From assembly GCA_947259315.1 (NCBI GenBank), contig CAMYLR010000006.1, positions 9,655 through 73,654 of the forward strand: a DNA stretch of 64,000 bases. The letters are read 5' to 3'. This DNA is from an uncultured Gemmatimonadales bacterium. Lineage in GTDB: Bacteria; Gemmatimonadota; Gemmatimonadetes; JACCXV01; JAHWKZ01. The notes beneath the pieces were generated by a model, which saw nothing but the letters and a program-made list of their open reading frames with translations, was not told where the DNA came from and did not search any database. The number at the start of each line of letters is the position of its first letter. The stretch's first letter is position 1. A program made the position numbers and the translations under genes. This document shows, one piece after another, positions 1 to 64,000 of the stretch.

Positions 1-757
1 TACTCGCATCCCGAGATCCCAGCGATCCGGCGCCCAGCACAACCTCGGTCGATGTTCCTGCGCGTCGCGACTCGACGACGATCACACCGGCTCGAGCCCG
101 CGGCCCGTAGCGCGCCGAACGTGCGCCCACCTCGACCGTCACCGATTCGACGCTGCTGACAGAGACGGTGCTCAGGTCGGCGGCGCCGGTCACCGGATCG
201 TTGATCGCCACGCCATCGAGCAACACCAACACGCCCCCCGCACCACTGCCGCGGATCATGGCGTACTCCGGTCCCGCGAGACCCGTCCGTCGAACCACCA
301 CGCCGGGCACACGGTCGATTAAGTCACCCACCGTCGTCGCTCCCGACCGTTCGATCGCAGCCCGATCAAGCTGAAAGCCAGCCGCGTCGCGATTCAGGCT
401 CTGAGCGACCACCGGGTCGACCGCGACCGTGGCGACCGTCAGCTCAACCGTGACCCGCGTGATTCGCCCATGAGCGACTTTGACAGTGATCTCGCTTGAC
501 CGGTAGCCCAACCGCTGAACGCGGATCACGTGCGTACCCGAACTGATGGCTTTGAAACGAAACTCGCCGTCAGAGCCCGCGGTGGTCATGAGCCCCAATT
601 CCGCCGCCTCGACTGTCGCGAACGGTACTACGTGCCGGGTTTCGCGATCGACGATCGTGCCCACGATCTCGCCCGGCCACTGGGCAGCCGCGCCGTCGCC
701 GATCGCAACATCAAGCGATGGGGCCACCACCACCGCGAGGAGGAGCAACCGGCGCAT
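1..757 (-). CDS. TonB-dependent outer-membrane receptor, N-terminal part (probable cobalamin/corrinoid receptor)
   Basis: Only the first ~252 residues are inside the window; the frame stays open to the left edge. It starts MRRLLLLAVVV, a signal peptide. A carboxypeptidase-regulatory-like beta-sandwich follows (GTIVDRETRHVVPFATVEAA), then the start of a TonB plug (DLIDRVPGVVVRRTGLAG, later YAMIRGSGAGGVLVLLDGV). The ATG overlaps the stop of the ABC ATPase gene by one base (TGATG), so it is the last gene seen of the riboswitch-controlled btuF-btuC-btuD unit. The vitamin B12 substrate is inferred from that context; the plug alone does not show it. The beta-barrel is outside the window. Confidence 0.85.
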   Translation of the reverse strand, partial: MRRLLLLAVVVAPSLDVAIGDGAAAQWPGEIVGTIVDRETRHVVPFATVEAAELGLMTTAGSDGEFRFKAISSGTHVIRVQRLGYRSSEITVKVAHGRITRVTVELTVATVAVDPVVAQSLNRDAAGFQLDRAAIERSGATTVGDLIDRVPGVVVRRTGLAGPEYAMIRGSGAGGVLVLLDGVAINDPVTGAADLSTVSVSSVESVTVEVGARSARYGPRARAGVIVVESRRAGTSTEVVLGAGSLGSRDAS

Positions 758-1581
758 CACGAAGCTGACTCCGGATGCAGCGGTACTACCTGGGGAGCGC
801 CTCGGTCACGACCCGGGCCGGGGTGCGGCACCACTCTGACGGGCCAGCCGTAAACCTCGCTCAGCGTGCGCTCATCGAGCACCGACTCCGGCGCTCCGTC
901 GGCCGCCACCCGGCCACGATGCAAGAGGATCACCCGATCCGCGTAGCGGGCCGCGAGGTTCAGGTTGTGGGTCGAGAGCAGCACGGTTGTCCGCTTGGCC
1001 GCCTCGGCCCTCAGAAGCTCCCATATCGACATCTCGCTGGCGATATCGAGTGCAGCGGTCGGCTCATCCAGCGCTAGCGCGAGCGGCTCCTGCGCCAGCG
1101 CCCGGGCCAGCCTGGCCCGCTGACGCTCGCCGCCCGACAGCGTCACGAACGATCGGTCCGCCAGTGTGTCGACTCGACACCGCTCAAGGGCGTCCTCGAT
1201 CGCGCGGAGGTCGTCCGCTCCGGGTCGACGCCACGCACCGAGATGAGGATAGCGTCCCATCGCCACCAGCTCGCGCACCGTCACCGGAAACGCGGGCTCC
1301 TCGTGCTGGGCCATGATGCCAACGCGACGTGCGATTTCGAGTGCACTCCACGCCGCCAGTTTGCGCCCCAGAAGCTCCGTTTCCCCGCGGTTCGGTTCAC
1401 GCGCACCAACCAGCAATCGAATGAGCGTCGATTTCCCAGACCCGTTGGGCCCAACCAGCGCAACGATCTCGCCTGTCGTCACACCGAGCGTGGCCTCGTC
1501 GATCGCTTCTCGATCCCCGCTTGGATATCGATACCCGAGCCGAGTGGCGCGCCACACGATGTCGTTCTGCCTCAACTTCAT
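757..1581 (-). CDS. btuD: Cobalamin/iron-siderophore-type ABC transporter ATP-binding protein
   Basis: This is the 274-residue ATPase of a type II (BtuCD/FecCD-like) importer. Visible are Walker A GPNGSGKST, the Q-loop region around QHEEPAF, signature LSGGERQRARL, Walker B LALALDEPTA and H-loop STHNLN. The frame is open about 63 codons further upstream, inside btuC. The ATG at 1581 is chosen because it overlaps the btuC stop as ATGA, the usual layout here, and begins just before the domain. It would supply ATP-driven uptake across the inner membrane with BtuC and BtuF. B12 specificity is inferred from the cobalamin riboswitch upstream; the ATPase itself cannot distinguish B12 from siderophore systems. 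Confidence 0.9.
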   Translation of the reverse strand: MKLRQNDIVWRATRLGYRYPSGDREAIDEATLGVTTGEIVALVGPNGSGKSTLIRLLVGAREPNRGETELLGRKLAAWSALEIARRVGIMAQHEEPAFPVTVRELVAMGRYPHLGAWRRPGADDLRAIEDALERCRVDTLADRSFVTLSGGERQRARLARALAQEPLALALDEPTAALDIASEMSIWELLRAEAAKRTTVLLSTHNLNLAARYADRVILLHRGRVAADGAPESVLDERTLSEVYGWPVRVVPHPGPGRDRGAPQVVPLHPESAS

Positions 1582-2576
1582 GCCGGCGCCTGGCGCGTCT
1601 GGCGCCGTAAGACGAGAACAAAAAATGGCACCCCGACAAAGGCTGTAATGACACCCAACGGCAGTTCCCCGGGTGCCGTGATCACGCGGGCCAGCGTATC
1701 GGCCAAGGGCAAAAAGGCCGCCCCGACGAGCAGCGTCGCGGGCAATAGGAACCGATGTCCACCACCCCACAGCAGACGCACAGTGTGGGGCACGAACAAA
1801 CCGACGAACCCGATGCCGCCAGCCGCCACGACCGCACCGGCGGTCAGCAACGACGCGATCAGGTAGGCCAACAGACGGACCCGTTGAACGGGGACACCGA
1901 GAAATCCGGCTGTCTCTTCACCGTGTGCGATCAGATCGAAAGACCGTGACAGCCCGAGCAGCATGATCGATGCGCCGCCGAGCGCAAGCCCCAACATCCA
2001 CACCAACCGCCAACTGGCACCGCCGAGGCCGCCCATCATCCAGAACACCGCCGCGCGAAACGCTTCCGCCTCCTGAAAGCTGAGCGCCAACAGGATACAG
2101 GCATTGAAAAACGTACCGGCAACAACACCCGACAGAAGCAGCACCCGAACATCGAGTCGGCGCTCGACGTTAGTCGCGATCCTGAGCACGAGTGCGATCG
2201 CCAGCGCCGCACCAATGAGCGCCGAAACCGGCAACGACCAGGCGGCTGCGCCGGCCCAGCCCGCACCGATCGCGACGACCGCGCCAACCGCGGCTCCACC
2301 CGAAACGCCCAGCACATACGGATCGGCGAGCGGGTTTCTGAGGAGCGCCTGAAACGTGGCGCCAGCCAGACCCAGGGCGCCGCCGACAAGCGCCGCCAGC
2401 ACCGCCCTCGGGAGTCGAAGATCGCGAGTGATCGCGACGGCGATGGGGTCCCCATCACCCGAGAGGCCCTCCCAGACGCCACCCCACCCCAGGCCGACGG
2501 CTCCAAAACGGAGGCTCACAGCGATCGCAGCTGCCACAGCCAGGGCCAGGGCGGCGAGCACGAAGCCACGGCTCAT
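1578..2576 (-). CDS. btuC: Cobalamin-type ABC transporter permease (FecCD family)
   Basis: A 332-residue hydrophobic protein of FecCD/BtuC length with about ten membrane segments. It carries family motifs such as RDLRLPRAVLAALVGGALG, NPLADPYVLGVSGGAAVGA and GGIGFVGLFVPH. The start at 2576 overlaps the btuF stop as ATGA; another ATG four codons upstream is possible. The end overlaps btuD as ATGA, so the three transport genes are probably translationally coupled. The role is a transmembrane channel for corrinoid import, with the substrate inferred from the riboswitch. Confidence 0.92.
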   Translation of the reverse strand: MSRGFVLAALALAVAAAIAVSLRFGAVGLGWGGVWEGLSGDGDPIAVAITRDLRLPRAVLAALVGGALGLAGATFQALLRNPLADPYVLGVSGGAAVGAVVAIGAGWAGAAAWSLPVSALIGAALAIALVLRIATNVERRLDVRVLLLSGVVAGTFFNACILLALSFQEAEAFRAAVFWMMGGLGGASWRLVWMLGLALGGASIMLLGLSRSFDLIAHGEETAGFLGVPVQRVRLLAYLIASLLTAGAVVAAGGIGFVGLFVPHTVRLLWGGGHRFLLPATLLVGAAFLPLADTLARVITAPGELPLGVITAFVGVPFFVLVLRRQTRQAPA

Positions 2577-3460
2577 CGCGCCCCCCAAACATCGACCAAC
2601 GCGTCGTGGAGTGTCCTGGCGACGGTTCCCAGGTGGGGGCCAGGCCGATTCAACAAGTCAGTTGGAATGACCACAATCCGTCCTTCACGAACGGCGTCGA
2701 GATCACGCCAACCCGGTTGTTCGGAGAAAGCGCGCTCGACTTCGATCATGGTAGCGTCGGTCGGAACGACCAGGATGTCGGGTTGGGCGGCCAGTACGGC
2801 TTCGAGCGAGACCTCTGGCCAACCCTCGTGGAGCTCGCCAAACGCAGGGGCGCCACCGGCGATCTCGATCACCTGACCGATGAATGTGCGTCGACCCGCC
2901 GTTCTCGGCGGATCGCCTAGCAACGCGTAGAAAACGGTCGGTTTGGGGTGCCTGAGGCCTGCCACCGAGATGGCCACCAACGACTCGCGAACCTCAGCTG
3001 CCAAAACCGCCGCCCGATCCGGCAGATCGAGTAGGCTCCCCAACTCGTCCAGCGACCGAAAGACACCCGTCGTATCCTCGATCGACGTCGCGTGGAACGC
3101 GATACCGCCAGCCTCTAGCCGCGATCGCAGACCGCGGTACTGGGCAGACTCCCAACCGATCACCAAATCGGGCTCGAGGGCGATCAGCGCTTCGAGGCTC
3201 GGATCGAGTCCCCCACCCACACTCGGGAGGTCGGCGATTTCAGGCGCCGTGTCGTAGCGTGTCCGGCCCACCAGCCGATCGGCAGCGTTTAGCGCGACGA
3301 TCGCATCGGTCATGCTCGGAACCAGCGATACCACACGCTGGGCCGGAGGTCGACCCGCAACTTCACCCTGCTCGGCGGCGGACTGCTGCGGTCGATCGCA
3401 GTTTGCCAACGCCAACGATGCCGCAGCGACAATCCAGAGAGGTCGGTTCGTGGTCGACAC
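2573..3460 (-). CDS. btuF: Periplasmic cobalamin-binding (BtuF-like) substrate-binding protein
   Basis: About 295 residues. The start is GTG at 3460, because the longer open frame (to 3649) runs through the riboswitch and its terminator hairpin and cannot be coding. The N-terminus gives a hydrophobic segment ending LALANC, a lipoprotein-like but non-canonical lipobox (Asn at -1). The body has BtuF/FepB-type features: QRVVSLVPSMTDAIVAL, ALIALEPDLVIGW and the C-terminal DLLNRPGPHLG. It would capture corrinoids in the periplasm and pass them to BtuCD. It is the first gene after the cobalamin riboswitch. Confidence 0.88.
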   Translation of the reverse strand: MSTTNRPLWIVAAASLALANCDRPQQSAAEQGEVAGRPPAQRVVSLVPSMTDAIVALNAADRLVGRTRYDTAPEIADLPSVGGGLDPSLEALIALEPDLVIGWESAQYRGLRSRLEAGGIAFHATSIEDTTGVFRSLDELGSLLDLPDRAAVLAAEVRESLVAISVAGLRHPKPTVFYALLGDPPRTAGRRTFIGQVIEIAGGAPAFGELHEGWPEVSLEAVLAAQPDILVVPTDATMIEVERAFSEQPGWRDLDAVREGRIVVIPTDLLNRPGPHLGTVARTLHDALVDVWGAR

Positions 3461-3479
3461 CTCACGCCCGATCGAGTCC

Positions 3480-3511
3480 AAAAAAAAAGCCTGCCCGCGG
3501 AGCGGACAGGC
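3480..3511 (-). terminator. Intrinsic terminator in the cobalamin-riboswitch leader
   Basis: On the minus strand a 10-bp stem (GCCTGTCCGC / GCGGGCAGGC, one G-U wobble) with a 3-base TCC loop is followed directly by a run of nine T residues. It lies about 65 bases after the riboswitch core and 20 bases before the btuF GTG. That is the position expected for the ligand-dependent transcription terminator of an OFF switch. Confidence 0.9.
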
Positions 3512-3576
3512 GAGGGAGACCGGGCGAGCCGACCTCTCGCCGCATCCCTCCCGCGAAGGATACTGACGGCGAGCGC

Positions 3577-3704
3577 TTCGAGGCAGGTCTCCTGGCTTTG
3601 GTCGCCCGGTCGGGCAACCGTCACAGTGGCGGGGCCGCTGCGGATTCACACCGCATTCCCATATTCTCCCATCGCCGACGATCGTCGTCGACAGGCACCT
3701 CGAA
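3577..3704 (-). promoter_or_regulatory. Cobalamin riboswitch (B12 element)
   Basis: The minus strand contains the B12 box GCCAGGAGACCTGCC (within 3581-3597). Upstream are the conserved core strings GGTGTGAATCCGC and CCCCGCCACTGTGACGG. The ends pair: TTCGAGG at 3704-3698 with CCTCGAA at 3583-3577, forming P1. A strong terminator and then btuF follow, so the element should shut off corrinoid import when adenosylcobalamin or a related ligand is plentiful. The core is compact at about 128 nt. Which cobalamin form is bound cannot be read by eye. Confidence 0.93.
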
Positions 3705-3749
3705 ACGACTATTGCGCTACGTCATTCGCACCTCACCGCTAAACGGTGT

Positions 3750-4250
3750 TTACAGCGAAAAGCGCCCAAAATCTTCCGGGTTCATGCGTCGCAGATACTC
3801 TTTCAGATCTTCCGGCTCGTACGCCTCTTCCTCAACCTCACCCACCTCGTCGGCGGTGTGGTCGAGCAGCGTTTCAGAGGCGTAGATCGGAGCATTCAAG
3901 CGCAGCGCCAGGGCGATCGAATCGCTCGGACGCGCATCGATCGAAATCACATCTTCGGCATTCTGAACGAAAACTTGTGCGTAATAGGTGTTGTTCTTGA
4001 GCGCACCGATGATGACTTGGGTGAGCTCGCCGTGAAGCGCGCGAACGATGTTCTTCATGAGGTCATGTGTCAGCGGCCGTGAGAACTTTACGCCCGCCAA
4101 CTCAGTAGCGATGGCGCTGGCCTCGCTCGGCCCGATCCAGATCGGCAGGTACCGGTCACCGTCCTTCTCTTTGAGGATGACGATCGGCGACTGGGTCGAG
4201 GAGTCGATCCCAAGACTCGCTACGCTGACTTCGATGACTTCGTTCTCCAC
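3750..4250 (-). CDS. Bifunctional-nuclease family (DUF151/BFN) protein
   Basis: A 166-residue protein matching the BFN/DUF151 family: SVASLGIDSSTQSPIVIL, then DGDRYLPIWIGPSEASAIA, LTHDLMKNIV and DARPSDSIALALRLNAPI. An acidic C-terminal tail (EVGEVEEEAYEPEDLKEYL) follows. Characterised BFN proteins have been reported with RNase/DNase activity; the function here is not proven. The start is GTG at 4250 with an AAGGGG ribosome site. It has its own predicted sigma-54 promoter, separate from ahcY upstream. Confidence 0.88.
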   Translation of the reverse strand: MENEVIEVSVASLGIDSSTQSPIVILKEKDGDRYLPIWIGPSEASAIATELAGVKFSRPLTHDLMKNIVRALHGELTQVIIGALKNNTYYAQVFVQNAEDVISIDARPSDSIALALRLNAPIYASETLLDHTADEVGEVEEEAYEPEDLKEYLRRMNPEDFGRFSL

Positions 4251-4275
4251 GGCTACCCCTTTCTAGCGCTTCAAC

Positions 4276-4291
4276 TGCAACATAAATGCCA
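4276..4291 (-). promoter_or_regulatory. Predicted sigma-54 (-24/-12) promoter of the DUF151 gene
   Basis: The minus strand reads TGGCATTTATGTTGCA, against the consensus TGGCACGN4TTGCW. GG (-25/-24) is at 4290-4289 and GC (-13/-12) at 4278-4277, with exactly ten bases between. The start point would be near 4265, 15 bases before the GTG and just upstream of the AAGGGG ribosome site. TGGCA and TTGCA are both exact; only the C and G after TGGCA differ. Confidence 0.6.
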
Positions 4292-4293
4292 TC

Positions 4294-4318
4294 CCACGGC
4301 AGGGACAACCTGCCGTGG
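4294..4318 (-). terminator. Hairpin between ahcY and the DUF151 gene (possible terminator)
   Basis: A perfect 10-bp inverted repeat (CCACGGCAGG / CCTGCCGTGG) with a five-base loop lies 17 bases after the ahcY stop. No T-run follows on either strand, so it would be a Rho-independent terminator only in a loose sense; an mRNA-end or processing hairpin is equally possible. It lies immediately upstream of the predicted sigma-54 promoter, so an operator role cannot be excluded. Confidence 0.45.
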
Positions 4319-4335
4319 ACGATGACCAGGGGTGC

Positions 4336-5706
<1,371 letters not shown>

Positions 5707-5715
5707 TCAATGGTG

Positions 5716-6921
5716 TTATGAGATCGCTGCCTTCAGATCTTCGGCGCGGTCAGTGAGCTCCCACGTAAACAGACCGTCTACCGGCTCGCGGCCAAAATGC
5801 CCGTACGCGGCCGTCGGCTGGTAAATCGGCCGACGAAGGTCGAGCGCCTTGATGATCGCCAGAGGACGCAGGTCCCACACCTCGAGCGCCTTCTCCGCCA
5901 ACACACTGTCCGCGACTACACCGGTACCAAATGTGTCTATCATGACGCTGACCGGCTCGGCTACTCCGATCGCGTACGCGAGCTGAACCTCGCATCGCTG
6001 TGCGAGACCCGCCGCCACGATGTTCTTGGCCACCCATCGGGCGGCATACGTCGCAGACCGATCGACCTTGGTTGGATCCTTGCCGCTAAAGGCGCCACCG
6101 CCATGGCGGCCGAGGCCACCGTAGGTGTCGACGATGATCTTGCGTCCAGTCAGCCCCGCATCGCCCTGCGGTCCGCCTATGACAAACCGTCCGGTCGGAT
6201 TGACGTGAATCGTGAGTTCGTTCTCGTCGTACATGCCCCTCGGGAGTACCGGCTCGATGACCTCCTTGCGGATCTCCGCCTGAATCTCTTCTGGCGAGAC
6301 CTCGTCCTCGTCAGCGGTCTGCGTCGACACGACCACCGTTTGGATCTCTCGCGCTCGGCCTTCGTCGTATTCAACCGTCACCTGGCTCTTCCCGTCCGGC
6401 CTCACCCATGGCAACGTTCCGTCTTTGCGCTTGTCAGCTAGTCGATGCGTGAGCGCGTGCGCCAACGCAATCGGCAACGGCATCAACTCGGACGTTTCAT
6501 CGGTCGCGTAGCCGAACATCATCCCCTGATCGCCAGCTCCCTCACGATCGACCCCCATGCTGATGTCGGGTGATTGCCGGTCGATTGTGACCATCACCCC
6601 ACAGGTGTCCGCATCAAACCCCATCCGTGCGTCGGTGTAGCCGATCTGACGAACCGTGTCGCGGGCGACCTGGGCCACCGGGATGTACGCCTCCGTTGTG
6701 ATCTCTCCCGCCACCACAATCAAACCAGTTGTGACCAATGTCTCGCACGCGACCCGACTGGTGGGATCATCGGCCAACGCCATATCCAAGACCCCGTCCG
6801 AGATTTGGTCGGCGATCTTATCGGGGTGCCCTTCAGTTACCGATTCCGACGTAAACAGGAACCGGTCGGTCCTCACGCGATGGGGTGAAGCTGTCGCCAC
6901 TTCTTCCTTCGTTTTTAGCAT
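5716..6921 (-). CDS. metK: S-adenosylmethionine synthetase
   Basis: A 401-residue methionine adenosyltransferase. Family motifs are [30 protein letters not shown] and the P-loop-like [17 protein letters not shown]. The start is the ATG at 6921, seven bases inside the previous gene and preceded by CGGAGTTGAT. The open frame continues 32 codons further up, but within the nucleotidyltransferase gene and with no family similarity. No SAM riboswitch is visible; expression probably depends on the upstream PTS-isomerase unit. Confidence 0.97.
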
Positions 6922-7901
6922 ATCAACTCCGATTTCTCTCCTAGATTGAGAACCACCGGTGCCGCTTCGAGGCGCGCGCCGGGACCGATTATCGAACCCT
7001 CGAGGACAAACCCACACACCGTTGCGTGATCGCCGATGATCGAGTCACGGATCACGGCGTCGCGCACGGTCACGCCACTCGACAATGAGACGTGTGGGCC
7101 GATGATCGCGTTCTCGATAACACAATCTGCTCCAACAAACACCGGTGTTATGAACTGCGCATCAACGCCCGACACATCGATCTCGGGCGGATTCCGATCG
7201 AGCAGCTCGCGATTTGTCGCCAGCAGTGTTTCGGGTTTCCCGCAATCGAACCAACCCCCGATGCTGTAGGGAACAAACCTCTCGCCGGCGTCGATCATTC
7301 GCTGTAACGCATCCGTAAGCTGATACTCGCCGCGGGTTGTGTCGCCTTCATCGACGAGGCTCGCCATGGCCGATCGCAACAACTCAGCGTCGCGGACGAA
7401 ATACAGACCCGCCAAAGCCAGGTTCCCCTTCGGCTCGGTCGGCTTCTCAACCACCCTGACCACGCTCTCTCCAGCCGAGTCCAACTCGACGATCCCAAAT
7501 CGCTCTGGATCTGGCACCGCGCGCACCCCCAACGCGTGATCCGGAGACGACACTATGTCATCGTAATCCACGTCAAAGACCGTGTCCCCGAGCACAACCA
7601 GCGCCGGTTCGTGATCCTCCGGTTCCAGCGCCGTCAACACGGCGTGTCCAAGACCGAGCTGATCGTGCTGCCAGACGATCTCGACCGGCAATTCTGGAAA
7701 CGCCTCGTTCACGTAAGCTTCGATCGAATCCCCTCGATACCCGACCACCAGCCGGACCTCAGACGCCCCAAGAGACGCGACATCGGCCAAGATGTGGCCG
7801 ATGATCGGCCGCCCCGCGACCGGCAGCATCACCTTTGGTACCGTGTGTGTGTGGGGGCGCAGCCGGGTGCCTTGTCCGGCTGCCGGAATAATGATCTTCA
7901 C
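6915..7901 (-). CDS. Sugar-1-phosphate nucleotidyltransferase with hexapeptide-repeat tail
   Basis: 328 residues. The N-terminal nucleotidyltransferase domain has the signature [19 protein letters not shown] with catalytic Arg/Lys, then [12 protein letters not shown] and [16 protein letters not shown]. The last ~90 residues are a left-handed beta-helix type repeat ([34 protein letters not shown]). It resembles RmlA/GlmU-N enzymes that make NDP-sugars, but which base and sugar are used cannot be told. It starts with GTG nine bases after the PGI/PMI gene, so a fructose-6-P/mannose-6-P to sugar-nucleotide route is plausible. Confidence 0.85.
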
Positions 7902-7909
7902 TGACTTGT

Positions 7910-9010
7910 TTAGCCTTTGAGTTTGTCTTTCAGAGCGTCGATCGAAGCTACGGGCGTGGGGTTCTGCCCGTTGATGATTGAAACAATGAAACTAGTGCAA
8001 TCGCCCAGGTAACACAACTCGAGCATACCCTCGATTGGCACGTCGCGGGCAGTCACTACTCGGTGCTGGCCGGCCACCCGGCCACGGCAATAATCGTGCA
8101 CAAAATCAAACCGGCGGCGGACCTGTGGATGGTCCCACGGCGTCTCCAAATGGACCAGCACCATATCACGAACCACCGGGACACCACCCTCGAAACCCAC
8201 GATCTCATTGTGGTTTTGTTCCGGTAGCTCGCCTGAATAGGCAGGGATCTTCCCGTTCTCATTGAGTTGCGCCTTCCAACGTGCCGCAGCTGCAATCGAC
8301 ATCGGATGACCGCCGTAAACGATCGGCAGCCGATTGATCATCGAGGCCGCTATGTCGAGCGCTGGATTGTCGTCCGACCACGCCAGCCACTCTTCGGCGC
8401 GTGGCCGCAGCCGTTCGCCGGCACCGTGCAATCGATCCGCCTCGGCTTCTGCGTCCAGGACCGGATCCAATCGGGCCATCGCCAAGGCCACCGCCGACAG
8501 CGAGTGGCCAAGCGCTGCCCGAGGCGGGAAACCAGCCGGCAACGCGAGCCACGGATCACCGGCGGCGCGTGCCATCTGTGCGATTCGACCACCGGTTGCG
8601 ATCGCTATCACCGCTAGGCCGCGCTGCTGCGCGGCCTCGTAACAAGCGATCGTCTCTTCGGTGTTACCCGAGTACGACGATACGATTAGCGTCGTGCCCT
8701 CATCAAGCCATGTCGGCAACTCGTAGCCTCGGATCACATACAGCGGTAGAGAACGCCGGTCAGCGGTCGAGGCAGCCACCAAGTCACCGCCGATCGCCGA
8801 GCCACCCATCCCTGCGACCGCAACCACGGTGGGTCCACTGATGGGCACGTCGAGAGATTTCACAAATGATGTGGCGCTATCGGTTCCAGCCGCGAGCTGA
8901 TCGGGAAAACCGGCGATGTGCGCGCGCATACCCTGCGCGTCGATTCCCGCTTCACGCTCGCGCCAAGCCTCAACGTCGGCCGCCGTCACGATCGCCGAGG
9001 GCGATCTCAC
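7910..9010 (-). CDS. Bifunctional phosphoglucose/phosphomannose isomerase
   Basis: A 366-residue SIS-fold enzyme of the archaeal/Aquifex-type PGI/PMI family, not the classical 550-residue PGI. Motifs are VAVAGMGGSAIGGDLVA, TTLIVSSYSGNTEETIACYE, GFPPRAALGHSLSAV and GKIPAYSGELPEQNHNEIVG. It would interconvert glucose-6-P or mannose-6-P with fructose-6-P. The GTG start overlaps the enzyme I stop as GTGA. A place directly after the PTS genes fits use of the PTS sugar phosphate. Confidence 0.88.
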   Translation of the reverse strand: MRSPSAIVTAADVEAWREREAGIDAQGMRAHIAGFPDQLAAGTDSATSFVKSLDVPISGPTVVAVAGMGGSAIGGDLVAASTADRRSLPLYVIRGYELPTWLDEGTTLIVSSYSGNTEETIACYEAAQQRGLAVIAIATGGRIAQMARAAGDPWLALPAGFPPRAALGHSLSAVALAMARLDPVLDAEAEADRLHGAGERLRPRAEEWLAWSDDNPALDIAASMINRLPIVYGGHPMSIAAAARWKAQLNENGKIPAYSGELPEQNHNEIVGFEGGVPVVRDMVLVHLETPWDHPQVRRRFDFVHDYCRGRVAGQHRVVTARDVPIEGMLELCYLGDCTSFIVSIINGQNPTPVASIDALKDKLKG

Positions 9011-10770
9011 GAACCTTCGCCTGCTGTCGCCGTCGCCGATTCAAAACGGTCTGCGAACCGGGCTTCGATCACCGCCCGCGCGGAAGCGGAGGTCGCCATA
9101 GCCACCGCCTCACTCGCGGCCTCTCGAGCTTCGTCGATTGTGATCCGACTGAGCACTTGCTTGATGCGCGGAATCCGAGCTGGCACCATGCTGAATCGAG
9201 TGACCCCCAACCCCATCAAGAGAACGGCGGCGCGCGAGTTGCCCGCCATCTCCCCGCACACGGTTACCTCGATCGCTGCTCTCTCCCCGGCCTCGCACAC
9301 ATCCCGAATGAGTCTCAAAACCGCTGGGTGAAAAGGTTGAAACAAGTGAGCGATCCGACGGTTTCCCCGATCGACAGCCAACGTGTATTGAACGAGATCG
9401 TTCGTTCCTAGGGATAGGAAATCGAAGCGTGTCGCCAGTTCGTTAGCCATCAGCGCCGCCCCCGGCGTTTCGATCAACGCTCCCAAAGCACATTCCTGCG
9501 CACACTCGACACCCTCTTCGTCCAGCGAGCGTTGCACGGCTTCGACGTGCGCGATCGCGACATCGGCCTCGTCGATCGTGGCAACCATCGGCAACATGAT
9601 CGACACTGGCCCATGCGCCCCCGCCCGGAGGATTGCGCGCAGCTGGGCCCGGAAGACCTCCGGCCGATCGAGGCAGTATCGAATGGCGCGCCAGCCGAGA
9701 AACGGATTGTCTTCGGGCTCCATACCGGCGAGCAGCTTGTCGCCTCCGAGGTCGACGGTCCGAATCGTGACCGAGCGACCGCCCATCCGGTCGACGAGCT
9801 TGCGATAGACCGCATACTGGTCCTCTTCGGTTGCCTCACCACCGCTTTGCAGAAACAAGTACTCGGTTCGATAGAGCCCAACACCCTCGCACCCAAACGC
9901 CAGCGCGGAATCGACCTCGCGCGCAAACTCGAGGTTGGCTTGGAACGTCAGAGACTGGCCATCCGCCGACAGGCTGGGAGCGCCCGCCATTGTCATTAAC
10001 TCCGCCCGTCGCTGCGCTATCGTATCACGCACCCGTTCGTAGCGATCGACCGTTTCCTCTGCGGGATCGCTGATCAGTACCCCCTCTCGGCCGTCCAAGA
10101 GGGCGGGTCCGCCGTGCTGTAGCTCGGCGAGTACCGGACCCAAACCGACTACCGCAGGGATTTCCAACGCGCGAGCCAAGATCGCCGTATGACTGTGTGG
10201 TGCACCGACTTCGGTCGCAATGCCCAAGATCTTATCGCGGTCGAGCTCGGCTGTGATCGTTGCTGGGAGGTCGTGGGCCACTACGATCGCGTTGTCGATC
10301 AAGTCGCCAAACGCCGGTTCGCGCTCTCCAAGCAGCGCGCGCACAACACGGTGCTCCACGTCGCGGATATCCTTGGCTCGCTCGCGCAAATACGGGTCCT
10401 CGCTCTGGTCTAACCGACGTATGGCTTCAAGAACCCGCGAATGAAAAGCGTACTCCGCGTTTTCAGCTGCCCCGCGAATCTGCTCGCGAACGCTATCTAG
10501 GAATTCGTTGTCCTCGACGATGAGCAGGTGCGAATCGAAAATCGTGGCTTCGTCTTTTTTCCCAGCCGAGACAAGCGCTTGTTGTACCCGCTCTATATCA
10601 GCCTGAGTCTTCGCAAGCGCGGCCTCCAGACGTTCGACCTCGCTATCGACATTTGACGCATCGATTGAGTAGCGCGGAACGCGCAGCGCGTCAGGCGTGA
10701 TCAGATAGGTGGGGCCAAACGCCACCCCAACAGAGACTGGTACGCCGCCATGGATCTTCTCGACAGGCAT
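9007..10770 (-). CDS. ptsI: PTS enzyme I (phosphoenolpyruvate-protein phosphotransferase)
   Basis: 587 residues, normal EI length. The HPr-binding N-domain carries the phospho-His motif GAPHSHTAILAR (His194). The PEP-binding barrel has GVGLYRTEYLFL, GWRAIRYCLDRPEVF, MLPMVATIDEADV and FLSLGTNDLVQYTLAVDR, and the C-terminal Cys of VTVCGEMAGN. It transfers phosphate from PEP to HPr in the cytoplasm. It starts nine bases after ptsH and overlaps the isomerase gene. The active-site segment has His before Ser-His where many EIs have Thr-(Ser/Cys)-His. Confidence 0.96.
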   Translation of the reverse strand: MPVEKIHGGVPVSVGVAFGPTYLITPDALRVPRYSIDASNVDSEVERLEAALAKTQADIERVQQALVSAGKKDEATIFDSHLLIVEDNEFLDSVREQIRGAAENAEYAFHSRVLEAIRRLDQSEDPYLRERAKDIRDVEHRVVRALLGEREPAFGDLIDNAIVVAHDLPATITAELDRDKILGIATEVGAPHSHTAILARALEIPAVVGLGPVLAELQHGGPALLDGREGVLISDPAEETVDRYERVRDTIAQRRAELMTMAGAPSLSADGQSLTFQANLEFAREVDSALAFGCEGVGLYRTEYLFLQSGGEATEEDQYAVYRKLVDRMGGRSVTIRTVDLGGDKLLAGMEPEDNPFLGWRAIRYCLDRPEVFRAQLRAILRAGAHGPVSIMLPMVATIDEADVAIAHVEAVQRSLDEEGVECAQECALGALIETPGAALMANELATRFDFLSLGTNDLVQYTLAVDRGNRRIAHLFQPFHPAVLRLIRDVCEAGERAAIEVTVCGEMAGNSRAAVLLMGLGVTRFSMVPARIPRIKQVLSRITIDEAREAASEAVAMATSASARAVIEARFADRFESATATAGEGS

Positions 10771-10779
10771 AGGCGAAAC

Positions 10780-11100
10780 TCAGGTGCCGGACGATGGACC
10801 GGCGTCAACCGGCTGGCCGTCCTCATCCTCGTCAAACTGTCGCTCGATGAGCGCTACCAGGTCACGAACAGCCTCGCGTGCATCGGTGCCGACAGCACGA
10901 ATCTGGACTCGAGCACCGCGCTCGGCCGCCAGCATCATGACCCCCATAATGCTCTTTCCGTTTACTTCAACACCATTCTTGCTGAGAAAGATATCAGATC
11001 CGAAGCTGTTCGAGAGGCGGACGAGTTGCGCGGCGGGTCGCGCGTGCAGCCCAAGCCGGTTTCGGATCTTGACCTCGGCCTCGTGTGCTTCACTCGTCAC
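10780..11100 (-). CDS. ptsH: HPr phosphocarrier protein with acidic C-terminal tail
   Basis: 106 residues from a GTG that overlaps the IID stop as GTGA; the longer frame upstream is antisense-like and unsupported. The active site is NRLGLHARPAAQ (His19). The regulatory site is NGKSIMGVMMLAAERG, with Ser50 equivalent to Ser46 of Gram-positive HPr, the HPrK target. HPr is usually about 88 residues. Here an extra tail, DEDEDGQPVDAGPSSGT, follows. Since hprK is in the same operon, both His and Ser phosphorylation are likely. Confidence 0.95.
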   Translation of the reverse strand: MTSEAHEAEVKIRNRLGLHARPAAQLVRLSNSFGSDIFLSKNGVEVNGKSIMGVMMLAAERGARVQIRAVGTDAREAVRDLVALIERQFDEDEDGQPVDAGPSSGT

Positions 11101-11918
11101 GGTAGAACCCCCGCGGAAACTCGGACCACTACGCTGAGCAGGATCACGACGACCAGGAAGGCCACCGAAGGCGAGAGCCAGCGGCCCCTGCTGCCACGCC
11201 GCCAGCCCGCCAGCCATAGGAAAGCTGTAACAATTAAAAATACCGAGATGCCCTCTGTGCCGCCACCGCGCAACGCCCATAAGGCGCCGCCCGCGACCGC
11301 TCCACAGGCGAATGCGCCGACGGTCTTCGTTATCCCGCTAACTCGGTTCCAGAACGGGTCCTGGAGGACTCTGGCGATGCCCGCGCCGCTGGCGAAACCG
11401 GCGCGTACACCACGCCACCGAACCGATTGCGCAAACGTGTTATACGCGAGCCAGTAGCAGAGCGCGGCGATCGGCGAACCGGTCACCAGCGCAGCCGCCG
11501 CGCCAATTAACCCAAGCATCGGTCGCCACGCAGCCCAGAACAAGTCGTCTCCGAGCGCACCCAAACTGCTGCGTACCGGCTTTATCAGCCTGGAGAGCCG
11601 CTGATCCGCGCCCGCCGATCCGCGTGCGACCTCCTGTTCGAGGCGAAGCGCGAACCCGATCCCGATCGTCGCCAGGTAGGGGTTGCTATTGAACGTTTCG
11701 AGGTGTGCCAAGAGCCGCTCATTACGAACGCTTGGATCCGGGTAAAGCCGATCGAGTCCGGGGGCGATTGCCCAAGCGAACCCCACCCCTTGCAAGGTCT
11801 CGTAGTTCCAGACCGCTTGTAGACACGTCGCACGACGAGCGATCCGACGCCGCTCTGCGGCGAGCGGACGATGAAGCCAGCTCAAGTCTTCAACCCACGA
11901 GACCGAAAGCGGCCACAA
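11097..11918 (-). CDS. PTS mannose/sorbose-family IID component
   Basis: Up to 273 residues. IID signatures are ATCLQAVWNYETLQGVGF near the N-terminus, FNSNPYLATIGIGFALRLE, and the central LGALGDDLFWAAWRPMLG. C-terminal hydrophobic segments follow. With IIC it forms the membrane sugar channel. The first possible start is TTG at 11918, overlapping IIC by 29 bases; TTG at 11885, five bases after the IIC stop codon, is an alternative and leaves the domain intact. The stop overlaps ptsH as GTGA. Confidence 0.9.
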   Translation of the reverse strand: MWPLSVSWVEDLSWLHRPLAAERRRIARRATCLQAVWNYETLQGVGFAWAIAPGLDRLYPDPSVRNERLLAHLETFNSNPYLATIGIGFALRLEQEVARGSAGADQRLSRLIKPVRSSLGALGDDLFWAAWRPMLGLIGAAAALVTGSPIAALCYWLAYNTFAQSVRWRGVRAGFASGAGIARVLQDPFWNRVSGITKTVGAFACGAVAGGALWALRGGGTEGISVFLIVTAFLWLAGWRRGSRGRWLSPSVAFLVVVILLSVVVRVSAGVLP

Positions 11919-12573
11919 CCAACACCAGCCCGGCTCCCCAGGCGGTTAAACGCCACCGGCCATCGACAAAGAGTCGCGTCCCGTTGACAACCAGGGCTGC
12001 AGCAGCCGCCAACACGACGATCGTCATGGGCAGCGGTCCGCTCCACGGAGTGGAAACGACCAACGCAAGGCCGCCCAGTCCGACGGTCAGAGCCGCAACC
12101 GAAACGACGACCCCCAAACCTACGCCGCGCAACAACGAAACCGCGATCGCGCGACCGGGGGCCGACAGATCCCCTGCGGTTACTCGTTCCCGCACGCGCA
12201 CCGCCAAATGACCGTTCCAGCGCCGCAGGACAAGCCCAGCGTGGTCGCCGACAGCACCCGTGACAAGCGCCACAGCTACCGCCCAGCCGGCTGGCGGCGG
12301 GACACCCGCTGGTGCCGAGAGCGCAACAGCACTACCGGCCAGCGTCGCCAAACCCGCATCCGGGTACCGCGCCACGCCGATCGGCAGCACTCCCAAGTAG
12401 ATCGCTTCGAATACTGCACCCCAAAGCGCACCATCGGTGGGTCTGCCAAGCACGAGGCCGACTACAGCTCCAACTACCAGAGGGCGCGACAGCATGCTCT
12501 GAAGAAGCGGCCACTGGTCCAGAAACACGACCCCACCGAAGACCGCTAGCAGCGCCGCTTGATCCAGGCTCAC
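11890..12573 (-). CDS. PTS mannose/sorbose-family IIC component
   Basis: 227 residues, strongly hydrophobic, matching the EIIC-Man/Sor fold: FLDQWPLLQSMLSRPLVVG, LGRPTDGALWGAVFEAIYLG and LPIGVARYPDAGLATLAGS. It starts with GTG overlapping the IIB stop as GTGA. It is slightly short against ~260 residues in E. coli ManY. Together with IID it should carry the sugar across the inner membrane. The substrate cannot be deduced. Confidence 0.9.
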   Translation of the reverse strand: MSLDQAALLAVFGGVVFLDQWPLLQSMLSRPLVVGAVVGLVLGRPTDGALWGAVFEAIYLGVLPIGVARYPDAGLATLAGSAVALSAPAGVPPPAGWAVAVALVTGAVGDHAGLVLRRWNGHLAVRVRERVTAGDLSAPGRAIAVSLLRGVGLGVVVSVAALTVGLGGLALVVSTPWSGPLPMTIVVLAAAAALVVNGTRLFVDGRWRLTAWGAGLVLVVAAFGLVG

Positions 12574-13046
12574 CCTACGCGCTCACGAAGCCTAACGGGT
12601 GCCGTGGTCGGCAAATCCTGCGCGACAACACGGACCCCCAGCGCTTCCAGCTCTTGCACCCGTTGCTTGTCGTCAGCACCAAACCACACGTATGGCAATA
12701 ACCGAGTCCGCCCTTCGCTGGCGTACAAACCCCCGACGTTGACCTCTGTGATCGGAACACCACCCCTCGCCAGTCCCATCATCGTCTCCAGGTCTTCCGT
12801 CAACAAGATGACGCTCTCGTTTGAGCCGAGCACCGCCGGTAACCCCTTGATCGCTTCATCGAGACTCCAAAAAACAGCCTCGATCGAGGCTGGAAGTCCG
12901 GTTCGATAGATGTCCTGCTCTACCGGCTCGCGGGAGACGCTGTCCGATACGACGATGATTCGATTCGGGTTGAGTCTACGACCCCATCCGACGACGACCT
13001 GCCCGTGAATCAGCCGCTCGTCGACCCGGAATAACACCTTGCTCAC
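12570..13046 (-). CDS. PTS mannose/sorbose-family IIB component
   Basis: 158 residues with the IIB-Man signature VLFRVDERLIHGQVVVGWG; His14 is the expected phosphorylation site. Later segments, IIVVSDSVSREPVEQDIY and GVPITEVNVGGLYA, also fit the family. The GTG start overlaps the IIA stop (GTGA) and its stop overlaps IIC (GTGA). It passes phosphate from IIA to the incoming sugar at the cytoplasmic face. Confidence 0.94.
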   Translation of the reverse strand: MSKVLFRVDERLIHGQVVVGWGRRLNPNRIIVVSDSVSREPVEQDIYRTGLPASIEAVFWSLDEAIKGLPAVLGSNESVILLTEDLETMMGLARGGVPITEVNVGGLYASEGRTRLLPYVWFGADDKQRVQELEALGVRVVAQDLPTTAPVRLRERVG

Positions 13047-13429
13047 GAGTGAACTCCTAGGGCACCACGACTCTTTTTTAACAGCGCCTCGCAGAACTCG
13101 TCAAAGGGCAGATCTTGCAGAAACACGAACTCGATCAACAAGGGTAGGTTGACCCCGTAGAACACGGCCCGCACCGCGCCGCTTGTCAGCAACCGCCGGC
13201 ATGCCTGACAACAAGAACCACCGTCGAGATCACTGAACAGAATCGCTTCCCGACCGGACCCGCGCTCGGCGACCAACGACTCGATATCGGCCATCAACGA
13301 TTCAGCGTCCAGATCGTCGTTTGATACTGCCCACAAGTTGTCTTGCGATCCCGCTACACGCGTCAGTGCCGAGATCAACCCCTCCCCGAGGCGACCGTGA
13401 GCGACGACCACCCCGCAGCGACCGGTCAC
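13043..13429 (-). CDS. PTS mannose-family IIA component
   Basis: 128 residues. The N-terminus GVVVAHGRLGEGLISAL carries the phosphoryl-accepting His11. The segment AILFSDLDGGSCCQACRRLL matches the DxxGG region of EIIA-Man, and GVNLPLLIEF the later conserved NLPML-like motif. It is a free-standing IIA domain, not fused to IIB. The GTG start overlaps hprK as GTGA. In many Proteobacteria an orphan IIA-Man next to hprK is regulatory only; here IIB, IIC and IID follow directly, so transport is likely. Confidence 0.93.
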   Translation of the reverse strand: MTGRCGVVVAHGRLGEGLISALTRVAGSQDNLWAVSNDDLDAESLMADIESLVAERGSGREAILFSDLDGGSCCQACRRLLTSGAVRAVFYGVNLPLLIEFVFLQDLPFDEFCEALLKKSRGALGVHS

Positions 13430-14394
13430 TCGTAATCCTCCTCCAGATACGTCTCGGTCTGCGCCTTGGTGCGCATGCGTTCGATCAATCGCTGGTTGAA
13501 GTGCTCGGCTGCGTGACGCCCGGCGAACTTCTGCAGGTGATTCATCGATACGACTTCCGCGATGACCGTGATGTTCTTCCCTGGGTTCAGAGGCACCCGG
13601 ACGAGCGGGATCTCGACACCTAGAATCTCGGTTGGCTCCTCCTCCAGGCCAACGCGTTCGACGTTGGTCGCCTCATCCCAATCCTCGAGCTGAACGACTA
13701 CTTCGATCCGCTTCTGGAGGCGAACGGCGCGGATACCAAACAGCGATTGAATGTCGATGATCCCTACCCCTCGAATCTCCATGTGAAAACCCAACACTTC
13801 GCTCCCCTTGCCGATGAGAACGTCACCGGACCTGCGGGTCACGTGAACCTGATCATCGGCCACCAGACGGTGACCGCGTTCCACCAGATCGAGCACGCAT
13901 TCGGACTTGCCGATCCCGCTTCGACCAACGAAGAGCAACCCCACGCCGTAGACGTCCGCCAATGAGCCGTGGATGTAGGTGCTGGGCGCAAAGTGCGCCT
14001 CCAGAAACGGCTTTATCGTCGAGTAGAACTCGCCCGTCTTGAGGGTCGTCGAAACAACCGGAATACCGCGCCCATTGGCAGCCGAGATCAATCCCGACGG
14101 CGGCTCTAGACCCTTGGTCAGAATGATCACCGGGACGTTGAGACCCAGCAACCGGAGGATCGCCTCCCTCCGCTCGTCTTCGGATCGCGATGTCAGGTAG
14201 GCGATCTCCGTCTCGCCCAGAATCTGGAGACGGGTGCTCGCGAAGCGCTGGTCAAACCCCGCCAGGACCAAGCCGGGGCTGCCAACCTCGCTGGAGCTGA
14301 TCTCACTCTCGGTGGTGGCTTGATCGGTAAGGAGCTTGAGACCGAGCGGTCCGGCCCTCTTGGCCAGCAACTCCTCAACCGTCAGCCGGGCCAT
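13426..14394 (-). CDS. hprK: HPr kinase/phosphorylase
   Basis: 322 residues, full length. The N-terminal domain runs to ~130. The catalytic domain has the loop STYIHGSLADVYGVG, Walker A GRSGIGKS (157-164), VADDQVHVTR and the HprK signature GVGIIDIQSLFGIRAVR. It phosphorylates HPr on Ser and removes that phosphate again, linking PTS flux to cell energy state. Ser50 in the HPr of the same operon is the expected substrate. It lies five bases after hpf and overlaps IIA. Confidence 0.95.
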   Translation of the reverse strand: MARLTVEELLAKRAGPLGLKLLTDQATTESEISSSEVGSPGLVLAGFDQRFASTRLQILGETEIAYLTSRSEDERREAILRLLGLNVPVIILTKGLEPPSGLISAANGRGIPVVSTTLKTGEFYSTIKPFLEAHFAPSTYIHGSLADVYGVGLLFVGRSGIGKSECVLDLVERGHRLVADDQVHVTRRSGDVLIGKGSEVLGFHMEIRGVGIIDIQSLFGIRAVRLQKRIEVVVQLEDWDEATNVERVGLEEEPTEILGVEIPLVRVPLNPGKNITVIAEVVSMNHLQKFAGRHAAEHFNQRLIERMRTKAQTETYLEEDYE

Positions 14395-14399
14395 GGCGG

Positions 14400-14939
14400 C
14401 TAGTGCTCCTCGACCTCGAAAGCTTCGGCTTCTACCACGCTCACGGAACCCTCACCATCGCGGCGAGCGATCTTCACGGCTCCATCCTGGGCGTCGACAA
14501 AGACGAGCACTTCTTCGCCCGACGTCTCGAGTCGAGCGATCGCCTCGCGGCTCGAGATCCGATCCCAGTCTAGGGGGGCCACGTTGGGATCGTGCGCGAC
14601 GTCTCCCTCCATCTGGTCTCGAAAAAGTTGCTCACGCTCAACACGCGTGAGCGATCGTCGCGTCAGTTTCGATTTATGTCGCTTGAGCTGTCGGCGCAGC
14701 TTGCCAATCGTTCCATCGATCGCCGTTCGCCAGTCGGCGGCCTCGGTTCTTGCAAAATGGGTATCGTTCGAAGTGCGAAGCCGGACCTCGGCTATATGTC
14801 GATGATTCTCCTGGTCAAGAACGATGTCCGCCTCGACCAATCTGTCGAAGTACTTTGACAATCCGGCGACCCCGTCCTCGGTATGAGCCCGAAGTGGATC
14901 GGGTACGTCGCCGTGACGAACGCTGAGTGTGACCTTCAT
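14400..14939 (-). CDS. hpf: Ribosome hibernation-promoting factor, long form
   Basis: 179 residues. The N-terminal S30AE domain (about 1-100) has VRHGDVPDPLRAHTEDGV, DIVLDQENHRHIAEVRL and GTIGKLRRQLKRHKSKL. A linker and a C-terminal domain (DWDRISSREAIARLETSG, EVLVFVDAQDGAVKIARR) follow, as in long HPF that makes 100S dimers. AAGGAGCG precedes the ATG. It follows rpoN as in E. coli, and hprK follows five bases later. Confidence 0.92.
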   Translation of the reverse strand: MKVTLSVRHGDVPDPLRAHTEDGVAGLSKYFDRLVEADIVLDQENHRHIAEVRLRTSNDTHFARTEAADWRTAIDGTIGKLRRQLKRHKSKLTRRSLTRVEREQLFRDQMEGDVAHDPNVAPLDWDRISSREAIARLETSGEEVLVFVDAQDGAVKIARRDGEGSVSVVEAEAFEVEEH

Positions 14940-15001
14940 TTAGAGGCGCTCCTTCCCCTAGAAAGATCGCGCGATCGGTGGGCGAAGATTTTATCGGTGC
15001 G

Positions 15002-15007
15002 ATTATA
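15002..15007 (-). promoter_or_regulatory. Possible -10 element (TATAAT) of hpf inside the rpoN stop
   Basis: The minus strand reads TATAAT across the last rpoN codon and its TAA stop, 63 bases before the hpf ATG. The matching -35 is poor (TTCCTC at a 17-base spacing). It could give hpf-PTS transcription independent of rpoN, but one perfect hexamer is weak evidence. Confidence 0.3.
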
Positions 15008-16397
15008 CGCGTTTGCGATACCGTGAGGAAAGGATCCCGAGCTGATCGCGGTACTTCTGAACCGTGCGACGGGCGATGTTGACGCCCTCGCCATGGAGTA
15101 GCTCGACGATCTGCTGATCGGTCAATGGCTTGCGCGGGTCCTCCTCGTGGATCATCTCCGAGATTCGGGCTTTCACGCCTCGCGCCGAGACGCTCTCACC
15201 CTCCTCGGTCGAAAGCCCGCTCGAAAAAAAGAACTTCAACCGGAATACGCCGCGTGGTGACTGCACGAATTTCTCATTTGTCACCCGACTTACGGTCGAC
15301 TCATGCATGCCGATCTCGTCAGCTACTTCCTTCAGGGTCAGCGGCCTGAGGAACCGAATGCCCCCGTCAAAGAACTCTCGCTGACGATCGAGGATCACGT
15401 ACATGACCTTGAGCATCGTCTGACGACGTTGCTCGATCGCCTGAATGATCCAGTTGGCACTATTGAGCTTGCTTTGAGCGAATTCCTTCGCGCGGCCCTT
15501 GAACTCACCATTTCGAGCTAACTGTTGGTAGGTGTTGCTTATCCTGAGCCGCGGAAGATTCCCATCGTTCAGAGTTACAACAAACTCGCCATCCACTTCT
15601 TCGACCACGATGTCGGGAGTAACGTAGTTGGGTGGTAGATCGACATACTTCCGACCTGGCTTTGGGTTCAGCATCGCGATCTCGTCCGCCGCGTCCTGCA
15701 CCTCAACCGGTGTAATGCCCATAGCGCGCGCAATGTCGTGGTACTTGTGCGTGGACAACTCCTCGAAGTACAAGTCCACTATGCGGTAGGCGAGGCTGTC
15801 GGTGCCCATGCGCTCTGCGATCTGCAACAACAGGCACTCTCGCAGGTCGCGCGCAGCCACCCCGGTCGGGTCGAAACTCTGTACTCTCTTTAGCGCGCGC
15901 TCTACCTGGTCCGTTGGCACGGAGATGGACTCAGCGATGTCTTCGAGCGGACAGGTTAGGAAACCATCCTCGTTGATGTTGCCAATAATCTCCTCCGCGA
16001 TCTGCACCTCTCCATCAGCGTAGCCGTTGCTCTGATGGAGCTGCTGAAGGAGGTGGCTCCATAAATCGACACTGGTTTGCGGAACACGCTCGTACGATTC
16101 GATGTCTTCATGATTTGAGCCGCTGCGGTAACCGGAATCGAAACCGTCGAGCAGCACCTCTTCCCAATCGATCTCGTCTTCTTCCTCTTCTTCCGGTTCT
16201 TCGGCTTCTTCTTCCTGATCAGCGAACTCTTCCTCGGGCTCACTCATCTCGAGGAATGGATTGGCTGTCAGTTCTTGTTTGAGGTGCTGTTCGAGCTCGA
16301 GGAGGGGCAGATACAACAAATCCATCGCCTGATACAGGCGTGGATTCATTCTCATCTCTTGCTTCTGGCTTATGGCCAGCTGTTGTTTCAGTGCCAT
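15003..16397 (-). CDS. rpoN: RNA polymerase sigma-54 factor
   Basis: 464 residues. Region I is Gln/Leu-rich (LAISQKQEMRMNPRLYQAM, LLELEQHLKQELTANPFLE). An acidic linker (EEEFADQEEEAEEPEEEEE) follows, then the core-binding domain, an HTH (LKEVADEIGMHESTVSRVT) and the RpoN box ARRTVQKYRDQLGI near the end. It directs RNA polymerase to -24/-12 promoters and needs AAA+ activators such as the NtrC-type regulator at 37.5 kb. Upstream are both a sigma-70-like and a sigma-54-like promoter. The order lptA-lptB-rpoN-hpf matches E. coli. Confidence 0.97.
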   Translation of the reverse strand: MALKQQLAISQKQEMRMNPRLYQAMDLLYLPLLELEQHLKQELTANPFLEMSEPEEEFADQEEEAEEPEEEEEDEIDWEEVLLDGFDSGYRSGSNHEDIESYERVPQTSVDLWSHLLQQLHQSNGYADGEVQIAEEIIGNINEDGFLTCPLEDIAESISVPTDQVERALKRVQSFDPTGVAARDLRECLLLQIAERMGTDSLAYRIVDLYFEELSTHKYHDIARAMGITPVEVQDAADEIAMLNPKPGRKYVDLPPNYVTPDIVVEEVDGEFVVTLNDGNLPRLRISNTYQQLARNGEFKGRAKEFAQSKLNSANWIIQAIEQRRQTMLKVMYVILDRQREFFDGGIRFLRPLTLKEVADEIGMHESTVSRVTNEKFVQSPRGVFRLKFFFSSGLSTEEGESVSARGVKARISEMIHEEDPRKPLTDQQIVELLHGEGVNIARRTVQKYRDQLGILSSRYRKRV

Positions 16398-16460
16398 CTA
16401 CGCCCACGGGGTAGAGGTCAATGATCGATGGCGCACGAAACGAAAAGCGCATCCATCTGT

Positions 16461-16477
16461 TGCATGAACCGTGCCAA
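16461..16477 (-). promoter_or_regulatory. Predicted sigma-54 promoter of rpoN
   Basis: The minus strand reads TTGGCACGGTTCATGCA, one mismatch from YTGGCACGN4TTGCW. GG is at 16475-16474 and GC at 16463-16462, with ten bases between. The start would be near 16450, about 52 bases before the rpoN ATG. This implies autoregulation of rpoN. Confidence 0.6.
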
Positions 16478-16482
16478 GAACA

Positions 16483-16511
16483 ATTGTACCAGGACAGAAC
16501 TGCAAATACAA
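16483..16511 (-). promoter_or_regulatory. Predicted sigma-70 promoter of rpoN (extended -10)
   Basis: On the minus strand TTGTAT (16511-16506), a 17-base spacer and TACAAT (16488-16483). TGG directly before the -10 makes a TGn extended -10. The start would be near 16476, inside the -24 region of the predicted sigma-54 promoter, so the two holoenzymes could interfere with each other. Confidence 0.5.
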
Positions 16512-16570
16512 CCCGGGCCAGGGGTTTCGGCCCAGCGTGAAGGGGGTATGAGCGTCGAACCGCCGCCGGG

Positions 16571-17386
16571 CTAGAGCCGGAAATCCTCCCCCAGATAGAG
16601 GCGTCTCGCCTCGGGGTCGTTGATCAGCGTCTGAGCGTCACCGGACTTCAAGATTCGACCGTCATAGAGCAGGTATGCCCGGTCGGTGATCTCAAGTGTC
16701 TCACGGACGTTGTGATCGGTAATCAGGATCCCTAGTCCGCGGTCACGCAGCGTGGAGACGATCCCCTGGAGATCATCCACGGCGATCGGGTCGACACCGG
16801 CAAACGGCTCGTCTAACAACATGTATCGAGGTCGAGTGACCAGAGCGCGTGTGATCTCAAGCCTGCGACGCTCACCACCCGAGAGTGAGTAGGCGCGGGT
16901 TCCCCTGACCCGTCGCAAACCCAACTCATCGAGCAGAACTTCCAGCCGCTGGAGTTGCTCCTCACGAGAGAGATCACAGGTCTCGAGGATAGCCCGGATA
17001 TTCTCCTCGACTGTCAACTTTCGGAACACTGATGGCTCTTGCGACAGGTAGCCGATTCCTAGCCTCGCCCGCCGGAACATCGGCTTCTCGGTTATCTCCT
17101 CACCATCGAGGAAGATCCGGCCTTGGGAGTGTTTGATGAGCCCGACAATCATGTAGAAGGTGGTCGTCTTCCCAGCTCCGTTGGGCCCCAACAGACCGAC
17201 TACTTCGCCCGGGTGGACCGCGAGCGTGACGTCGTCCACCACCTTTCGCTTACCGTAGCGCTTTGAGAGGTTCTGGGCCTTGAGAAGTGAGTTGGCCCGA
17301 GGTTCGACGCTCGGCAGGACCGACACGCCTTCGCCCGGTGCCTGATCCGCGACATCAGATGTTCGTTCGCTCAACTGCGTCTCCAA
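16571..17386 (-). CDS. lptB: LPS export ABC transporter ATP-binding protein
   Basis: Up to 271 residues. The ABC domain starts near residue 37 ([17 protein letters not shown]). Motifs are Walker [15 protein letters not shown]-loop [11 protein letters not shown], signature [13 protein letters not shown], Walker [15 protein letters not shown] and H-loop [11 protein letters not shown]. LptB powers extraction of LPS from the inner membrane with LptFG (not in this window). The only start giving this length is TTG at 17386, overlapping lptA by 16 bases; GTG at about codon 21 would also keep the domain. The ~36-residue N-terminal extension is unusual for LptB. Confidence 0.93.
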
Positions 17387-18555
17387 TCACTCAAACGCCG
17401 ACGTGTCGCTCGGATTAATCCGACGGTCACCGAGAGATCCGGAAGCGGGATTGGCTCGCTGGGCCGGCGCTCGACGCCGCCCACGCGGACATCTTCGCTC
17501 CGGAAGAGCCCCCGATGGCCTCCGCTCGCCACGACTTGCTCCAGTGTATCGCCACGGAAGTTGAGCCGCAGCCGTTCACCAAGCAGATAGTTGACGCTCC
17601 AGGTCTCAATCACCCCGGGCGAGGACTCGCGCGTGTAGTTGAGGCTACGCGCTCGCCCCTGTGCTACCAACCAGTCGATTCCCTCTTCCTCGAACGCAAT
17701 GTAGATGCTGTCGCCCTCGAGGTACGACGTCTCGCTGACGTGCTCGAAAGCGGCTGGAACCGCGTCCGGAATGGTGTCTGTCTTGTCGATCGCCCGTGCT
17801 TGCTCGAGCGCAACCAGTGATTCGATATCGTTCTCGGTCATATGAATGTCGATCCGGTTGGCACTCAGAAAGGTCTCCTCAGTCTCGACCTGGGGGTTGA
17901 TTCGCAGGGCGACGCGCTCAATGCTGTCGTCATAGATCAGGCTGTCGGCCAACGCTGTCAAATCGCTGCGCTCGATCAACACTCGCCTCACCGCAACAAC
18001 GGTCGAGCCTATCGAATCGCTGCGAAACCGCATCTCGTCCGCGTAGACGTCAAAAGGCTCACTCTGAGCCGTCGAGTCGCTGCCGAGCAACGTGCCATGC
18101 GGGCGGGGTCGAGCGATCACCAACTCGTCATCCCGATAGTAGTGGACCGTATCCGCCACCACCTGGGAGCCGCTATCCCGATCGACCATCTGAACGTTCC
18201 CCGTCGCAACGGCGATGTTTGTCAGCTCTTCGTAGACGACCTGATCGGCGAAGATCTCCGTCGTCTGATCCCAGAAACGGACATTGCGTTGGAAGTCGGC
18301 TATCCCCGACTGGCGATATATGGTAGCCAGCTGGCTGCGCATTCTGACCGGCCCGCGATGCGCACGGACATTCCCCTCGAGGAAGTAGGTCAGGGAATCG
18401 CCCTCCTCGACCCGTCGAATGACGTTGGCGTGGTCGATCACCACCGGGTCGTCATCCTGGGCCGTCACCGGCGTCGCGGGAGCGAGCACTGACAAGATCA
18501 GGCACGTCCACCAGGTCCGGAGAACGACCGTCCGCCGGTTCTTAGTTGGAGTCAC
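17371..18555 (-). CDS. lptA: LptA/OstA-like periplasmic LPS-transport protein, long form
   Basis: 394 residues, about twice the E. coli LptA length. After a signal peptide (ending APATPVTAQ) come OstA-type beta-strand repeats: [56 protein letters not shown]. They suggest an extended beta-jellyroll bridge for LPS. It overlaps lptC upstream by 14 bases and lptB downstream by 16. The extra length could replace several LptA monomers, or the protein could combine LptA with an LptD-N-like section; the sequence does not decide this. Confidence 0.82.
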
Positions 18556-19195
18556 CGGGGGCGGCTGTTACGCCGTCAATCGCAGGGTCGGGTGTCGACT
18601 CGGTCTGCGCAGCCGTATCCGACGGCGCGGGGTCCGACTTGGGCCCGAGCTCCGGCTCGGACCGCAACACCGCCGACCCACCCTGTATCCGGACCTCTTT
18701 CAGCGCGGGGTCGGACTCGACGCCGCGTCCACGAATGACATTCCCGCGTTGGTTGATCTCGGTTTCGACTTCACTGTAGATGCGGTTGTCCTGGGGGTCG
18801 TAGTAAAGCTCCTCCGTCTTGATCGTCGAATCTCTACCGCGAACAAAGACGTTCCCCCGTGCGATCATTCGACGGCTTGACTGATCCATCTCACCGGTTT
18901 GAGAGGTCAACAGGGAGATAAAAGCACCGGTTTCGTCATAGAACTCGACTTGCACCGTGTCCCCAAACACCTTACCAGTCTGATTGTAGAAGTAAAGCTG
19001 CTCGGCGGTCAGCAGCGCTTTCTTGACTCCCTGCTCGGTAATCAGGTGCTCCCCGTTCTCGACCACCTGATCAGGGGTTGGGAGATCCGGCCTGCCGATC
19101 GGTGGGTCGACCGTTTGGACCTCCGCCTCCTCATTACACGCGAGAAGGCACACCACCACAGCGACCAGACCGAGACGTCGGAACACGATATTCAA
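18542..19195 (-). CDS. lptC: LptC-like LPS export protein, predicted lipoprotein
   Basis: 217 residues. The N-terminus VVVCLLACNEEAEV is a lipoprotein signal with Cys near 20, in place of the usual LptC membrane helix. The LptC/OstA-type body includes LLTAEQLYFYNQTGKVFGD, VQVEFYDETGAFISLL and MIARGNVFVRGRDS. The tail, rich in Pro/Ser/Asp, looks disordered. The start is TTG at 19195 overlapping kdsD as TTGA; GTG at 19186 is an alternative. The position before lptA and lptB supports the assignment more than the sequence does. Confidence 0.8.
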   Translation of the reverse strand: MNIVFRRLGLVAVVVCLLACNEEAEVQTVDPPIGRPDLPTPDQVVENGEHLITEQGVKKALLTAEQLYFYNQTGKVFGDTVQVEFYDETGAFISLLTSQTGEMDQSSRRMIARGNVFVRGRDSTIKTEELYYDPQDNRIYSEVETEINQRGNVIRGRGVESDPALKEVRIQGGSAVLRSEPELGPKSDPAPSDTAAQTESTPDPAIDGVTAAPGDSN

Positions 19196-20196
19196 ACCAC
19201 ACCCGCCCGCATGCAGTCGTGGAGATGCACGATCCCGACCAAGCGCTTCTCGTCGTCGACCACCGGCATCGCGACGATTCCGAAGTTCTCCATCTGGTTG
19301 ACCGCGGCGGCGGCTAGGGCGTCGGCCCTGGTGATCTGCGGACTGCTAGTCATCACTTCCTCGACAGGTATGGCAAAAACCTGGTCCGTCTTCTCCATAA
19401 GCCGCATCAGGTCACCGTTGGTCACTACTCCGACCACGCGATCCGCGTTGTCCACCACCGGCACCGTGCCCCGCTTGTGAGCCATTTCCAAAATCGCTTC
19501 GCGCATCGTTGCGCTCGCCAGAATGCGGGGACAATCATCGCCGACCGTCATGACCTCACCGACCGTTAGCAGAAGTCGCTTCCCCAGACCTCCACCGGGA
19601 TGAAACTGGGCGAACTCCTCGGGTCGGAAATCGCGTCGCGTGAGCAACGCCATCGCGAGCGCGTCTCCAAACGCGATCATGGCGGTGGTCGACGCGGTAG
19701 GCGTCAGATCGTGAGGGCAGGCTTCTTGATCGACCGAACAGTCGAGCACTACATCGGCGTGCCGCCCCAGCGTCGAGTCCGGAGACCCCACCAACGCAAT
19801 CACTGGCAGGTCGAAGCGCTTGAAGACGCCCAGCAGATCGATGAGCTCGCCGGTTTCACCGCTCTTCGACAGCGCAATCACGACATCACCGCCCATGGCC
19901 ACACCCGAGTCGCCGTGAACACCCTCGGCAGGATGGACAAAAATGGATGGGGTTCCGGTCGAGGTCAGCGTGGCGGCGATCTTCCTGCCAACGAGCCCAC
20001 TCTTACCGATGCCACTGATGATCGCCCGTCCGCGACACGCATGCAGCGTCTCAACGGCGTCAACGAAAGAAGGGCCGAGTCGCGTCTCGAGCGCAGCGAT
20101 CGCCGCAGATTCGACGGCCAGCGTCTCGCGAGCGCGGGCCAGCCACTCGGCGGGACCGACGTCAGTCGTTGTCTTGTCGTCGGTTGCTCGCATCAT
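19192..20196 (-). CDS. kdsD: Arabinose-5-phosphate isomerase (KpsF/GutQ family)
   Basis: 334 residues. The SIS domain has GRAIISGIGKSGLVGRKIA, ALSKSGETGELIDLL and PTASTTAMIAFGDALAMALL, with FAQFHPGGGLGKRLLLTV after it. Two CBS domains follow (VGEVMTVGDDCPRILASAT, then IPVEEVMTSSPQITRADAL). It converts ribulose-5-P to arabinose-5-P, the first KDO-specific step. Two adjacent ATGs occur. It overlaps kdsC by 35 bases. Confidence 0.95.
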   Translation of the reverse strand: MMRATDDKTTTDVGPAEWLARARETLAVESAAIAALETRLGPSFVDAVETLHACRGRAIISGIGKSGLVGRKIAATLTSTGTPSIFVHPAEGVHGDSGVAMGGDVVIALSKSGETGELIDLLGVFKRFDLPVIALVGSPDSTLGRHADVVLDCSVDQEACPHDLTPTASTTAMIAFGDALAMALLTRRDFRPEEFAQFHPGGGLGKRLLLTVGEVMTVGDDCPRILASATMREAILEMAHKRGTVPVVDNADRVVGVVTNGDLMRLMEKTDQVFAIPVEEVMTSSPQITRADALAAAAVNQMENFGIVAMPVVDDEKRLVGIVHLHDCMRAGVV

Positions 20197-20731
20197 TGCC
20201 TACACTTCGAAAAAGCTCGTCACAATAGAGGCGCGTCGCCTCTTCCAGACGATCGGTTGTCGACAACAACCACTCGACCGCCTCCCGAACGGCGCCTTCC
20301 CCTCCGGCTCGCTTGGTTACATAAGCGGCACGTCTTTGAACCGCGGTCACCGCATTGGCCGGCGCCACGGCAACGCCCACAGCGTCAAAAACCGGCAGGT
20401 CAATGAGGTCATCCCCCATGTAAAGGACCTCGTCGAGCCCCAGGCCGAGCTCCAAGGCCCAAGAACCGAGCTGATCTCGTTTGTCGCGTACACCCTGATA
20501 CACCGCGCGAATGCCGAGTTCCTCGGCACGACGATGAGTAGCTCCCGACTCGCGACCGCTGACAACAGCCAGCTCGTAACCCAACAGGCGGCACCAGTAG
20601 ATCGCTGTCCCATCCTGGACCGAGAACCGCTTCATCTCCTCGCCCGATGCACCGATGTAGACCGTCCCATCCGTTAACACACCATCGACATCAAAGGCCA
20701 GGCCCCGGATCCCCCCGAGATCCGCACTCAC
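20162..20731 (-). CDS. kdsC: 3-deoxy-D-manno-octulosonate-8-phosphate phosphatase
   Basis: 189 residues of the HAD C0 type. The nucleophile motif is LAFDVDGVLTDGTVYIG. Further motifs are VVSGRESGATHRRAEELGI, DEVLYMGDDLIDLPVF and AYVTKRAGGEGAVREAVEW, typical of KdsC. It removes phosphate from KDO-8-P. The GTG start overlaps the kdsA stop as GTGA. Confidence 0.95.
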   Translation of the reverse strand: MSADLGGIRGLAFDVDGVLTDGTVYIGASGEEMKRFSVQDGTAIYWCRLLGYELAVVSGRESGATHRRAEELGIRAVYQGVRDKRDQLGSWALELGLGLDEVLYMGDDLIDLPVFDAVGVAVAPANAVTAVQRRAAYVTKRAGGEGAVREAVEWLLSTTDRLEEATRLYCDELFRSVGNDASNRRQDND

Positions 20732-21575
20732 GCCGGCACTCCCTGTCGTGACACCTCATGCAGTGCCAGGAGCGTCTCCATCAGCCCCGCGAACGACTCG
20801 AGCGGCCACTGAGATGCTGCGTCACACTTTGCCGATGAGGGATCGGGATGCGTCTCCAAGAACACGCCATCGACGCCGGCCCCAACCGCCGCCCGCGCCA
20901 ACAGCGCCACGAACTCGCGCTCGCCGCCAGACTCACCTCCGGCGGCCGACGGCAGCTGCACCGAGTGTGTGGCGTCAAAAACCACCGGTGCCCCGATGGC
21001 GCGCATGCGACCCAGCGATCGCATATCGACCACCAAGTTATGGTAGCCAAACGTCGTCCCGCGCTCGGTCACGACAACCTGGCCGTTTCCAGCCGCGGTG
21101 ACTTTCTCGACTGCCAGCCGCATATCGTCCGGCGCCAAAAACTGCCCTTTCTTGAGATTGACCACCCGGCCGGTCGCGGCAACCGCTCGGATCAAGAACG
21201 TCTGTCTCGATAGGAACGCGGGCACCTGAATCATGTCGGCGACTCGTGCCACCGGGTCGACCTCTTCGATCGAATGAACGTCGGTCAACACGGGTAACCC
21301 GGTTGTCTCCTTGACTTCGGCCAACAGCTCCAGACCCCCCGATAGACCGGGGCCAACGTACGCCTCGGACGAAGATCGATTGGCCTTCAAATACGACGAC
21401 TTGAAAACCAGCGGCAGATCGAGTCTGTCGGCGACTGACTTGAGCTCATGTGCGGTCTCGAGCGCCATCTCCCGGCTCTCCAGCACGTCGGGACCGGCCA
21501 GAACAAAGAGACTCCCATCACCAAGCGAGTGTGGTCCGCAGACGACGGGCCGGCATGGCGTCAGGGGGGACGACA

Positions 21576-21576
<1 letters not shown>
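20728..21576 (-). CDS. kdsA: KDO-8-phosphate synthase
   Basis: 282 residues from the ATG at 21576, which shares one base with the pyrG stop (TGATG). A 55-codon extension upstream lies inside pyrG and is rejected. Motifs: LVFKSSYLKANRSS (family KxSFDKANRTS), LPVLTDVHSIEEV, IQVPAFLSRQTFLI, NLKKGQFLAPDDM and VVFDATHSVQLP. It condenses arabinose-5-P with PEP. The SSYLKAN segment in place of SFDKAN is a mild deviation. Confidence 0.95.
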
Positions 21577-23294
<1,718 letters not shown>

Positions 23295-24035
23295 CTAAGG
23301 CGAGATACGTTCCGCGTCGAGGCGCCTCAGCACGGCCTCGACGCGTTCCAAATCAGCCGGTGTATCCACGCTGACAGCCGCTGTTTCAACTTCCACGCAC
23401 CGGATCACCAACCCCAGCTCGAGGGCTCGGAGCTGTTCGAGGTTGTGTCTCAATTCCGACCTCGACGGCGGCGCGGCGACGAAGCGATCGAAGGCGTCTC
23501 GCCGGTAGGCGTACAGACCCACGTGAACCCGAGACACCTCGCTGTCCGTTGTCGGCTCGCGCTGGAAGCCGAGCGCCCGGCCTTCCTCACCGATCACCGC
23601 CTTGACCAGATGCGGATCCTCGGTCTGCTCAGTGTCCCGGATCGGCCGCACGAGCGTCACGATATCGACCTGCGGATCGGCGTCAAGCGCTCGGACGGAA
23701 GCATCGATCGCAGCCGGCTCGAGGAGCGGCTCGTCGCCCTGCAGATTAACGATGACGGTAGCCCTGCCGGCCACGGGATCCAGCTCGAGCAAATGCGCGA
23801 TACGATCGCTGCCCGAAGCCGCCTCGCGCTCACTGATCACCGCCACGGCTCCAGCCGTCTCGGCCGCCTGCGCGATGGCCGGGCTGTCGGTAATCACCCT
23901 GACCTCGTCTACGGTCGCCGCCCGATCGGCCAGTTCGACCACCCACGCGATCATCGGTCGACCCGAGATCTCGGCCAAAGCCTTTCCAGGAAACCGCGTC
24001 GCCCCGTAGCGAGCTGGGATCGCGGCTAGAACCAT
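23295..24035 (-). CDS. kdsB: CMP-KDO synthetase
   Basis: 246 residues from the ATG at 24035 (overlapping the outer-membrane protein gene by 10 bases); nine extra upstream codons are possible but begin before the conserved N-terminus. Motifs are AAIPARYGATRFPGKALAE, EAASGSDRIAHLLE, VNLQGDEPLLEP and HVGLYAYRRDAF. It activates KDO with CTP for transfer to lipid A. It is followed 39 bases later by pyrG. Confidence 0.95.
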   Translation of the reverse strand: MVLAAIPARYGATRFPGKALAEISGRPMIAWVVELADRAATVDEVRVITDSPAIAQAAETAGAVAVISEREAASGSDRIAHLLELDPVAGRATVIVNLQGDEPLLEPAAIDASVRALDADPQVDIVTLVRPIRDTEQTEDPHLVKAVIGEEGRALGFQREPTTDSEVSRVHVGLYAYRRDAFDRFVAAPPSRSELRHNLEQLRALELGLVIRCVEVETAAVSVDTPADLERVEAVLRRLDAERISP

Positions 24036-25534
24036 GGCGAGATCACGCCGTAAAACTTCCATTCCTCCGAGTCGGCACCGTAGGCCACAAATGCTCCCAG
24101 ATACCTGACGGGTCCGTGAAAGGCGACCCCCCCGCCAACCCCGACATTGGAGCTAAAGGACTCGCCGCGAAACCAAGCATCGCCGATATCGAACAGGCCA
24201 ACCGCGTAGAAGTTCTGAAAGCGCTCTATCGGACTCGGCAGAGCCTGGTGGTAACGAACATTCGCGATAAGCATCCGATCGCCCGTCAAGCGCTCGGAGA
24301 GCGACGAGGTGCCGACCACGGTTCGGCGGCCGCCAAGCCGATAGAGGAACTGCGGATCCAGGCTGTCACCTCCACCCAACCGCCCTCCGCCGACCACGCG
24401 CATCGCCGCGAACGACCCGCCCCGAGTTGGCAGGTAACCACGCGCCTCGGCCTGAGCCCAATCGAACTCGAAATCGCCGCCAAATCCCCAGTGATCGTAC
24501 TGCAGGTCTGCGTATACGCCGCGCGTTGCGAACCGAGACGAGTTGCGGGCGTCAAACGTCACCCGAGCGCCCAGCGCGCGGCCCTCTCCGGGGGTGATCG
24601 GCAGGTTGACGCGCCAATCTTCGTCACCACCAAAGAAGGCAAACGGGTCTTCTGTCTCAAGGCTGTCGAATTCGTCATCGACCCAGTGGAACCGTAAACG
24701 CACCTGGGGAACGGGCAACATCGATACCCAAGCTTCATACCCCTCGCGTTCGAAATACAATCGGTCGTCGTCAGCGAAAAAGAGCGACCGAAGAGAGTTG
24801 CCAAAATCTGACCGGTGCCAACGCTGACTGGTATCGATACGCGAGTAGGTGCGCACACCGATCTCCCCACCGCCATCACTGAACTCGCGAGCGAGCTCGA
24901 CGTCCCAGCCGACATCGCCACGGGCAGTTCGAAACACGGGCCCACCGGCGAGCCTCGTGCGCGGCCATTCAGGCCGCTGTCGGAGCCCGACCGCTATGCT
25001 AAACGCCAACCCGTTGACACCCGTGTAGTGATACGGCACAAAACCAAAGAGACCTTTGGGCTCGATCGGGAAAGGCCGCTCGGGCTTGACATAGGCGATC
25101 CGAATAGCGCCATCGACCTCGGTGACGACTTCTAGCGGGGCGTCCCGCACCCACTCCTCGCCGTCCCTCACCGTGGCCAGTGTGGACCCGTAGAGCGCTC
25201 CGCCGAACACCGTCAGCCGACCTTCAACCATCGCTCCCGGTCGGACGTACACCTGGCTATCGATCGCTGTCACGTCACCGGTCACTCGACCCTCGAAGAT
25301 CACGGTGCCGCCGACTTGGACGAGTGCCCCCTCGCGTGTCAGACCTCGCGGTACAAAGACGCTATCGGCGATCGAGACAGGATCGACGGCGGCCAGCGCA
25401 CTGTCGATGCGTGCACGGACGGCGCTCGGAATCTCGGGATCAACCGTGATGACCGGCTGCTGGGCCAACGCGTCAGAGGCGGTCGCCGCCAGCCAGAGCC
25501 CGGCGGCCAAGAGGGTGCGTGGCCCAAGTCTCAC
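24026..25534 (-). CDS. Outer-membrane beta-barrel protein with polymer-forming-like N-domain
   Basis: 502 residues. A signal peptide (ending ASDALAQQ) is followed by a short beta-rich section resembling bactofilin/hexapeptide repeats (QVGGTVIFEGRVTGDVTAI, YVRPGAMVEGRLTVFGG, about 70-120). The rest is an Omp85/surface-antigen-like barrel: RLAGGPVFRTARGDVGW, TFDARNSSRFATRGVYADL, RLGGRRTVVG, and a C-terminal aromatic FYGVISPWF as expected for barrel insertion. No POTRA domain is evident. The GTG start overlaps the Xer stop as GTGA. It lies just before kdsB, so a role at the LPS-bearing outer membrane is possible, but the function is unknown. Confidence 0.75.
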   Translation of the reverse strand: MRLGPRTLLAAGLWLAATASDALAQQPVITVDPEIPSAVRARIDSALAAVDPVSIADSVFVPRGLTREGALVQVGGTVIFEGRVTGDVTAIDSQVYVRPGAMVEGRLTVFGGALYGSTLATVRDGEEWVRDAPLEVVTEVDGAIRIAYVKPERPFPIEPKGLFGFVPYHYTGVNGLAFSIAVGLRQRPEWPRTRLAGGPVFRTARGDVGWDVELAREFSDGGGEIGVRTYSRIDTSQRWHRSDFGNSLRSLFFADDDRLYFEREGYEAWVSMLPVPQVRLRFHWVDDEFDSLETEDPFAFFGGDEDWRVNLPITPGEGRALGARVTFDARNSSRFATRGVYADLQYDHWGFGGDFEFDWAQAEARGYLPTRGGSFAAMRVVGGGRLGGGDSLDPQFLYRLGGRRTVVGTSSLSERLTGDRMLIANVRYHQALPSPIERFQNFYAVGLFDIGDAWFRGESFSSNVGVGGGVAFHGPVRYLGAFVAYGADSEEWKFYGVISPWF

Positions 25535-26466
25535 GCCCGAGGGTGATACCGGCGGTGCTCGGCCCTCAGATATGGAGGATCGATATGCGTGTAGATCTGG
25601 GTGGTCGTTATATCAGCGTGACCAGGCATCTCCTGAACCGCCCTCAAGTCGGCGCCGCGATCGAGCAAATGGGTGGCAAAGGTATGGCGAAACGTGTGCG
25701 GCGTGACACTCTTGTCGATCCCAGCCCGTCGAACGTAACGCCGTACGATCTTCCACGCGCCCATCCGCGACAACGGACGACCGCGGAAGTTCAGGAACAG
25801 CACGCCCTGGGTTTCTGCTCCCTTCAGTGAAACTCGTTCTTCTTCGATGTATCGAGTCAGCGCCTCGATCGCACGACTCCCGATCGGCACGACACGCACT
25901 TTCTCGCCCTTGGGACCAGCCACCTCGACGCCGACGCTGGTGTCATGGTGCCGCACGCGGCGTCGAACGGGGACCAGCCGAACCGTGCGCTCGTTCCAGT
26001 CGCATTCCTCGAGTTGGACGGCGATCAACTCCGAAATCCGGACGCCGGTTCCGTAAAGAAACTCGAGTATCGCCCGGTCGCGTAGCGGGAAGGGTTCATC
26101 ACCACCCACAGCATCGATGATCTGTTCGACCTCCTCTAGGGTCAACACGGTGGGCAGCCGCCGGCCTCGTCGGGGCGCATCGATCGCCTCCGTCGGATCG
26201 GTTGCCAAGCCCCCCTCGCCAGCTACGAAGGCATAGAACCCGCGCAACGCCGTCAACGTGCGCGAAACCGTAGAGGCCTTCATGTGTTGCCGATCGAGCT
26301 CGCTCAGGTAGGCTCGCACGGTGTCCCGCTCTTCCGGGTTTCTGCCGCTCTCGGACGCGAACGACTGATAGCGCTCGATGTCAGCTCTATAGGCGTCGAT
26401 GGTTCGCTTCGCCAGGCCCTTCTCCAGCAACAGATACTCCGTGTATCGCTCGAGAGCGCGCTTCAT
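25531..26466 (-). CDS. Xer-type tyrosine recombinase
   Basis: 311 residues from the ATG at 26466. SAM-like N-domain (1-85), then the catalytic domain. Catalytic residues are visible: Arg143 (YGTGVRISEL), Lys186 (GPKGEKVRVVPIG), His257 and Arg260 (TPHTFRHTFATHLL), His283 (MPGHADI), Tyr292 (TQIYTHI). It should resolve chromosome dimers at a dif site. Odd points are a ~12-residue insert in the beta-hairpin before the Lys (RRRVRHHDTSVGV) and QEMPGHADI where XerC/D usually have Q(E/A)LLGHA. XerC versus XerD cannot be settled. Start and stop are tied to its neighbours, so it is not a mobile integrase. Confidence 0.9.
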   Translation of the reverse strand: MKRALERYTEYLLLEKGLAKRTIDAYRADIERYQSFASESGRNPEERDTVRAYLSELDRQHMKASTVSRTLTALRGFYAFVAGEGGLATDPTEAIDAPRRGRRLPTVLTLEEVEQIIDAVGGDEPFPLRDRAILEFLYGTGVRISELIAVQLEECDWNERTVRLVPVRRRVRHHDTSVGVEVAGPKGEKVRVVPIGSRAIEALTRYIEEERVSLKGAETQGVLFLNFRGRPLSRMGAWKIVRRYVRRAGIDKSVTPHTFRHTFATHLLDRGADLRAVQEMPGHADITTTQIYTHIDPPYLRAEHRRYHPRA

Positions 26467-26467
26467 A

Positions 26468-27094
26468 TCATAGGAACGGGTTTGTTTCCCGTTCGTGACC
26501 GATCGTCGTCGGGCCCATGTGCCCCGAGTAGACATCGGTCTCGTCCGGAAGCACGAGCAGTTTCTTCTTGATGCCATCGATCAACAAGTCGTAAGAGCCG
26601 CCCGGAAAGTCAGTCCGACCAATCGAACCCGCGAACAGCGCGTCCCCCGTGAACACGACCCCATCGTCGACAAAGTGATAGCACACGCTCCCCGGCGCAT
26701 GACCCGGCGTGTGGTAGATCTGAATTTTGCGACCGAGGAGGTTGAGCTCATCGGCTTCTGTTACAGCGAGGGTCTCGACCGGTGCCGTGATCGGGATGCC
26801 AGCGAACGCCGAGAGGTTCTCCTCGGCGTTCATCAACATCGGTCGCGCGTCCGGATGCAAATAGACCGGAGCACCCGTCGCCGCCACAATCTCCGGTAGC
26901 GCCGCGATGTGATCGGCGTGGGCGTGGGTTTGCAGAATCGCCGTTAGCTCGAGGTCGTGTTCTTCGAGTTCCCGTAAGAGGCGAGGCGCCTCGGCACCGG
27001 CGTCGACCAGCAGGGCCTCGCCTGGCGCCGTATCCCATACCAGATAGGCGTTGGACTGGAACGGTCCAACCGCATACTGCCGAACGATCAACAT
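26468..27094 (-). CDS. Metallo-beta-lactamase-fold hydrolase (glyoxalase II-like)
   Basis: 208 residues from the ATG at 27094, overlapping queG by 7 bases; a long upstream frame inside queG is rejected. Zinc-site motifs: THAHADHIAALPEIV, HTPGHAPGSVCYHF, FTGDALFAGSIGRTDFPGG and a C-terminal SGHMGPTTIGHERETNPFL. This fits the YcbL/GloB-like small MBL group that hydrolyses thioesters such as lactoylglutathione, but the substrate is unproven. Confidence 0.9.
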   Translation of the reverse strand: MLIVRQYAVGPFQSNAYLVWDTAPGEALLVDAGAEAPRLLRELEEHDLELTAILQTHAHADHIAALPEIVAATGAPVYLHPDARPMLMNAEENLSAFAGIPITAPVETLAVTEADELNLLGRKIQIYHTPGHAPGSVCYHFVDDGVVFTGDALFAGSIGRTDFPGGSYDLLIDGIKKKLLVLPDETDVYSGHMGPTTIGHERETNPFL

Positions 27095-28131
27095 GCTCGA
27101 TCGGCTTCGGCGTGACGGCGACGTTCGAGCGCTCGCGTCGCAGCGCCCGCCACGACCGGATCTCCGTCGACCGTGACCAGCTCCAGCGCCGAGACCGAAC
27201 CGAGCCCGGTGTTTCCAGCGACGATCGCGGCGTTGCGCGTCAAGCCGCGGCGCCGAGCACGCTCGATGGCAGAATCCCCAAAACGGGCGACAAAATCGTC
27301 GTCGGTCATGCCGACCACACCATCCAAATCGGTCGGCCACGCTTGATGGCGAGGCTCGAACCTCGGCTCACCGGAGGTTGGGGCATCGTGATTCCAGGGA
27401 CACACGTCCTGGCATACATCACAACCGAAGAGCCAGTTTCCAATTCCCTCTTCTTCCTCCACAGACAGCTCATCCCGGTGCTCGATCGTCTGGTACGCGA
27501 TGCAGCGCGTCGAATCCAACACGTACGGTTCCGCGAGCGCACCGGTCGGACAAGCTTCAAGGCAACGCGTGCAGGTGCCGCAATGATCGACTCCGATCGG
27601 GTCAGGTACGAGCTCGGCCGCCACCAGCAGCTCGCCGAGGAACAAGAACGATCCCAGGTTGACATTGATCAGGTTGGTATTCTTGCCGCGCCAGCCCAAA
27701 CCCGCGCGCTCGGCCCAGTACTTGTCCATGACGGGCGCCGAGTCCGTAAAAGCTCGGCCGTCGAACCTCGCATCGAGTGCTTTCCCATGCGCCAGGAGTG
27801 CGTGCAGCTTGTCCTTGAGAACCCGATGGTAGTCCTCGCCCCACGCGTAGGTGGCGACCGCTACGCCATCCGGTTGCGGACCGTGGCCCGCCTGCCGATA
27901 AAGCAGGCCGACACAAACGATCGAGCGGCACCCGGGGACCAGCTGACGCGGGTCAACCCGTTTCTCGAAGTGATTGGCCATCCAGGTCATGGTCGCGTGA
28001 TGACCCCGATGCAGCCACTCGGCAAGAAGCGAGGCGTCCTTTACGCGGTCGGCCGCCGCGACACCCACGACATCGAAACCGAGCTCCAGCGCGTGGGACT
28101 TAACCGCCGCGGTCAACGCTTCAGGTGTCAC
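27088..28131 (-). CDS. queG: Epoxyqueuosine reductase
   Basis: 347 residues. The cobalamin-binding N-domain includes AVATYAWGEDYHRVLKDKL and SAPVMDKYWAERAGLGWRGK. Two [4Fe-4S] motifs follow, CGTCTRCLEACPTGAL and CDVCQDVCPWN, then a short HEAT-like C-terminus. It performs the last step of queuosine synthesis in tRNA and needs cobalamin in known members, which agrees with the B12 import operon at the left. queE is elsewhere in the window (47.5 kb). The GTG start overlaps the uvrC stop as GTGA. Confidence 0.95.
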   Translation of the reverse strand: MTPEALTAAVKSHALELGFDVVGVAAADRVKDASLLAEWLHRGHHATMTWMANHFEKRVDPRQLVPGCRSIVCVGLLYRQAGHGPQPDGVAVATYAWGEDYHRVLKDKLHALLAHGKALDARFDGRAFTDSAPVMDKYWAERAGLGWRGKNTNLINVNLGSFLFLGELLVAAELVPDPIGVDHCGTCTRCLEACPTGALAEPYVLDSTRCIAYQTIEHRDELSVEEEEGIGNWLFGCDVCQDVCPWNHDAPTSGEPRFEPRHQAWPTDLDGVVGMTDDDFVARFGDSAIERARRRGLTRNAAIVAGNTGLGSVSALELVTVDGDPVVAGAATRALERRRHAEADRAC

Positions 28132-29945
28132 TCGAGCGCCGCTTTCACGCGCTCAGCGAGGGCGACCGAAAACCCGGGGATCTTCGCGATCTCGTCGGCC
28201 GGTACGTGGCGCAGTTGATCGACCGACTGAAAATGGTGCAACAACGCGGCTCGCCGCTTGGGGCCGATTCCTGGGACTTCATCCAGCTCGCTCCCGATCA
28301 GGCGCTGACTGTGAAGCTTGCGGTGGTACGAAACGGCGAAGCGGTGCGCCTCGTTTCGAATATGCTGCATCGTCTGCAGGCCTCGTGATCGGCGTGGCAA
28401 CCACACCGGCTCTTTACGTTCGGGCAGGTAGATCTCCTCTTCGCGCTTAGCCAAACCGGCCACGTCGAGATCCGGCAGTGCGCCGAGCTCCTCCAATACC
28501 GCGCGAGCTGCATTGAGCTGCCCTTTCCCCCCATCGATCAACAGTAGATCGGGTAACGGCTCATCGTGATCCAGGAGGCCGCGGAAGTATCGCTCGACCA
28601 CCTCCGCCATCATCGCAAAATCGTCCTGTCCCTCGGCATACTTCACCCGGAAGCGGCGATAGCCAGCTTTTCGCGGCGCCCCATTGAAAAACGTCACCAC
28701 CGAGCCGACGCTGTCTTCGCCGTGAATCGTCGAGATGTCCACGCAGGCGATGCGGCGTGGCGCTCGTGCCAACCCCAGGCTTTCCTTCAACTCCACCACC
28801 GCCTCTGATGCGCGCTCGGTTTCGTTTTGCTCTCTCAGCCGGCGCTCCTCGAGCTGATAGCGGGCGTTGCGCACCGCCAGCTTGACCTGCTTCGCCTTCT
28901 CGCCGCGTTGCGGCACGTGAATCTCGACCGCGTGGCCAGCCTGTTGGCGGATCGCGGCCTCGACCAGCGGTCGGTCATCGAATTCGAACGGCGCCAAAAC
29001 CTCACGCGGAAAACGATCGGCTCTCAGATAGTATCGGGTAAGAAACAGAGACAGCGCCTCGCCGTCACTAGCGCCGGCCACGTTGCCGAGTACATGGTGC
29101 TCCTTCCCCATGACCCTGCCATCGCGGACCCGTAGGATCACGCCGCAGGCTTCATTCTGATCACGCGCCAGGCCAACGATGTCGCGGTCATCACCCGACA
29201 GACCCGCTACGCGCTGACGCTCGCTGATTTCCTGTAAAGCGTCGAGCTGGCGCCGGTACCCGGCCGCACGTTCGAACTGCAATCGCTCAGCGGCTTTCAA
29301 CATGCGTGTTTCCAATCGGCTGGCGGCAGCACGCGTATCGCCTTCAAGAAACACGACCACGTCATCGATCATCGACCGATATTCTCCCATGGACACGTAC
29401 TCGACGCATGGTGCGTCGCAACGATCGATGTGGTAGTCCAGGCAGGGTCTGGACGGCCGTTCGCGAAGCAGGTCGTAGCGACAAGAGCGCACCGGAAAGA
29501 GCTCCTTCACAAACGCCAGGTTGCGTCTCAGCAGCTTCACGTGCGCGTAAGGCCCGAAGTACCTACCGCCGTCATCGACAACACGGCGCGTGACGAACAC
29601 TCGAGGGAAGTCCTCCTGTAGCGTAACCTTGATGTACGGATACGACTTGTCGTCCCGCAGTAGGATGTTGAAGCGCGGGTTGTGCTGCTTTATCAGATTC
29701 GATTCGAGAAGCAGCGCCTCGACGTCGCTGTCGGTGACCAGGTAATCGATGTCCGTGGCGTAGCCCATTAGCACACGCGTCTTGTCGGGCAGCGCTTCGG
29801 GGGCCTGCAAGTACGATCGGACGCGGCCACGCAGATCGGCCGCCTTGCCGACGTAAAGAACCGCTCCCGCCTCATCCTTGAACAGGTACACCCCGGGCTT
29901 GCGTGGCAACCGGGCGACTTTCTCGCTCAACTGACTCATAACCAT
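28128..29945 (-). CDS. uvrC: Excinuclease ABC subunit C
   Basis: 605 residues, normal length. The GIY-YIG nuclease is at the N-terminus (KPGVYLFKDEAGAVLYVGK). A UVR motif (ETRMLKAAERLQFERAAGYR) follows, then the RNase H-like endonuclease domain (ACVDISTIHGEDSVGS, LPDLLLIDGGKGQLNAARA) and C-terminal HhH repeats (DEVPGIGPKRRAALLHHF, AKIPGFSVALAERV). It makes both incisions in nucleotide-excision repair with UvrAB, which are not in this window. Confidence 0.97.
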   Translation of the reverse strand: MVMSQLSEKVARLPRKPGVYLFKDEAGAVLYVGKAADLRGRVRSYLQAPEALPDKTRVLMGYATDIDYLVTDSDVEALLLESNLIKQHNPRFNILLRDDKSYPYIKVTLQEDFPRVFVTRRVVDDGGRYFGPYAHVKLLRRNLAFVKELFPVRSCRYDLLRERPSRPCLDYHIDRCDAPCVEYVSMGEYRSMIDDVVVFLEGDTRAAASRLETRMLKAAERLQFERAAGYRRQLDALQEISERQRVAGLSGDDRDIVGLARDQNEACGVILRVRDGRVMGKEHHVLGNVAGASDGEALSLFLTRYYLRADRFPREVLAPFEFDDRPLVEAAIRQQAGHAVEIHVPQRGEKAKQVKLAVRNARYQLEERRLREQNETERASEAVVELKESLGLARAPRRIACVDISTIHGEDSVGSVVTFFNGAPRKAGYRRFRVKYAEGQDDFAMMAEVVERYFRGLLDHDEPLPDLLLIDGGKGQLNAARAVLEELGALPDLDVAGLAKREEEIYLPERKEPVWLPRRSRGLQTMQHIRNEAHRFAVSYHRKLHSQRLIGSELDEVPGIGPKRRAALLHHFQSVDQLRHVPADEIAKIPGFSVALAERVKAALE

Positions 29946-30015
29946 GAAAGCTACGTTGGTCGCAGCTCACCGACTTTCGCACCCTCGACACTTCTCGAGA
30001 CCAACAAGAAAACGG

Positions 30016-31506
30016 CTAAGCCTTCTGAAGGACCGGCCCCTCTGCTAGGTAGATCAGCTGTGAGTCGCGACCGATCTCAGTCGTATCGGCGGGGTTGACG
30101 ACATGATCGCCGGTTTCTCGATTTCTGAGGCCGATCACCAGCGCACCGGAGGATCGCTTGACGTACTGCACGACGTCGCCAAACGATGCTGGAACCTCAA
30201 CATCAGTGGGTAGCGGAGCGACGAAGATGCTGTGGGCGCCAATCGTCGCGACCTGACTCATGATCGACGCCGTCCCGGGCATCGACACGGCATGCGACAG
30301 GAGCGAGAAACCCAACCGGGTCGTCTCGATCACCTCGTTGGCACCCGCCGACATGGCGTGGCCGACGTTTTCGCTGTCGAGGATTTCGGCTGCGACGTAC
30401 AGCGGCTCACGCCGTGGATGAGACTCGTGACGGGCGAGCAAGTAGGAACGAATCGTAAACGCCGTCAGAATCGTTGCCGCATCCGCCTGTTGCGGTAGCA
30501 CGTTTCGCCGAGCCACCAACACGGCTGCTCGAGCGTGCGTCAGACGCACCTTGTCGAGCTCGCTCTCTTTCGTCGGGTCACCGCTCACCCACAGAAAATC
30601 GGGTGGCAGGTCTTCGGGCCTCGCGTCTTCGCCAAACACAACCAGCGTGGTCTGCGAGGGGTTGAACTCCTGCCGCAGCGCGTCCAGCAAGACCCGCGCG
30701 CCAGCATCGTAGCCGCAGATGACGATATGACCCGTGTAATCACTCACTCGAAACTGCTCCTTCCGAATCCTCAATACGACGCTCAGCAAGGTGTTACCAA
30801 CGATCCCGGCAAACAAGGCCAGGTTGAACAACCCAGCGATCATCAACACACCCCCGATCATCCGGCCCAACGTGGTGATGGGGGTGATATCACCAAACCC
30901 GACGGTGGTAACAGTCACCAGCGCCCACCATATGCCGTCGCCGAGGGAGTCGACCGTCGGGTTCACATCGCGCTCGACGAGCGCCAGCGTCGAACCACCG
31001 AGCACGACCGTAACCGCGAGCACGCTTAACGCAAAGCCGAACAACAGGGAGTTCTCTCGGTACACCCGCCCGAGACCGCCAAATGGCCGGCTGTAGCGGA
31101 AAAGCTCCGCTGTTCGGATCAGCCGTAAGAGTCGCAGAACGCGCAACCCACGCAGCGCGGGCACCAGCGCCGCCACGGTGACGATATCGATGATGATCAA
31201 CGGTCTCAGACAGAAGCGAAGGCGCCCCAGCACGTGTGTCGTCAGTCGAGCCATCAAGCGACGATCGAAAAGTCTCAGCTCTAGTGGCTGGAACGAGCCG
31301 ACCCTGAGAACCAGCTCGATCGCGAACAACGCCAGAATGGCGCGGTCGAGTCGGGCCAACCAAGTGGGGCGCGGCCGCCCGGCATCGGCGAACAACTCGG
31401 TCGCAAGCGTGATCACAGATAGAACGATCAGACCCCAGACGATCGTCTGGACGACGCGATAGATGCGGGTCTCGGGTTCGTGGAACGCGGTGTGAATGAG
31501 CCCCAT
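30016..31506 (-). CDS. Voltage-sensor potassium channel with RCK/TrkA-N domain
   Basis: 496 residues from the ATG at 31506, two bases after murJ and preceded by GGGGGAG. Six membrane segments precede the RCK part. Segment four has Arg at 119, 122, 125, 128 and 131 (every third residue), a Kv-type voltage sensor. The selectivity filter is TVTTVGFGD (201-206). The cytoplasmic RCK domain begins GHIVICGYDAGARVLLDAL, followed by a TrkA-C-like end. It probably conducts K+ with nucleotide or ion gating. Ion choice is inferred from the filter. Confidence 0.88.
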   Translation of the reverse strand: MGLIHTAFHEPETRIYRVVQTIVWGLIVLSVITLATELFADAGRPRPTWLARLDRAILALFAIELVLRVGSFQPLELRLFDRRLMARLTTHVLGRLRFCLRPLIIIDIVTVAALVPALRGLRVLRLLRLIRTAELFRYSRPFGGLGRVYRENSLLFGFALSVLAVTVVLGGSTLALVERDVNPTVDSLGDGIWWALVTVTTVGFGDITPITTLGRMIGGVLMIAGLFNLALFAGIVGNTLLSVVLRIRKEQFRVSDYTGHIVICGYDAGARVLLDALRQEFNPSQTTLVVFGEDARPEDLPPDFLWVSGDPTKESELDKVRLTHARAAVLVARRNVLPQQADAATILTAFTIRSYLLARHESHPRREPLYVAAEILDSENVGHAMSAGANEVIETTRLGFSLLSHAVSMPGTASIMSQVATIGAHSIFVAPLPTDVEVPASFGDVVQYVKRSSGALVIGLRNRETGDHVVNPADTTEIGRDSQLIYLAEGPVLQKA

Positions 31507-31508
31507 CC

Positions 31509-33089
31509 TCAACTCCCCCGGCCGAACAGCTGATCCAATTCGTCGACTCGCAAGATCGCCGTAACCACGAAATAGACCGCCGCTACACCGACGTAAAGCG
31601 CGAGTGAGGCACCGATTCGCTCTCCGAGCTGCCACGCCGACCATCGATCCATGATCGACAGGTACGGCATCACGCCAACAAGCCCGGCAACCATCGCCGC
31701 GGTAAGCATCCGCGTCACCGCGTGCCAGGTCTGAGAGTCAAACAACCCACCCCAGCTCCGCCTGAGCAAAACACCTAGTGTCACTGCATTTGCGATCGCC
31801 GCCGATGCGGTCGCCAAACCGATACCTGGCAAGCCGATCGTCCATGCCAAACCGATGCCCAGGGCCGCATTCAAGAACAGCGCTCCCACCGCGACCCGGA
31901 CCGGGGTTCGGGTGTCCTGAAAAGCGTAGAACGCGGTTGCGAGCAGCCGCACGGAACCGTACGCGACGAGCCCCGCCGCGTAGGCTGCGAGGACCCAGGT
32001 GACGGCGTTCGTATCGTCAGCGACAAACCGTCCGCGCTCAAACACCAAACTGACCGCCGGTCGGCCAAAGGCGACCAGCCCAACACTCGCCGGCAGCATG
32101 AGAAACATCATCCGTCGCCAAGAGCTGGCGAGTTCACTTCGGACAACATCGATCGACTGCCCTACCGAGTCGTGCGCCAGGGTCGGCAGCGCGACTTGGG
32201 CGATCGCCACACCGAACAACGAAAGCGGCAGCAAGTAGAGGCGTTGCGCGTACGCCAACGTGGCTACCCCCGCGTCGGTAAGAAACGAGGCGATCTGGAT
32301 ATCGATGAGTGTTGACAACTGCGCCACTCCTGTGCCGATCATCATCGGCGCGAACAGCGCAACCACTCGTTGCACGCCGGGTTCGCGCCAGCCGGTGCGC
32401 GGGCGAAGCGTACCCAAAACGACACGGGTTGTCGGCAATTGCACTAGCAGTTGGACGAGGCTGCCGGCCACGACACCCCAGGCCAATATGTAGATCGGCT
32501 CCATCTCGACTCGACCCACGAAAGCGATGAGCGCACCCGCCGAAATCACCGACCAAAACAGCGGCGCGAAATTGGGCCAGAAGAAGCGACCATTGACATG
32601 CAGGATTCCCATGCACCACGCGCCGGCGACCAAGAACGCGACGGTCGGAAACAGGATCCTCACGAGTCTTTCGACGAGCGATCGCAGCTCGGGGCTGAAA
32701 CCTGGTGCAACCACCCATGCCAGCGCCGGTGCAGCGATCATCCCGGCCAGGGTGATCAATCCGACGGTCAGCAGCAGCAACCCGAGTACGCTCTGCGCGA
32801 GCCGTCTCGCCTCGCCCGGATCGGCCACGCGCATTCGCTCCGCCAGGACCGGGATCAGGGATGCCGACAAGTTCCCCTCGCCGAGCAGAACGCGAACCAG
32901 GTTGGGGAGCTTGTAGGCTGCCACAAACGCCGAGTAGGTCGCAGCCCGCCCGAAGAAGTATGCGATTACCTGTTCACGAACGAGTCCGAAGAGGCGGCTC
33001 ACGCCGATCCCGAACATCACGATCATCGTGGCGCGGCCAGAAGATGGTCGGCGGATCGGAGCGGGTGCGCCGGGGCGCGGGCTCGTCAC
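31509..33089 (-). CDS. murJ: Lipid II flippase MurJ
   Basis: 526 residues, about 14 membrane helices of the MOP/MVF family: MFGIGVSRLFGLVREQVIAY, RVLLGEGNLSASLIPVL, PTVAFLVAGAWCMGILHVNG and YAQRLYLLPLSLFGVAIAQV. It moves lipid II to the periplasm for peptidoglycan synthesis. The GTG start lies 10 bases after the small gene upstream, with CGAGG as a weak ribosome site. Confidence 0.95.
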   Translation of the reverse strand: MTSPRPGAPAPIRRPSSGRATMIVMFGIGVSRLFGLVREQVIAYFFGRAATYSAFVAAYKLPNLVRVLLGEGNLSASLIPVLAERMRVADPGEARRLAQSVLGLLLLTVGLITLAGMIAAPALAWVVAPGFSPELRSLVERLVRILFPTVAFLVAGAWCMGILHVNGRFFWPNFAPLFWSVISAGALIAFVGRVEMEPIYILAWGVVAGSLVQLLVQLPTTRVVLGTLRPRTGWREPGVQRVVALFAPMMIGTGVAQLSTLIDIQIASFLTDAGVATLAYAQRLYLLPLSLFGVAIAQVALPTLAHDSVGQSIDVVRSELASSWRRMMFLMLPASVGLVAFGRPAVSLVFERGRFVADDTNAVTWVLAAYAAGLVAYGSVRLLATAFYAFQDTRTPVRVAVGALFLNAALGIGLAWTIGLPGIGLATASAAIANAVTLGVLLRRSWGGLFDSQTWHAVTRMLTAAMVAGLVGVMPYLSIMDRWSAWQLGERIGASLALYVGVAAVYFVVTAILRVDELDQLFGRGS

Positions 33090-33099
33090 CTCGGACGAG

Positions 33100-33309
33100 T
33101 CACGCGCCGGCGTCGTGCGCCAGGCGGCTGGCGATCAACGCAAACTCCCGCGCCAGTCGGCGCCGGTCGACCGGCGTCAGCGTAGGATCGTCGGGATAGC
33201 GCCGAACGTACTCCTCGAGAAGCTCGCGCTCCTCGTGGTTGAGATCGATTGAAGAATCGTTCAACCACCGCATCGCGAGCTCAAGCTTGGTTGACCCGGG
33301 GCCGGCCAT
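33100..33309 (-). CDS. Small conserved-looking protein upstream of murJ
   Basis: 69 residues from the ATG at 33309 (GTG one codon and TTG two codons before it are possible). Composition is helical and charged: RWLNDSSIDLNHEERELLEE, YVRRYPDDPTLTPVDRRRL. No signal or membrane segment is seen. It ends 10 bases before murJ and heads the 33-kb minus-strand run. I do not recognise a family. Support rests on position, sensible composition and length; no clear ribosome site is visible. Confidence 0.5.
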   Translation of the reverse strand: MAGPGSTKLELAMRWLNDSSIDLNHEERELLEEYVRRYPDDPTLTPVDRRRLAREFALIASRLAHDAGA

Positions 33310-33368
33310 CACCAACGCAAGATAGCGGACATGCCACCCACTCGACAGCCGGTGAATCCCGATCGTGG

Positions 33369-33407
33369 GTGCAGCCCGAAGGCTGCGCTGGTGCTCCGCG
33401 GCTGCAC
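33369..33407 (+). promoter_or_regulatory. Dyad cluster, candidate enhancer for a sigma-54 activator
   Basis: GTGCAGCC (33369-33376), GGCTGCGC (33381-33388) and GGCTGCAC (33400-33407) form two overlapping inverted repeats: GCAGCC-CGAA-GGCTGC, and GTGCAGCC paired with GGCTGCAC across 23 bases. They lie about 120 to 82 bases before the predicted start point, where NtrC-type activators usually bind. Confidence 0.5.
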
Positions 33408-33461
33408 TTTTCGCGTAATCGTGAACGTGCTAACCAGTTGATAAACAAGCACTTGAGAATT

Positions 33462-33478
33462 CAGGCACGAGCATTGCT
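33462..33478 (+). promoter_or_regulatory. Predicted sigma-54 promoter of the TPR/TonB-receptor operon
   Basis: CAGGCACGAGCATTGCT matches CTGGCACGN4TTGCW with a single mismatch (A for T). GG is at 33464-33465 and GC at 33476-33477, ten bases apart. The start is expected near 33489, giving a ~42-base leader to the ATG at 33531. An NtrC-type activator gene lies 4 kb downstream in the same direction. Confidence 0.7.
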
Positions 33479-33530
33479 TAGGGCCGTGGCAGAACCACGC
33501 AAGAGCCACGACTCCAACCGTGAGGAAGAC

Positions 33531-36119
33531 ATGAGCAAACCGTTCAGTGCCACCACCGCCGTGATGATGCTGGTGCTATTCTCGGCGGTCAACGTGAACG
33601 CCCAACGCGATGCGAACGCAGCATTCGCTTCACTCGATGCGTGCGCCGCTGCCGCAGAGGCCGAGGACGAGTCGAACGCCATCACCCTCGCCGATCAGGC
33701 TGAAGAACAGTTCCAGGGTTGGCTCAAGCTCGAACCAGACAGCCCTGATGCGCGAACTGGATTGGCTCGCGTCATGCTTCAATGTCGCGTCCCGTTTCTC
33801 GCGCTCATGGAGCAGGGAGCGTTGTCAGCCCAGGCGACAGGTATTCTCCGCGAGGCGCTCGAGCTCGACTCGACCCACTGGGGTGCCCGCTACACGCTAG
33901 CCCTCAACTTCTACTACTCACCAGAGTTCCTGGGCCTAACACGCGACGCGATTCGGGAGTTCGAGACGCTCCTCGAGCAACAGGGGACACGTACGGACGA
34001 TCCTCAGATGGCGGGCCCATTTGCCTACCTCGGTGATCTCTACTTGCGAGAGAAACGGACGGAAGACGCACATGAAGTGTGGCATCGAGGGGCCCAGCTT
34101 TTCCCCGCCGACGACCAACTCCGGGAACGGCTCGATGGGATCGCCGGCGGTAGCAAGACCGGCAATGAGGCAGACGAGAGCGATCGGAGGGTGGGTGCGG
34201 CTGATGCCGCGCCCACGGCCGGAGACGCGACAAGACCCGAGATCGATTACGAGGCCGATCCGCTCCTAGTGCAGGTCGAGAGCGGCTACCAGATGGAGGA
34301 TACTCGTAGCCAAGCGACGTTGAGCCGCCTGGATGTGTACATGACACCCGGTGGCGCGGCGGACATCCTCCAGGTCTTCCAGACACTGCCCGGGGTGACT
34401 CGCGCTTCGGAGGGTAGCGAGCTGTACGTTCGGGGTGGCGATCCGGCGGAGACGCCGGTCTACGTCGAAGGTGGTCGACTACTCTACTCCGGTGTGTTCG
34501 AGACCTTCAACGGCAGTGTGTTCGGGATTCTCGACCCCTCGGTGCTCCGCAAAGCGTACTTCTCGAGCGGCGGCTTCTCGGCGCGCTACGGGAATGCGCT
34601 CTCCGGCGTCGTCGATCTCGAAACCGACCGCCGGCCGACCGTATCGACGTGGCGAGCGGGCGTCAATTTCGCGGGCGGCGGAGCCACGTTGCGGAAGCCG
34701 ATCTCGAAGCGAGCCGGCGCTTGGGCCTCGCTGCGGTTTACAGAGACCTCTCTTCTGCTTCGGCTCCACGACCAGGCGAACGACTATCAGTCGTTCCCCC
34801 GGTCGCTGGAAGGCGTGGCGAGCTGGGTCTACGAACCGCGGCCGGGGATCGAGCTGAAGGCGCTCGCGCTCGGACAAACCGACACTGCTGATCGCATCAT
34901 CGACGCCATCGGGTATCGCGGAGCCTTTGGGGTCAGCGGTCGCACAGCGCTGGGTCTATTCTCAGCTCGGGTGCTACGAGACGACGCCGACGCAGCCTTC
35001 CACACGACCGTCTCGTGGACAGAACACAAGAGCGATTTCGAGTTTGGGGCGCTTGATCGTGATCGCTCCGACCGGAGCCTCGCTATTCGTGTCGCCGGTG
35101 ATATCGCCCCTGGTCTGCGAAACCACCTTCGCGCCGGATTCGAGGCGACCCGCCTGTCTACAACCGAGCGTGGCCGTGTGCCCACGACCGAACAGCTGGC
35201 GCCTGGGTCACCGACCGAAGCCCTACCGGGGGTAGACGATAAGAGCCATCACCTGGGCACCTTTGTCGAGAACGAGTTTCGACCGGTGCCCGCCCTCGGA
35301 CTGACGGTTGGGGCCCGCATCGACCGCCTCCCTGGCGAGAATTCCTGGACGGTGGATCCGAGATTTGCGTTCGCATACCGGATCGGAGATTGGACGTGGC
35401 GGTTGGGTGCGGGCGAGTTTCAACAAGGTCGCTGGCGCGTGGGGTACGATCTTCCCGATGGCGGCGCACCCGCAGGAACACCCCGCCGGGCGCGGCATTA
35501 CGCCGGCGGCCTCGAACACGACGGGAACTTGTACGCCAAAGTGGAGGCCTATCGCAAAGAGTACGACCGCTACGTCCCGGATGGCGACGGGCCGCCGATC
35601 GATGCCGGCAAAGCCACAGGGGTCGACCTGCTAGCCAAATGGATCGGGAGCGAACACTGGGACGGCTGGGTTAGCTATTCGTATCTAAGGAGTCGCGTGG
35701 AACTGGTCGACGGTCGCACGGTCTCCGCAGAGTACGACATACCACACACGCTAACCGCTGTGGGCCAGGTCTATTCTGGCTCCTGGAAGCTCGGCGTCAC
35801 CGCTCGCTACGCGACAGGTCGACCGTTCACGCCGATTCTCGGCGCGCAGGATCAGGGCAACCGCGACGGGTTCCCCGAGCCCCTGTATGGCGAACCGTCC
35901 GGCGCGCGTCTCGACGACTATTTTCGACTTGACGCCCGTATAACACGCTTCGTCAGCCTCTCCAGCGGTCTGCTGGTAGTATACCTCGAGTTGCTCAACG
36001 TCTTGGATCGCGACAACGTTTCGAGCATCGTGTACGATGCGAAGTTCGAGAACCCGCGGCCGGTCGAATCGATCTTCGCCCAACGCACCGCGGTCGCTGG
36101 GATTGAGCTCCAGTTCTGA
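33531..36119 (+). CDS. TonB-dependent receptor with TPR-like periplasmic N-terminal region
   Basis: 862 residues from the ATG at 33531, preceded by GAGGAAGAC; about 94 more codons are open upstream but run through the promoter. A signal peptide (ending NVNAQ) is followed by ~190 residues of TPR-like helices (AEEQFQGWLKLEPDSPDAR, ILREALELDSTHWGARYTL, AYLGDLYLREKRTEDAHEVW). Then come a plug domain (DILQVFQTLPGVTR, ELYVRGGDPAETPVYVEGG, GFSARYGNALSGVVDLE) and a 22-strand-type barrel ending VAGIELQF. The ligand is unknown. It is the first gene of a unit with a sensor kinase and a sigma-54 activator. Confidence 0.85.
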   Translation: MSKPFSATTAVMMLVLFSAVNVNAQRDANAAFASLDACAAAAEAEDESNAITLADQAEEQFQGWLKLEPDSPDARTGLARVMLQCRVPFLALMEQGALSAQATGILREALELDSTHWGARYTLALNFYYSPEFLGLTRDAIREFETLLEQQGTRTDDPQMAGPFAYLGDLYLREKRTEDAHEVWHRGAQLFPADDQLRERLDGIAGGSKTGNEADESDRRVGAADAAPTAGDATRPEIDYEADPLLVQVESGYQMEDTRSQATLSRLDVYMTPGGAADILQVFQTLPGVTRASEGSELYVRGGDPAETPVYVEGGRLLYSGVFETFNGSVFGILDPSVLRKAYFSSGGFSARYGNALSGVVDLETDRRPTVSTWRAGVNFAGGGATLRKPISKRAGAWASLRFTETSLLLRLHDQANDYQSFPRSLEGVASWVYEPRPGIELKALALGQTDTADRIIDAIGYRGAFGVSGRTALGLFSARVLRDDADAAFHTTVSWTEHKSDFEFGALDRDRSDRSLAIRVAGDIAPGLRNHLRAGFEATRLSTTERGRVPTTEQLAPGSPTEALPGVDDKSHHLGTFVENEFRPVPALGLTVGARIDRLPGENSWTVDPRFAFAYRIGDWTWRLGAGEFQQGRWRVGYDLPDGGAPAGTPRRARHYAGGLEHDGNLYAKVEAYRKEYDRYVPDGDGPPIDAGKATGVDLLAKWIGSEHWDGWVSYSYLRSRVELVDGRTVSAEYDIPHTLTAVGQVYSGSWKLGVTARYATGRPFTPILGAQDQGNRDGFPEPLYGEPSGARLDDYFRLDARITRFVSLSSGLLVVYLELLNVLDRDNVSSIVYDAKFENPRPVESIFAQRTAVAGIELQF

Positions 36120-36161
36120 TGCCAAACCACTCTAGCCTTGGGATCCACGCCGTACGCTGAG

Positions 36162-37535
36162 ATGGAGTACCCAGTCGCCACCGCCATCACGTTCTTTGCA
36201 CTGGGCGTCAACTTTCTTGGCGGGGTGGTCCTGTTCCTGCTCAACCCCCAGAGCCGAAGCGTGCGGTGGTTCATGCCGTTCCTGTTAACGATTCTGCTCT
36301 GGCTTTTCGGTCAGGGATGGGCGTTGCTCACTGGGACCCTCGGGCCGATCGCCGACGTATTCATCGTCGGCATCCATTTAATGCCCGGCTTCTTTCTCAT
36401 GTTCGCCCTCGCTGACGGCTACAATTGGGGCTTTCCGAAGATCCTCGCTCCGCTCGCGATCGGCTCGTTGTTGCTGCCACGAGTCTACGGGGTCGAGTTG
36501 GACCAGTTTTCAGATCCCGTTCAGCTCGCCTGGCAGGTTGGTGGTTGGGGTCTTGGATCTGTGGTCATGGCTAGGTGCGGCCTGCGGCACCGGTTGACCG
36601 CTGGGACCGGCAGTCTCTACCAACGACTCGTATCCTTGATACTGCTGCTCATCGCTCCGCTCGTTGTGGTCGGCGGAGTCGTCGTGGGTGCCGAGTTCTT
36701 CTTGTACACGATGCCCCTGCTTACGGTCATGCTTCATGTCTTATTGTTTGTCGGGGTCGTCTTCTGGCGGTTCTACGACATCGAGGTGCGGGCAGCCCGG
36801 AGCGGCGAGATCGCCACTCAAGCCGCCGAGCTCGAGCGCATGGCGGTAGTCGGCGAGCTAACCGCCTCATTCGCTCACGAAGTACGCAACCCGCTGACGG
36901 GGGTTCGTTCATTGGCCCAGCGACTGGCTGAGGAGGACATCGCCGATGACAGCCGACGCCGCTACGCTGGCGTGATCGTGCGCGAGGTCGAGCGCGTAGA
37001 ACAGATCGTCGCTCAGCTGCTGGGCGTAGCGCGGCGACGCAAAACTCGATCCGAGAGCGGGGCTGTGACCCAGCTGGAGCCGTTGTTCGAGGATCTTCGG
37101 CTTCTGCTCGGGTCGCGGGCATCAAAGTCGGGGGTGTCGCTCAACGTCGACCCCGCAGGACTCGCGGTCAGGGCAGCACGGGAACACGTCGCGCAGGCTC
37201 TGCTGAACCTCCTCCTCAACGCGATCGATCACTCCCCACCCCAGGGCCGCGTCGAGTTGGCGGCCGAGCAGGTGAACGGCGCTGACACCATCACCATCTA
37301 CGTCCGAGACGAGGGACCCGGAATTCCCCAAGCCGATCGCAAGCGGATCTTCGAGCCCCTGTACAGCAGCGCCGAAGGAACCGGTCTCGGTCTATCAGTG
37401 GTTCGTCGTCTCGCCGTCGACCTCGGTTGGGAGGTCGAGATCGGTGAAGCAACCGGCGGAGGAGCCGAGTTTCGATTGTTGATCCCGTCCCCTGCAAAGC
37501 CGATTGCAGCGGTGGATCCCCAGCCGACGTCGTGA
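36162..37535 (+). CDS. Membrane sensor histidine kinase (NtrB/HydH-like)
   Basis: 457 residues from the ATG at 36162. The first ~205 residues hold about seven membrane helices with no large periplasmic domain, so the signal may be sensed in or at the membrane. HisKA: GELTASFAHEVRNPLTG (His239). HATPase: N-box NLLLNAIDHS, G1 DEGPGIP, G2 GTGLGLSVV. The stop overlaps the activator gene as GTGA. The gene lies 42 bases after the TonB receptor; it probably reports on the receptor's substrate or on envelope state, which is inference. Confidence 0.93.
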   Translation: MEYPVATAITFFALGVNFLGGVVLFLLNPQSRSVRWFMPFLLTILLWLFGQGWALLTGTLGPIADVFIVGIHLMPGFFLMFALADGYNWGFPKILAPLAIGSLLLPRVYGVELDQFSDPVQLAWQVGGWGLGSVVMARCGLRHRLTAGTGSLYQRLVSLILLLIAPLVVVGGVVVGAEFFLYTMPLLTVMLHVLLFVGVVFWRFYDIEVRAARSGEIATQAAELERMAVVGELTASFAHEVRNPLTGVRSLAQRLAEEDIADDSRRRYAGVIVREVERVEQIVAQLLGVARRRKTRSESGAVTQLEPLFEDLRLLLGSRASKSGVSLNVDPAGLAVRAAREHVAQALLNLLLNAIDHSPPQGRVELAAEQVNGADTITIYVRDEGPGIPQADRKRIFEPLYSSAEGTGLGLSVVRRLAVDLGWEVEIGEATGGGAEFRLLIPSPAKPIAAVDPQPTS

Positions 37536-38899
37536 GAATCCTCATCGTCGACGACGAACCGGCGATCCGACTCGCGCTACTCGAGATCGTCGAAGCCGCC
37601 GGACACACCGGCCGAGAAGCCCCTGACGGCGCTACGGCCTTGGCCGCTCTCGACGGGCAATCGGCTGACCTCATCCTCGCCGATCTGCGAATGCCCGGCA
37701 TCGACGGGCTCGAGCTACTGGACCGAGTCAAGGAGAAGCATCCCGACACGCTATTTGTCTTGATCACCGCGTTGGGCGACGAGCGAACGGCGGTCAGAGC
37801 GCTCAAGGCCGGTGCGTACGACTACGTCCCAAAACCGTTTGACAACGAGGAAATCCGATCGATCCTGGAGCGCGCTTGGGAAGTGCTCTCGCTGCGAGCC
37901 GAGAATCGGAGACTGCGTGAGGAGATCGCGACCGAGTACCGGGGCATGATCGGTGATTCCCCGGCGATGCGGGAAACGGCGGCCTTCATCAAGCGGGTCG
38001 GCCCGACCGATGTAACCGTGCTCATCACCGGCGAGAGCGGCACCGGAAAGGAACTCGCCGCACGCGCCATTCATGCCGAGAGTCAGCGCCGGGGAGAACC
38101 CTTCATCCCACTCAACTGCTCTGCCCTCCCGGGGGAGTTGATCGAGAGCGAGCTCTTCGGTCATGCGCGAGGCGCATTCACAGGAGCGGATCGTGACCAC
38201 GATGGTCTCTTTGCAGCTGCTCATCGCGGAACCCTCTTTCTGGACGAAGTCGGCGATTTGGCTCTGGCGGCTCAGGCGAAACTTCTTCGGGCACTCGAGG
38301 AGGGTTGCGTCACTCCGGTTGGCTCGACGACTTCGAGACCGGTCGATGTGCGGTTGCTGGCAGCCACCCATCGTCCGCTCGCCTCGATGGTTGACGATGG
38401 CGCCTTCAGGCAAGACCTGATGTTTCGACTTCAGGTCGTTGAGCTCGCTTTGCCTCCACTTCGTGAGCGGCGCCAGGACATCTCTGTCTTGAGCTTGCAC
38501 TTCATCGCTGAGCTCGCAGAGCGACATGGTCGTTCGGCTCGCCCGCTGAGCGATCAGGCTAAGCGAGTGCTGACGGCGTACGACTGGCCCGGTAATGTCC
38601 GCGAGTTGCGGAATGTCCTCGAGCGAGCGGTTCTGTTGAGCGACACGGAAACGATCGAAGTCAGTGATCTGCCCGAAGCACTGACCACCAGCGAAGGACC
38701 TTTGCGACCGGTTGATGCAGCTATCGCCGAGTACCCGTACCATGAGGCGCGCGATCGCGCGTTGGCCGCATTCGAGCGGTCGTTCCTAGGCGCGGCGTTG
38801 GAACGCCACGGAGGCAATGTGTCGGCGACCGCGCGCTCTCTCGGGTTGCATCGGCAATCGCTCCAGAAGATGATGCGCCGACTCGACCTCACGCGCTAA
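37532..38899 (+). CDS. Sigma-54-dependent response regulator (NtrC family)
   Basis: 455 residues. The receiver has the acid pocket VDDE and phospho-acceptor Asp51 (LILADLRMPG). The AAA+ domain has Walker A GESGTGKE, the sigma-54-contacting loop GAFTGA (214-219) and Walker B GTLFLDEVGD. A Fis-type HTH is at the end (GGNVSATARSLGLHRQSLQK). All parts needed to activate sigma-54 polymerase are present. The GTG start overlaps its kinase as GTGA. The likely target is the -24/-12 promoter at 33.46 kb, possibly also those at 16.46 and 4.28 kb. Confidence 0.96.
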   Translation: MRILIVDDEPAIRLALLEIVEAAGHTGREAPDGATALAALDGQSADLILADLRMPGIDGLELLDRVKEKHPDTLFVLITALGDERTAVRALKAGAYDYVPKPFDNEEIRSILERAWEVLSLRAENRRLREEIATEYRGMIGDSPAMRETAAFIKRVGPTDVTVLITGESGTGKELAARAIHAESQRRGEPFIPLNCSALPGELIESELFGHARGAFTGADRDHDGLFAAAHRGTLFLDEVGDLALAAQAKLLRALEEGCVTPVGSTTSRPVDVRLLAATHRPLASMVDDGAFRQDLMFRLQVVELALPPLRERRQDISVLSLHFIAELAERHGRSARPLSDQAKRVLTAYDWPGNVRELRNVLERAVLLSDTETIEVSDLPEALTTSEGPLRPVDAAIAEYPYHEARDRALAAFERSFLGAALERHGGNVSATARSLGLHRQSLQKMMRRLDLTR

Positions 38900-38921
38900 T
38901 GCTCTAGGTTCTGCCGCCAGC

Positions 38922-39803
38922 ATGAGCTCCCTGTCTGATGCCCAGGCCGCGTGCTTTGAGCTCGCCCGCACCCATTACGAGAACTTCCCGGTCCGGTCTG
39001 CGCTGCTCAACAGACCCGAGCGAGAGGATCTGGCAGCGATCTACGCGTTCTGTCGTACGACCGACGATCTCGGTGACGAGTTTCCGGGCGACCGCGTCGC
39101 AGCACTCGATGCGTGGGAGACGGCAGTTACATCCGCGTTAGCGGGTCAACCACCGGCCGATGAACCCGTTCTCGTAGCGCTAAGCCAGACCACCAGCCGG
39201 CGCGAGATACCACCCGACCTCTTTCTGAGGATCGTCGAGGCCAATCGTCGCGACCAAACCGTGCACAGTTACGCCGACGCGGATGCGTTGCTCGAGTACT
39301 GCAGCTACAGCGCTACGCCCGTCGGTCGGATGGTCCTGACGGTAATCGATCATGGGCAGGGACAAGAACCGCTCTCGGACGCGACATGCATCGGGCTCCA
39401 GCTGGCGAACTTCTGGCAGGACTTGAGACGCGACTGGGATAAGGGTCGCTGCTACCTGCCGCTCGACGCCTGCGCCCGACACGGGGTGGATCCCAGCGTG
39501 GAGCTCGGTCGCGCGACCGCCTCGCCGGCGCTTATCGATCTGGTAGAAGAGCAGGTCGAATCCGCGCGCCGGTGGCTGCAGAAGGGGTGGTCGTTAGCTG
39601 ACGCGCTGCCCGTCCGGTGGCGGCCCATCGTCCGCGGTTTTACACGCGGCGGATGGGCGATCTGCGACGCGATCGAAGCTCGCGGGTTCGATACCCTGCG
39701 TGATCGACCGGTCGTTTCTCGCAGAGCGCGGACAGCCATCATCATCAACGAAATGCTTCGGGCCCCGCGTCGCAGCGTTCGACTCAACACGACACGATCA
39801 TGA
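38922..39803 (+). CDS. hpnC: Hydroxysqualene synthase-type protein HpnC
   Basis: 293 residues of the squalene/phytoene synthase family. Aspartate-rich motif 1 is CRTTDDLGDEF and motif 2 is NFWQDLRRDWDKGR, followed by YLPLDACARHGV. In the HpnCDE pathway it converts presqualene diphosphate to hydroxysqualene. It begins 22 bases after the activator gene and overlaps hpnD as ATGA, so it may belong to the upstream unit. Confidence 0.92.
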   Translation: MSSLSDAQAACFELARTHYENFPVRSALLNRPEREDLAAIYAFCRTTDDLGDEFPGDRVAALDAWETAVTSALAGQPPADEPVLVALSQTTSRREIPPDLFLRIVEANRRDQTVHSYADADALLEYCSYSATPVGRMVLTVIDHGQGQEPLSDATCIGLQLANFWQDLRRDWDKGRCYLPLDACARHGVDPSVELGRATASPALIDLVEEQVESARRWLQKGWSLADALPVRWRPIVRGFTRGGWAICDAIEARGFDTLRDRPVVSRRARTAIIINEMLRAPRRSVRLNTTRS

Positions 39804-40672
39804 GCGCGATCACCATGACACCGATCGTGGCCGCCGGGTACGAGGCGTGTGAGGCCGACACGCGTCGATGGGCGCACAATTTTGGACTTGGTATCCGACT
39901 GTTGCCCCCCACGCGGCGGCGCGCGCTGTCAGCCGTTTACTGGTTTAGCCAGCGCGCGGATCAAGCTGTTGATAGCGATGGTACGCGGGAGGAGAAAGAG
40001 CAGCGTCTGGAAGCGCTGCGCGGTGCGCTCGAGCAGTCGGTGACCGGTGAGCCACCCGACCCACGGTGGGCCGCGCTCGCCCACGCGACCGACAGATTCG
40101 AGATCCCACCCGAGTTGTACCGGCAACTCCTCGATGGCGGCGCCAGCGATCTCGACCCGCGCACGTTCGAGGATTGGGAGGCGGTGCTCGGTTACTGTTA
40201 CAGCGTGGCCAGCGTGGTCGGCCTGATCGCACTCAGAATCTTTGGCGGGAGTGGCCGCGAGTCGGCCGCCGCAGCCGAGGAGATTGGATACGCACTCCAG
40301 CTCACTAACATTTTGCGCGACGTGCGCGACGATGCCGGCAACGGCCGATGGTATCTGCCGCTCGAGGAGAGCGATCGGTTTGGCGTCACTGCTGCTGCTG
40401 TCGCGCAGGGTCGCGCGGAATCCGGATTTGACGCGCTGGTACACTCCGTTACCGAGCGGACACGGCGATACTACAGCGCCGGACCGCGGCTCTATCGGCG
40501 TCTACCGCGTTCGACCCGAGCCTGTCCAGCGGCTCTGGTCGGTGTTTACCGGGGTTTGCTCGAGCGGATCGCGGCCGATCCCAAGTCCACGCTTCGCGGC
40601 GAAGTACGGCTCGCGGGCACATCCAAGCTTCGCTCTGGTCTGGGGTCGGCAGCAGCGGCCATGTTCTCTTGA
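39800..40672 (+). CDS. hpnD: Presqualene diphosphate synthase-type protein HpnD
   Basis: 290 residues. Motif 2 is intact (LQLTNILRDVRDDAGNGRWY). Motif 1 reads FSQRADQAVDS where the family normally has D-D-x-x-D; the second Asp is Gln here. It should join two farnesyl diphosphates to presqualene diphosphate. ATG overlaps hpnC (ATGA) and the stop overlaps hpnE (TTGA). The operon order supports HpnD over a plain phytoene synthase. Confidence 0.9.
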   Translation: MSAITMTPIVAAGYEACEADTRRWAHNFGLGIRLLPPTRRRALSAVYWFSQRADQAVDSDGTREEKEQRLEALRGALEQSVTGEPPDPRWAALAHATDRFEIPPELYRQLLDGGASDLDPRTFEDWEAVLGYCYSVASVVGLIALRIFGGSGRESAAAAEEIGYALQLTNILRDVRDDAGNGRWYLPLEESDRFGVTAAAVAQGRAESGFDALVHSVTERTRRYYSAGPRLYRRLPRSTRACPAALVGVYRGLLERIAADPKSTLRGEVRLAGTSKLRSGLGSAAAAMFS

Positions 40673-42051
40673 ATCGAACTCCGCCTGGTCAATTGTCGGT
40701 TGTGGTTGTGGGCGGCGGGCTGGCCGGTATGGCCGCGGCACTAAAGCTCGCGCACGCAGGGTACCGGGTGACGCTCCTCGAGCGGAGACCGTTTCTCGGC
40801 GGCCGAGCGTACTCGTTTGAGGACCCTGACACCGGTGCTGAGATCGACAACGGTCAGCATATCCTGGTCGGTGCATGCTCCCGACTGCGGGGGTTTCTCG
40901 ATGCGATCGGCGCTCCGGCGAGCGCGTTTGTGCGTCAACGCCGGCTCGGTGTCACGATTCTGGATCCGGATGGCCGTCAGGCCACATTGGCAGCCGCATC
41001 GCTTCCAGCCCCGCTCCATATGGCGGCGGCCGTGCTCCGCTATCGACATCTCGATTTTCGCCAACGAGCAACTGTTGCGCGGGATGTGCGCGCGTTGGCA
41101 CATCTCGACAGCAACGCGTGTGCGGATCTCGAGAGCATCCCGTTTGGCGATTGGCTCGCGGCTCGAGGCGCAACGGCAGCCTCGATCGAGCGGTTCTGGG
41201 ATCCGCTGGTGCGGCCCGCGCTCAACGTGGCAGCCAGCGAAGCCAATGTCCCGCTAACCGCCTTTTTTGTTCGCGAAGCTTTGTGGGCGGGCCCCCATGG
41301 CGGCGCCGTCTGGTTACCGTCGGTCGGACTCACGCGGGCGATCGGGGAACCTGGACGTCTAGCACTCGAGGGAGCGGGCGTTGTCGTCAAATTCAGCACC
41401 CGGGTCGAGACGGTCGAGACCGGCGATCGAGGTGTCACGGGTGTCCGGTTAAGGGAGGGCGAGCGCATCGAGACGACGAACGTCGTGTGTGCGGTACCGC
41501 CCGAAGCGTTAGAGCGGATTCTCCCCGCTAGCGCCCGTCCACCGACGGGCTATACCGGAGTCGGGACCAGCGCGATCGTGAATGTCTATCTCTGGTACGA
41601 CCGACCCATCACGGACCTCGATTTTGCCGGCACGTTCGGGTCTGATCTGCAATGGATATTCAATCGCTCGCAGCTCCTCGGGGCTCACGCAGCGGGACAT
41701 TGTCTCGGGGTGTCGCTGAGCGCTGCCAACGAGTGGGTCGACATGCCAAAGGAAGCGCTAGCGCGGCGCTGCGATCGAGCCGTCGAGCGTATGTTTCCGG
41801 CTCGCCGCAGCGCCGAGTTCATCAGCTCAGCCGTCGTCAAAGAGCCCCGTGCGACATTCCGTGCCGGACCAAACGTAACTCCCTACCGGCCCGGTCCGAT
41901 CGGCGCGATTGATGGTCTGTATCTGGCTGGCGACTGGACCGATACTGGTTGGCCGGCCACGATGGAGGGGGCTGTCCGCAGCGGGGAGAGCGCGGCAGAA
42001 GCGATGTTGGTGCAACAACGCTCTACTACGGGGGCCGCGCTGATCCGGTGA
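40669..42051 (+). CDS. hpnE: Hydroxysqualene dehydroxylase HpnE (FAD amine-oxidase family)
   Basis: 460 residues. The Rossmann FAD motif is VVVVGGGLAGMAAALKLAHA, with LLERRPFLGGRAYSF and a C-terminal DGLYLAGDWTDTGWPATMEGA. It reduces hydroxysqualene to squalene in the HpnCDE route. The start is TTG at 40669 overlapping hpnD as TTGA. No squalene-hopene cyclase is in the window, so the end product (hopanoid or free squalene) is open. Confidence 0.92.
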   Translation: MNRTPPGQLSVVVVGGGLAGMAAALKLAHAGYRVTLLERRPFLGGRAYSFEDPDTGAEIDNGQHILVGACSRLRGFLDAIGAPASAFVRQRRLGVTILDPDGRQATLAAASLPAPLHMAAAVLRYRHLDFRQRATVARDVRALAHLDSNACADLESIPFGDWLAARGATAASIERFWDPLVRPALNVAASEANVPLTAFFVREALWAGPHGGAVWLPSVGLTRAIGEPGRLALEGAGVVVKFSTRVETVETGDRGVTGVRLREGERIETTNVVCAVPPEALERILPASARPPTGYTGVGTSAIVNVYLWYDRPITDLDFAGTFGSDLQWIFNRSQLLGAHAAGHCLGVSLSAANEWVDMPKEALARRCDRAVERMFPARRSAEFISSAVVKEPRATFRAGPNVTPYRPGPIGAIDGLYLAGDWTDTGWPATMEGAVRSGESAAEAMLVQQRSTTGAALIR

Positions 42052-42063
42052 GGCTCGCGACGC

Positions 42064-42471
42064 TTAGCTGCGAGCCGCTTTGCGCTTGGCGCCCAATAAC
42101 TTGCTTGCGTGCTCGGCGTCAGATACCGCCAGGATCAGTCGACCGCGACCGCTTACCACCGCCGCGTACGCGTATTTGATATCGACATCACCGTGCAACA
42201 ACTGCTCTGCCAATCTGGCGAGCGCACCGGGCGCGTCATCGAGCTCGAGTTCGATCACGCTGCTCGTGTACGTGCGGAAGTTGTTTTGCTCCAACACCTG
42301 GAGCGCTGTCTCGTGGTCGCTGACGATCGTGTGCACGATACCGTAGTCGGTACCGCTCGGGACCATCATCGCCCGGATGTTTATGCCCTCCGCCGCGAGC
42401 ACTTTGCACAGCGCACCGAGGCTGCCCGGCTCGTTCTCGATGAAGATCGAGATTTGGTCAACGATCTGCAT
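42064..42471 (-). CDS. Tandem ACT-domain protein
   Basis: 135 residues from the ATG at 42471. Two ACT domains: MQIVDQISIFIENEPGSLGA to about 65, then SSVIELELDDAPGALARLAE to the end. Stand-alone ACT-ACT proteins are thought to bind amino acids and regulate; no enzyme part is present. A TATATT box 8 bases upstream suggests a leaderless mRNA starting at or next to this ATG. Longer frames (ATG at 42495 or beyond) would cross that promoter. It converges with hpnE, 12 bases away. Confidence 0.82.
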   Translation of the reverse strand: MQIVDQISIFIENEPGSLGALCKVLAAEGINIRAMMVPSGTDYGIVHTIVSDHETALQVLEQNNFRTYTSSVIELELDDAPGALARLAEQLLHGDVDIKYAYAAVVSGRGRLILAVSDAEHASKLLGAKRKAARS

Positions 42472-42478
42472 TTGGGCG

Positions 42479-42484
42479 AATATA
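42479..42484 (-). promoter_or_regulatory. Probable -10 element for a leaderless ACT-protein mRNA
   Basis: TATATT on the minus strand ends 7 bases before the ATG at 42471; the start would be about 42472. The -35 partner at 17 bases (GTGGCG) is poor. No ribosome site precedes this ATG. Confidence 0.4.
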
Positions 42485-42556
42485 GAGGCCGGCATCACTG
42501 TCGCCACGCGTGGTAAAGACGACGTTATTGATCCCCTTATTTCCAGGAGGTGTCCC

Positions 42557-43132
42557 ATGCTCGGCTACGGCCTCGGTCTTCTCGGGTTACTGTTCATCGG
42601 ACTCATCGTGGTCGTCGCCGGGTGGGTGATTCTCACCTACAACGGCCTTGTCAAGCTTCGCAATCAGCTCGAGAACGCGTGGTCCCAGATCGATGTCCAG
42701 CTCAAGCGCCGTTACGACTTGATCCCGAATCTCGTGGAGGCGGTCAAGGACTACATGGAGTTTGAGCAGGACGTGCTTACGAAGGTCACCGAAGCGAGGG
42801 CTCAAGCGGTCTCGGCCCAGGGACCAGCCGAACAAGCACAGGCCGACAACATGCTGACCCGTGCGCTGCGATCGCTGTTTGCAGTGGTCGAGAATTACCC
42901 CGAGCTCAAGGCCAACGAGAACGTGTTGAAGCTTCAGGAGGAGTTGACCAGCACCGAGAACCGGATCTCGTTCTCGCGTCAGTTCTACAATGACACTGTG
43001 ATGAGGTTCAATACCCGGCTTCAGACGTTTCCCACCAACCTGATCGCCGGGATCCTGGGCTTTACCGCTCGTGAGTTTTTCGAGACCGGCGACGACGCTG
43101 AGCGTGAGCCGGTAAAAGTCGACCTGCGCTAG
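42557..43132 (+). CDS. lemA: LemA family protein
   Basis: 191 residues from the ATG at 42557, with a strong AGGAGGT site. One N-terminal membrane helix, then the LemA core: YNGLVKLRNQLENAWSQIDV, LKRRYDLIPNLVEAVKDYM and LTSTENRISFSRQFYNDTVM. LemA proteins are membrane-anchored helical proteins of unclear function, often encoded with an HtpX-like protease, as here 30 bases downstream. Confidence 0.95.
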   Translation: MLGYGLGLLGLLFIGLIVVVAGWVILTYNGLVKLRNQLENAWSQIDVQLKRRYDLIPNLVEAVKDYMEFEQDVLTKVTEARAQAVSAQGPAEQAQADNMLTRALRSLFAVVENYPELKANENVLKLQEELTSTENRISFSRQFYNDTVMRFNTRLQTFPTNLIAGILGFTAREFFETGDDAEREPVKVDLR

Positions 43133-43162
43133 ATCGGGCCGGGATTTAGCCGGCCACGCGCG

Positions 43163-44092
43163 ATGGAGAGCCGCGGCCTTTACGGAGAGATCACAGCCAA
43201 TCGCCGCCGTTCGTGGTTTCTGGCGGCGGGCATCGGGCTATTGCTGGCGTTACTCGGAGCCACGCTGGGTGCTGTCTGGGGCGATCCGCTTACGGGCCTG
43301 ATCGCCGCTTGGGCCGTAGCCGTCGTCTTCCTGACGATCACCTGGTACGGCGGTGCCCAGATGACGCTCGCCGCCAGCGACGCGCGGCCTGCCGATCCCG
43401 AGCGAGATCGCGTGCTGATCAACATCGTCGATGAGATGTCGCTGGCGTCGGGCCTGCCGCGACCCGACATCTTCGTCATCGACGATACGGCACCCAATGC
43501 GTTTGCCACCGGCCGCGACCCCCAGCACGCTGCGATCGCGGTAACCCGCGGACTGTACCAGAAACTCGATCGCGATGAGCTACAAGGCGTGATCGCCCAC
43601 GAGCTGTCGCACATCCGCAATCACGACATCCGCTACACCACGCTGGTTGCAGTGAGCGTAGGCGCGATCGCGCTGCTGGCCGATTTGGCGCTCCGCCATA
43701 TGTGGTGGGGCGGCGGACCGAGGCGCGCGCGCAACACGGGGGCTGGAGCGATCATGATAGTGGTTGCACTGCTGGTGGCTATCCTGGCGCCGATCTCGGC
43801 ACGGTTACTACAAGCCGCCGTCTCCCGTCGGCGGGAGACGCTGGCCGATCTCAGCGGTGCCGAGATGACCCGCTACCCCGAGGCGTTGGCGCGCGCACTC
43901 GAGAAGATCGCCCGCGATCCGGAGGTACTGGAGGTCGCGAACCGGGCCACCGCCCCGCTCTATATCGTTGACCCGATCAAGGAGTTCGAGAAGCGCGCGA
44001 GGGGGCTGTTGAGGACGCATCCTCCGACCGAGGAGCGAGTTGCGCGGTTGCGATCGCTTGTTCTACCGGACCGGAGCCCAGGCCCGAGTTGA
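43163..44092 (+). CDS. htpX: M48 family membrane metalloprotease (HtpX-like)
   Basis: 309 residues. Two N-terminal membrane helices, then the zinc motif VIAHELSHIRNHD (HExxH) with a third ligand Glu in RRRETLADLSGAEMTRYPE. Two further hydrophobic segments lie between them. It probably degrades damaged inner-membrane proteins. It is coupled with lemA, a common arrangement. It converges with the WYL gene, 3 bases away. Confidence 0.93.
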   Translation: MESRGLYGEITANRRRSWFLAAGIGLLLALLGATLGAVWGDPLTGLIAAWAVAVVFLTITWYGGAQMTLAASDARPADPERDRVLINIVDEMSLASGLPRPDIFVIDDTAPNAFATGRDPQHAAIAVTRGLYQKLDRDELQGVIAHELSHIRNHDIRYTTLVAVSVGAIALLADLALRHMWWGGGPRRARNTGAGAIMIVVALLVAILAPISARLLQAAVSRRRETLADLSGAEMTRYPEALARALEKIARDPEVLEVANRATAPLYIVDPIKEFEKRARGLLRTHPPTEERVARLRSLVLPDRSPGPS

Positions 44093-44095
44093 CGG

Positions 44096-44518
44096 CTACG
44101 CCGAGTCGGCGGACCCGACCTCATTCTCATCCACGTCCAGAATCGCCTCGACGTTGCCAACCGCAAAAACTCGATCGGCGGCTCGTAGCTCACAGTACGC
44201 CTCGAGGTACTCGCGACCGTCATAGAAGTGAATGTTGAACGGCCGTACGACTCGCTCCGTCGTCTCGCCCGTTGTGCGGGCGGTGTACCGAATACCGATC
44301 CGTGAGGCGGAATCGACGGCGTCTCGGAGCCGAGCCAGGATCTCGGGATCCGTTTCAGGCGCCGGCTCCAGCAGCTCGGCGTACTTCGCGAACATCGGTC
44401 CGCCGCCGGCGGCGAGCTTTGCCTCGAGCCCCGCTAGAACACCGTCATCCGGGGCCGATGTGCGGGCCTCGGCCACCAACTGTCTCAACCGCGATCGTTC
44501 GCGTTCGGTGAGCTCCAT
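44096..44518 (-). CDS. Stand-alone WYL-domain protein
   Basis: 140 residues from the ATG at 44518 with a strong AAGGAGGGG site; longer frames are rejected. The N-terminal ~60 residues are helical (ELTERERSRLRQLVAEAR). The WYL part is about 70-130: SRIGIRYTARTTGETTERVV, RPFNIHFYDGREYLEAYCEL and RAADRVFAVGNVEAI. Most WYL proteins have a winged-helix DNA-binding domain; none is seen here. It is divergent from the cold-shock gene. Confidence 0.75.
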   Translation of the reverse strand: MELTERERSRLRQLVAEARTSAPDDGVLAGLEAKLAAGGGPMFAKYAELLEPAPETDPEILARLRDAVDSASRIGIRYTARTTGETTERVVRPFNIHFYDGREYLEAYCELRAADRVFAVGNVEAILDVDENEVGSADSA

Positions 44519-44584
44519 CCAATCCCCTCCTTGATAAGCGCCGGGAGTATAGGCGCGGGTTGGAGCGCTATCCACTGGGATGCT

Positions 44585-44613
44585 TTGCCCGATCGAGTTC
44601 CGTACCCTATATT
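44585..44613 (+). promoter_or_regulatory. Predicted sigma-70 promoter of the cold-shock gene
   Basis: TTGCCC (44585-44590), a 17-base spacer and TATATT (44608-44613). The start would be near 44620, giving a ~110-base leader before the ATG at 44731. Long leaders are typical of cspA-type mRNAs. The leader contains the dyad ACAGTC-N6-GACTGT (44652-44669). Confidence 0.5.
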
Positions 44614-44730
44614 GCGCGCGCCGCCGCAAGCTTCCAAGGTGCGGTGGCTATACAGTCGCAAGTGACTGTTCAATTATCACTTACGACTTTCATTTGAACC
44701 GTTTTCTCGTTTGTTTCTCGGAGGTTCCCC

Positions 44731-45009
44731 ATGGGTTCCAATGGGAGTTTCTCGGTTGGCCGTATGCTAAAGAACTTATTTGGACGGGGAGAGGCCCTGG
44801 CCGAGCAGGGTTCCGTCAAGTGGTTCGACGCACAAAAAGGATTTGGGTTCATTGAGCGTCCTGACGGCAGCGACATTTTCGTTCACTACAGCGATATCGT
44901 TGGGAGCGGTTTTCGGACGCTGACCGAAGGTCAGGAAGTACAGTTCCAAGTCAGCAAGAGCTCCAAGGGACCGCAGGCTGTCAAAGTACAGCGCGTAGAA
45001 GAGCGGTAA
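44731..45009 (+). CDS. Cold-shock domain protein with N-terminal extension
   Basis: 92 residues. The cold-shock fold starts near 27: [20 protein letters not shown] (RNP1), DIFVHYSDI (RNP2), ending [11 protein letters not shown]. It should bind single-stranded RNA/DNA. CspA is about 70 residues; here 25 extra N-terminal residues ([20 protein letters not shown]) form a short amphipathic helix. GGAGG 7 bases before the ATG supports this start, although an inner Met12 exists. A strong terminator follows. Confidence 0.93.
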
Positions 45010-45031
45010 CGCAGAAGCTCTTTCAATCCCA

Positions 45032-45070
45032 AGCGGCCGGTTGCGTTGGTTTCGCGACCGGCCGCTTTTT
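45032..45070 (+). terminator. Intrinsic terminator of the cold-shock gene
   Basis: A 15-bp stem (AGCGGCCGGTTGCG paired with CGCGACCGGCCGCT, one T-G pair) with a 7-base loop is followed by TTTT. It starts 23 bases after the stop codon. The T-run is only on the plus strand. Confidence 0.92.
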
Positions 45071-45078
45071 GTAGGCCC

Positions 45079-46350
45079 TTATCCTTCCAGATCCACCCAA
45101 CGAATGAGGTCGGCGAGCGTCGGTCGACCATCCCGTCGCCAACTGAGCGGCGGTCGCTGCATTGCGCCAAGGAGCGAAATGCGCTCGACGCCGGCCATCG
45201 ACAGCGGCCCGACGACGTCCCCAAACCGCTGGTCGGGAGCCGCGACTCCAACGGTGGCGATCGATCCCTTGCACCCGGCACATAAGCGAATCGACTGATC
45301 CACACCGTCGACGGGTACCAGCGCAAGAAACCGCGGCACGGGAGGCACCGACGGCGCTTCCGACTGGCCGCGCGCGACTACCGTCCACGGAGCATCGAGA
45401 TCGCCTGACCACCGGCTGGCAAGCCCAGCCGATGTCTCGACATCCATGAGCGATCGCCATTCGCCGAATGCCGCCCGCTCGCTGGTGCTCGCCTCGCGTC
45501 GTGGAGGGGACGGCCAGCGGTCGATGCAAGCTCCCAGCAGCGGCTCGACGAGCGGCGCCAGCTCGTCGGAGGAGCCCTCGACGAACGCGGTTACCGGAGA
45601 GAGACACCCCATCTGACCCGCAAACGCTGTGTCTTTTGCCAGCGCATCGATGACCCGACCCCGATTCTCTGTCAATGCCTCGCGCGTGACCAGAGCGACC
45701 GACAGCCGTGGACCGTGAACGATCACGCTGGTACCCGGATTGACGCTCGATCGCAATCGCCGCACCGTGTCCTCGCGACCGGTCGCGATCACTGTGGTAG
45801 CGGCACTGAGGACCGACTCTCGTCCATCGGGTGAATCTGGCCAGGCGGAAACCACCACTGCCGCACCGAGATCGGAGTCGTCATCCCCAATGGACGCCGC
45901 GAATCGCGCTGTCAGGTCATCGGTCTCAGACGCTGGCTTGAGCCACACCGGCGCCTTGACCAGTAGGGCTGAGATAATATCGGTGATCGGAGTGGTTGGG
46001 ACGCCATGCGCCGCCACCGCCACTACCAACTCCGGCCCGACCGCGAGCCGCGAGCTTGAACCGTTTGCCACGAACCCGTCCAGAACCCCCGTGCTACCAA
46101 GCTCTCCACTTACCCAACCTTCGAGGGAGTCACGAGTCCAGCCGCTGAACGCAGCGTCCAGCACCTCGACGATCGACGGCCTCGGCACCTGGTAGTGCGC
46201 CGCCAACGCTTCGATCGCCGCACGCCGCACTGACCAATCATCGTCGCGCCATTTGGCACACACAGTTGCCAAGCCGTCTATGATCTCACTGGTCGGCCGT
46301 GTCTTGAGACGCTGACCGGCATCGACAAGACCAACCACTCGCTCGTCCAT
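45079..46350 (-). CDS. LuxC-like acyl-CoA/acyl-protein reductase
   Basis: 423 residues from the ATG at 46350, with GAGGGG upstream. It resembles the LuxC acyl-reductase family of the aldehyde-dehydrogenase fold: VAVAAHGVPTTPITDIISAL, KAPVWLKPASETDDLTARF and a candidate catalytic Cys in FAGQMGCLSPV. LuxC reduces a fatty acyl group held on an acyl-protein synthetase to aldehyde with NADPH. Its neighbour 8 bases upstream is LuxE-like, which strongly supports the pairing. No luciferase luxAB or luxD is in the window. The aldehyde's use is unknown. Confidence 0.8.
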   Translation of the reverse strand: MDERVVGLVDAGQRLKTRPTSEIIDGLATVCAKWRDDDWSVRRAAIEALAAHYQVPRPSIVEVLDAAFSGWTRDSLEGWVSGELGSTGVLDGFVANGSSSRLAVGPELVVAVAAHGVPTTPITDIISALLVKAPVWLKPASETDDLTARFAASIGDDDSDLGAAVVVSAWPDSPDGRESVLSAATTVIATGREDTVRRLRSSVNPGTSVIVHGPRLSVALVTREALTENRGRVIDALAKDTAFAGQMGCLSPVTAFVEGSSDELAPLVEPLLGACIDRWPSPPRREASTSERAAFGEWRSLMDVETSAGLASRWSGDLDAPWTVVARGQSEAPSVPPVPRFLALVPVDGVDQSIRLCAGCKGSIATVGVAAPDQRFGDVVGPLSMAGVERISLLGAMQRPPLSWRRDGRPTLADLIRWVDLEG

Positions 46351-46358
46351 CGCGCCCC

Positions 46359-47516
46359 TCACCCCTGCTCGAGCCACAGCTCGGCCGCCAGCGAGCACCC
46401 ACGAGCCTCGGCGCTGGGCTCGCGTCCGCGCAGCAAGACGCCGCCATCGGCAGTGCGCTCGCCCACGTCGCTCGTCTGCACGCCAACCGCACTGGCGCGG
46501 TTGGCGAGATCGAAGTGCACCAGTGCTCCGACCCTGCCGGGCTCTAGCTCGGCTCCGGTCTCAGAGTCCATGACCATTACCCGCGCCCACGGGGGAACGC
46601 GAAACCCCACTCGAGGACGATCGCGGTCCCCGACAGCCTCCGTTCGCAGCCGCTCGTCGTAATACTGAGTCGATAACTCGGTCATCCCATACTCTTCCAC
46701 CTGGTAGTCCATGGGCACACCGAGCCGGGCTGTGATCGAGCTCCCGATCGCGTGGGGATCGGTTTCCCGAAGCGCACCTTTGAACCCTCCGGTAACCATC
46801 GTACGGCTGCACGCAGGTAGCTGGTGCACGTGTGAACCGAGCGCCGCCAACGCGTTGTGGAACGCCAACGCGGTACCGGCGACCAAAACCGGCTCGCCTT
46901 TCTCCTCGGCGTCGTCGAGCGCGGCGATCAGCTCCTCCAACCGCAAGCCACCCGACGGCGATCCTGACAAGAAGAAAGCGCTCCCCAGATCGCCGAACAC
47001 CTCTCGGTAGACCGCGAACATGTGGACCAGCGAGGAGTCGGGAGCTTCGGCCGGTGAAGGCGATAGGAACAAACACCGGATTCGCTCCCGATCCGGAAAC
47101 AGAAAGCGCCGCGCGGAGGAAATGATCGCTGCGTTGTACAGCGCTAAGGTGTCAAACCGATGCACGCCGGGCGTGCGTTGGACAGTCCCAGAAGTGCGGA
47201 AAGCGGCCGCCTCGCGCTGTTCCGGAAAGGTAGCCCATCGTCCGACCTTGAACGCCCCGGTTGGCACCGGCGGAATCTGCTTCCAATCCGCGACATCACG
47301 CGGCGCGCTGACACCGCGCAGCGCACAGAACTGACGGTAAACAGGATTGAAGCGAAACTGATGCGCGAAAATATCCCGCGCCAACTGATCGAACCCAGAC
47401 GCGTCGATCGGGTCCAGCCAACCGCTTCCGACCGCATGCAGGATCTCGGCGTCGAGCCGCTCGGCCTCTTCCTGGCGAGCCTTCTCGCGCGGCGAGAGCG
47501 CGGCCGCGCGGGTCAC
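46359..47516 (-). CDS. LuxE-like acyl-protein synthetase
   Basis: 385 residues, in line with LuxE (~370) and with the adenylating-enzyme superfamily. Features: FRFNPVYRQFCALRGV, DVADWKQIPPVPTGAFKVGR, AAFRTSGTVQRTPGVHRFD (phosphate-binding loop), YQVEEYGMTELSTQYYDERL and LVHFDLANRASAVGVQTSDVG. LuxE activates a fatty acid and carries it as a thioester for LuxC. The GTG start is one base after the queE stop. The substrate is unknown. Confidence 0.85.
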   Translation of the reverse strand: MTRAAALSPREKARQEEAERLDAEILHAVGSGWLDPIDASGFDQLARDIFAHQFRFNPVYRQFCALRGVSAPRDVADWKQIPPVPTGAFKVGRWATFPEQREAAAFRTSGTVQRTPGVHRFDTLALYNAAIISSARRFLFPDRERIRCLFLSPSPAEAPDSSLVHMFAVYREVFGDLGSAFFLSGSPSGGLRLEELIAALDDAEEKGEPVLVAGTALAFHNALAALGSHVHQLPACSRTMVTGGFKGALRETDPHAIGSSITARLGVPMDYQVEEYGMTELSTQYYDERLRTEAVGDRDRPRVGFRVPPWARVMVMDSETGAELEPGRVGALVHFDLANRASAVGVQTSDVGERTADGGVLLRGREPSAEARGCSLAAELWLEQG

Positions 47517-47517
47517 G

Positions 47518-48159
47518 CTAGACCCCCCGCGCCGACGGCGACCAGATCAACTTGTGGATCTGCAGTTGAACGCGCACCCCCAAGCCGTCGGCGAGCACCC
47601 ATTCGGAAAGCAAACGCGGATCGAGCTCGTCATGCGACGGCGACAACAAGACTGAGTGTCGCGCAGTCAGGTCGTGCTCGCCGATCACGCCGCGTGCCCA
47701 CTCGTAGTCAGCGCGATCACACACCACGAACTTGATCTCGTCGTCCCTGTCTAGATGCTGCAAGTTCTGCCAACGGTTGCTTGCGACCATCCCGCTACCC
47801 GGGGTCTTGAGGTCCATGATAATCCTGACCCCGTCGGGAACACCCTCGACAGGCCACGCCCCACTCGTCTCGAGCAACACCTCATAGCCTTCTTCCAGCA
47901 GTCGCTTTAGGAGCTGCGTCGTCTCGCGCTGAATCAACGGCTCGCCACCGGTCACCTCAACCAACCGGCAACGATAGGCAGCGATCTCTCCCAGGATCTC
48001 ATCGATCGAGCGTTCCGACCCGCGATAGAAGGCATACTCGGTATCACAGTAGGTGCAGCGAAGATTGCAGTAGGTGAGGCGCACGAACACACAGGGACGG
48101 CCGGCGTGGGTGGATTCGCCCTGAATGGAATAGAAGATCTCGTTGACCTTTAGCGCCAC
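47518..48159 (-). CDS. queE: 7-carboxy-7-deazaguanine synthase
   Basis: 213-residue radical-SAM enzyme with the short QueE layout. The cluster motif is CNLRCTYCDTEYAFY (CxxxCxxC). Other parts are MALKVNEIFYSIQGEST, VEVTGGEPLIQRETTQLL and IIMDLKTPGSGM. It makes CDG, the precursor of preQ0 and queuosine. It starts with GTG. queG at 27 kb belongs to the same pathway. Its link with the LuxE/LuxC pair one base downstream is not explained by known biochemistry. Confidence 0.93.
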   Translation of the reverse strand: MALKVNEIFYSIQGESTHAGRPCVFVRLTYCNLRCTYCDTEYAFYRGSERSIDEILGEIAAYRCRLVEVTGGEPLIQRETTQLLKRLLEEGYEVLLETSGAWPVEGVPDGVRIIMDLKTPGSGMVASNRWQNLQHLDRDDEIKFVVCDRADYEWARGVIGEHDLTARHSVLLSPSHDELDPRLLSEWVLADGLGVRVQLQIHKLIWSPSARGV

Positions 48160-48207
48160 GCGTGAAATCTATCGGTCGTCCGAGACGACAACCATATGGC
48201 GCCGCCC

Positions 48208-49581
48208 TCAGTCGAGAAACTCGAACCGGTATCGTTTTAGAACCCGTTTGGCCACCATCCGACCCAGCGTGAACGCGCGATGGACGGCCCGGGGGCTAAA
48301 CTCCAGCGGATCGAGCGTCCGCAGGATGTGATTCTCGGCGGCCACGTCGGGGTCGGGCGTGATTCGGATCCGCGTGTTGTCGATCCGTGCGACTTCGTGA
48401 AACGCGGTGCGTAGCTGATCGAGAGCATCCGGGCCGCATCCGGATCTTTCCAGCAGATCGCGAGCGGTTTCGTACAGCCGTCGGAAATCGCGGTGCATCC
48501 GGACGACGTTTTCCTGCTTTGAATCTCGACTGTGCGCCGACTTTTGATAATGCATGTCGCCGTATCCACGTTCCGAGAGCGAGCCCAACCCATGGAGGTA
48601 CTTGTACGGAGCACTTATGGAGGAGACGATGACCAAATCGGCACCCGAATCCTCGGCGACGTCGGTAGTAAACGGGTTACGGTCTTCGCCATCCTCAACC
48701 ACGACCCGATAGTGACCGAGCCGATAGGGACTCCCCGATTCGTCGACGAACCGTATCGGCGCGTAGAAAGGAAACGTAGCCATCGATCCAACCGCGGCGG
48801 TCGCCATCGGCACACCCCGAATCGAGATGCTGGTTAGGCGTCGCCAAGGCTGAGCGACGAGCGGAGCGAGAACGGGGTGGTCCCGCGAGACGCCGGCGGC
48901 CACAAACTCATCGACGATCTTGTGACCTTCGGAGCCGAGAATCCGATGAATCGCCTCGGATCCCACCGGCTCATCGCGGAAGAGTTGCAGGATCGGTGAC
49001 TCGCGCTCGCCGCTGACAAACGTAACCGGATGGTTCAAGTCGACGCCCAGGATCGCCGCCTCCGAACGCAGATCCTGCCACGATCGACCGCCGAGAATCC
49101 CTTGCCCTAGGTAACGCTCGATCGAATCGAGCTTCCAGAGTGGAAACAACGTGTTCAGCGTCGATTCAGCGGCCCATGCTCTCCATGTGCGGCGATTCCT
49201 CCACGAGGGTCGTGGTCCCTCGCGGGCCCATTCCAACGTCTTGTGCAGCAGCCCGTCCCCCTGCCCCAGGTACTTCGCCTCAAACGGGTCAAAGCGAGCC
49301 TCCCCAGCCTCGATCGCCCCGATTAGGTCGTCGCGGGTCGCACCGGAGCAGGCGGCAACTACGAAGAAGGCCCCGGCCGAGGAGCCGACGACGAGGTCGA
49401 ACCCCGGCGGGCCCGTCTGGCGTGGCTCATCGGGTCCGCGAAACCCCGACCGCAGCACGAATCCACGCTCCTGGAGCACCTCGAGCACGCCAAAGTGGTA
49501 GGCTACCGCGGGAACAAAGCCACCCAGGAACTTGGCCGCGATCCGACGTGGTGTGCCCACCTTGATCGGCTCGAACGTCAC
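48208..49581 (-). CDS. Patatin-like phospholipase
   Basis: 457 residues. The oxyanion/start region FLGGFVPAVAYHFGVLEVL is followed by the nucleophile elbow VVGSSAGAFFVVAA (GxSxG) and the catalytic Asp in RVVVEDGEDRNPF (DG). About 170 residues lie after the domain. No signal peptide is seen. It is probably a cytoplasmic or membrane-associated lipid acyl-hydrolase. It starts with GTG, divergent from the methyltransferase-like lipoprotein. Confidence 0.85.
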   Translation of the reverse strand: MTFEPIKVGTPRRIAAKFLGGFVPAVAYHFGVLEVLQERGFVLRSGFRGPDEPRQTGPPGFDLVVGSSAGAFFVVAACSGATRDDLIGAIEAGEARFDPFEAKYLGQGDGLLHKTLEWAREGPRPSWRNRRTWRAWAAESTLNTLFPLWKLDSIERYLGQGILGGRSWQDLRSEAAILGVDLNHPVTFVSGERESPILQLFRDEPVGSEAIHRILGSEGHKIVDEFVAAGVSRDHPVLAPLVAQPWRRLTSISIRGVPMATAAVGSMATFPFYAPIRFVDESGSPYRLGHYRVVVEDGEDRNPFTTDVAEDSGADLVIVSSISAPYKYLHGLGSLSERGYGDMHYQKSAHSRDSKQENVVRMHRDFRRLYETARDLLERSGCGPDALDQLRTAFHEVARIDNTRIRITPDPDVAAENHILRTLDPLEFSPRAVHRAFTLGRMVAKRVLKRYRFEFLD

Positions 49582-49622
49582 CCGCGTGTGACCCCCGTCG
49601 CCAAGCGTGTTACGTTGTTTTG

Positions 49623-50411
49623 ATGATGCGCCATCGATATCTCCTGATCGTATTGTGTCTCACCTTCGTGCTCGGCGCGTGTCAACGCGAAGCACCGGTC
49701 GAAGATACCACTGCGGATCCAGACTCCGCTGCGATGTCGGACTCATCAGCGGCCGATCGTATTCACGACGATGAAATCCCGGGCCGCGCCGGCGAGTTGG
49801 CCCGCGACGCCGGTTCGAAGCCTCAAGAAGTCATGGATTTCATGGGAATCAACAGGGGCGATGTCGTAGCTGACATCCTCGCCGGCGGTGGGTACTACAC
49901 CTATTTGTTGAGGGAGCGAGTCGGACCGACCGGCCAGGTATTTGCACAAGGGTACAGCCCCGCATTAGCGGCGCGAGTGGACCGTGGTGACTTGGCCCAA
50001 GCCGGTAACATCATGCTGATCGACTCGCTGAGCCAGCTGCCTGACGGGGCGCTGGACGCGGTGTTCATCGTGCGAGCGTTTCACCTGTTCCCTGATCCGG
50101 ACACGGCCTTGGGCCACATGCTGCGCGCGCTGAAGCCCGGCGGCGAGGTGGGGGTGATCGAAGTGCGGCTCGGTCAGGAGCATGGACACGACATGCAAAC
50201 ACATCGCATGGGCGAGCAAACAGTGATCGAAGCGTTTCAGTCGGCGGGGTTCCAGTTCATATCCAACAGCACGATCCTGCGTAACCCATCGGATGACCAT
50301 ACTGAGTTTTGGGAGGGTCGGCGGCACCTCACCGACCGGATGCTCCTCAAGTTCGGCCGGCCAGGGGAACCAGCCCCTGCTACCCCACCCACCGCGTCAG
50401 CGGGTCCTTAG
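49623..50411 (+). CDS. Methyltransferase-like lipoprotein
   Basis: About 262 residues from the ATG at 49623 (another ATG follows; TTG precedes). A lipoprotein signal ends LTFVLGAC, then an Asp/Ser-rich linker. The rest is a class I SAM-methyltransferase fold: VADILAGGGYYTYLL in place of motif I, DAVFIVRAFHLFPDPDTAL and LKPGGEVGVIEVRLGQEHG. SAM is not expected outside the cytoplasm, so either the protein binds another ligand or its catalysis is lost. Proteins of this design exist in other bacteria, but the function is unknown to me. Confidence 0.75.
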   Translation: MMRHRYLLIVLCLTFVLGACQREAPVEDTTADPDSAAMSDSSAADRIHDDEIPGRAGELARDAGSKPQEVMDFMGINRGDVVADILAGGGYYTYLLRERVGPTGQVFAQGYSPALAARVDRGDLAQAGNIMLIDSLSQLPDGALDAVFIVRAFHLFPDPDTALGHMLRALKPGGEVGVIEVRLGQEHGHDMQTHRMGEQTVIEAFQSAGFQFISNSTILRNPSDDHTEFWEGRRHLTDRMLLKFGRPGEPAPATPPTASAGP

Positions 50412-50412
50412 C

Positions 50413-51303
50413 TCAACTCTCATCGTCGAGGATCTCTTCGATCTCGACCGCGTGCCGGCTGACAAATGCGCCGTAGTAGTTGACGTGAGGCTCGATCAGA
50501 GGCTCGTCGCGGGTCCGTCGAGCGGCGTTCTCACTGGCCAACCGACGAGCGCGGACTGTGGGGGCACCGAGGTGGTAGAGCGTCGCCAGCACGCCTGGAC
50601 TGGTCGAAATATCCATGCCGACATCCCCGTAGGCGCGCTGTGCCTCCGCCAGCAGGGCAGCCGCGTACTCGAGGTTGCCAGGCGTAGAGGTCACCGCCTC
50701 TAGAACGTCCTTGGCTCCGCGTTGGGGTCGATCCAGTTGCTTGGCGATCATCGGTTCGTACTGAACAGCGAGCCGAAACGAAACTTGGGCTGGGCCAAGA
50801 GTCCAGAGGTACGGGTTGCGCACCACGCCGCCCCTCCGGCCGTCCATCTCCCCACTTCGAAAAGCGGCTTCTTGATCATTGACCCACCGTTCGAGATCCT
50901 GCTCACGCAGTGACCCGAAAATGGCGCCGAAGAGCTCCTCACCGATCGCATCAACACGACCCACCAGCAATGTCTTTTCGGCCGCTACGATGCCCCCCAA
51001 CGCGACCGGTGGGATGTCAAACAAGTCGGCGATCCGAAGAATGACCGCCCGCTCATCCTCGAGCCAAGCCCGAGCGCCATCTGAGAGTGGTGTGTCGGCG
51101 CGACGCCGATCGTCTTCAGACAGCAAGTCCCAGCCTGGCGCCGGGCTCACGACGACCGATGTTCCCGCGTCTTCTGAGAGGTCCGATGTCACTGGCTCAA
51201 AACCGGACGACGCGTTCCGATCCGGCCACCACCGCCAAAGCGACAGACCGACGACGACTAGCACCAAGAACAACGACCACCTGCGACCGACCGGGAGACT
51301 CAA
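50413..51303 (-). CDS. Membrane-anchored lysozyme-like (lytic-transglycosylase-like) protein
   Basis: 296 residues with an N-terminal membrane helix (SLFLVLVVVGLSLWRWW). Downstream segments resemble the SLT/lysozyme fold: IADLFDIPPVALGGIVAAEK (Glu as candidate acid), YLWTLGPAQVSFRLA (like GLMQ) and GVLATLYHLGAP (like the AYNAG motif). A DUF1402-type assignment is also possible. It would act on peptidoglycan in the periplasm. The start is TTG overlapping the nfo stop as TTGA; no upstream ATG is free of nfo. Confidence 0.6.
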   Translation of the reverse strand: MSLPVGRRWSLFLVLVVVGLSLWRWWPDRNASSGFEPVTSDLSEDAGTSVVVSPAPGWDLLSEDDRRRADTPLSDGARAWLEDERAVILRIADLFDIPPVALGGIVAAEKTLLVGRVDAIGEELFGAIFGSLREQDLERWVNDQEAAFRSGEMDGRRGGVVRNPYLWTLGPAQVSFRLAVQYEPMIAKQLDRPQRGAKDVLEAVTSTPGNLEYAAALLAEAQRAYGDVGMDISTSPGVLATLYHLGAPTVRARRLASENAARRTRDEPLIEPHVNYYGAFVSRHAVEIEEILDDES

Positions 51304-52166
51304 CGGTTGCTTGCCAGTTGTCTCAGACGGGTCAGGTTTCGCTTGTCCATGACATCGTCTTTGGGGGTTTCGATGACCTTGGCTACGGACGAGAAACGAC
51401 GATCTCGCATAATCGTCTTGAAACCCGTCTCGCCGATCTCCCCCTCGCCGATATGGGCGTGCCGATCGACCCGGCTTCCCAACGGTTTGATTGAATCGTT
51501 GAGGTGCAGAACGCGCAAGTTCTCCAAACCGAGGATGGCATCGAACTCAGCCAGCGTCTTCTTGCATCCCGCAGCAGTCGAGATGTCGTACCCGGCAGCG
51601 AACACGTGGCACGTATCGAGGCAAATCCCCAGCCGGGAAACGTCCTCCACTCCTTCCACGATCCGCGCCAGCTGCTCGAACCGGTAGCCAACGTTCGCCC
51701 CCTGACCCGCGGTCGTCTCGAGTAATACTCGTGTGGTGTCGCCCTCGATACGATCGAATATCTCATTGAGTGAGGCGGCGACCCGATCGAGCACCGCCTG
51801 CTCGTCGGGATCGTTGTCTCCCACGGGATGCATGACCAGAAACTGCAAACCGAGTCGCTGACACGTCTCGAGCTCATTGGCAAACGCCTGGCGTGATTTC
51901 TTGAGAATCGTCTTATCGCGAGTTCCCAAACGCGTCAGATAGATGTCATGCGCCACGCACACCTCGCAGCCGGAATCTGACCACGCCGATCGAAAACGTT
52001 CGACGTCGTCGTCTGATAGCTCTCGCCCGCGCCACTGTCTGGGGCTCGACGTGAAGATCTGGATCGCCGTACAGTCGAGCGCGTCTCCGCGTTCGAATGC
52101 AGTATGAAGACCGCCTGCCGTTGACATGTGTGCCCCAAGCAACATTGCGGTCAACGTAGAGGCCAT
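51300..52166 (-). CDS. nfo: Endonuclease IV (AP endonuclease)
   Basis: 288 residues of the TIM-barrel AP endonuclease family. Metal-site motifs are LGAHMSTAGGLH, CVAHDIYLTRLGTRDK, LLETTAGQGANVGYRF, CLDTCHVFAAGYD and HLNDSIKPLGSRVDRHAHIG. It cuts abasic sites in base-excision repair. Met8 (52145) aligns better with known N-termini than the upstream ATG at 52166. It is divergent from the permease pair. Confidence 0.95.
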   Translation of the reverse strand: MASTLTAMLLGAHMSTAGGLHTAFERGDALDCTAIQIFTSSPRQWRGRELSDDDVERFRSAWSDSGCEVCVAHDIYLTRLGTRDKTILKKSRQAFANELETCQRLGLQFLVMHPVGDNDPDEQAVLDRVAASLNEIFDRIEGDTTRVLLETTAGQGANVGYRFEQLARIVEGVEDVSRLGICLDTCHVFAAGYDISTAAGCKKTLAEFDAILGLENLRVLHLNDSIKPLGSRVDRHAHIGEGEIGETGFKTIMRDRRFSSVAKVIETPKDDVMDKRNLTRLRQLASNR

Positions 52167-52204
52167 GGTTGGCTCGGCGCCACCCGCTATTTAGTCTTAC
52201 TCCC

Positions 52205-53428
52205 ATGAATGGATGGGAGTCCATCGTCTCGGCGTTCATGTCGCTACGCGCTCACAAGTTGCGTTCGTTCCTGACGTTGCTTGGAATCATTGTCGCAGTG
52301 ACTTCGATCATCGCAGTCGTAACGGTGATAAACGGCCTCAACTCAAAGGTGACTGACCTGGTTACCGGCCGTGGTGCGGATGTGTTCATTCTCGATCGAA
52401 TGGGCACCAGCGACGTCTTCGACTGGCGCTCGATCATCGAGGCCCAGCGGCGGCCGGAGCTGACCAACGAGGACGCACTGGCGTTGAGCGAGCAAGGCGA
52501 GAACCTCTTGTACGTCGCCGCCGATGTGTACCGCCGGGACAAGATCTGGGGCGGTAATCGCTCGGTCGATGACATGATGGTCCGGGGGGTCGGCACGGAG
52601 TTTCCGTTCTTGTCGACGTTCGAGATCGAGCGGGGCCGGCATCTGGCGCCGCTGGAGATCGACCGATCACGTCCCGTGGTCGTGATCGGCCACGAAGTGG
52701 CCGAAGAGCTCTTCCCCACGAGTGACCCGATCGATGACACGATCCGCGTGCGAGGCCGTCACTTCACGGTGGTCGGGATCGCCAAGCCCCAGGGTACCGT
52801 CTTTGGGGCCACACAGGACGACTTTATCGTCATCCCGCTCAGCAGCTGGCAGAAGATCTACGACCGACGAGCCAGCGTCAGCATCTCGATCAAGGCCGCC
52901 GACCCTGACAATGTTCAAGCCGCGATCGATGAGACCCGGATGCTCATGCGGGTGCGACATCGACTCCGCCCAGCCCAGCCCGACGACTTTGGCTTTATCA
53001 CGACTCAGGAGTTCCTCGAGCTCTACGACAAGGTGACCACCGGGGTCTACTCGGCGCTCGTCGGATTGGTGGCGATCTCTCTCTTGGTCGGTGGTATCGT
53101 GGTCATGAACATCATGCTTGTCGCCGTCACTGAGCGCACTCGCGAGATCGGCATCCGCAAGGCGCTCGGTGCCCGCCGACGCGACGTATTGCGCCAGTTC
53201 TTGGTGGAAGCGGTTATCCTGGCCGCGCTCGGCGGGGTGATCGGCGTCGGGCTCGGGTTCGCGATCGCGGTCACGATCTCGAAGGTCACACCGCTTCCCT
53301 ACTCCCTGACTTGGTGGTCGATCGCACTCGGGATCGGGCTGGCTTCGATCGTCGGTATCGCGTTTGGCATCTACCCCGCAGCCAAAGCAGCCCGGCTCGA
53401 CCCGATCGTCGCCCTGAGATACGAATAG
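52205..53428 (+). CDS. MacB/FtsX-type ABC transporter permease, first of a pair
   Basis: 407 residues from the ATG at 52205. One N-terminal helix (SFLTLLGIIVAVTSIIAVV), a large periplasmic MacB-PCD region, and three C-terminal helices with the FtsX motif GGIVVMNIMLVAVTERTREI and GIRKALGARRRDVLRQFLVE. No ATPase domain is fused, and none lies next to it. It is followed without a gap by a paralogue. The export substrate is unknown. Confidence 0.9.
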   Translation: MNGWESIVSAFMSLRAHKLRSFLTLLGIIVAVTSIIAVVTVINGLNSKVTDLVTGRGADVFILDRMGTSDVFDWRSIIEAQRRPELTNEDALALSEQGENLLYVAADVYRRDKIWGGNRSVDDMMVRGVGTEFPFLSTFEIERGRHLAPLEIDRSRPVVVIGHEVAEELFPTSDPIDDTIRVRGRHFTVVGIAKPQGTVFGATQDDFIVIPLSSWQKIYDRRASVSISIKAADPDNVQAAIDETRMLMRVRHRLRPAQPDDFGFITTQEFLELYDKVTTGVYSALVGLVAISLLVGGIVVMNIMLVAVTERTREIGIRKALGARRRDVLRQFLVEAVILAALGGVIGVGLGFAIAVTISKVTPLPYSLTWWSIALGIGLASIVGIAFGIYPAAKAARLDPIVALRYE

Positions 53429-54700
53429 ATGCGGCCCGACCTCCCCACCAAAGCGGCCACGAGTCAGTTCGTCGAAAGCGCGCGGATGGCCTTCTCGACG
53501 CTCTGGTCACACCGGCTCCGGTCGACGCTGACGATCATCGGCATCATCATCGGTGTCACGGCGATCGTCGGCATGACGTCGCTCGTGCGGGGCCTGGATA
53601 GCGAGATCGTCGGCGAGATCCGCGATATCGGTGCCGACCATATGTTCCTGCGCAAGTGGGCCGGTCGGATCGTGGCCGGTGAACGCGAGCTCATACGCCT
53701 CGAGCGCAGGCCGGACATCACCGAGGAAGACGAAGCTGCGATCCGACGACTGTCGACTGTGCAGAACACCGACATCATGCTTGGGACGGCATTTCCAACC
53801 AGCCGCCAGATCTCGTATCGCGCAAACAAGACGACCCAAGACCTGCTCGGTACCACGGAGCGGTACGCCGCGATCAACGCGGCCGAGGTCGAGAGCGGGC
53901 GTTTCTTCACCGCCAGCGAGGTCGCCAACCGTAATCGAGTCGTTGTGTTGGGGAAAGGGATCACGGACGTGCTTTTCCCGCACGTCGATCCGGTTGGAAA
54001 ATCGCCGCGCATCGGTGGTCTTCCGTACACGGTTGTCGGAGTGTTCGAAGAAGAAGTGATGTTGCTCTGGGGTCAGACCAAGGACAATCGTGTCATCATA
54101 CCCTACACCTCGTTCCACCGGGACTTCGACACGAGCCCGGTCATGGATATCATGCTCACGATCGTGCCGACAACTCAGGCCGGCCTCGATCGCGCTCGAG
54201 ACGATGTCACGTTCCTGTTGCGCGCACGACACAAGCTGAGGCCGGGCGAGGAGAACGATTTCGACATCGTCACGCAGTCGAACTTCTTGGAGCTTTGGGA
54301 TCAGATCACAGGATCCGTGTTTCTGGCTATGATCGTCATCAGCTCGATCGGTTTGATGGTCGGGGGGATCGGGGTCATGAACATCATGCTGGTCAGCGTT
54401 ACCGAGCGAACGCGCGAGATCGGGGTCCGGAAAGCACTCGGCGCGCGTCGACGCGATATCTTGTGGCAATTCCTGATCGAAGCCGCAGTACTCACCGGTA
54501 TTGGCGGTATCTTTGGCGTCGTGTTCGGCAGCGCACTTGGCGCAGGCGTGGCTAAGCTGATCGACTTTCCGGTTGCGGTTCCGCTGTGGTCGTTCTTTGT
54601 GGGAGTGGGCTTCAGCGCCGTGATCGGGATCTTCTTCGGGATCTTCCCGGCCCACAAGGCCGCCTCGCTCGATCCTATCGAAGCCCTGCGCTACGAGTAG
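53429..54700 (+). CDS. MacB/FtsX-type ABC transporter permease, second of a pair
   Basis: 423 residues, starting directly after the TAG of the first permease. Same layout: TLTIIGIIIGVTAIVGMTSL, periplasmic domain, then GGIGVMNIMLVSVTERTREI and GVRKALGARRRDILWQFLIE. The strong likeness of the two C-termini points to tandem duplication and a heterodimer. It converges with the coiled-coil gene, 10 bases away. The ATPase must be encoded elsewhere. Confidence 0.9.
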   Translation: MRPDLPTKAATSQFVESARMAFSTLWSHRLRSTLTIIGIIIGVTAIVGMTSLVRGLDSEIVGEIRDIGADHMFLRKWAGRIVAGERELIRLERRPDITEEDEAAIRRLSTVQNTDIMLGTAFPTSRQISYRANKTTQDLLGTTERYAAINAAEVESGRFFTASEVANRNRVVVLGKGITDVLFPHVDPVGKSPRIGGLPYTVVGVFEEEVMLLWGQTKDNRVIIPYTSFHRDFDTSPVMDIMLTIVPTTQAGLDRARDDVTFLLRARHKLRPGEENDFDIVTQSNFLELWDQITGSVFLAMIVISSIGLMVGGIGVMNIMLVSVTERTREIGVRKALGARRRDILWQFLIEAAVLTGIGGIFGVVFGSALGAGVAKLIDFPVAVPLWSFFVGVGFSAVIGIFFGIFPAHKAASLDPIEALRYE

Positions 54701-54710
54701 CACCCATCAT

Positions 54711-55202
54711 CTAACGGAAGCTCTCGATTTGAGGGAGCTGAATCCCGCGTTCCACGGCGGTTTGCTGGAGCTGGTTGGCGCTATCGATGAGCGCGTTGTG
54801 CGTATCGACAAGAGTCGAGTACTGAGCGTACGACTGTTGCATCTCGGCCACGCTTGAATTGTGTGTCTCGACGATCTCGTTGTGACGCGAGATCACACTA
54901 CGGTAGCGCCGATACTCGCTGCTCGGCAGCCGACCATTGACCGCTTCCCGTTCGAGCCCCGCGATCTCTAGACTGAGACGGTGCAGCCGGGCCTTCTCCT
55001 CTTCAACCCCGGCTTCGAGTACCGCCAGGGCTGTGGACAACGAGTCGATGCGAGTCTTCTGCTCACCGAGCTTGGTCGCGACCTGACTCCAAGCATCGCG
55101 GTACGGGGCCTGTGAACGATAACGCCAGAGCGAATGGCCGGTCGCGACCGCCAACAGCATGGCAGTCAGAAAAACGAATACCCCGATCCGTCGCTTATCC
55201 AC
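54711..55202 (-). CDS. Membrane-anchored coiled-coil protein
   Basis: 163 residues starting with GTG. One N-terminal membrane helix (GVFVFLTAMLLAVATGHSLW), then a long heptad-rich region (RIDSLSTALAVLEAGVEEEK, ARLHRLSLEIAGLEREAV, and EMQQSYAQYSTLVDTHNALI). No known family is recognised. It lies 2 bases after the cyclase-STAND gene and is probably co-transcribed, so it may be a membrane partner of that regulator. Confidence 0.7.
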   Translation of the reverse strand: MDKRRIGVFVFLTAMLLAVATGHSLWRYRSQAPYRDAWSQVATKLGEQKTRIDSLSTALAVLEAGVEEEKARLHRLSLEIAGLEREAVNGRLPSSEYRRYRSVISRHNEIVETHNSSVAEMQQSYAQYSTLVDTHNALIDSANQLQQTAVERGIQLPQIESFR

Positions 55203-55204
55203 GC

Positions 55205-57979
55205 TTACGACTCGTGGCCGACGGTTTGAGACCGAATAAGCTGGTCCACGGTATCCAGGTCGAGTTCTCGGCCCTCGGCCAGCAATCTCTCCAGCGATTC
55301 CTCTCCAAACTCCGTACGGCCTGCCTCCAGAAGCTGCTCGCAGTCGTCACGCTCCAACGTCGACCTCGTGATCGTGACCGTTTCCAGAATGCGGTTCGCT
55401 GCTCCGAGCAGCCGAATCCCCAGCTCCAATCGACCGACGTCGGCCTCCAACCCAGCCAAGCAAGACAGCGCGCAGCCGGTGCCGGCCTCGAGTCGGAGCT
55501 CCCGGAAACCATGAAACACCTCCAGGTACATGTCGCGCGCGCGATCCCACTCACCATGCGACCTCGCCAGTCCGGCCAGGTAAAACTGCGACCACATGAT
55601 GCCGGTCTTTGCACCCAGTTCCTGAAACAGGGCATGACCTCTCTTGTGGTGACGTTCGGCCGTGTCGAGGTCGTCGCGTTGACGTGCTACGACGCCCAGG
55701 TACTGATTCACAAATGCCGAAGTGAGCTGGTTCCCCGTGCGGCGCGCGATATCCCCGGCCTCGAGGAAATACGTTTCGGCCCTGTCGATGTCGCCCTCCC
55801 CGAGATACGAGTCACCCAGGTTCATGATCGCTCCGGCAGCACCAAAGGAATCGCCGGTCTTCTTGTATAACTGGAGCGCATCTTCGAAAAGCTGGCGAGC
55901 GTCATCGCGTAATCCGTCGCGACTCCGGGCATTCCCCAAGTTCATGAGAGCTCTTGCGACTCCGGGCTCGTAACCAGCCTCTCTATACAGACCCAAGCTC
56001 TGTTCGAATTTGGCTATCGTGGCCGGGCTGTTGTCGCCCTGAATCTGGGCGAATCTACCGATCAGGTTGATCGCGTGAGCCTGATCGACCGGCTCTAGAC
56101 GATCGAGTTGAGCCTCCAGCTTCTCCAGAATCCGACGCCCGTCCTCGACCACTCCGCGCCGGAACCACATCGCCGGCAGAGCCTGTGCAAGTCGCACCGC
56201 AAGCACGCTCTCATTCGCCCCGAGCGCCCAATACAGTGCCGTGCGGACATTCTCGTACTCAGCTGACAGTCTGGCGAGCGCGGCAGGAACCTCGGGCCAC
56301 GAGGCGCGACTCGGATCAACATCCTGAGCCAACTTCGCGAACGCTTCGGCATGTTGGCGCCGCCACCGATCTGCATCGCCCGACTCTTCCAGCAGCTCGA
56401 TGCTGAAATCACGGATCGTTCGCAGCCGCTCGAAGCGTGGTTCTTCCGTGTCGCTGTGCGACAACCGCAACAAGCCCTTGTCGACCAACGATGAGAGAAT
56501 CTCGACGACGTCGAAATGCTCGTCTTCAGCGACGCACACCCTCTCGGCGGCCTCGATCGTGAACCCGCCGTCGAAGACCGCCTGCCTGCGAAACAACGCC
56601 TGCTCGTCCTCGTTCAACAAGTTGTAGCTCCACAGCAATGCACCTCGCAGCGTCCGTTGCCGATCAGGTAGATCGCGGGTTCCGCTGGTCAGAAAGTCGA
56701 ATCTGCGGCCAAGCCTGCGGACGAGCGCCTGCGGCGGGAACATCTTCACTCGAGCTGCGGCCAGCTCGATCGCCAACGGAAGACCATCTAGCTGGTGGAC
56801 GATCTCGGCTACCGCGGGCGCGTTACCCTCGCTGAGCTGAAACGACGGCACCACCGCTCGCGCCCGCTCCGTAAACAGCGCCACCGACTCGTAGTCAGTC
56901 AGCTTCTCGATCGCCGGCAATCGCTTCGGGTTTGGGAACGACAACGGCGGAACCGGATACTCGTGCTCACCGCGGATGCGAAGCGGCGCCTGGCTGGTAA
57001 CCAACACCGTCAGGCGCGGTGCATCGCGCAGCAACTCAGCCACGTACGGGGCTGCCGCCAAAACCTGTTCGAAGTTGTCGAGCACAAGCAGCAGCTGCCG
57101 CTCGTCCAAGTACGCTGCCAGCAACTTTTCGGCGTTGTCCGTTCCCTCGATCTCGACGTCCACTGCCTCGAGGATCGCCACCGCGACGCGCTCGGGCTCA
57201 CGGACGACCGCCAGATCGACCAGAAAAACACCGTGTTCGAAGGCGTCAACGATCTCGGCAGCTACCTGGACCCCAAGTCGGGTCTTTCCCGTTCCGCTGG
57301 GACCGGTCAGCGTGACTACACGGGCGTCGTCACGAAGAACCAGCTCTCGCACCTCCTCGATCTCGCGCGACCGGCCCACCACGGCGGTCGCTTGCGCCGG
57401 GAGGTTGTTCGGTCGAGCATCGAGCGTATTGAGGGGCGGGAACTCATCTGGAAGATCGCCCGTCACAAGCTGAAAGATGCGCTCCGGCTCAGTTAGGTCT
57501 TTGAGGGCTCGCAAACCGAGATCGCGCAGTGCGACCCCTTCCGGAAAACGCTCCGACACCAGCCGCTCAACCGCCTGGGAAAGCAAAATCTGGCCGCCGT
57601 GTCCGACGGCCAAGAGACGCGCTACACGATTGAGTGCGATACCGAAGTAGTCACCACCACGGGCCTCCGCCTCGCCGCTGTGAATCGCCATTCGAACACG
57701 CAGCGGCTGGGGAGTGCTCCACTCTTCTTCCGTCAGTTGACGTTGCGCCGCCAAAGCGGCCGCCACCGCTTGTGGGGCTGAATCAAAAGCCGTAAAGACC
57801 CCATCGCCGACGTTCTTGAACACTTTCCCTCCGTGCTCTTCGACAAGGCAACCAAGCAGCGAATCGTGCCGCTCGAGCGCCGTCGGCATGTGGTTTGGGT
57901 AGCGCTCCCACATCTCAGTGCTACCCTGGATGTCAGTAGCAAGAAAAGTGATCGTCCCGGTGGGTCCGTCGTTCGTCAT
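55205..57979 (-). CDS. Class III nucleotide cyclase fused to STAND ATPase and TPR repeats
   Basis: 924 residues. The cyclase domain (1-175) has metal Asp16 (FLATDIQGSTEMW), Lys55 and Asp59 (FKNVGDGVFTAF), Asp110 (GGDYFG) and Asn117/Arg121 (ALNRVAR), so it looks active, probably on ATP. The NB-ARC-like STAND ATPase has Walker A GPSGTGKT (226-233), then LLLVLDNFEQVLAAAP and LDGLPLAIELAAARVKMFPP. The last ~300 residues are TPR repeats (AHAINLIGRFAQIQGDNSPA, RALMNLGNARSRDGLRDDAR). No DNA-binding domain is seen. It probably senses a ligand or partner by the TPRs and outputs cAMP. Confidence 0.9.
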   Translation of the reverse strand: MTNDGPTGTITFLATDIQGSTEMWERYPNHMPTALERHDSLLGCLVEEHGGKVFKNVGDGVFTAFDSAPQAVAAALAAQRQLTEEEWSTPQPLRVRMAIHSGEAEARGGDYFGIALNRVARLLAVGHGGQILLSQAVERLVSERFPEGVALRDLGLRALKDLTEPERIFQLVTGDLPDEFPPLNTLDARPNNLPAQATAVVGRSREIEEVRELVLRDDARVVTLTGPSGTGKTRLGVQVAAEIVDAFEHGVFLVDLAVVREPERVAVAILEAVDVEIEGTDNAEKLLAAYLDERQLLLVLDNFEQVLAAAPYVAELLRDAPRLTVLVTSQAPLRIRGEHEYPVPPLSFPNPKRLPAIEKLTDYESVALFTERARAVVPSFQLSEGNAPAVAEIVHQLDGLPLAIELAAARVKMFPPQALVRRLGRRFDFLTSGTRDLPDRQRTLRGALLWSYNLLNEDEQALFRRQAVFDGGFTIEAAERVCVAEDEHFDVVEILSSLVDKGLLRLSHSDTEEPRFERLRTIRDFSIELLEESGDADRWRRQHAEAFAKLAQDVDPSRASWPEVPAALARLSAEYENVRTALYWALGANESVLAVRLAQALPAMWFRRGVVEDGRRILEKLEAQLDRLEPVDQAHAINLIGRFAQIQGDNSPATIAKFEQSLGLYREAGYEPGVARALMNLGNARSRDGLRDDARQLFEDALQLYKKTGDSFGAAGAIMNLGDSYLGEGDIDRAETYFLEAGDIARRTGNQLTSAFVNQYLGVVARQRDDLDTAERHHKRGHALFQELGAKTGIMWSQFYLAGLARSHGEWDRARDMYLEVFHGFRELRLEAGTGCALSCLAGLEADVGRLELGIRLLGAANRILETVTITRSTLERDDCEQLLEAGRTEFGEESLERLLAEGRELDLDTVDQLIRSQTVGHES

Positions 57980-58001
57980 TTCAATCGATGCAAAGCCGGC
58001 G

Positions 58002-58769
58002 CTAAGGGCGCTCCACCTGCGAACTGGGGACGATCACTCGTCCCCCGTCGCCAAGTTCGAGCAGTGCCTTGCGGCCGCCATCGTAATCGTCGGCCCAGGC
58101 GATGACGGGAACGGTGGTACCGCGGTAAACGACCTCGTCAACCGGGGTCGGTGGATCACCCTCGAGAGCGATCTTCCAAAACGGGTTCCCACGCCTCTCC
58201 TCTCCCACCGTCGACGGGGGTCCGTGACCGCACCATAGCGTCGTCTCGTCGGGCAACCCCGGGAAGACCTCGCGCACGGTGGCCAGGAGCGCTTCCGTCG
58301 AGGCGTCACCACCGTCAGTACGGCCACTCCCCAGTCGGAACAAGAAGTCACCGACGAAGACATGGCCGTCGATATGGTAACTAACGCTCTCTGGGCTGTG
58401 TCCCGGCGTTGCGGAGACGTGGATATTGTGAGCAGCAAAGTGGAGGTCCTCACCGCCGATGACCGCTCGATCGACTTTGAACGGTGCATCTGGCGGCCCA
58501 ACCACCGGCGCGCCCAGAGCATTAACGACCTCAGCCAGCGCTGCCCAATGATCGCCGTGCAGATGAGTCACCAAGATCCACCGAACATCGCCGCCCCGCG
58601 CTTCCGCGGCGGCGATCAGATCGTCCGCTCGATCGCCAGGATCGATGATGACCAGCGAGCCGGTGTCAGTGGCCTGAACCACAAACCCGTTCGTCAGCAG
58701 ATCGTTGAGCACGAAACGGTGCACCTGAATGTGCTCGTCGATCACGATCTCGTCTGCACCCGTCATCAT
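58002..58769 (-). CDS. Metallo-beta-lactamase-fold hydrolase
   Basis: 255 residues. Zinc motifs: ILVTHLHGDHWAALAEV, SATPGHSPESVSYH, FVGDFLFRLGSGRTDGG and LWCGHGPPSTVGEERRGNPF. The last ~50 residues are an added beta-rich tail (YRGTTVPVIAWADDYDGG). It resembles glyoxalase-II-like small hydrolases. The ATG overlaps the kbl stop as ATGA, so it may act on a thioester or aldehyde product near the threonine pathway; this is inference. Confidence 0.87.
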   Translation of the reverse strand: MMTGADEIVIDEHIQVHRFVLNDLLTNGFVVQATDTGSLVIIDPGDRADDLIAAAEARGGDVRWILVTHLHGDHWAALAEVVNALGAPVVGPPDAPFKVDRAVIGGEDLHFAAHNIHVSATPGHSPESVSYHIDGHVFVGDFLFRLGSGRTDGGDASTEALLATVREVFPGLPDETTLWCGHGPPSTVGEERRGNPFWKIALEGDPPTPVDEVVYRGTTVPVIAWADDYDGGRKALLELGDGGRVIVPSSQVERP

Positions 58770-59959
58770 GGTGTTGCCACCCCGTGCCGCTGGCCGACCC
58801 TCTCGATCGCCGCGACGGCCTGCTCTAGCTCTTCTCTCGTGTGCGCCGCAGAGATCTGAGCCCTGAGGCGAGCCTCGCCATGTGGCACCACTGGATAGCC
58901 AAAGCCTGACACGTAAACTCCCTCGTCGAGGAGCTCCTTGGACATTTGAATCGCCAACGCTGTCTCGCCAACGATCACCGGCACGACCGGGTGAACACCA
59001 CGCGGTACGTCGAACCCGCGCGACTCGAGCTCGGTGCGGAAGAACCGAGTGTTCTCACGCAATCGGGCCACCAAAGCCGGGGACTCGTCGAGCAGGTCAA
59101 AAGCCGCCAAGGAAGCGTTGACGATCATCGGTGGCAACGAGTTTGAGAACAAATACGGCCGGGAACGCTGGCGCAGAGTGTCGATCACCGACTGCGGGCC
59201 GGCGACAAACCCGCCTGCCGCCCCACCCATCGCTTTTCCAAGCGTTCCAGTAACGATGTCGATCTGGCCGTGAACACCCAGCTCTTCGGCCGTACCGCGA
59301 CCCCTGGCGCCTAGCACCCCGGTGGCGTGCGAGTCGTCGACGACGAGCAACGCGCCATGCTGGCGACACGTGGCCACGAGCTCGTCCAGCTGGGCCAGCT
59401 TGCCCTCCATCGAGAACACACCGTCGGTGACGACCATCCGGTGGCGCGATTCGTCCTCTTCGAGCATCTCCGCCAAGGCATCGAGATCGTCGTGCGGATA
59501 GCGATACCGGTTCGCCTTGCAGAGCCTGATACCATCGATAATCGACGCATGGTTCAGCTCATCCGAGAACACCGCGTCTTCAGCCGTCAGGGTAGCCGCG
59601 AACAGCGCCTCGTTGGCGTTCCAACACGATGTGTAGAGAATCGCGTCATCGGTCTCGAAAAACTCGGCGATCCGGCGCTCAAGCTCCAGATGGAGGGTCT
59701 GGGTCCCACAAATAAACCGCACCGATGCCATTCCGAACCCCCACTCATCGATCGCCTTGCGGGCGGCGTCCCGCACTTTTGGATGATCCGCCAACCCCAG
59801 GTAATTATTCGAGGTCAGCATGACGATCGAACGTCCGTCCACCTGGACGGATGCGCCCTGGGGACCCTCGAGTTGGTGCTCGACCTTGTACGTGCCGGCT
59901 TCCTTCTGAGCGAGGATCTCGGTCGTCAAATGATCTAGCAGCGCGTGAGCGTCACGCAT
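58766..59959 (-). CDS. kbl: 2-amino-3-ketobutyrate CoA ligase (glycine C-acetyltransferase)
   Basis: 397 residues from the ATG at 59959, 8 bases inside tdh; the longer frame upstream is antisense to nothing known and rejected. PLP fold type I: MLTSNNYLGLADHPKV, GMASVRFICGTQTLHLELE, VVDDSHATGVLGARGRG and the lysine motif TGTLGKAMGGAAGGF. It splits 2-amino-3-ketobutyrate with CoA to glycine and acetyl-CoA. It works with the Tdh encoded directly upstream. Confidence 0.96.
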   Translation of the reverse strand: MRDAHALLDHLTTEILAQKEAGTYKVEHQLEGPQGASVQVDGRSIVMLTSNNYLGLADHPKVRDAARKAIDEWGFGMASVRFICGTQTLHLELERRIAEFFETDDAILYTSCWNANEALFAATLTAEDAVFSDELNHASIIDGIRLCKANRYRYPHDDLDALAEMLEEDESRHRMVVTDGVFSMEGKLAQLDELVATCRQHGALLVVDDSHATGVLGARGRGTAEELGVHGQIDIVTGTLGKAMGGAAGGFVAGPQSVIDTLRQRSRPYLFSNSLPPMIVNASLAAFDLLDESPALVARLRENTRFFRTELESRGFDVPRGVHPVVPVIVGETALAIQMSKELLDEGVYVSGFGYPVVPHGEARLRAQISAAHTREELEQAVAAIERVGQRHGVATP

Positions 59960-61049
59960 GTCCGTTCTCCCCATGCGGATAGAACACCACCTTGAGCGCT
60001 TCGTGCGAGTCAAACGCGTCCATGCCGTCGGTGAACTCTTCCAGCCCCTGATACTCGTGCGAGACAAGCGAGCCGACCTGCAACCCATCGGCCAGCAGCG
60101 CCAGCATCTTCTCCCACGTCGAGAACATCCGCCGCCCCGTGATGGCCTGCATCGACAAACCCTTAAAAACGAAGTGCCGGGCAAAGCGCTCGATCGTGAT
60201 CCCCTCACTGGAAGGGATCCCGAGCATCGACAACGAGCCGCCACCGCGGGCGATTTCCAACCCCTGGTTGATAGCCGCCTCGGCGCCCGACATCTCCAAC
60301 ACCAGATCGACGCCTCCATCGGTCTCCTCGAGTATCCGACGCGTCGCCTCGGCGGTAAGCTCTCCGCCGGTCCGCAGAACCGTCACCCCGCTTGCCCCCA
60401 GGCCGACCCGCCACTGCTCTGCTTGCTCGATCGCCCGCTCACTCACATCGAGGATGTAGATGTGCCCAGCACCTTGGTGGTCTGCGATCGCCGCCGCCAT
60501 GGCGCCAATCGGACCGTATCCCAGCACAGCCACGCGGGCGTCTATCAGCGGATGGTCTTGGACGGTATGTACGGCGTTGCCTAACGCGTCCAGAAACGCG
60601 CCGATCTTCAACGGCACGACATCACGTGGCAGCCGAACGACGTTGCGTGCCGGAACGATGACATACTCGGCAAATGTCCCATCGTGGTGAAAACCGATGA
60701 TCTGTGTGCGCTCACAGACGTGAGCTTGTCCACTCCGACATGGTGTGCAACGCCCACACGTCACGTGCATCTCAGCCGACACATAATCGCCGGGTTGAAG
60801 ATCATCCCGGTCCGGTTCTGGCCCCACCACGTCGATCTCGCCACAGAACTCGTGACCATAGACACGTGGTGGATGAATCATGTGTCGGACTGATGGATCC
60901 CAATGGAAGATGTGTCGATCCGAACCGCAAATCGCTGCAGCCTGCACGCGCACCCGTACCTCCCCGGGTCCCGGTTCGGGCTTTGGAACCTTAGTGACGG
61001 TCGTCCCGGCAGCTCCAGCTTTGGCGTTGATCTTGACGACCGCTTGCAT
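59952..61049 (-). CDS. tdh: L-threonine 3-dehydrogenase
   Basis: 365-residue zinc medium-chain dehydrogenase. Catalytic-zinc region AAAICGSDRHIFHW and YGHEFCGEIDVVG; structural-zinc cysteines CGRCTPCRSGQAHVC; NAD site VAVLGYGPIGAMAAAIA. It oxidises threonine to 2-amino-3-ketobutyrate. It is about 20 residues longer than E. coli Tdh. GAGGGG precedes the ATG. It is followed by kbl and preceded by trxB, 10 bases away. Confidence 0.93.
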   Translation of the reverse strand: MQAVVKINAKAGAAGTTVTKVPKPEPGPGEVRVRVQAAAICGSDRHIFHWDPSVRHMIHPPRVYGHEFCGEIDVVGPEPDRDDLQPGDYVSAEMHVTCGRCTPCRSGQAHVCERTQIIGFHHDGTFAEYVIVPARNVVRLPRDVVPLKIGAFLDALGNAVHTVQDHPLIDARVAVLGYGPIGAMAAAIADHQGAGHIYILDVSERAIEQAEQWRVGLGASGVTVLRTGGELTAEATRRILEETDGGVDLVLEMSGAEAAINQGLEIARGGGSLSMLGIPSSEGITIERFARHFVFKGLSMQAITGRRMFSTWEKMLALLADGLQVGSLVSHEYQGLEEFTDGMDAFDSHEALKVVFYPHGENGHA

Positions 61050-61059
61050 GGTGTACCCC

Positions 61060-62043
61060 TCAGGTCGACGTTCGCGTGGTCGCTACGGACGACTGGGGCG
61101 CTTCACCGGCCAGTTCCAGATATCGCTCGGCGTCGATTGCCGCTCGGCACCCGGCCGCGGCCGCGGTCACCGCCTGCCGATAGATATGATCATGCACATC
61201 GCCGCCGACAAACACCCCGTCGGTTTCCGTGTGCGATCGGCCGGGCTCCTTTTGCAGCAAGTACCCCTGGGCGTCCATCGGCAATTGTCCTTCGAAGATG
61301 GCGGTGTTCGGGATGTGACCGATAGCGAGGAAGAAACCGTTGATGGGCTTCTCCCAACGCTCATCCGTGACGGTATTCCAGAGCTTGACCGCCTCCACCT
61401 CGGCGTCACCCACCACTTCCGTCGCCTGGGTGTTCCAAATGAACTCTATCTTGGGATTATCAAACGCCCGATCCTGCATGATCTTGGACGCCCGCAACTG
61501 ATCCCGACGGTGAATCACTGACACCTTGCTGGCAAATCGCGTCAGGAAGATCGCCTCCTCCATAGCGCTGTCGCCGCCGCCGACAACGGCCAACTCCTGA
61601 TCCTGAAAGAAGTAGCCATCGCACGTCGCGCATGTCGAGACACCATGGCCTATTAGGCGATCCTCGCCCGGGATGTCGAGCATCTTGGCCGATGCCCCCG
61701 AGCAGATGATCAGAGTTTGAGTCTCGACCTGTGAGCCTTCGATCTCGAGCCGAAACGGCCGTTCGGAGAGATCGGCGGCGGTCGCGTCACCGGGTACGAA
61801 ACGCGCCCCGAAGCGAGCCGCCTGCTGTTTCATAAACTGGATCAGCTCCGGCCCCTGGACTCCCTCGGGAAAACCAGGATAGTTCTCAACATCCGTTGTC
61901 AGCGACAGCTGCCCGCCGGCATCGACACCGAGAACAACGAGCGGATCCAAGTTGGCTCGGGCAGCGTAGATCGCCGCGGTTAGGCCGGCACACCCCGATC
62001 CCAGTATGACAACGTTCTCGACACTGTTTTTCTTGGCGCTCAC
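61060..62043 (-). CDS. trxB: Thioredoxin reductase
   Basis: 327 residues. FAD motif VVILGSGCAGLTAAIYAARA, redox pair in VSTCATCDGYFFQDQ (CxxC), NADPH motif LAVVGGGDSAMEEAIFL and the C-terminal FVGGDVHDHIYRQAVTAAAA. It reduces thioredoxin with NADPH. The start is GTG with GGAGG upstream. In many TrxB the first Gly motif is GxGPAG; here it is GSGCAG, with an extra Cys. Confidence 0.95.
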   Translation of the reverse strand: MSAKKNSVENVVILGSGCAGLTAAIYAARANLDPLVVLGVDAGGQLSLTTDVENYPGFPEGVQGPELIQFMKQQAARFGARFVPGDATAADLSERPFRLEIEGSQVETQTLIICSGASAKMLDIPGEDRLIGHGVSTCATCDGYFFQDQELAVVGGGDSAMEEAIFLTRFASKVSVIHRRDQLRASKIMQDRAFDNPKIEFIWNTQATEVVGDAEVEAVKLWNTVTDERWEKPINGFFLAIGHIPNTAIFEGQLPMDAQGYLLQKEPGRSHTETDGVFVGGDVHDHIYRQAVTAAAAGCRAAIDAERYLELAGEAPQSSVATTRTST

Positions 62044-62057
62044 TGCGTGCCTCCGGC

Positions 62058-62726
62058 TTACGATCCGGGCTCGGACAAAACACCCTCCGTAGCTTCTTGG
62101 GGCGCTACCGCCTTCCCTTCGATCCGCATCTTGGCGAGTCCTACACCAGCATCGTGAAATGCCGTGCGAATGGCGACGAACTGCTTGGCCAGCTGGTTGA
62201 CTGGTTGGACATCTGGAAGCCGGATCGTGGCGAGGGTTCTTCCATCGGACCCGCCCCGAGTCGTGATTTCAGCGTTCGGCACAACGGCCTGGACGATTTG
62301 CTTTACCTTTTTATCACGCGCGTGATATGTCGACGGAGAATCCGTCCAGAAGTCGAGGTCAAACGGGACTGCATAGGTCAGGGCGGCATCCGACCATGGG
62401 CCAAGAGCCGACGGGTCGGATTCGCCTCGGTATAACTCCTCCTTGCCCTCCAAGGCGCGCAACGCCTCCTCCTCGTGGACCTCTCCATAGCCGTCACGTT
62501 CGGTACCCAGCTCATGCTGGACCGAGATCCCCAACGACTTGTCCGTCGCGGTCGTTACCAAATGGTAGCTTCCGCTCCCATCGCCCCGGTCAATGGCCTC
62601 GGACTGCGAAACCACCTCAACTACGGTAGAACCAAACTCGGGGGTCACTTGACCGTACATGCTCGCTGGCAGAGCGCTGATCGACACAAAAACCATCAGG
62701 GCCTGTAGGGGCCAACCTGACCGCAT
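62058..62726 (-). CDS. Secreted protein of unknown function
   Basis: 222 residues from the ATG at 62726 with AGGAGATTGAGT as ribosome site. A signal peptide (ALMVFVSISALPASMYGQ) is followed by about 195 residues without recognised domains; segments include TPEFGSTVVEVVSQSEAID and RLPDVQPVNQLAKQFVAIRT. It ends 14 bases before trxB and is probably in the same transcript. I do not recognise a family. Confidence 0.7.
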   Translation of the reverse strand: MRSGWPLQALMVFVSISALPASMYGQVTPEFGSTVVEVVSQSEAIDRGDGSGSYHLVTTATDKSLGISVQHELGTERDGYGEVHEEEALRALEGKEELYRGESDPSALGPWSDAALTYAVPFDLDFWTDSPSTYHARDKKVKQIVQAVVPNAEITTRGGSDGRTLATIRLPDVQPVNQLAKQFVAIRTAFHDAGVGLAKMRIEGKAVAPQEATEGVLSEPGS

Positions 62727-62791
62727 ACTCAATCTCCTCTTAAACTTGGTTCACCCAACAGTGATTTTCCGCTAGAAGCTGGTTCGAACGA

Positions 62792-62820
62792 CGAGCGGGG
62801 AGCAGGCTGCCCCCCGCTCG
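62792..62820 (-). terminator. Hairpin after tRNA-Gln (possible terminator)
   Basis: A 9-bp inverted repeat (CGAGCGGGG / CCCCGCTCG) with an 11-base interior lies 8 bases past the encoded CCA end. No T-run follows on the minus strand. It may define the tRNA 3' trailer. Confidence 0.4.
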
Positions 62821-62827
62821 AATCGGT

Positions 62828-62903
62828 TGGTTGGCCCGCCTGGACTCGAACCAGGAGTCTCTTGATCCAGAGTCAAGCGTGTTGCCAATTACACCACGGG
62901 CCA
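62828..62903 (-). tRNA. tRNA-Gln (anticodon CUG)
   Basis: Cloverleaf on the minus strand. Acceptor TGGCCCG pairs with CGGGCCA; the discriminator is A. D-arm GTGT/ACAC; anticodon stem CTTGA/TCAAG with loop CTCTGGA (anticodon CTG). T-arm CCTGG-TTCGAGT-CCAGG. The 3' CCA is encoded in the DNA. The T-A first pair is typical of tRNA-Gln. Excluding CCA the gene is 62831-62903. Confidence 0.96.
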
Positions 62904-62955
62904 ATCAGGCGACAAACGTAACGTCCGGCCCTTTCCTGGGGCAACAGACCGAAGG

Positions 62956-62961
62956 TATACT
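62956..62961 (+). promoter_or_regulatory. Possible -10 element of the Ig-like lipoprotein pair
   Basis: TATACT lies 13 bases before the ATG at 62975, with GGTAGGA between as a possible ribosome site. No good -35 is present at 16-18 bases. The leader would be very short. Confidence 0.3.
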
Positions 62962-62974
62962 TGTGGTAGGATTT

Positions 62975-63367
62975 ATGTCTTTTTTCGCACCTAGAATCCG
63001 GCTGTTGCTGGCCGTTGGTGTGGTGACCGGGCTGACTGTGGGTTGCAGCGACAGCGAGTTCTCGCCGCCTCTCCCGATCGTCCAAATCAACCTCGGTATT
63101 GGCGATTGCGGAGGCGTGCGGGTAGGCGAGATGTGCACGCTCGACGTCATCGTCATCGATTCGGGCGGCATGGTCGTCACCGATCCGTCTCTCCGGTGGT
63201 CGTCGAATAACCCGTTCATAGCGAGCGTCGACTTTCAGGGTAATGTGACCGGCGCAGGCGCCGGGAGCGCGACGATCTTGGTGCAGACGCAAGATCTACT
63301 GATCATGGATCAAACGACGGTTACGGTGCTCGAAGCGCTCCCGCCGCCGCCCGAGGATGGACTCTAG
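62975..63367 (+). CDS. Ig-like (BIG2-type) lipoprotein, first of a pair
   Basis: 130 residues from the ATG at 62975; upstream codons in frame run through the tRNA and are rejected. The lipoprotein signal ends TGLTVGC. The body is a single bacterial Ig-like domain: DPSLRWSSNNPFIASVDFQG and NVTGAGAGSATILVQT, ending in a Pro-rich tail. Two further Cys (GDCGG and GEMCTLDV) may form a disulphide. The function is unknown. A paralogue follows after 22 bases. Confidence 0.82.
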   Translation: MSFFAPRIRLLLAVGVVTGLTVGCSDSEFSPPLPIVQINLGIGDCGGVRVGEMCTLDVIVIDSGGMVVTDPSLRWSSNNPFIASVDFQGNVTGAGAGSATILVQTQDLLIMDQTTVTVLEALPPPPEDGL

Positions 63368-63389
63368 GTGATGACTTTCAGGAGGTAAG

Positions 63390-63749
63390 ATGAACATACG
63401 AGCAACTGTACTCGCGGTGTTCTTGATCGCACCGCTCGCCGGCTGCGGCGACAGCGGCCCGACGGCGATCGAAATCCCGATCGAGTCTCTTGAAATCACC
63501 AGCGGTTGCACGGTGATGATCGAGGGCTCGGAGTGCACGGTCAGGGTCATCGCCATGACCCCAGAGGGTCAATCGATCATTAACCCAGTGCTGAGGTGGA
63601 CGAGTAGCAGCTCCGTAGTCTCCATCCGCAACGATCGGGGCCTTATTGCAGCAAACGCCCCAGGTCAGGCGACGGTTACTGTGAGTAACTCGACCGGCAC
63701 GGTCTCCGACAACACGAGAGTTACCGTTCTTCCGAATACGGCCAAGTAG
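63390..63749 (+). CDS. Ig-like (BIG2-type) lipoprotein, second of a pair
   Basis: 119 residues with a strong AGGAGGT site. The lipoprotein signal ends APLAGC. The Ig-like domain matches its neighbour segment by segment: SECTVRVIAM against EMCTLDVIVI, NPVLRWTSSSS against DPSLRWSSNNP, and GQATVTVS against GSATILVQ. The Cys pair (SGC and SEC) is kept. The function is unknown; these may be surface or periplasmic structural proteins. Confidence 0.82.
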   Translation: MNIRATVLAVFLIAPLAGCGDSGPTAIEIPIESLEITSGCTVMIEGSECTVRVIAMTPEGQSIINPVLRWTSSSSVVSIRNDRGLIAANAPGQATVTVSNSTGTVSDNTRVTVLPNTAK

Positions 63750-63766
63750 GCGCCGGCCGCTTCAAG

Positions 63767-64000
<234 letters not shown>

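Follow-up and report, generated by a model that had tools for sequence, protein, structure and literature searches.

A predicted two-component sigma-54 circuit dedicated to a TPR-bearing TonB-dependent receptor operon in an uncultured Gemmatimonadales bacterium

The window analysed here, a 64,000-nucleotide stretch of one contig of an uncultured Gemmatimonadales bacterium, contains three consecutive genes encoding a TonB-dependent receptor, a membrane-bound sensor histidine kinase and an NtrC-type response regulator, preceded by a control region with two dyads and a putative sigma-54 promoter (Table 1). A sequence-only reading of this DNA had described the segment 33369-38899 as a TonB receptor followed by a membrane kinase and a GAFTGA-bearing NtrC-type activator. 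All three identities were borne out: that of the receptor by its Pfam domains, that of the kinase by its HisKA and HATPase domains and seven membrane helices, and that of the activator by its domain composition and by the GAFTGA motif at residues 214-219. The segment as delimited holds for these three genes, but it omits the adjoining hpnCDE genes, which may belong to the same transcript in family f1, the cassette family that includes the window.

Table 1. Features of the receptor-kinase-activator cassette and associated genes, in window coordinates
Feature	Position	Strand	Description
Enhancer dyad 1, GCAGCC-cgaa-GGCTGC	33371..33386	+	Half-sites GCAGCC 33371-33376 and GGCTGC 33381-33386; proposed main activator dimer site
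Dyad 2, weaker, GGTGCT-N4-GGCTGC	33390..33405	+	Right arm GGCTGC 33400-33405; left arm degenerate
AT-richer spacer	33406..33461	+	AT 0.59 vs 0.37 upstream in the window
IHF-consensus-like site TAACCAGTTGATA	33431-33443	-	Inside the spacer; suggestive only
Putative sigma-54 -24/-12 promoter AGGCACGAGCATTGC	33463..33477	+	GG 33464-33465, GC 33476-33477, exact GG-N10-GC; 9/10 consensus positions
TonB-dependent receptor, 862 aa	33531..36119	+	Signal peptide, TPR solenoid (~20-205), linker, plug, beta-barrel (Pfam, AlphaFold model)
Sensor histidine kinase, 7-helix membrane N-terminus	36162..37535	+	HisKA and HATPase (Pfam); model and topology
NtrC-type response regulator	37532..38899	+	Response_reg, Sigma54_activat, Fis HTH (Pfam); 4-base overlap with kinase gene
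hpnC-hpnD-hpnE squalene genes	38922..42051	+	NCBIfam
rpoN, sigma-54 factor	15003..16397	-	Intact; three domains AID, CBD, DBD

Pfam searches of the receptor identified TPR repeats, the TonB barrel (PF00593), which scored above cut-off, and the plug (PF07715) at 23.8 bits against a cut-off of 23.9, but detected no STN domain, the place of which is taken by the TPR repeats. Foldseek matched the receptor model to Fiu, Cir, BtuB and FecA; the plug region was modelled with low confidence. The plug and a 22-strand barrel, the strand number being borrowed from the fold matches, assign the protein to the TonB-dependent receptors, and transport is predicted on this basis. The fold gave no clue to the substrate, since many TonB receptors matched equally well at 10-15% identity, and a PDB sequence search with the TPR part returned no match. 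Translation was assigned to the ATG at 33531 because of the signal peptide and the alignment, and the TTG at 33249, which opens the longest reading frame, was judged to be wrong. For the kinase, the ATG at 36162 is likewise a likelier start than the TTG of the longest reading frame at 36138. Its modelled membrane part consists of seven helices connected by loops of 1-8 residues, with no periplasmic domain. Of 395 genomes of the phylum, 12 encode this sensor region, and each of these also carries the cassette.

The activator belongs to the NtrC family (bEBPs), as shown by the receiver phospho-Asp, the AAA+ domain with Walker A (GESGTGKE at 167) and GAFTGA, and the Fis-type HTH. Among NCBIfam equivalogs it scored highest on the models of ntrC (434.5 vs a cut-off of 558.6) and AtoC (429.6 vs 714), and it fell below every listed cut-off, including those of the PEP-CTERM regulator PrsR (382 vs 502.6) and ZraR (367.7 vs 760). 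The cassette activators form a single clade (support 100/99), separate from other NtrC-like regulators. A match to rpoN, which is intact in the window, was found in 14 of the 15 genomes tested, the remaining genome being 86% complete.

The hpnCDE genes start 23 bases after the activator in the window and ~60-140 bases after it in two relatives of family f1. No terminator-like site was found between 38899 and 38922, and the squalene genes may possibly be read through from the predicted sigma-54 operon of the cassette, in f1 only. A functional link between the cassette and the squalene genes was rejected, as their adjacency is confined to the three f1 genomes. The congener G011 lacks the cassette, hpnC and murJ altogether; absences in G011, G019 and G007 are uninformative because these genomes are only 55-88% complete. 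Two further reading frames were observed nearby on the minus strand: a plausible 69-residue ORF at 33100-33309 (MAGPGSTKLELAMRWLNDSS...), between murJ and the enhancer, for which the corresponding gaps at L134 and L135 look too short, and a homologue of LuxC-type acyl-CoA reductases at 45079-46398.

The sequence-only reading had placed before the receptor a promoter one base off consensus with an exact GG-N10-GC, and this was confirmed, with the exact core at 33464-33477 and a predicted transcription start at ~33489. An equally good exact GG-N10-GC located 40-120 nucleotides before the receptor start was rarely obtained by shuffling (p=0.0005). Across the window, TGGCACN5TTGC with at most two mismatches had 54 matches vs 54.3 expected, that is, no enrichment; since bare-motif counts are at chance level, the motif alone is no evidence and was not used as such. 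Position and conservation, rather than the motif by itself, are decisive for the promoter call, and sigma-54 dependence is predicted from a GG-N10-GC suitably placed before the gene. The positions of the three GCAGCC/GGCTGC half-sites proposed earlier were also correct, but they are better grouped as one perfect dyad, for which shuffling gave p<0.0005 (0/2000 shuffles), and a weaker second dyad that owns the third half-site. The right arm of dyad 2 lies 19-20 bp downstream of that of dyad 1 in seven loci (the window, L134, L135, L136, L139, L141 and L144), and the two dyads are predicted to be stacked dimer sites. Such conserved tandem dyads upstream of a promoter are the arrangement expected at targets of NtrC-family regulators, for which binding is predicted. 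The IHF-like site in the spacer is matched exactly in only 3 of 12 loci (the window, L136 and L143).

When 295 genomes of the class were searched with the receptor and the kinase, the two were found as a neighbouring pair in ~13 genomes, falling into families f1, f4, f8 and f9; the cassette is absent from many genomes of the class. Wherever the contig extends far enough, the activator adjoins the pair, with the exception of L136, in which the kinase and activator genes are separated by two ORFs (L136:5430-8006), one of them encoding a phosphodiester-glycosidase homologue (NAGPA domain). Compared with the window proteins, the cassette receptors are 40-57% identical, the kinases 43-52% and the activators 60-71%. 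The flanks differ per family (phosphodiester glycosidase, ApbE, a beta-lactamase-like protein, peptidase M1, relaxase), and the neighbours across families provided no common clue to the substrate. In G152, a gene for a MobA/VirD2-type relaxase lies close to the cassette (L139:8198-11275), a hint that this copy is mobile.

Cassette upstream regions align poorly outside the dyad and the promoter. The dyad is present in all 12 of them: ten copies are exact, and those at L139 and L143 each deviate at a single base. An exact GG-N10-GC occurs in 11 of the 12; L140 retains the dyad and has TG instead of GG at the canonical -24 place. The dyad centre lies 97.5-98.5 bp from -12 in f1 and 105.5-107.5 bp from it in the other families, except at L143, where the best-scoring dyad lies 87.5 bp from -12 and a degenerate dyad is found ~20 bp further upstream. 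Conservation of the GG-N10-GC and the dyads in relatives was the check named by the sequence-only reading, and both are kept, with little variation in spacing, at every locus that has the three genes.

Four related TPR-bearing receptors (L142, L148, L149 and L150) are encoded without the kinase and the activator, and neither the dyad nor GG-N10-GC was found in the upstream stretch tested at any of them, indicating that these control sequences accompany the activator gene rather than the receptor gene. The receptors at L142 and L149 adjoin a divergent TetR regulator gene and represent a case of regulatory replacement within one receptor family, which makes them a natural comparison for this process. 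Palindromic operator-like sequences (TGTTGACAGCGTCAACA) lie beside the divergent TetR gene at L142:8273-9024 and L149:9776-10677. At L150 (7595-10840), a receptor paralogue in G197 carries a duplicated N-terminal TPR domain, with no kinase or activator alongside.

These TetR neighbours lend some substance to another explanation, namely that the dyads bind an unrelated regulator such as a repressor and that the promoter is of the sigma-70 or ECF type, the GG-N10-GC being fortuitous. Promoter scores are indeed modest outside f1, and in 6 of the 11 loci other than that of the window the score alone is weak (7/10, p 0.09-0.19). Nevertheless, this explanation is highly improbable: dyad, GG-N10-GC and activator gene co-occur at near-fixed spacing, no sigma-70-like site was found in the cassette control region, and a scan of flanking ORFs identified no TetR gene next to the cassette. 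That the dyad is recognised by the co-encoded activator is deduced from co-occurrence only.

Exact dyad 1 is a single-copy sequence in the 2.4 Mb genome of the window, located at the cassette. With a tolerance of two mismatches in the 14-base dyad form, seven sites were found genome-wide vs 26 with a reversed-pattern control. None of the six sites outside the cassette has a convincing promoter at a suitable distance, the only GG-N10-GC among them (L196) being of chance grade (7/10), and additional dyad matches in other genomes are mostly without a promoter. NtrC-type regulators often have multiple targets, and the genome encodes five other clear sigma-54 activators, so the activator might be a pleiotropic sigma-54 regulator with the receptor operon as one of several targets, the others being reached through more degenerate sites. 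Given the single exact dyad, the smaller number of near matches than with the control and the lack of a convincing promoter at six of them, we regard this as quite unlikely. The absence of convincing promoters at dyad matches outside the cassette supports a self-contained circuit, the interpretation originally advanced for this locus, which also draws support from the conserved motifs, the comparison with receptors lacking kinase and activator, and the intact rpoN. A nutrient-sensing role, which the sequence-only reading also suggested, is conjectural.

The locus thus very probably encodes a dedicated two-component sigma-54 circuit for one receptor operon, probably with positive autoregulation. 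In the mechanism that we propose, the seven-helix kinase would respond to a signal at or within the inner membrane by phosphorylating the co-encoded NtrC-type regulator, dimers of which would occupy both the strong and the weaker dyad ~98 bp (105-108 bp in other families) upstream of -12. The bound dimers would oligomerise through their AAA+ domains and, with the DNA looping over the AT-richer spacer, contact RNAP-sigma54, which would form the open complex at 33463-33477. A single transcript would carry receptor, kinase and activator, and in f1 perhaps hpnCDE as well. As this predicted transcript includes the kinase and activator genes, we infer positive autoregulation; its content also suggests that the circuit serves mainly to produce a single TonB-dependent receptor with a TPR domain. 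Such a compact circuit, with one enhancer, one promoter and one activator, would be of interest in the little-studied phylum Gemmatimonadota, and a conserved cassette in which a sigma-54 two-component system serves one target would broaden the range of control logic known for outer-membrane uptake.

The source of the signal could also be the receptor itself, with the periplasmic TPR domain reporting occupancy to the seven-helix kinase, resulting in feed-forward receptor induction by a FecA-FecR-FecI-like relay to sigma-54. The extra N-terminal periplasmic domain sits where FecA-type receptors carry their signalling domain, and receptor and kinase are strictly co-inherited within the cassette. 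If true, this would add a third way in which a TonB receptor controls transcription, next to Fec-type signalling and the hybrid two-component systems of the SusC type. We consider it unlikely, as the kinase model offers no periplasmic domain, and the TPR domain with its two invariant cysteines is present in the TetR-adjacent receptors (L142, L149) as well. The occurrence of TPR in TetR-linked receptors implies that the domain probably has no link to the kinase and is probably not a kinase-signalling device. The receptor is not a FecA-type transducer, as Pfam detected no STN domain in it and the cassette contains no ECF pair.

Control of TonB receptors normally lies with Fur, ECF sigma/anti-sigma pairs or small regulators, and the type predicted here, by a sigma-54 two-component system, is unusual. 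Like FecA-FecR-FecI, the cassette has a TonB receptor that is inducible (here by prediction) and carries an additional periplasmic domain at its N-terminus; however, the cassette lacks ECF sigma/anti-sigma genes, carries TPR rather than STN, and employs a kinase and, as predicted, sigma-54. With NtrBC, AtoSC and ZraSR it has in common a kinase, an activator of receiver-AAA+(GAFTGA)-Fis architecture and tandem dyads ~100 bp upstream of a -24/-12 element, but it differs from them in an activator that scores under the listed NCBIfam cut-offs, a seven-helix kinase input restricted to the cassette and a TonB receptor as target. Dedication of a two-component pair to one TonB receptor is known from PfeR/PfeS of Pseudomonas aeruginosa, which controls the enterobactin receptor PfeA. 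PfeR is an OmpR-type regulator working with sigma-70, and PfeS has a periplasmic sensor domain; the cassette shares the one-receptor dedication and differs in its NtrC-type regulator and predicted use of sigma-54. Our search of the non-subscription literature found no description of a TonB receptor encoded together with a two-component pair of the sigma-54 type, and we claim no priority. In Bradyrhizobium sp. DOA9, a sigma-54 promoter has been predicted ahead of a TonB receptor for Ni/Co (PMC13207237), and TonB is among the predicted sigma-54 targets in Flavobacteriia (PMC12316311). Both systems, from other phyla, resemble the present one in the sigma-54 motif at TonB uptake genes, and the passages on these predictions describe no dedicated co-encoded kinase/activator pair. 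In Pseudomonas, FleQ binds near TonB receptor genes (PMC6120874). NtrYX of Paracoccus denitrificans is an NtrC-family two-component system that affects several TonB transporters (PMC9409073), but its effect on iron homeostasis is global, whereas the circuit predicted here comprises one cassette with its own enhancer.
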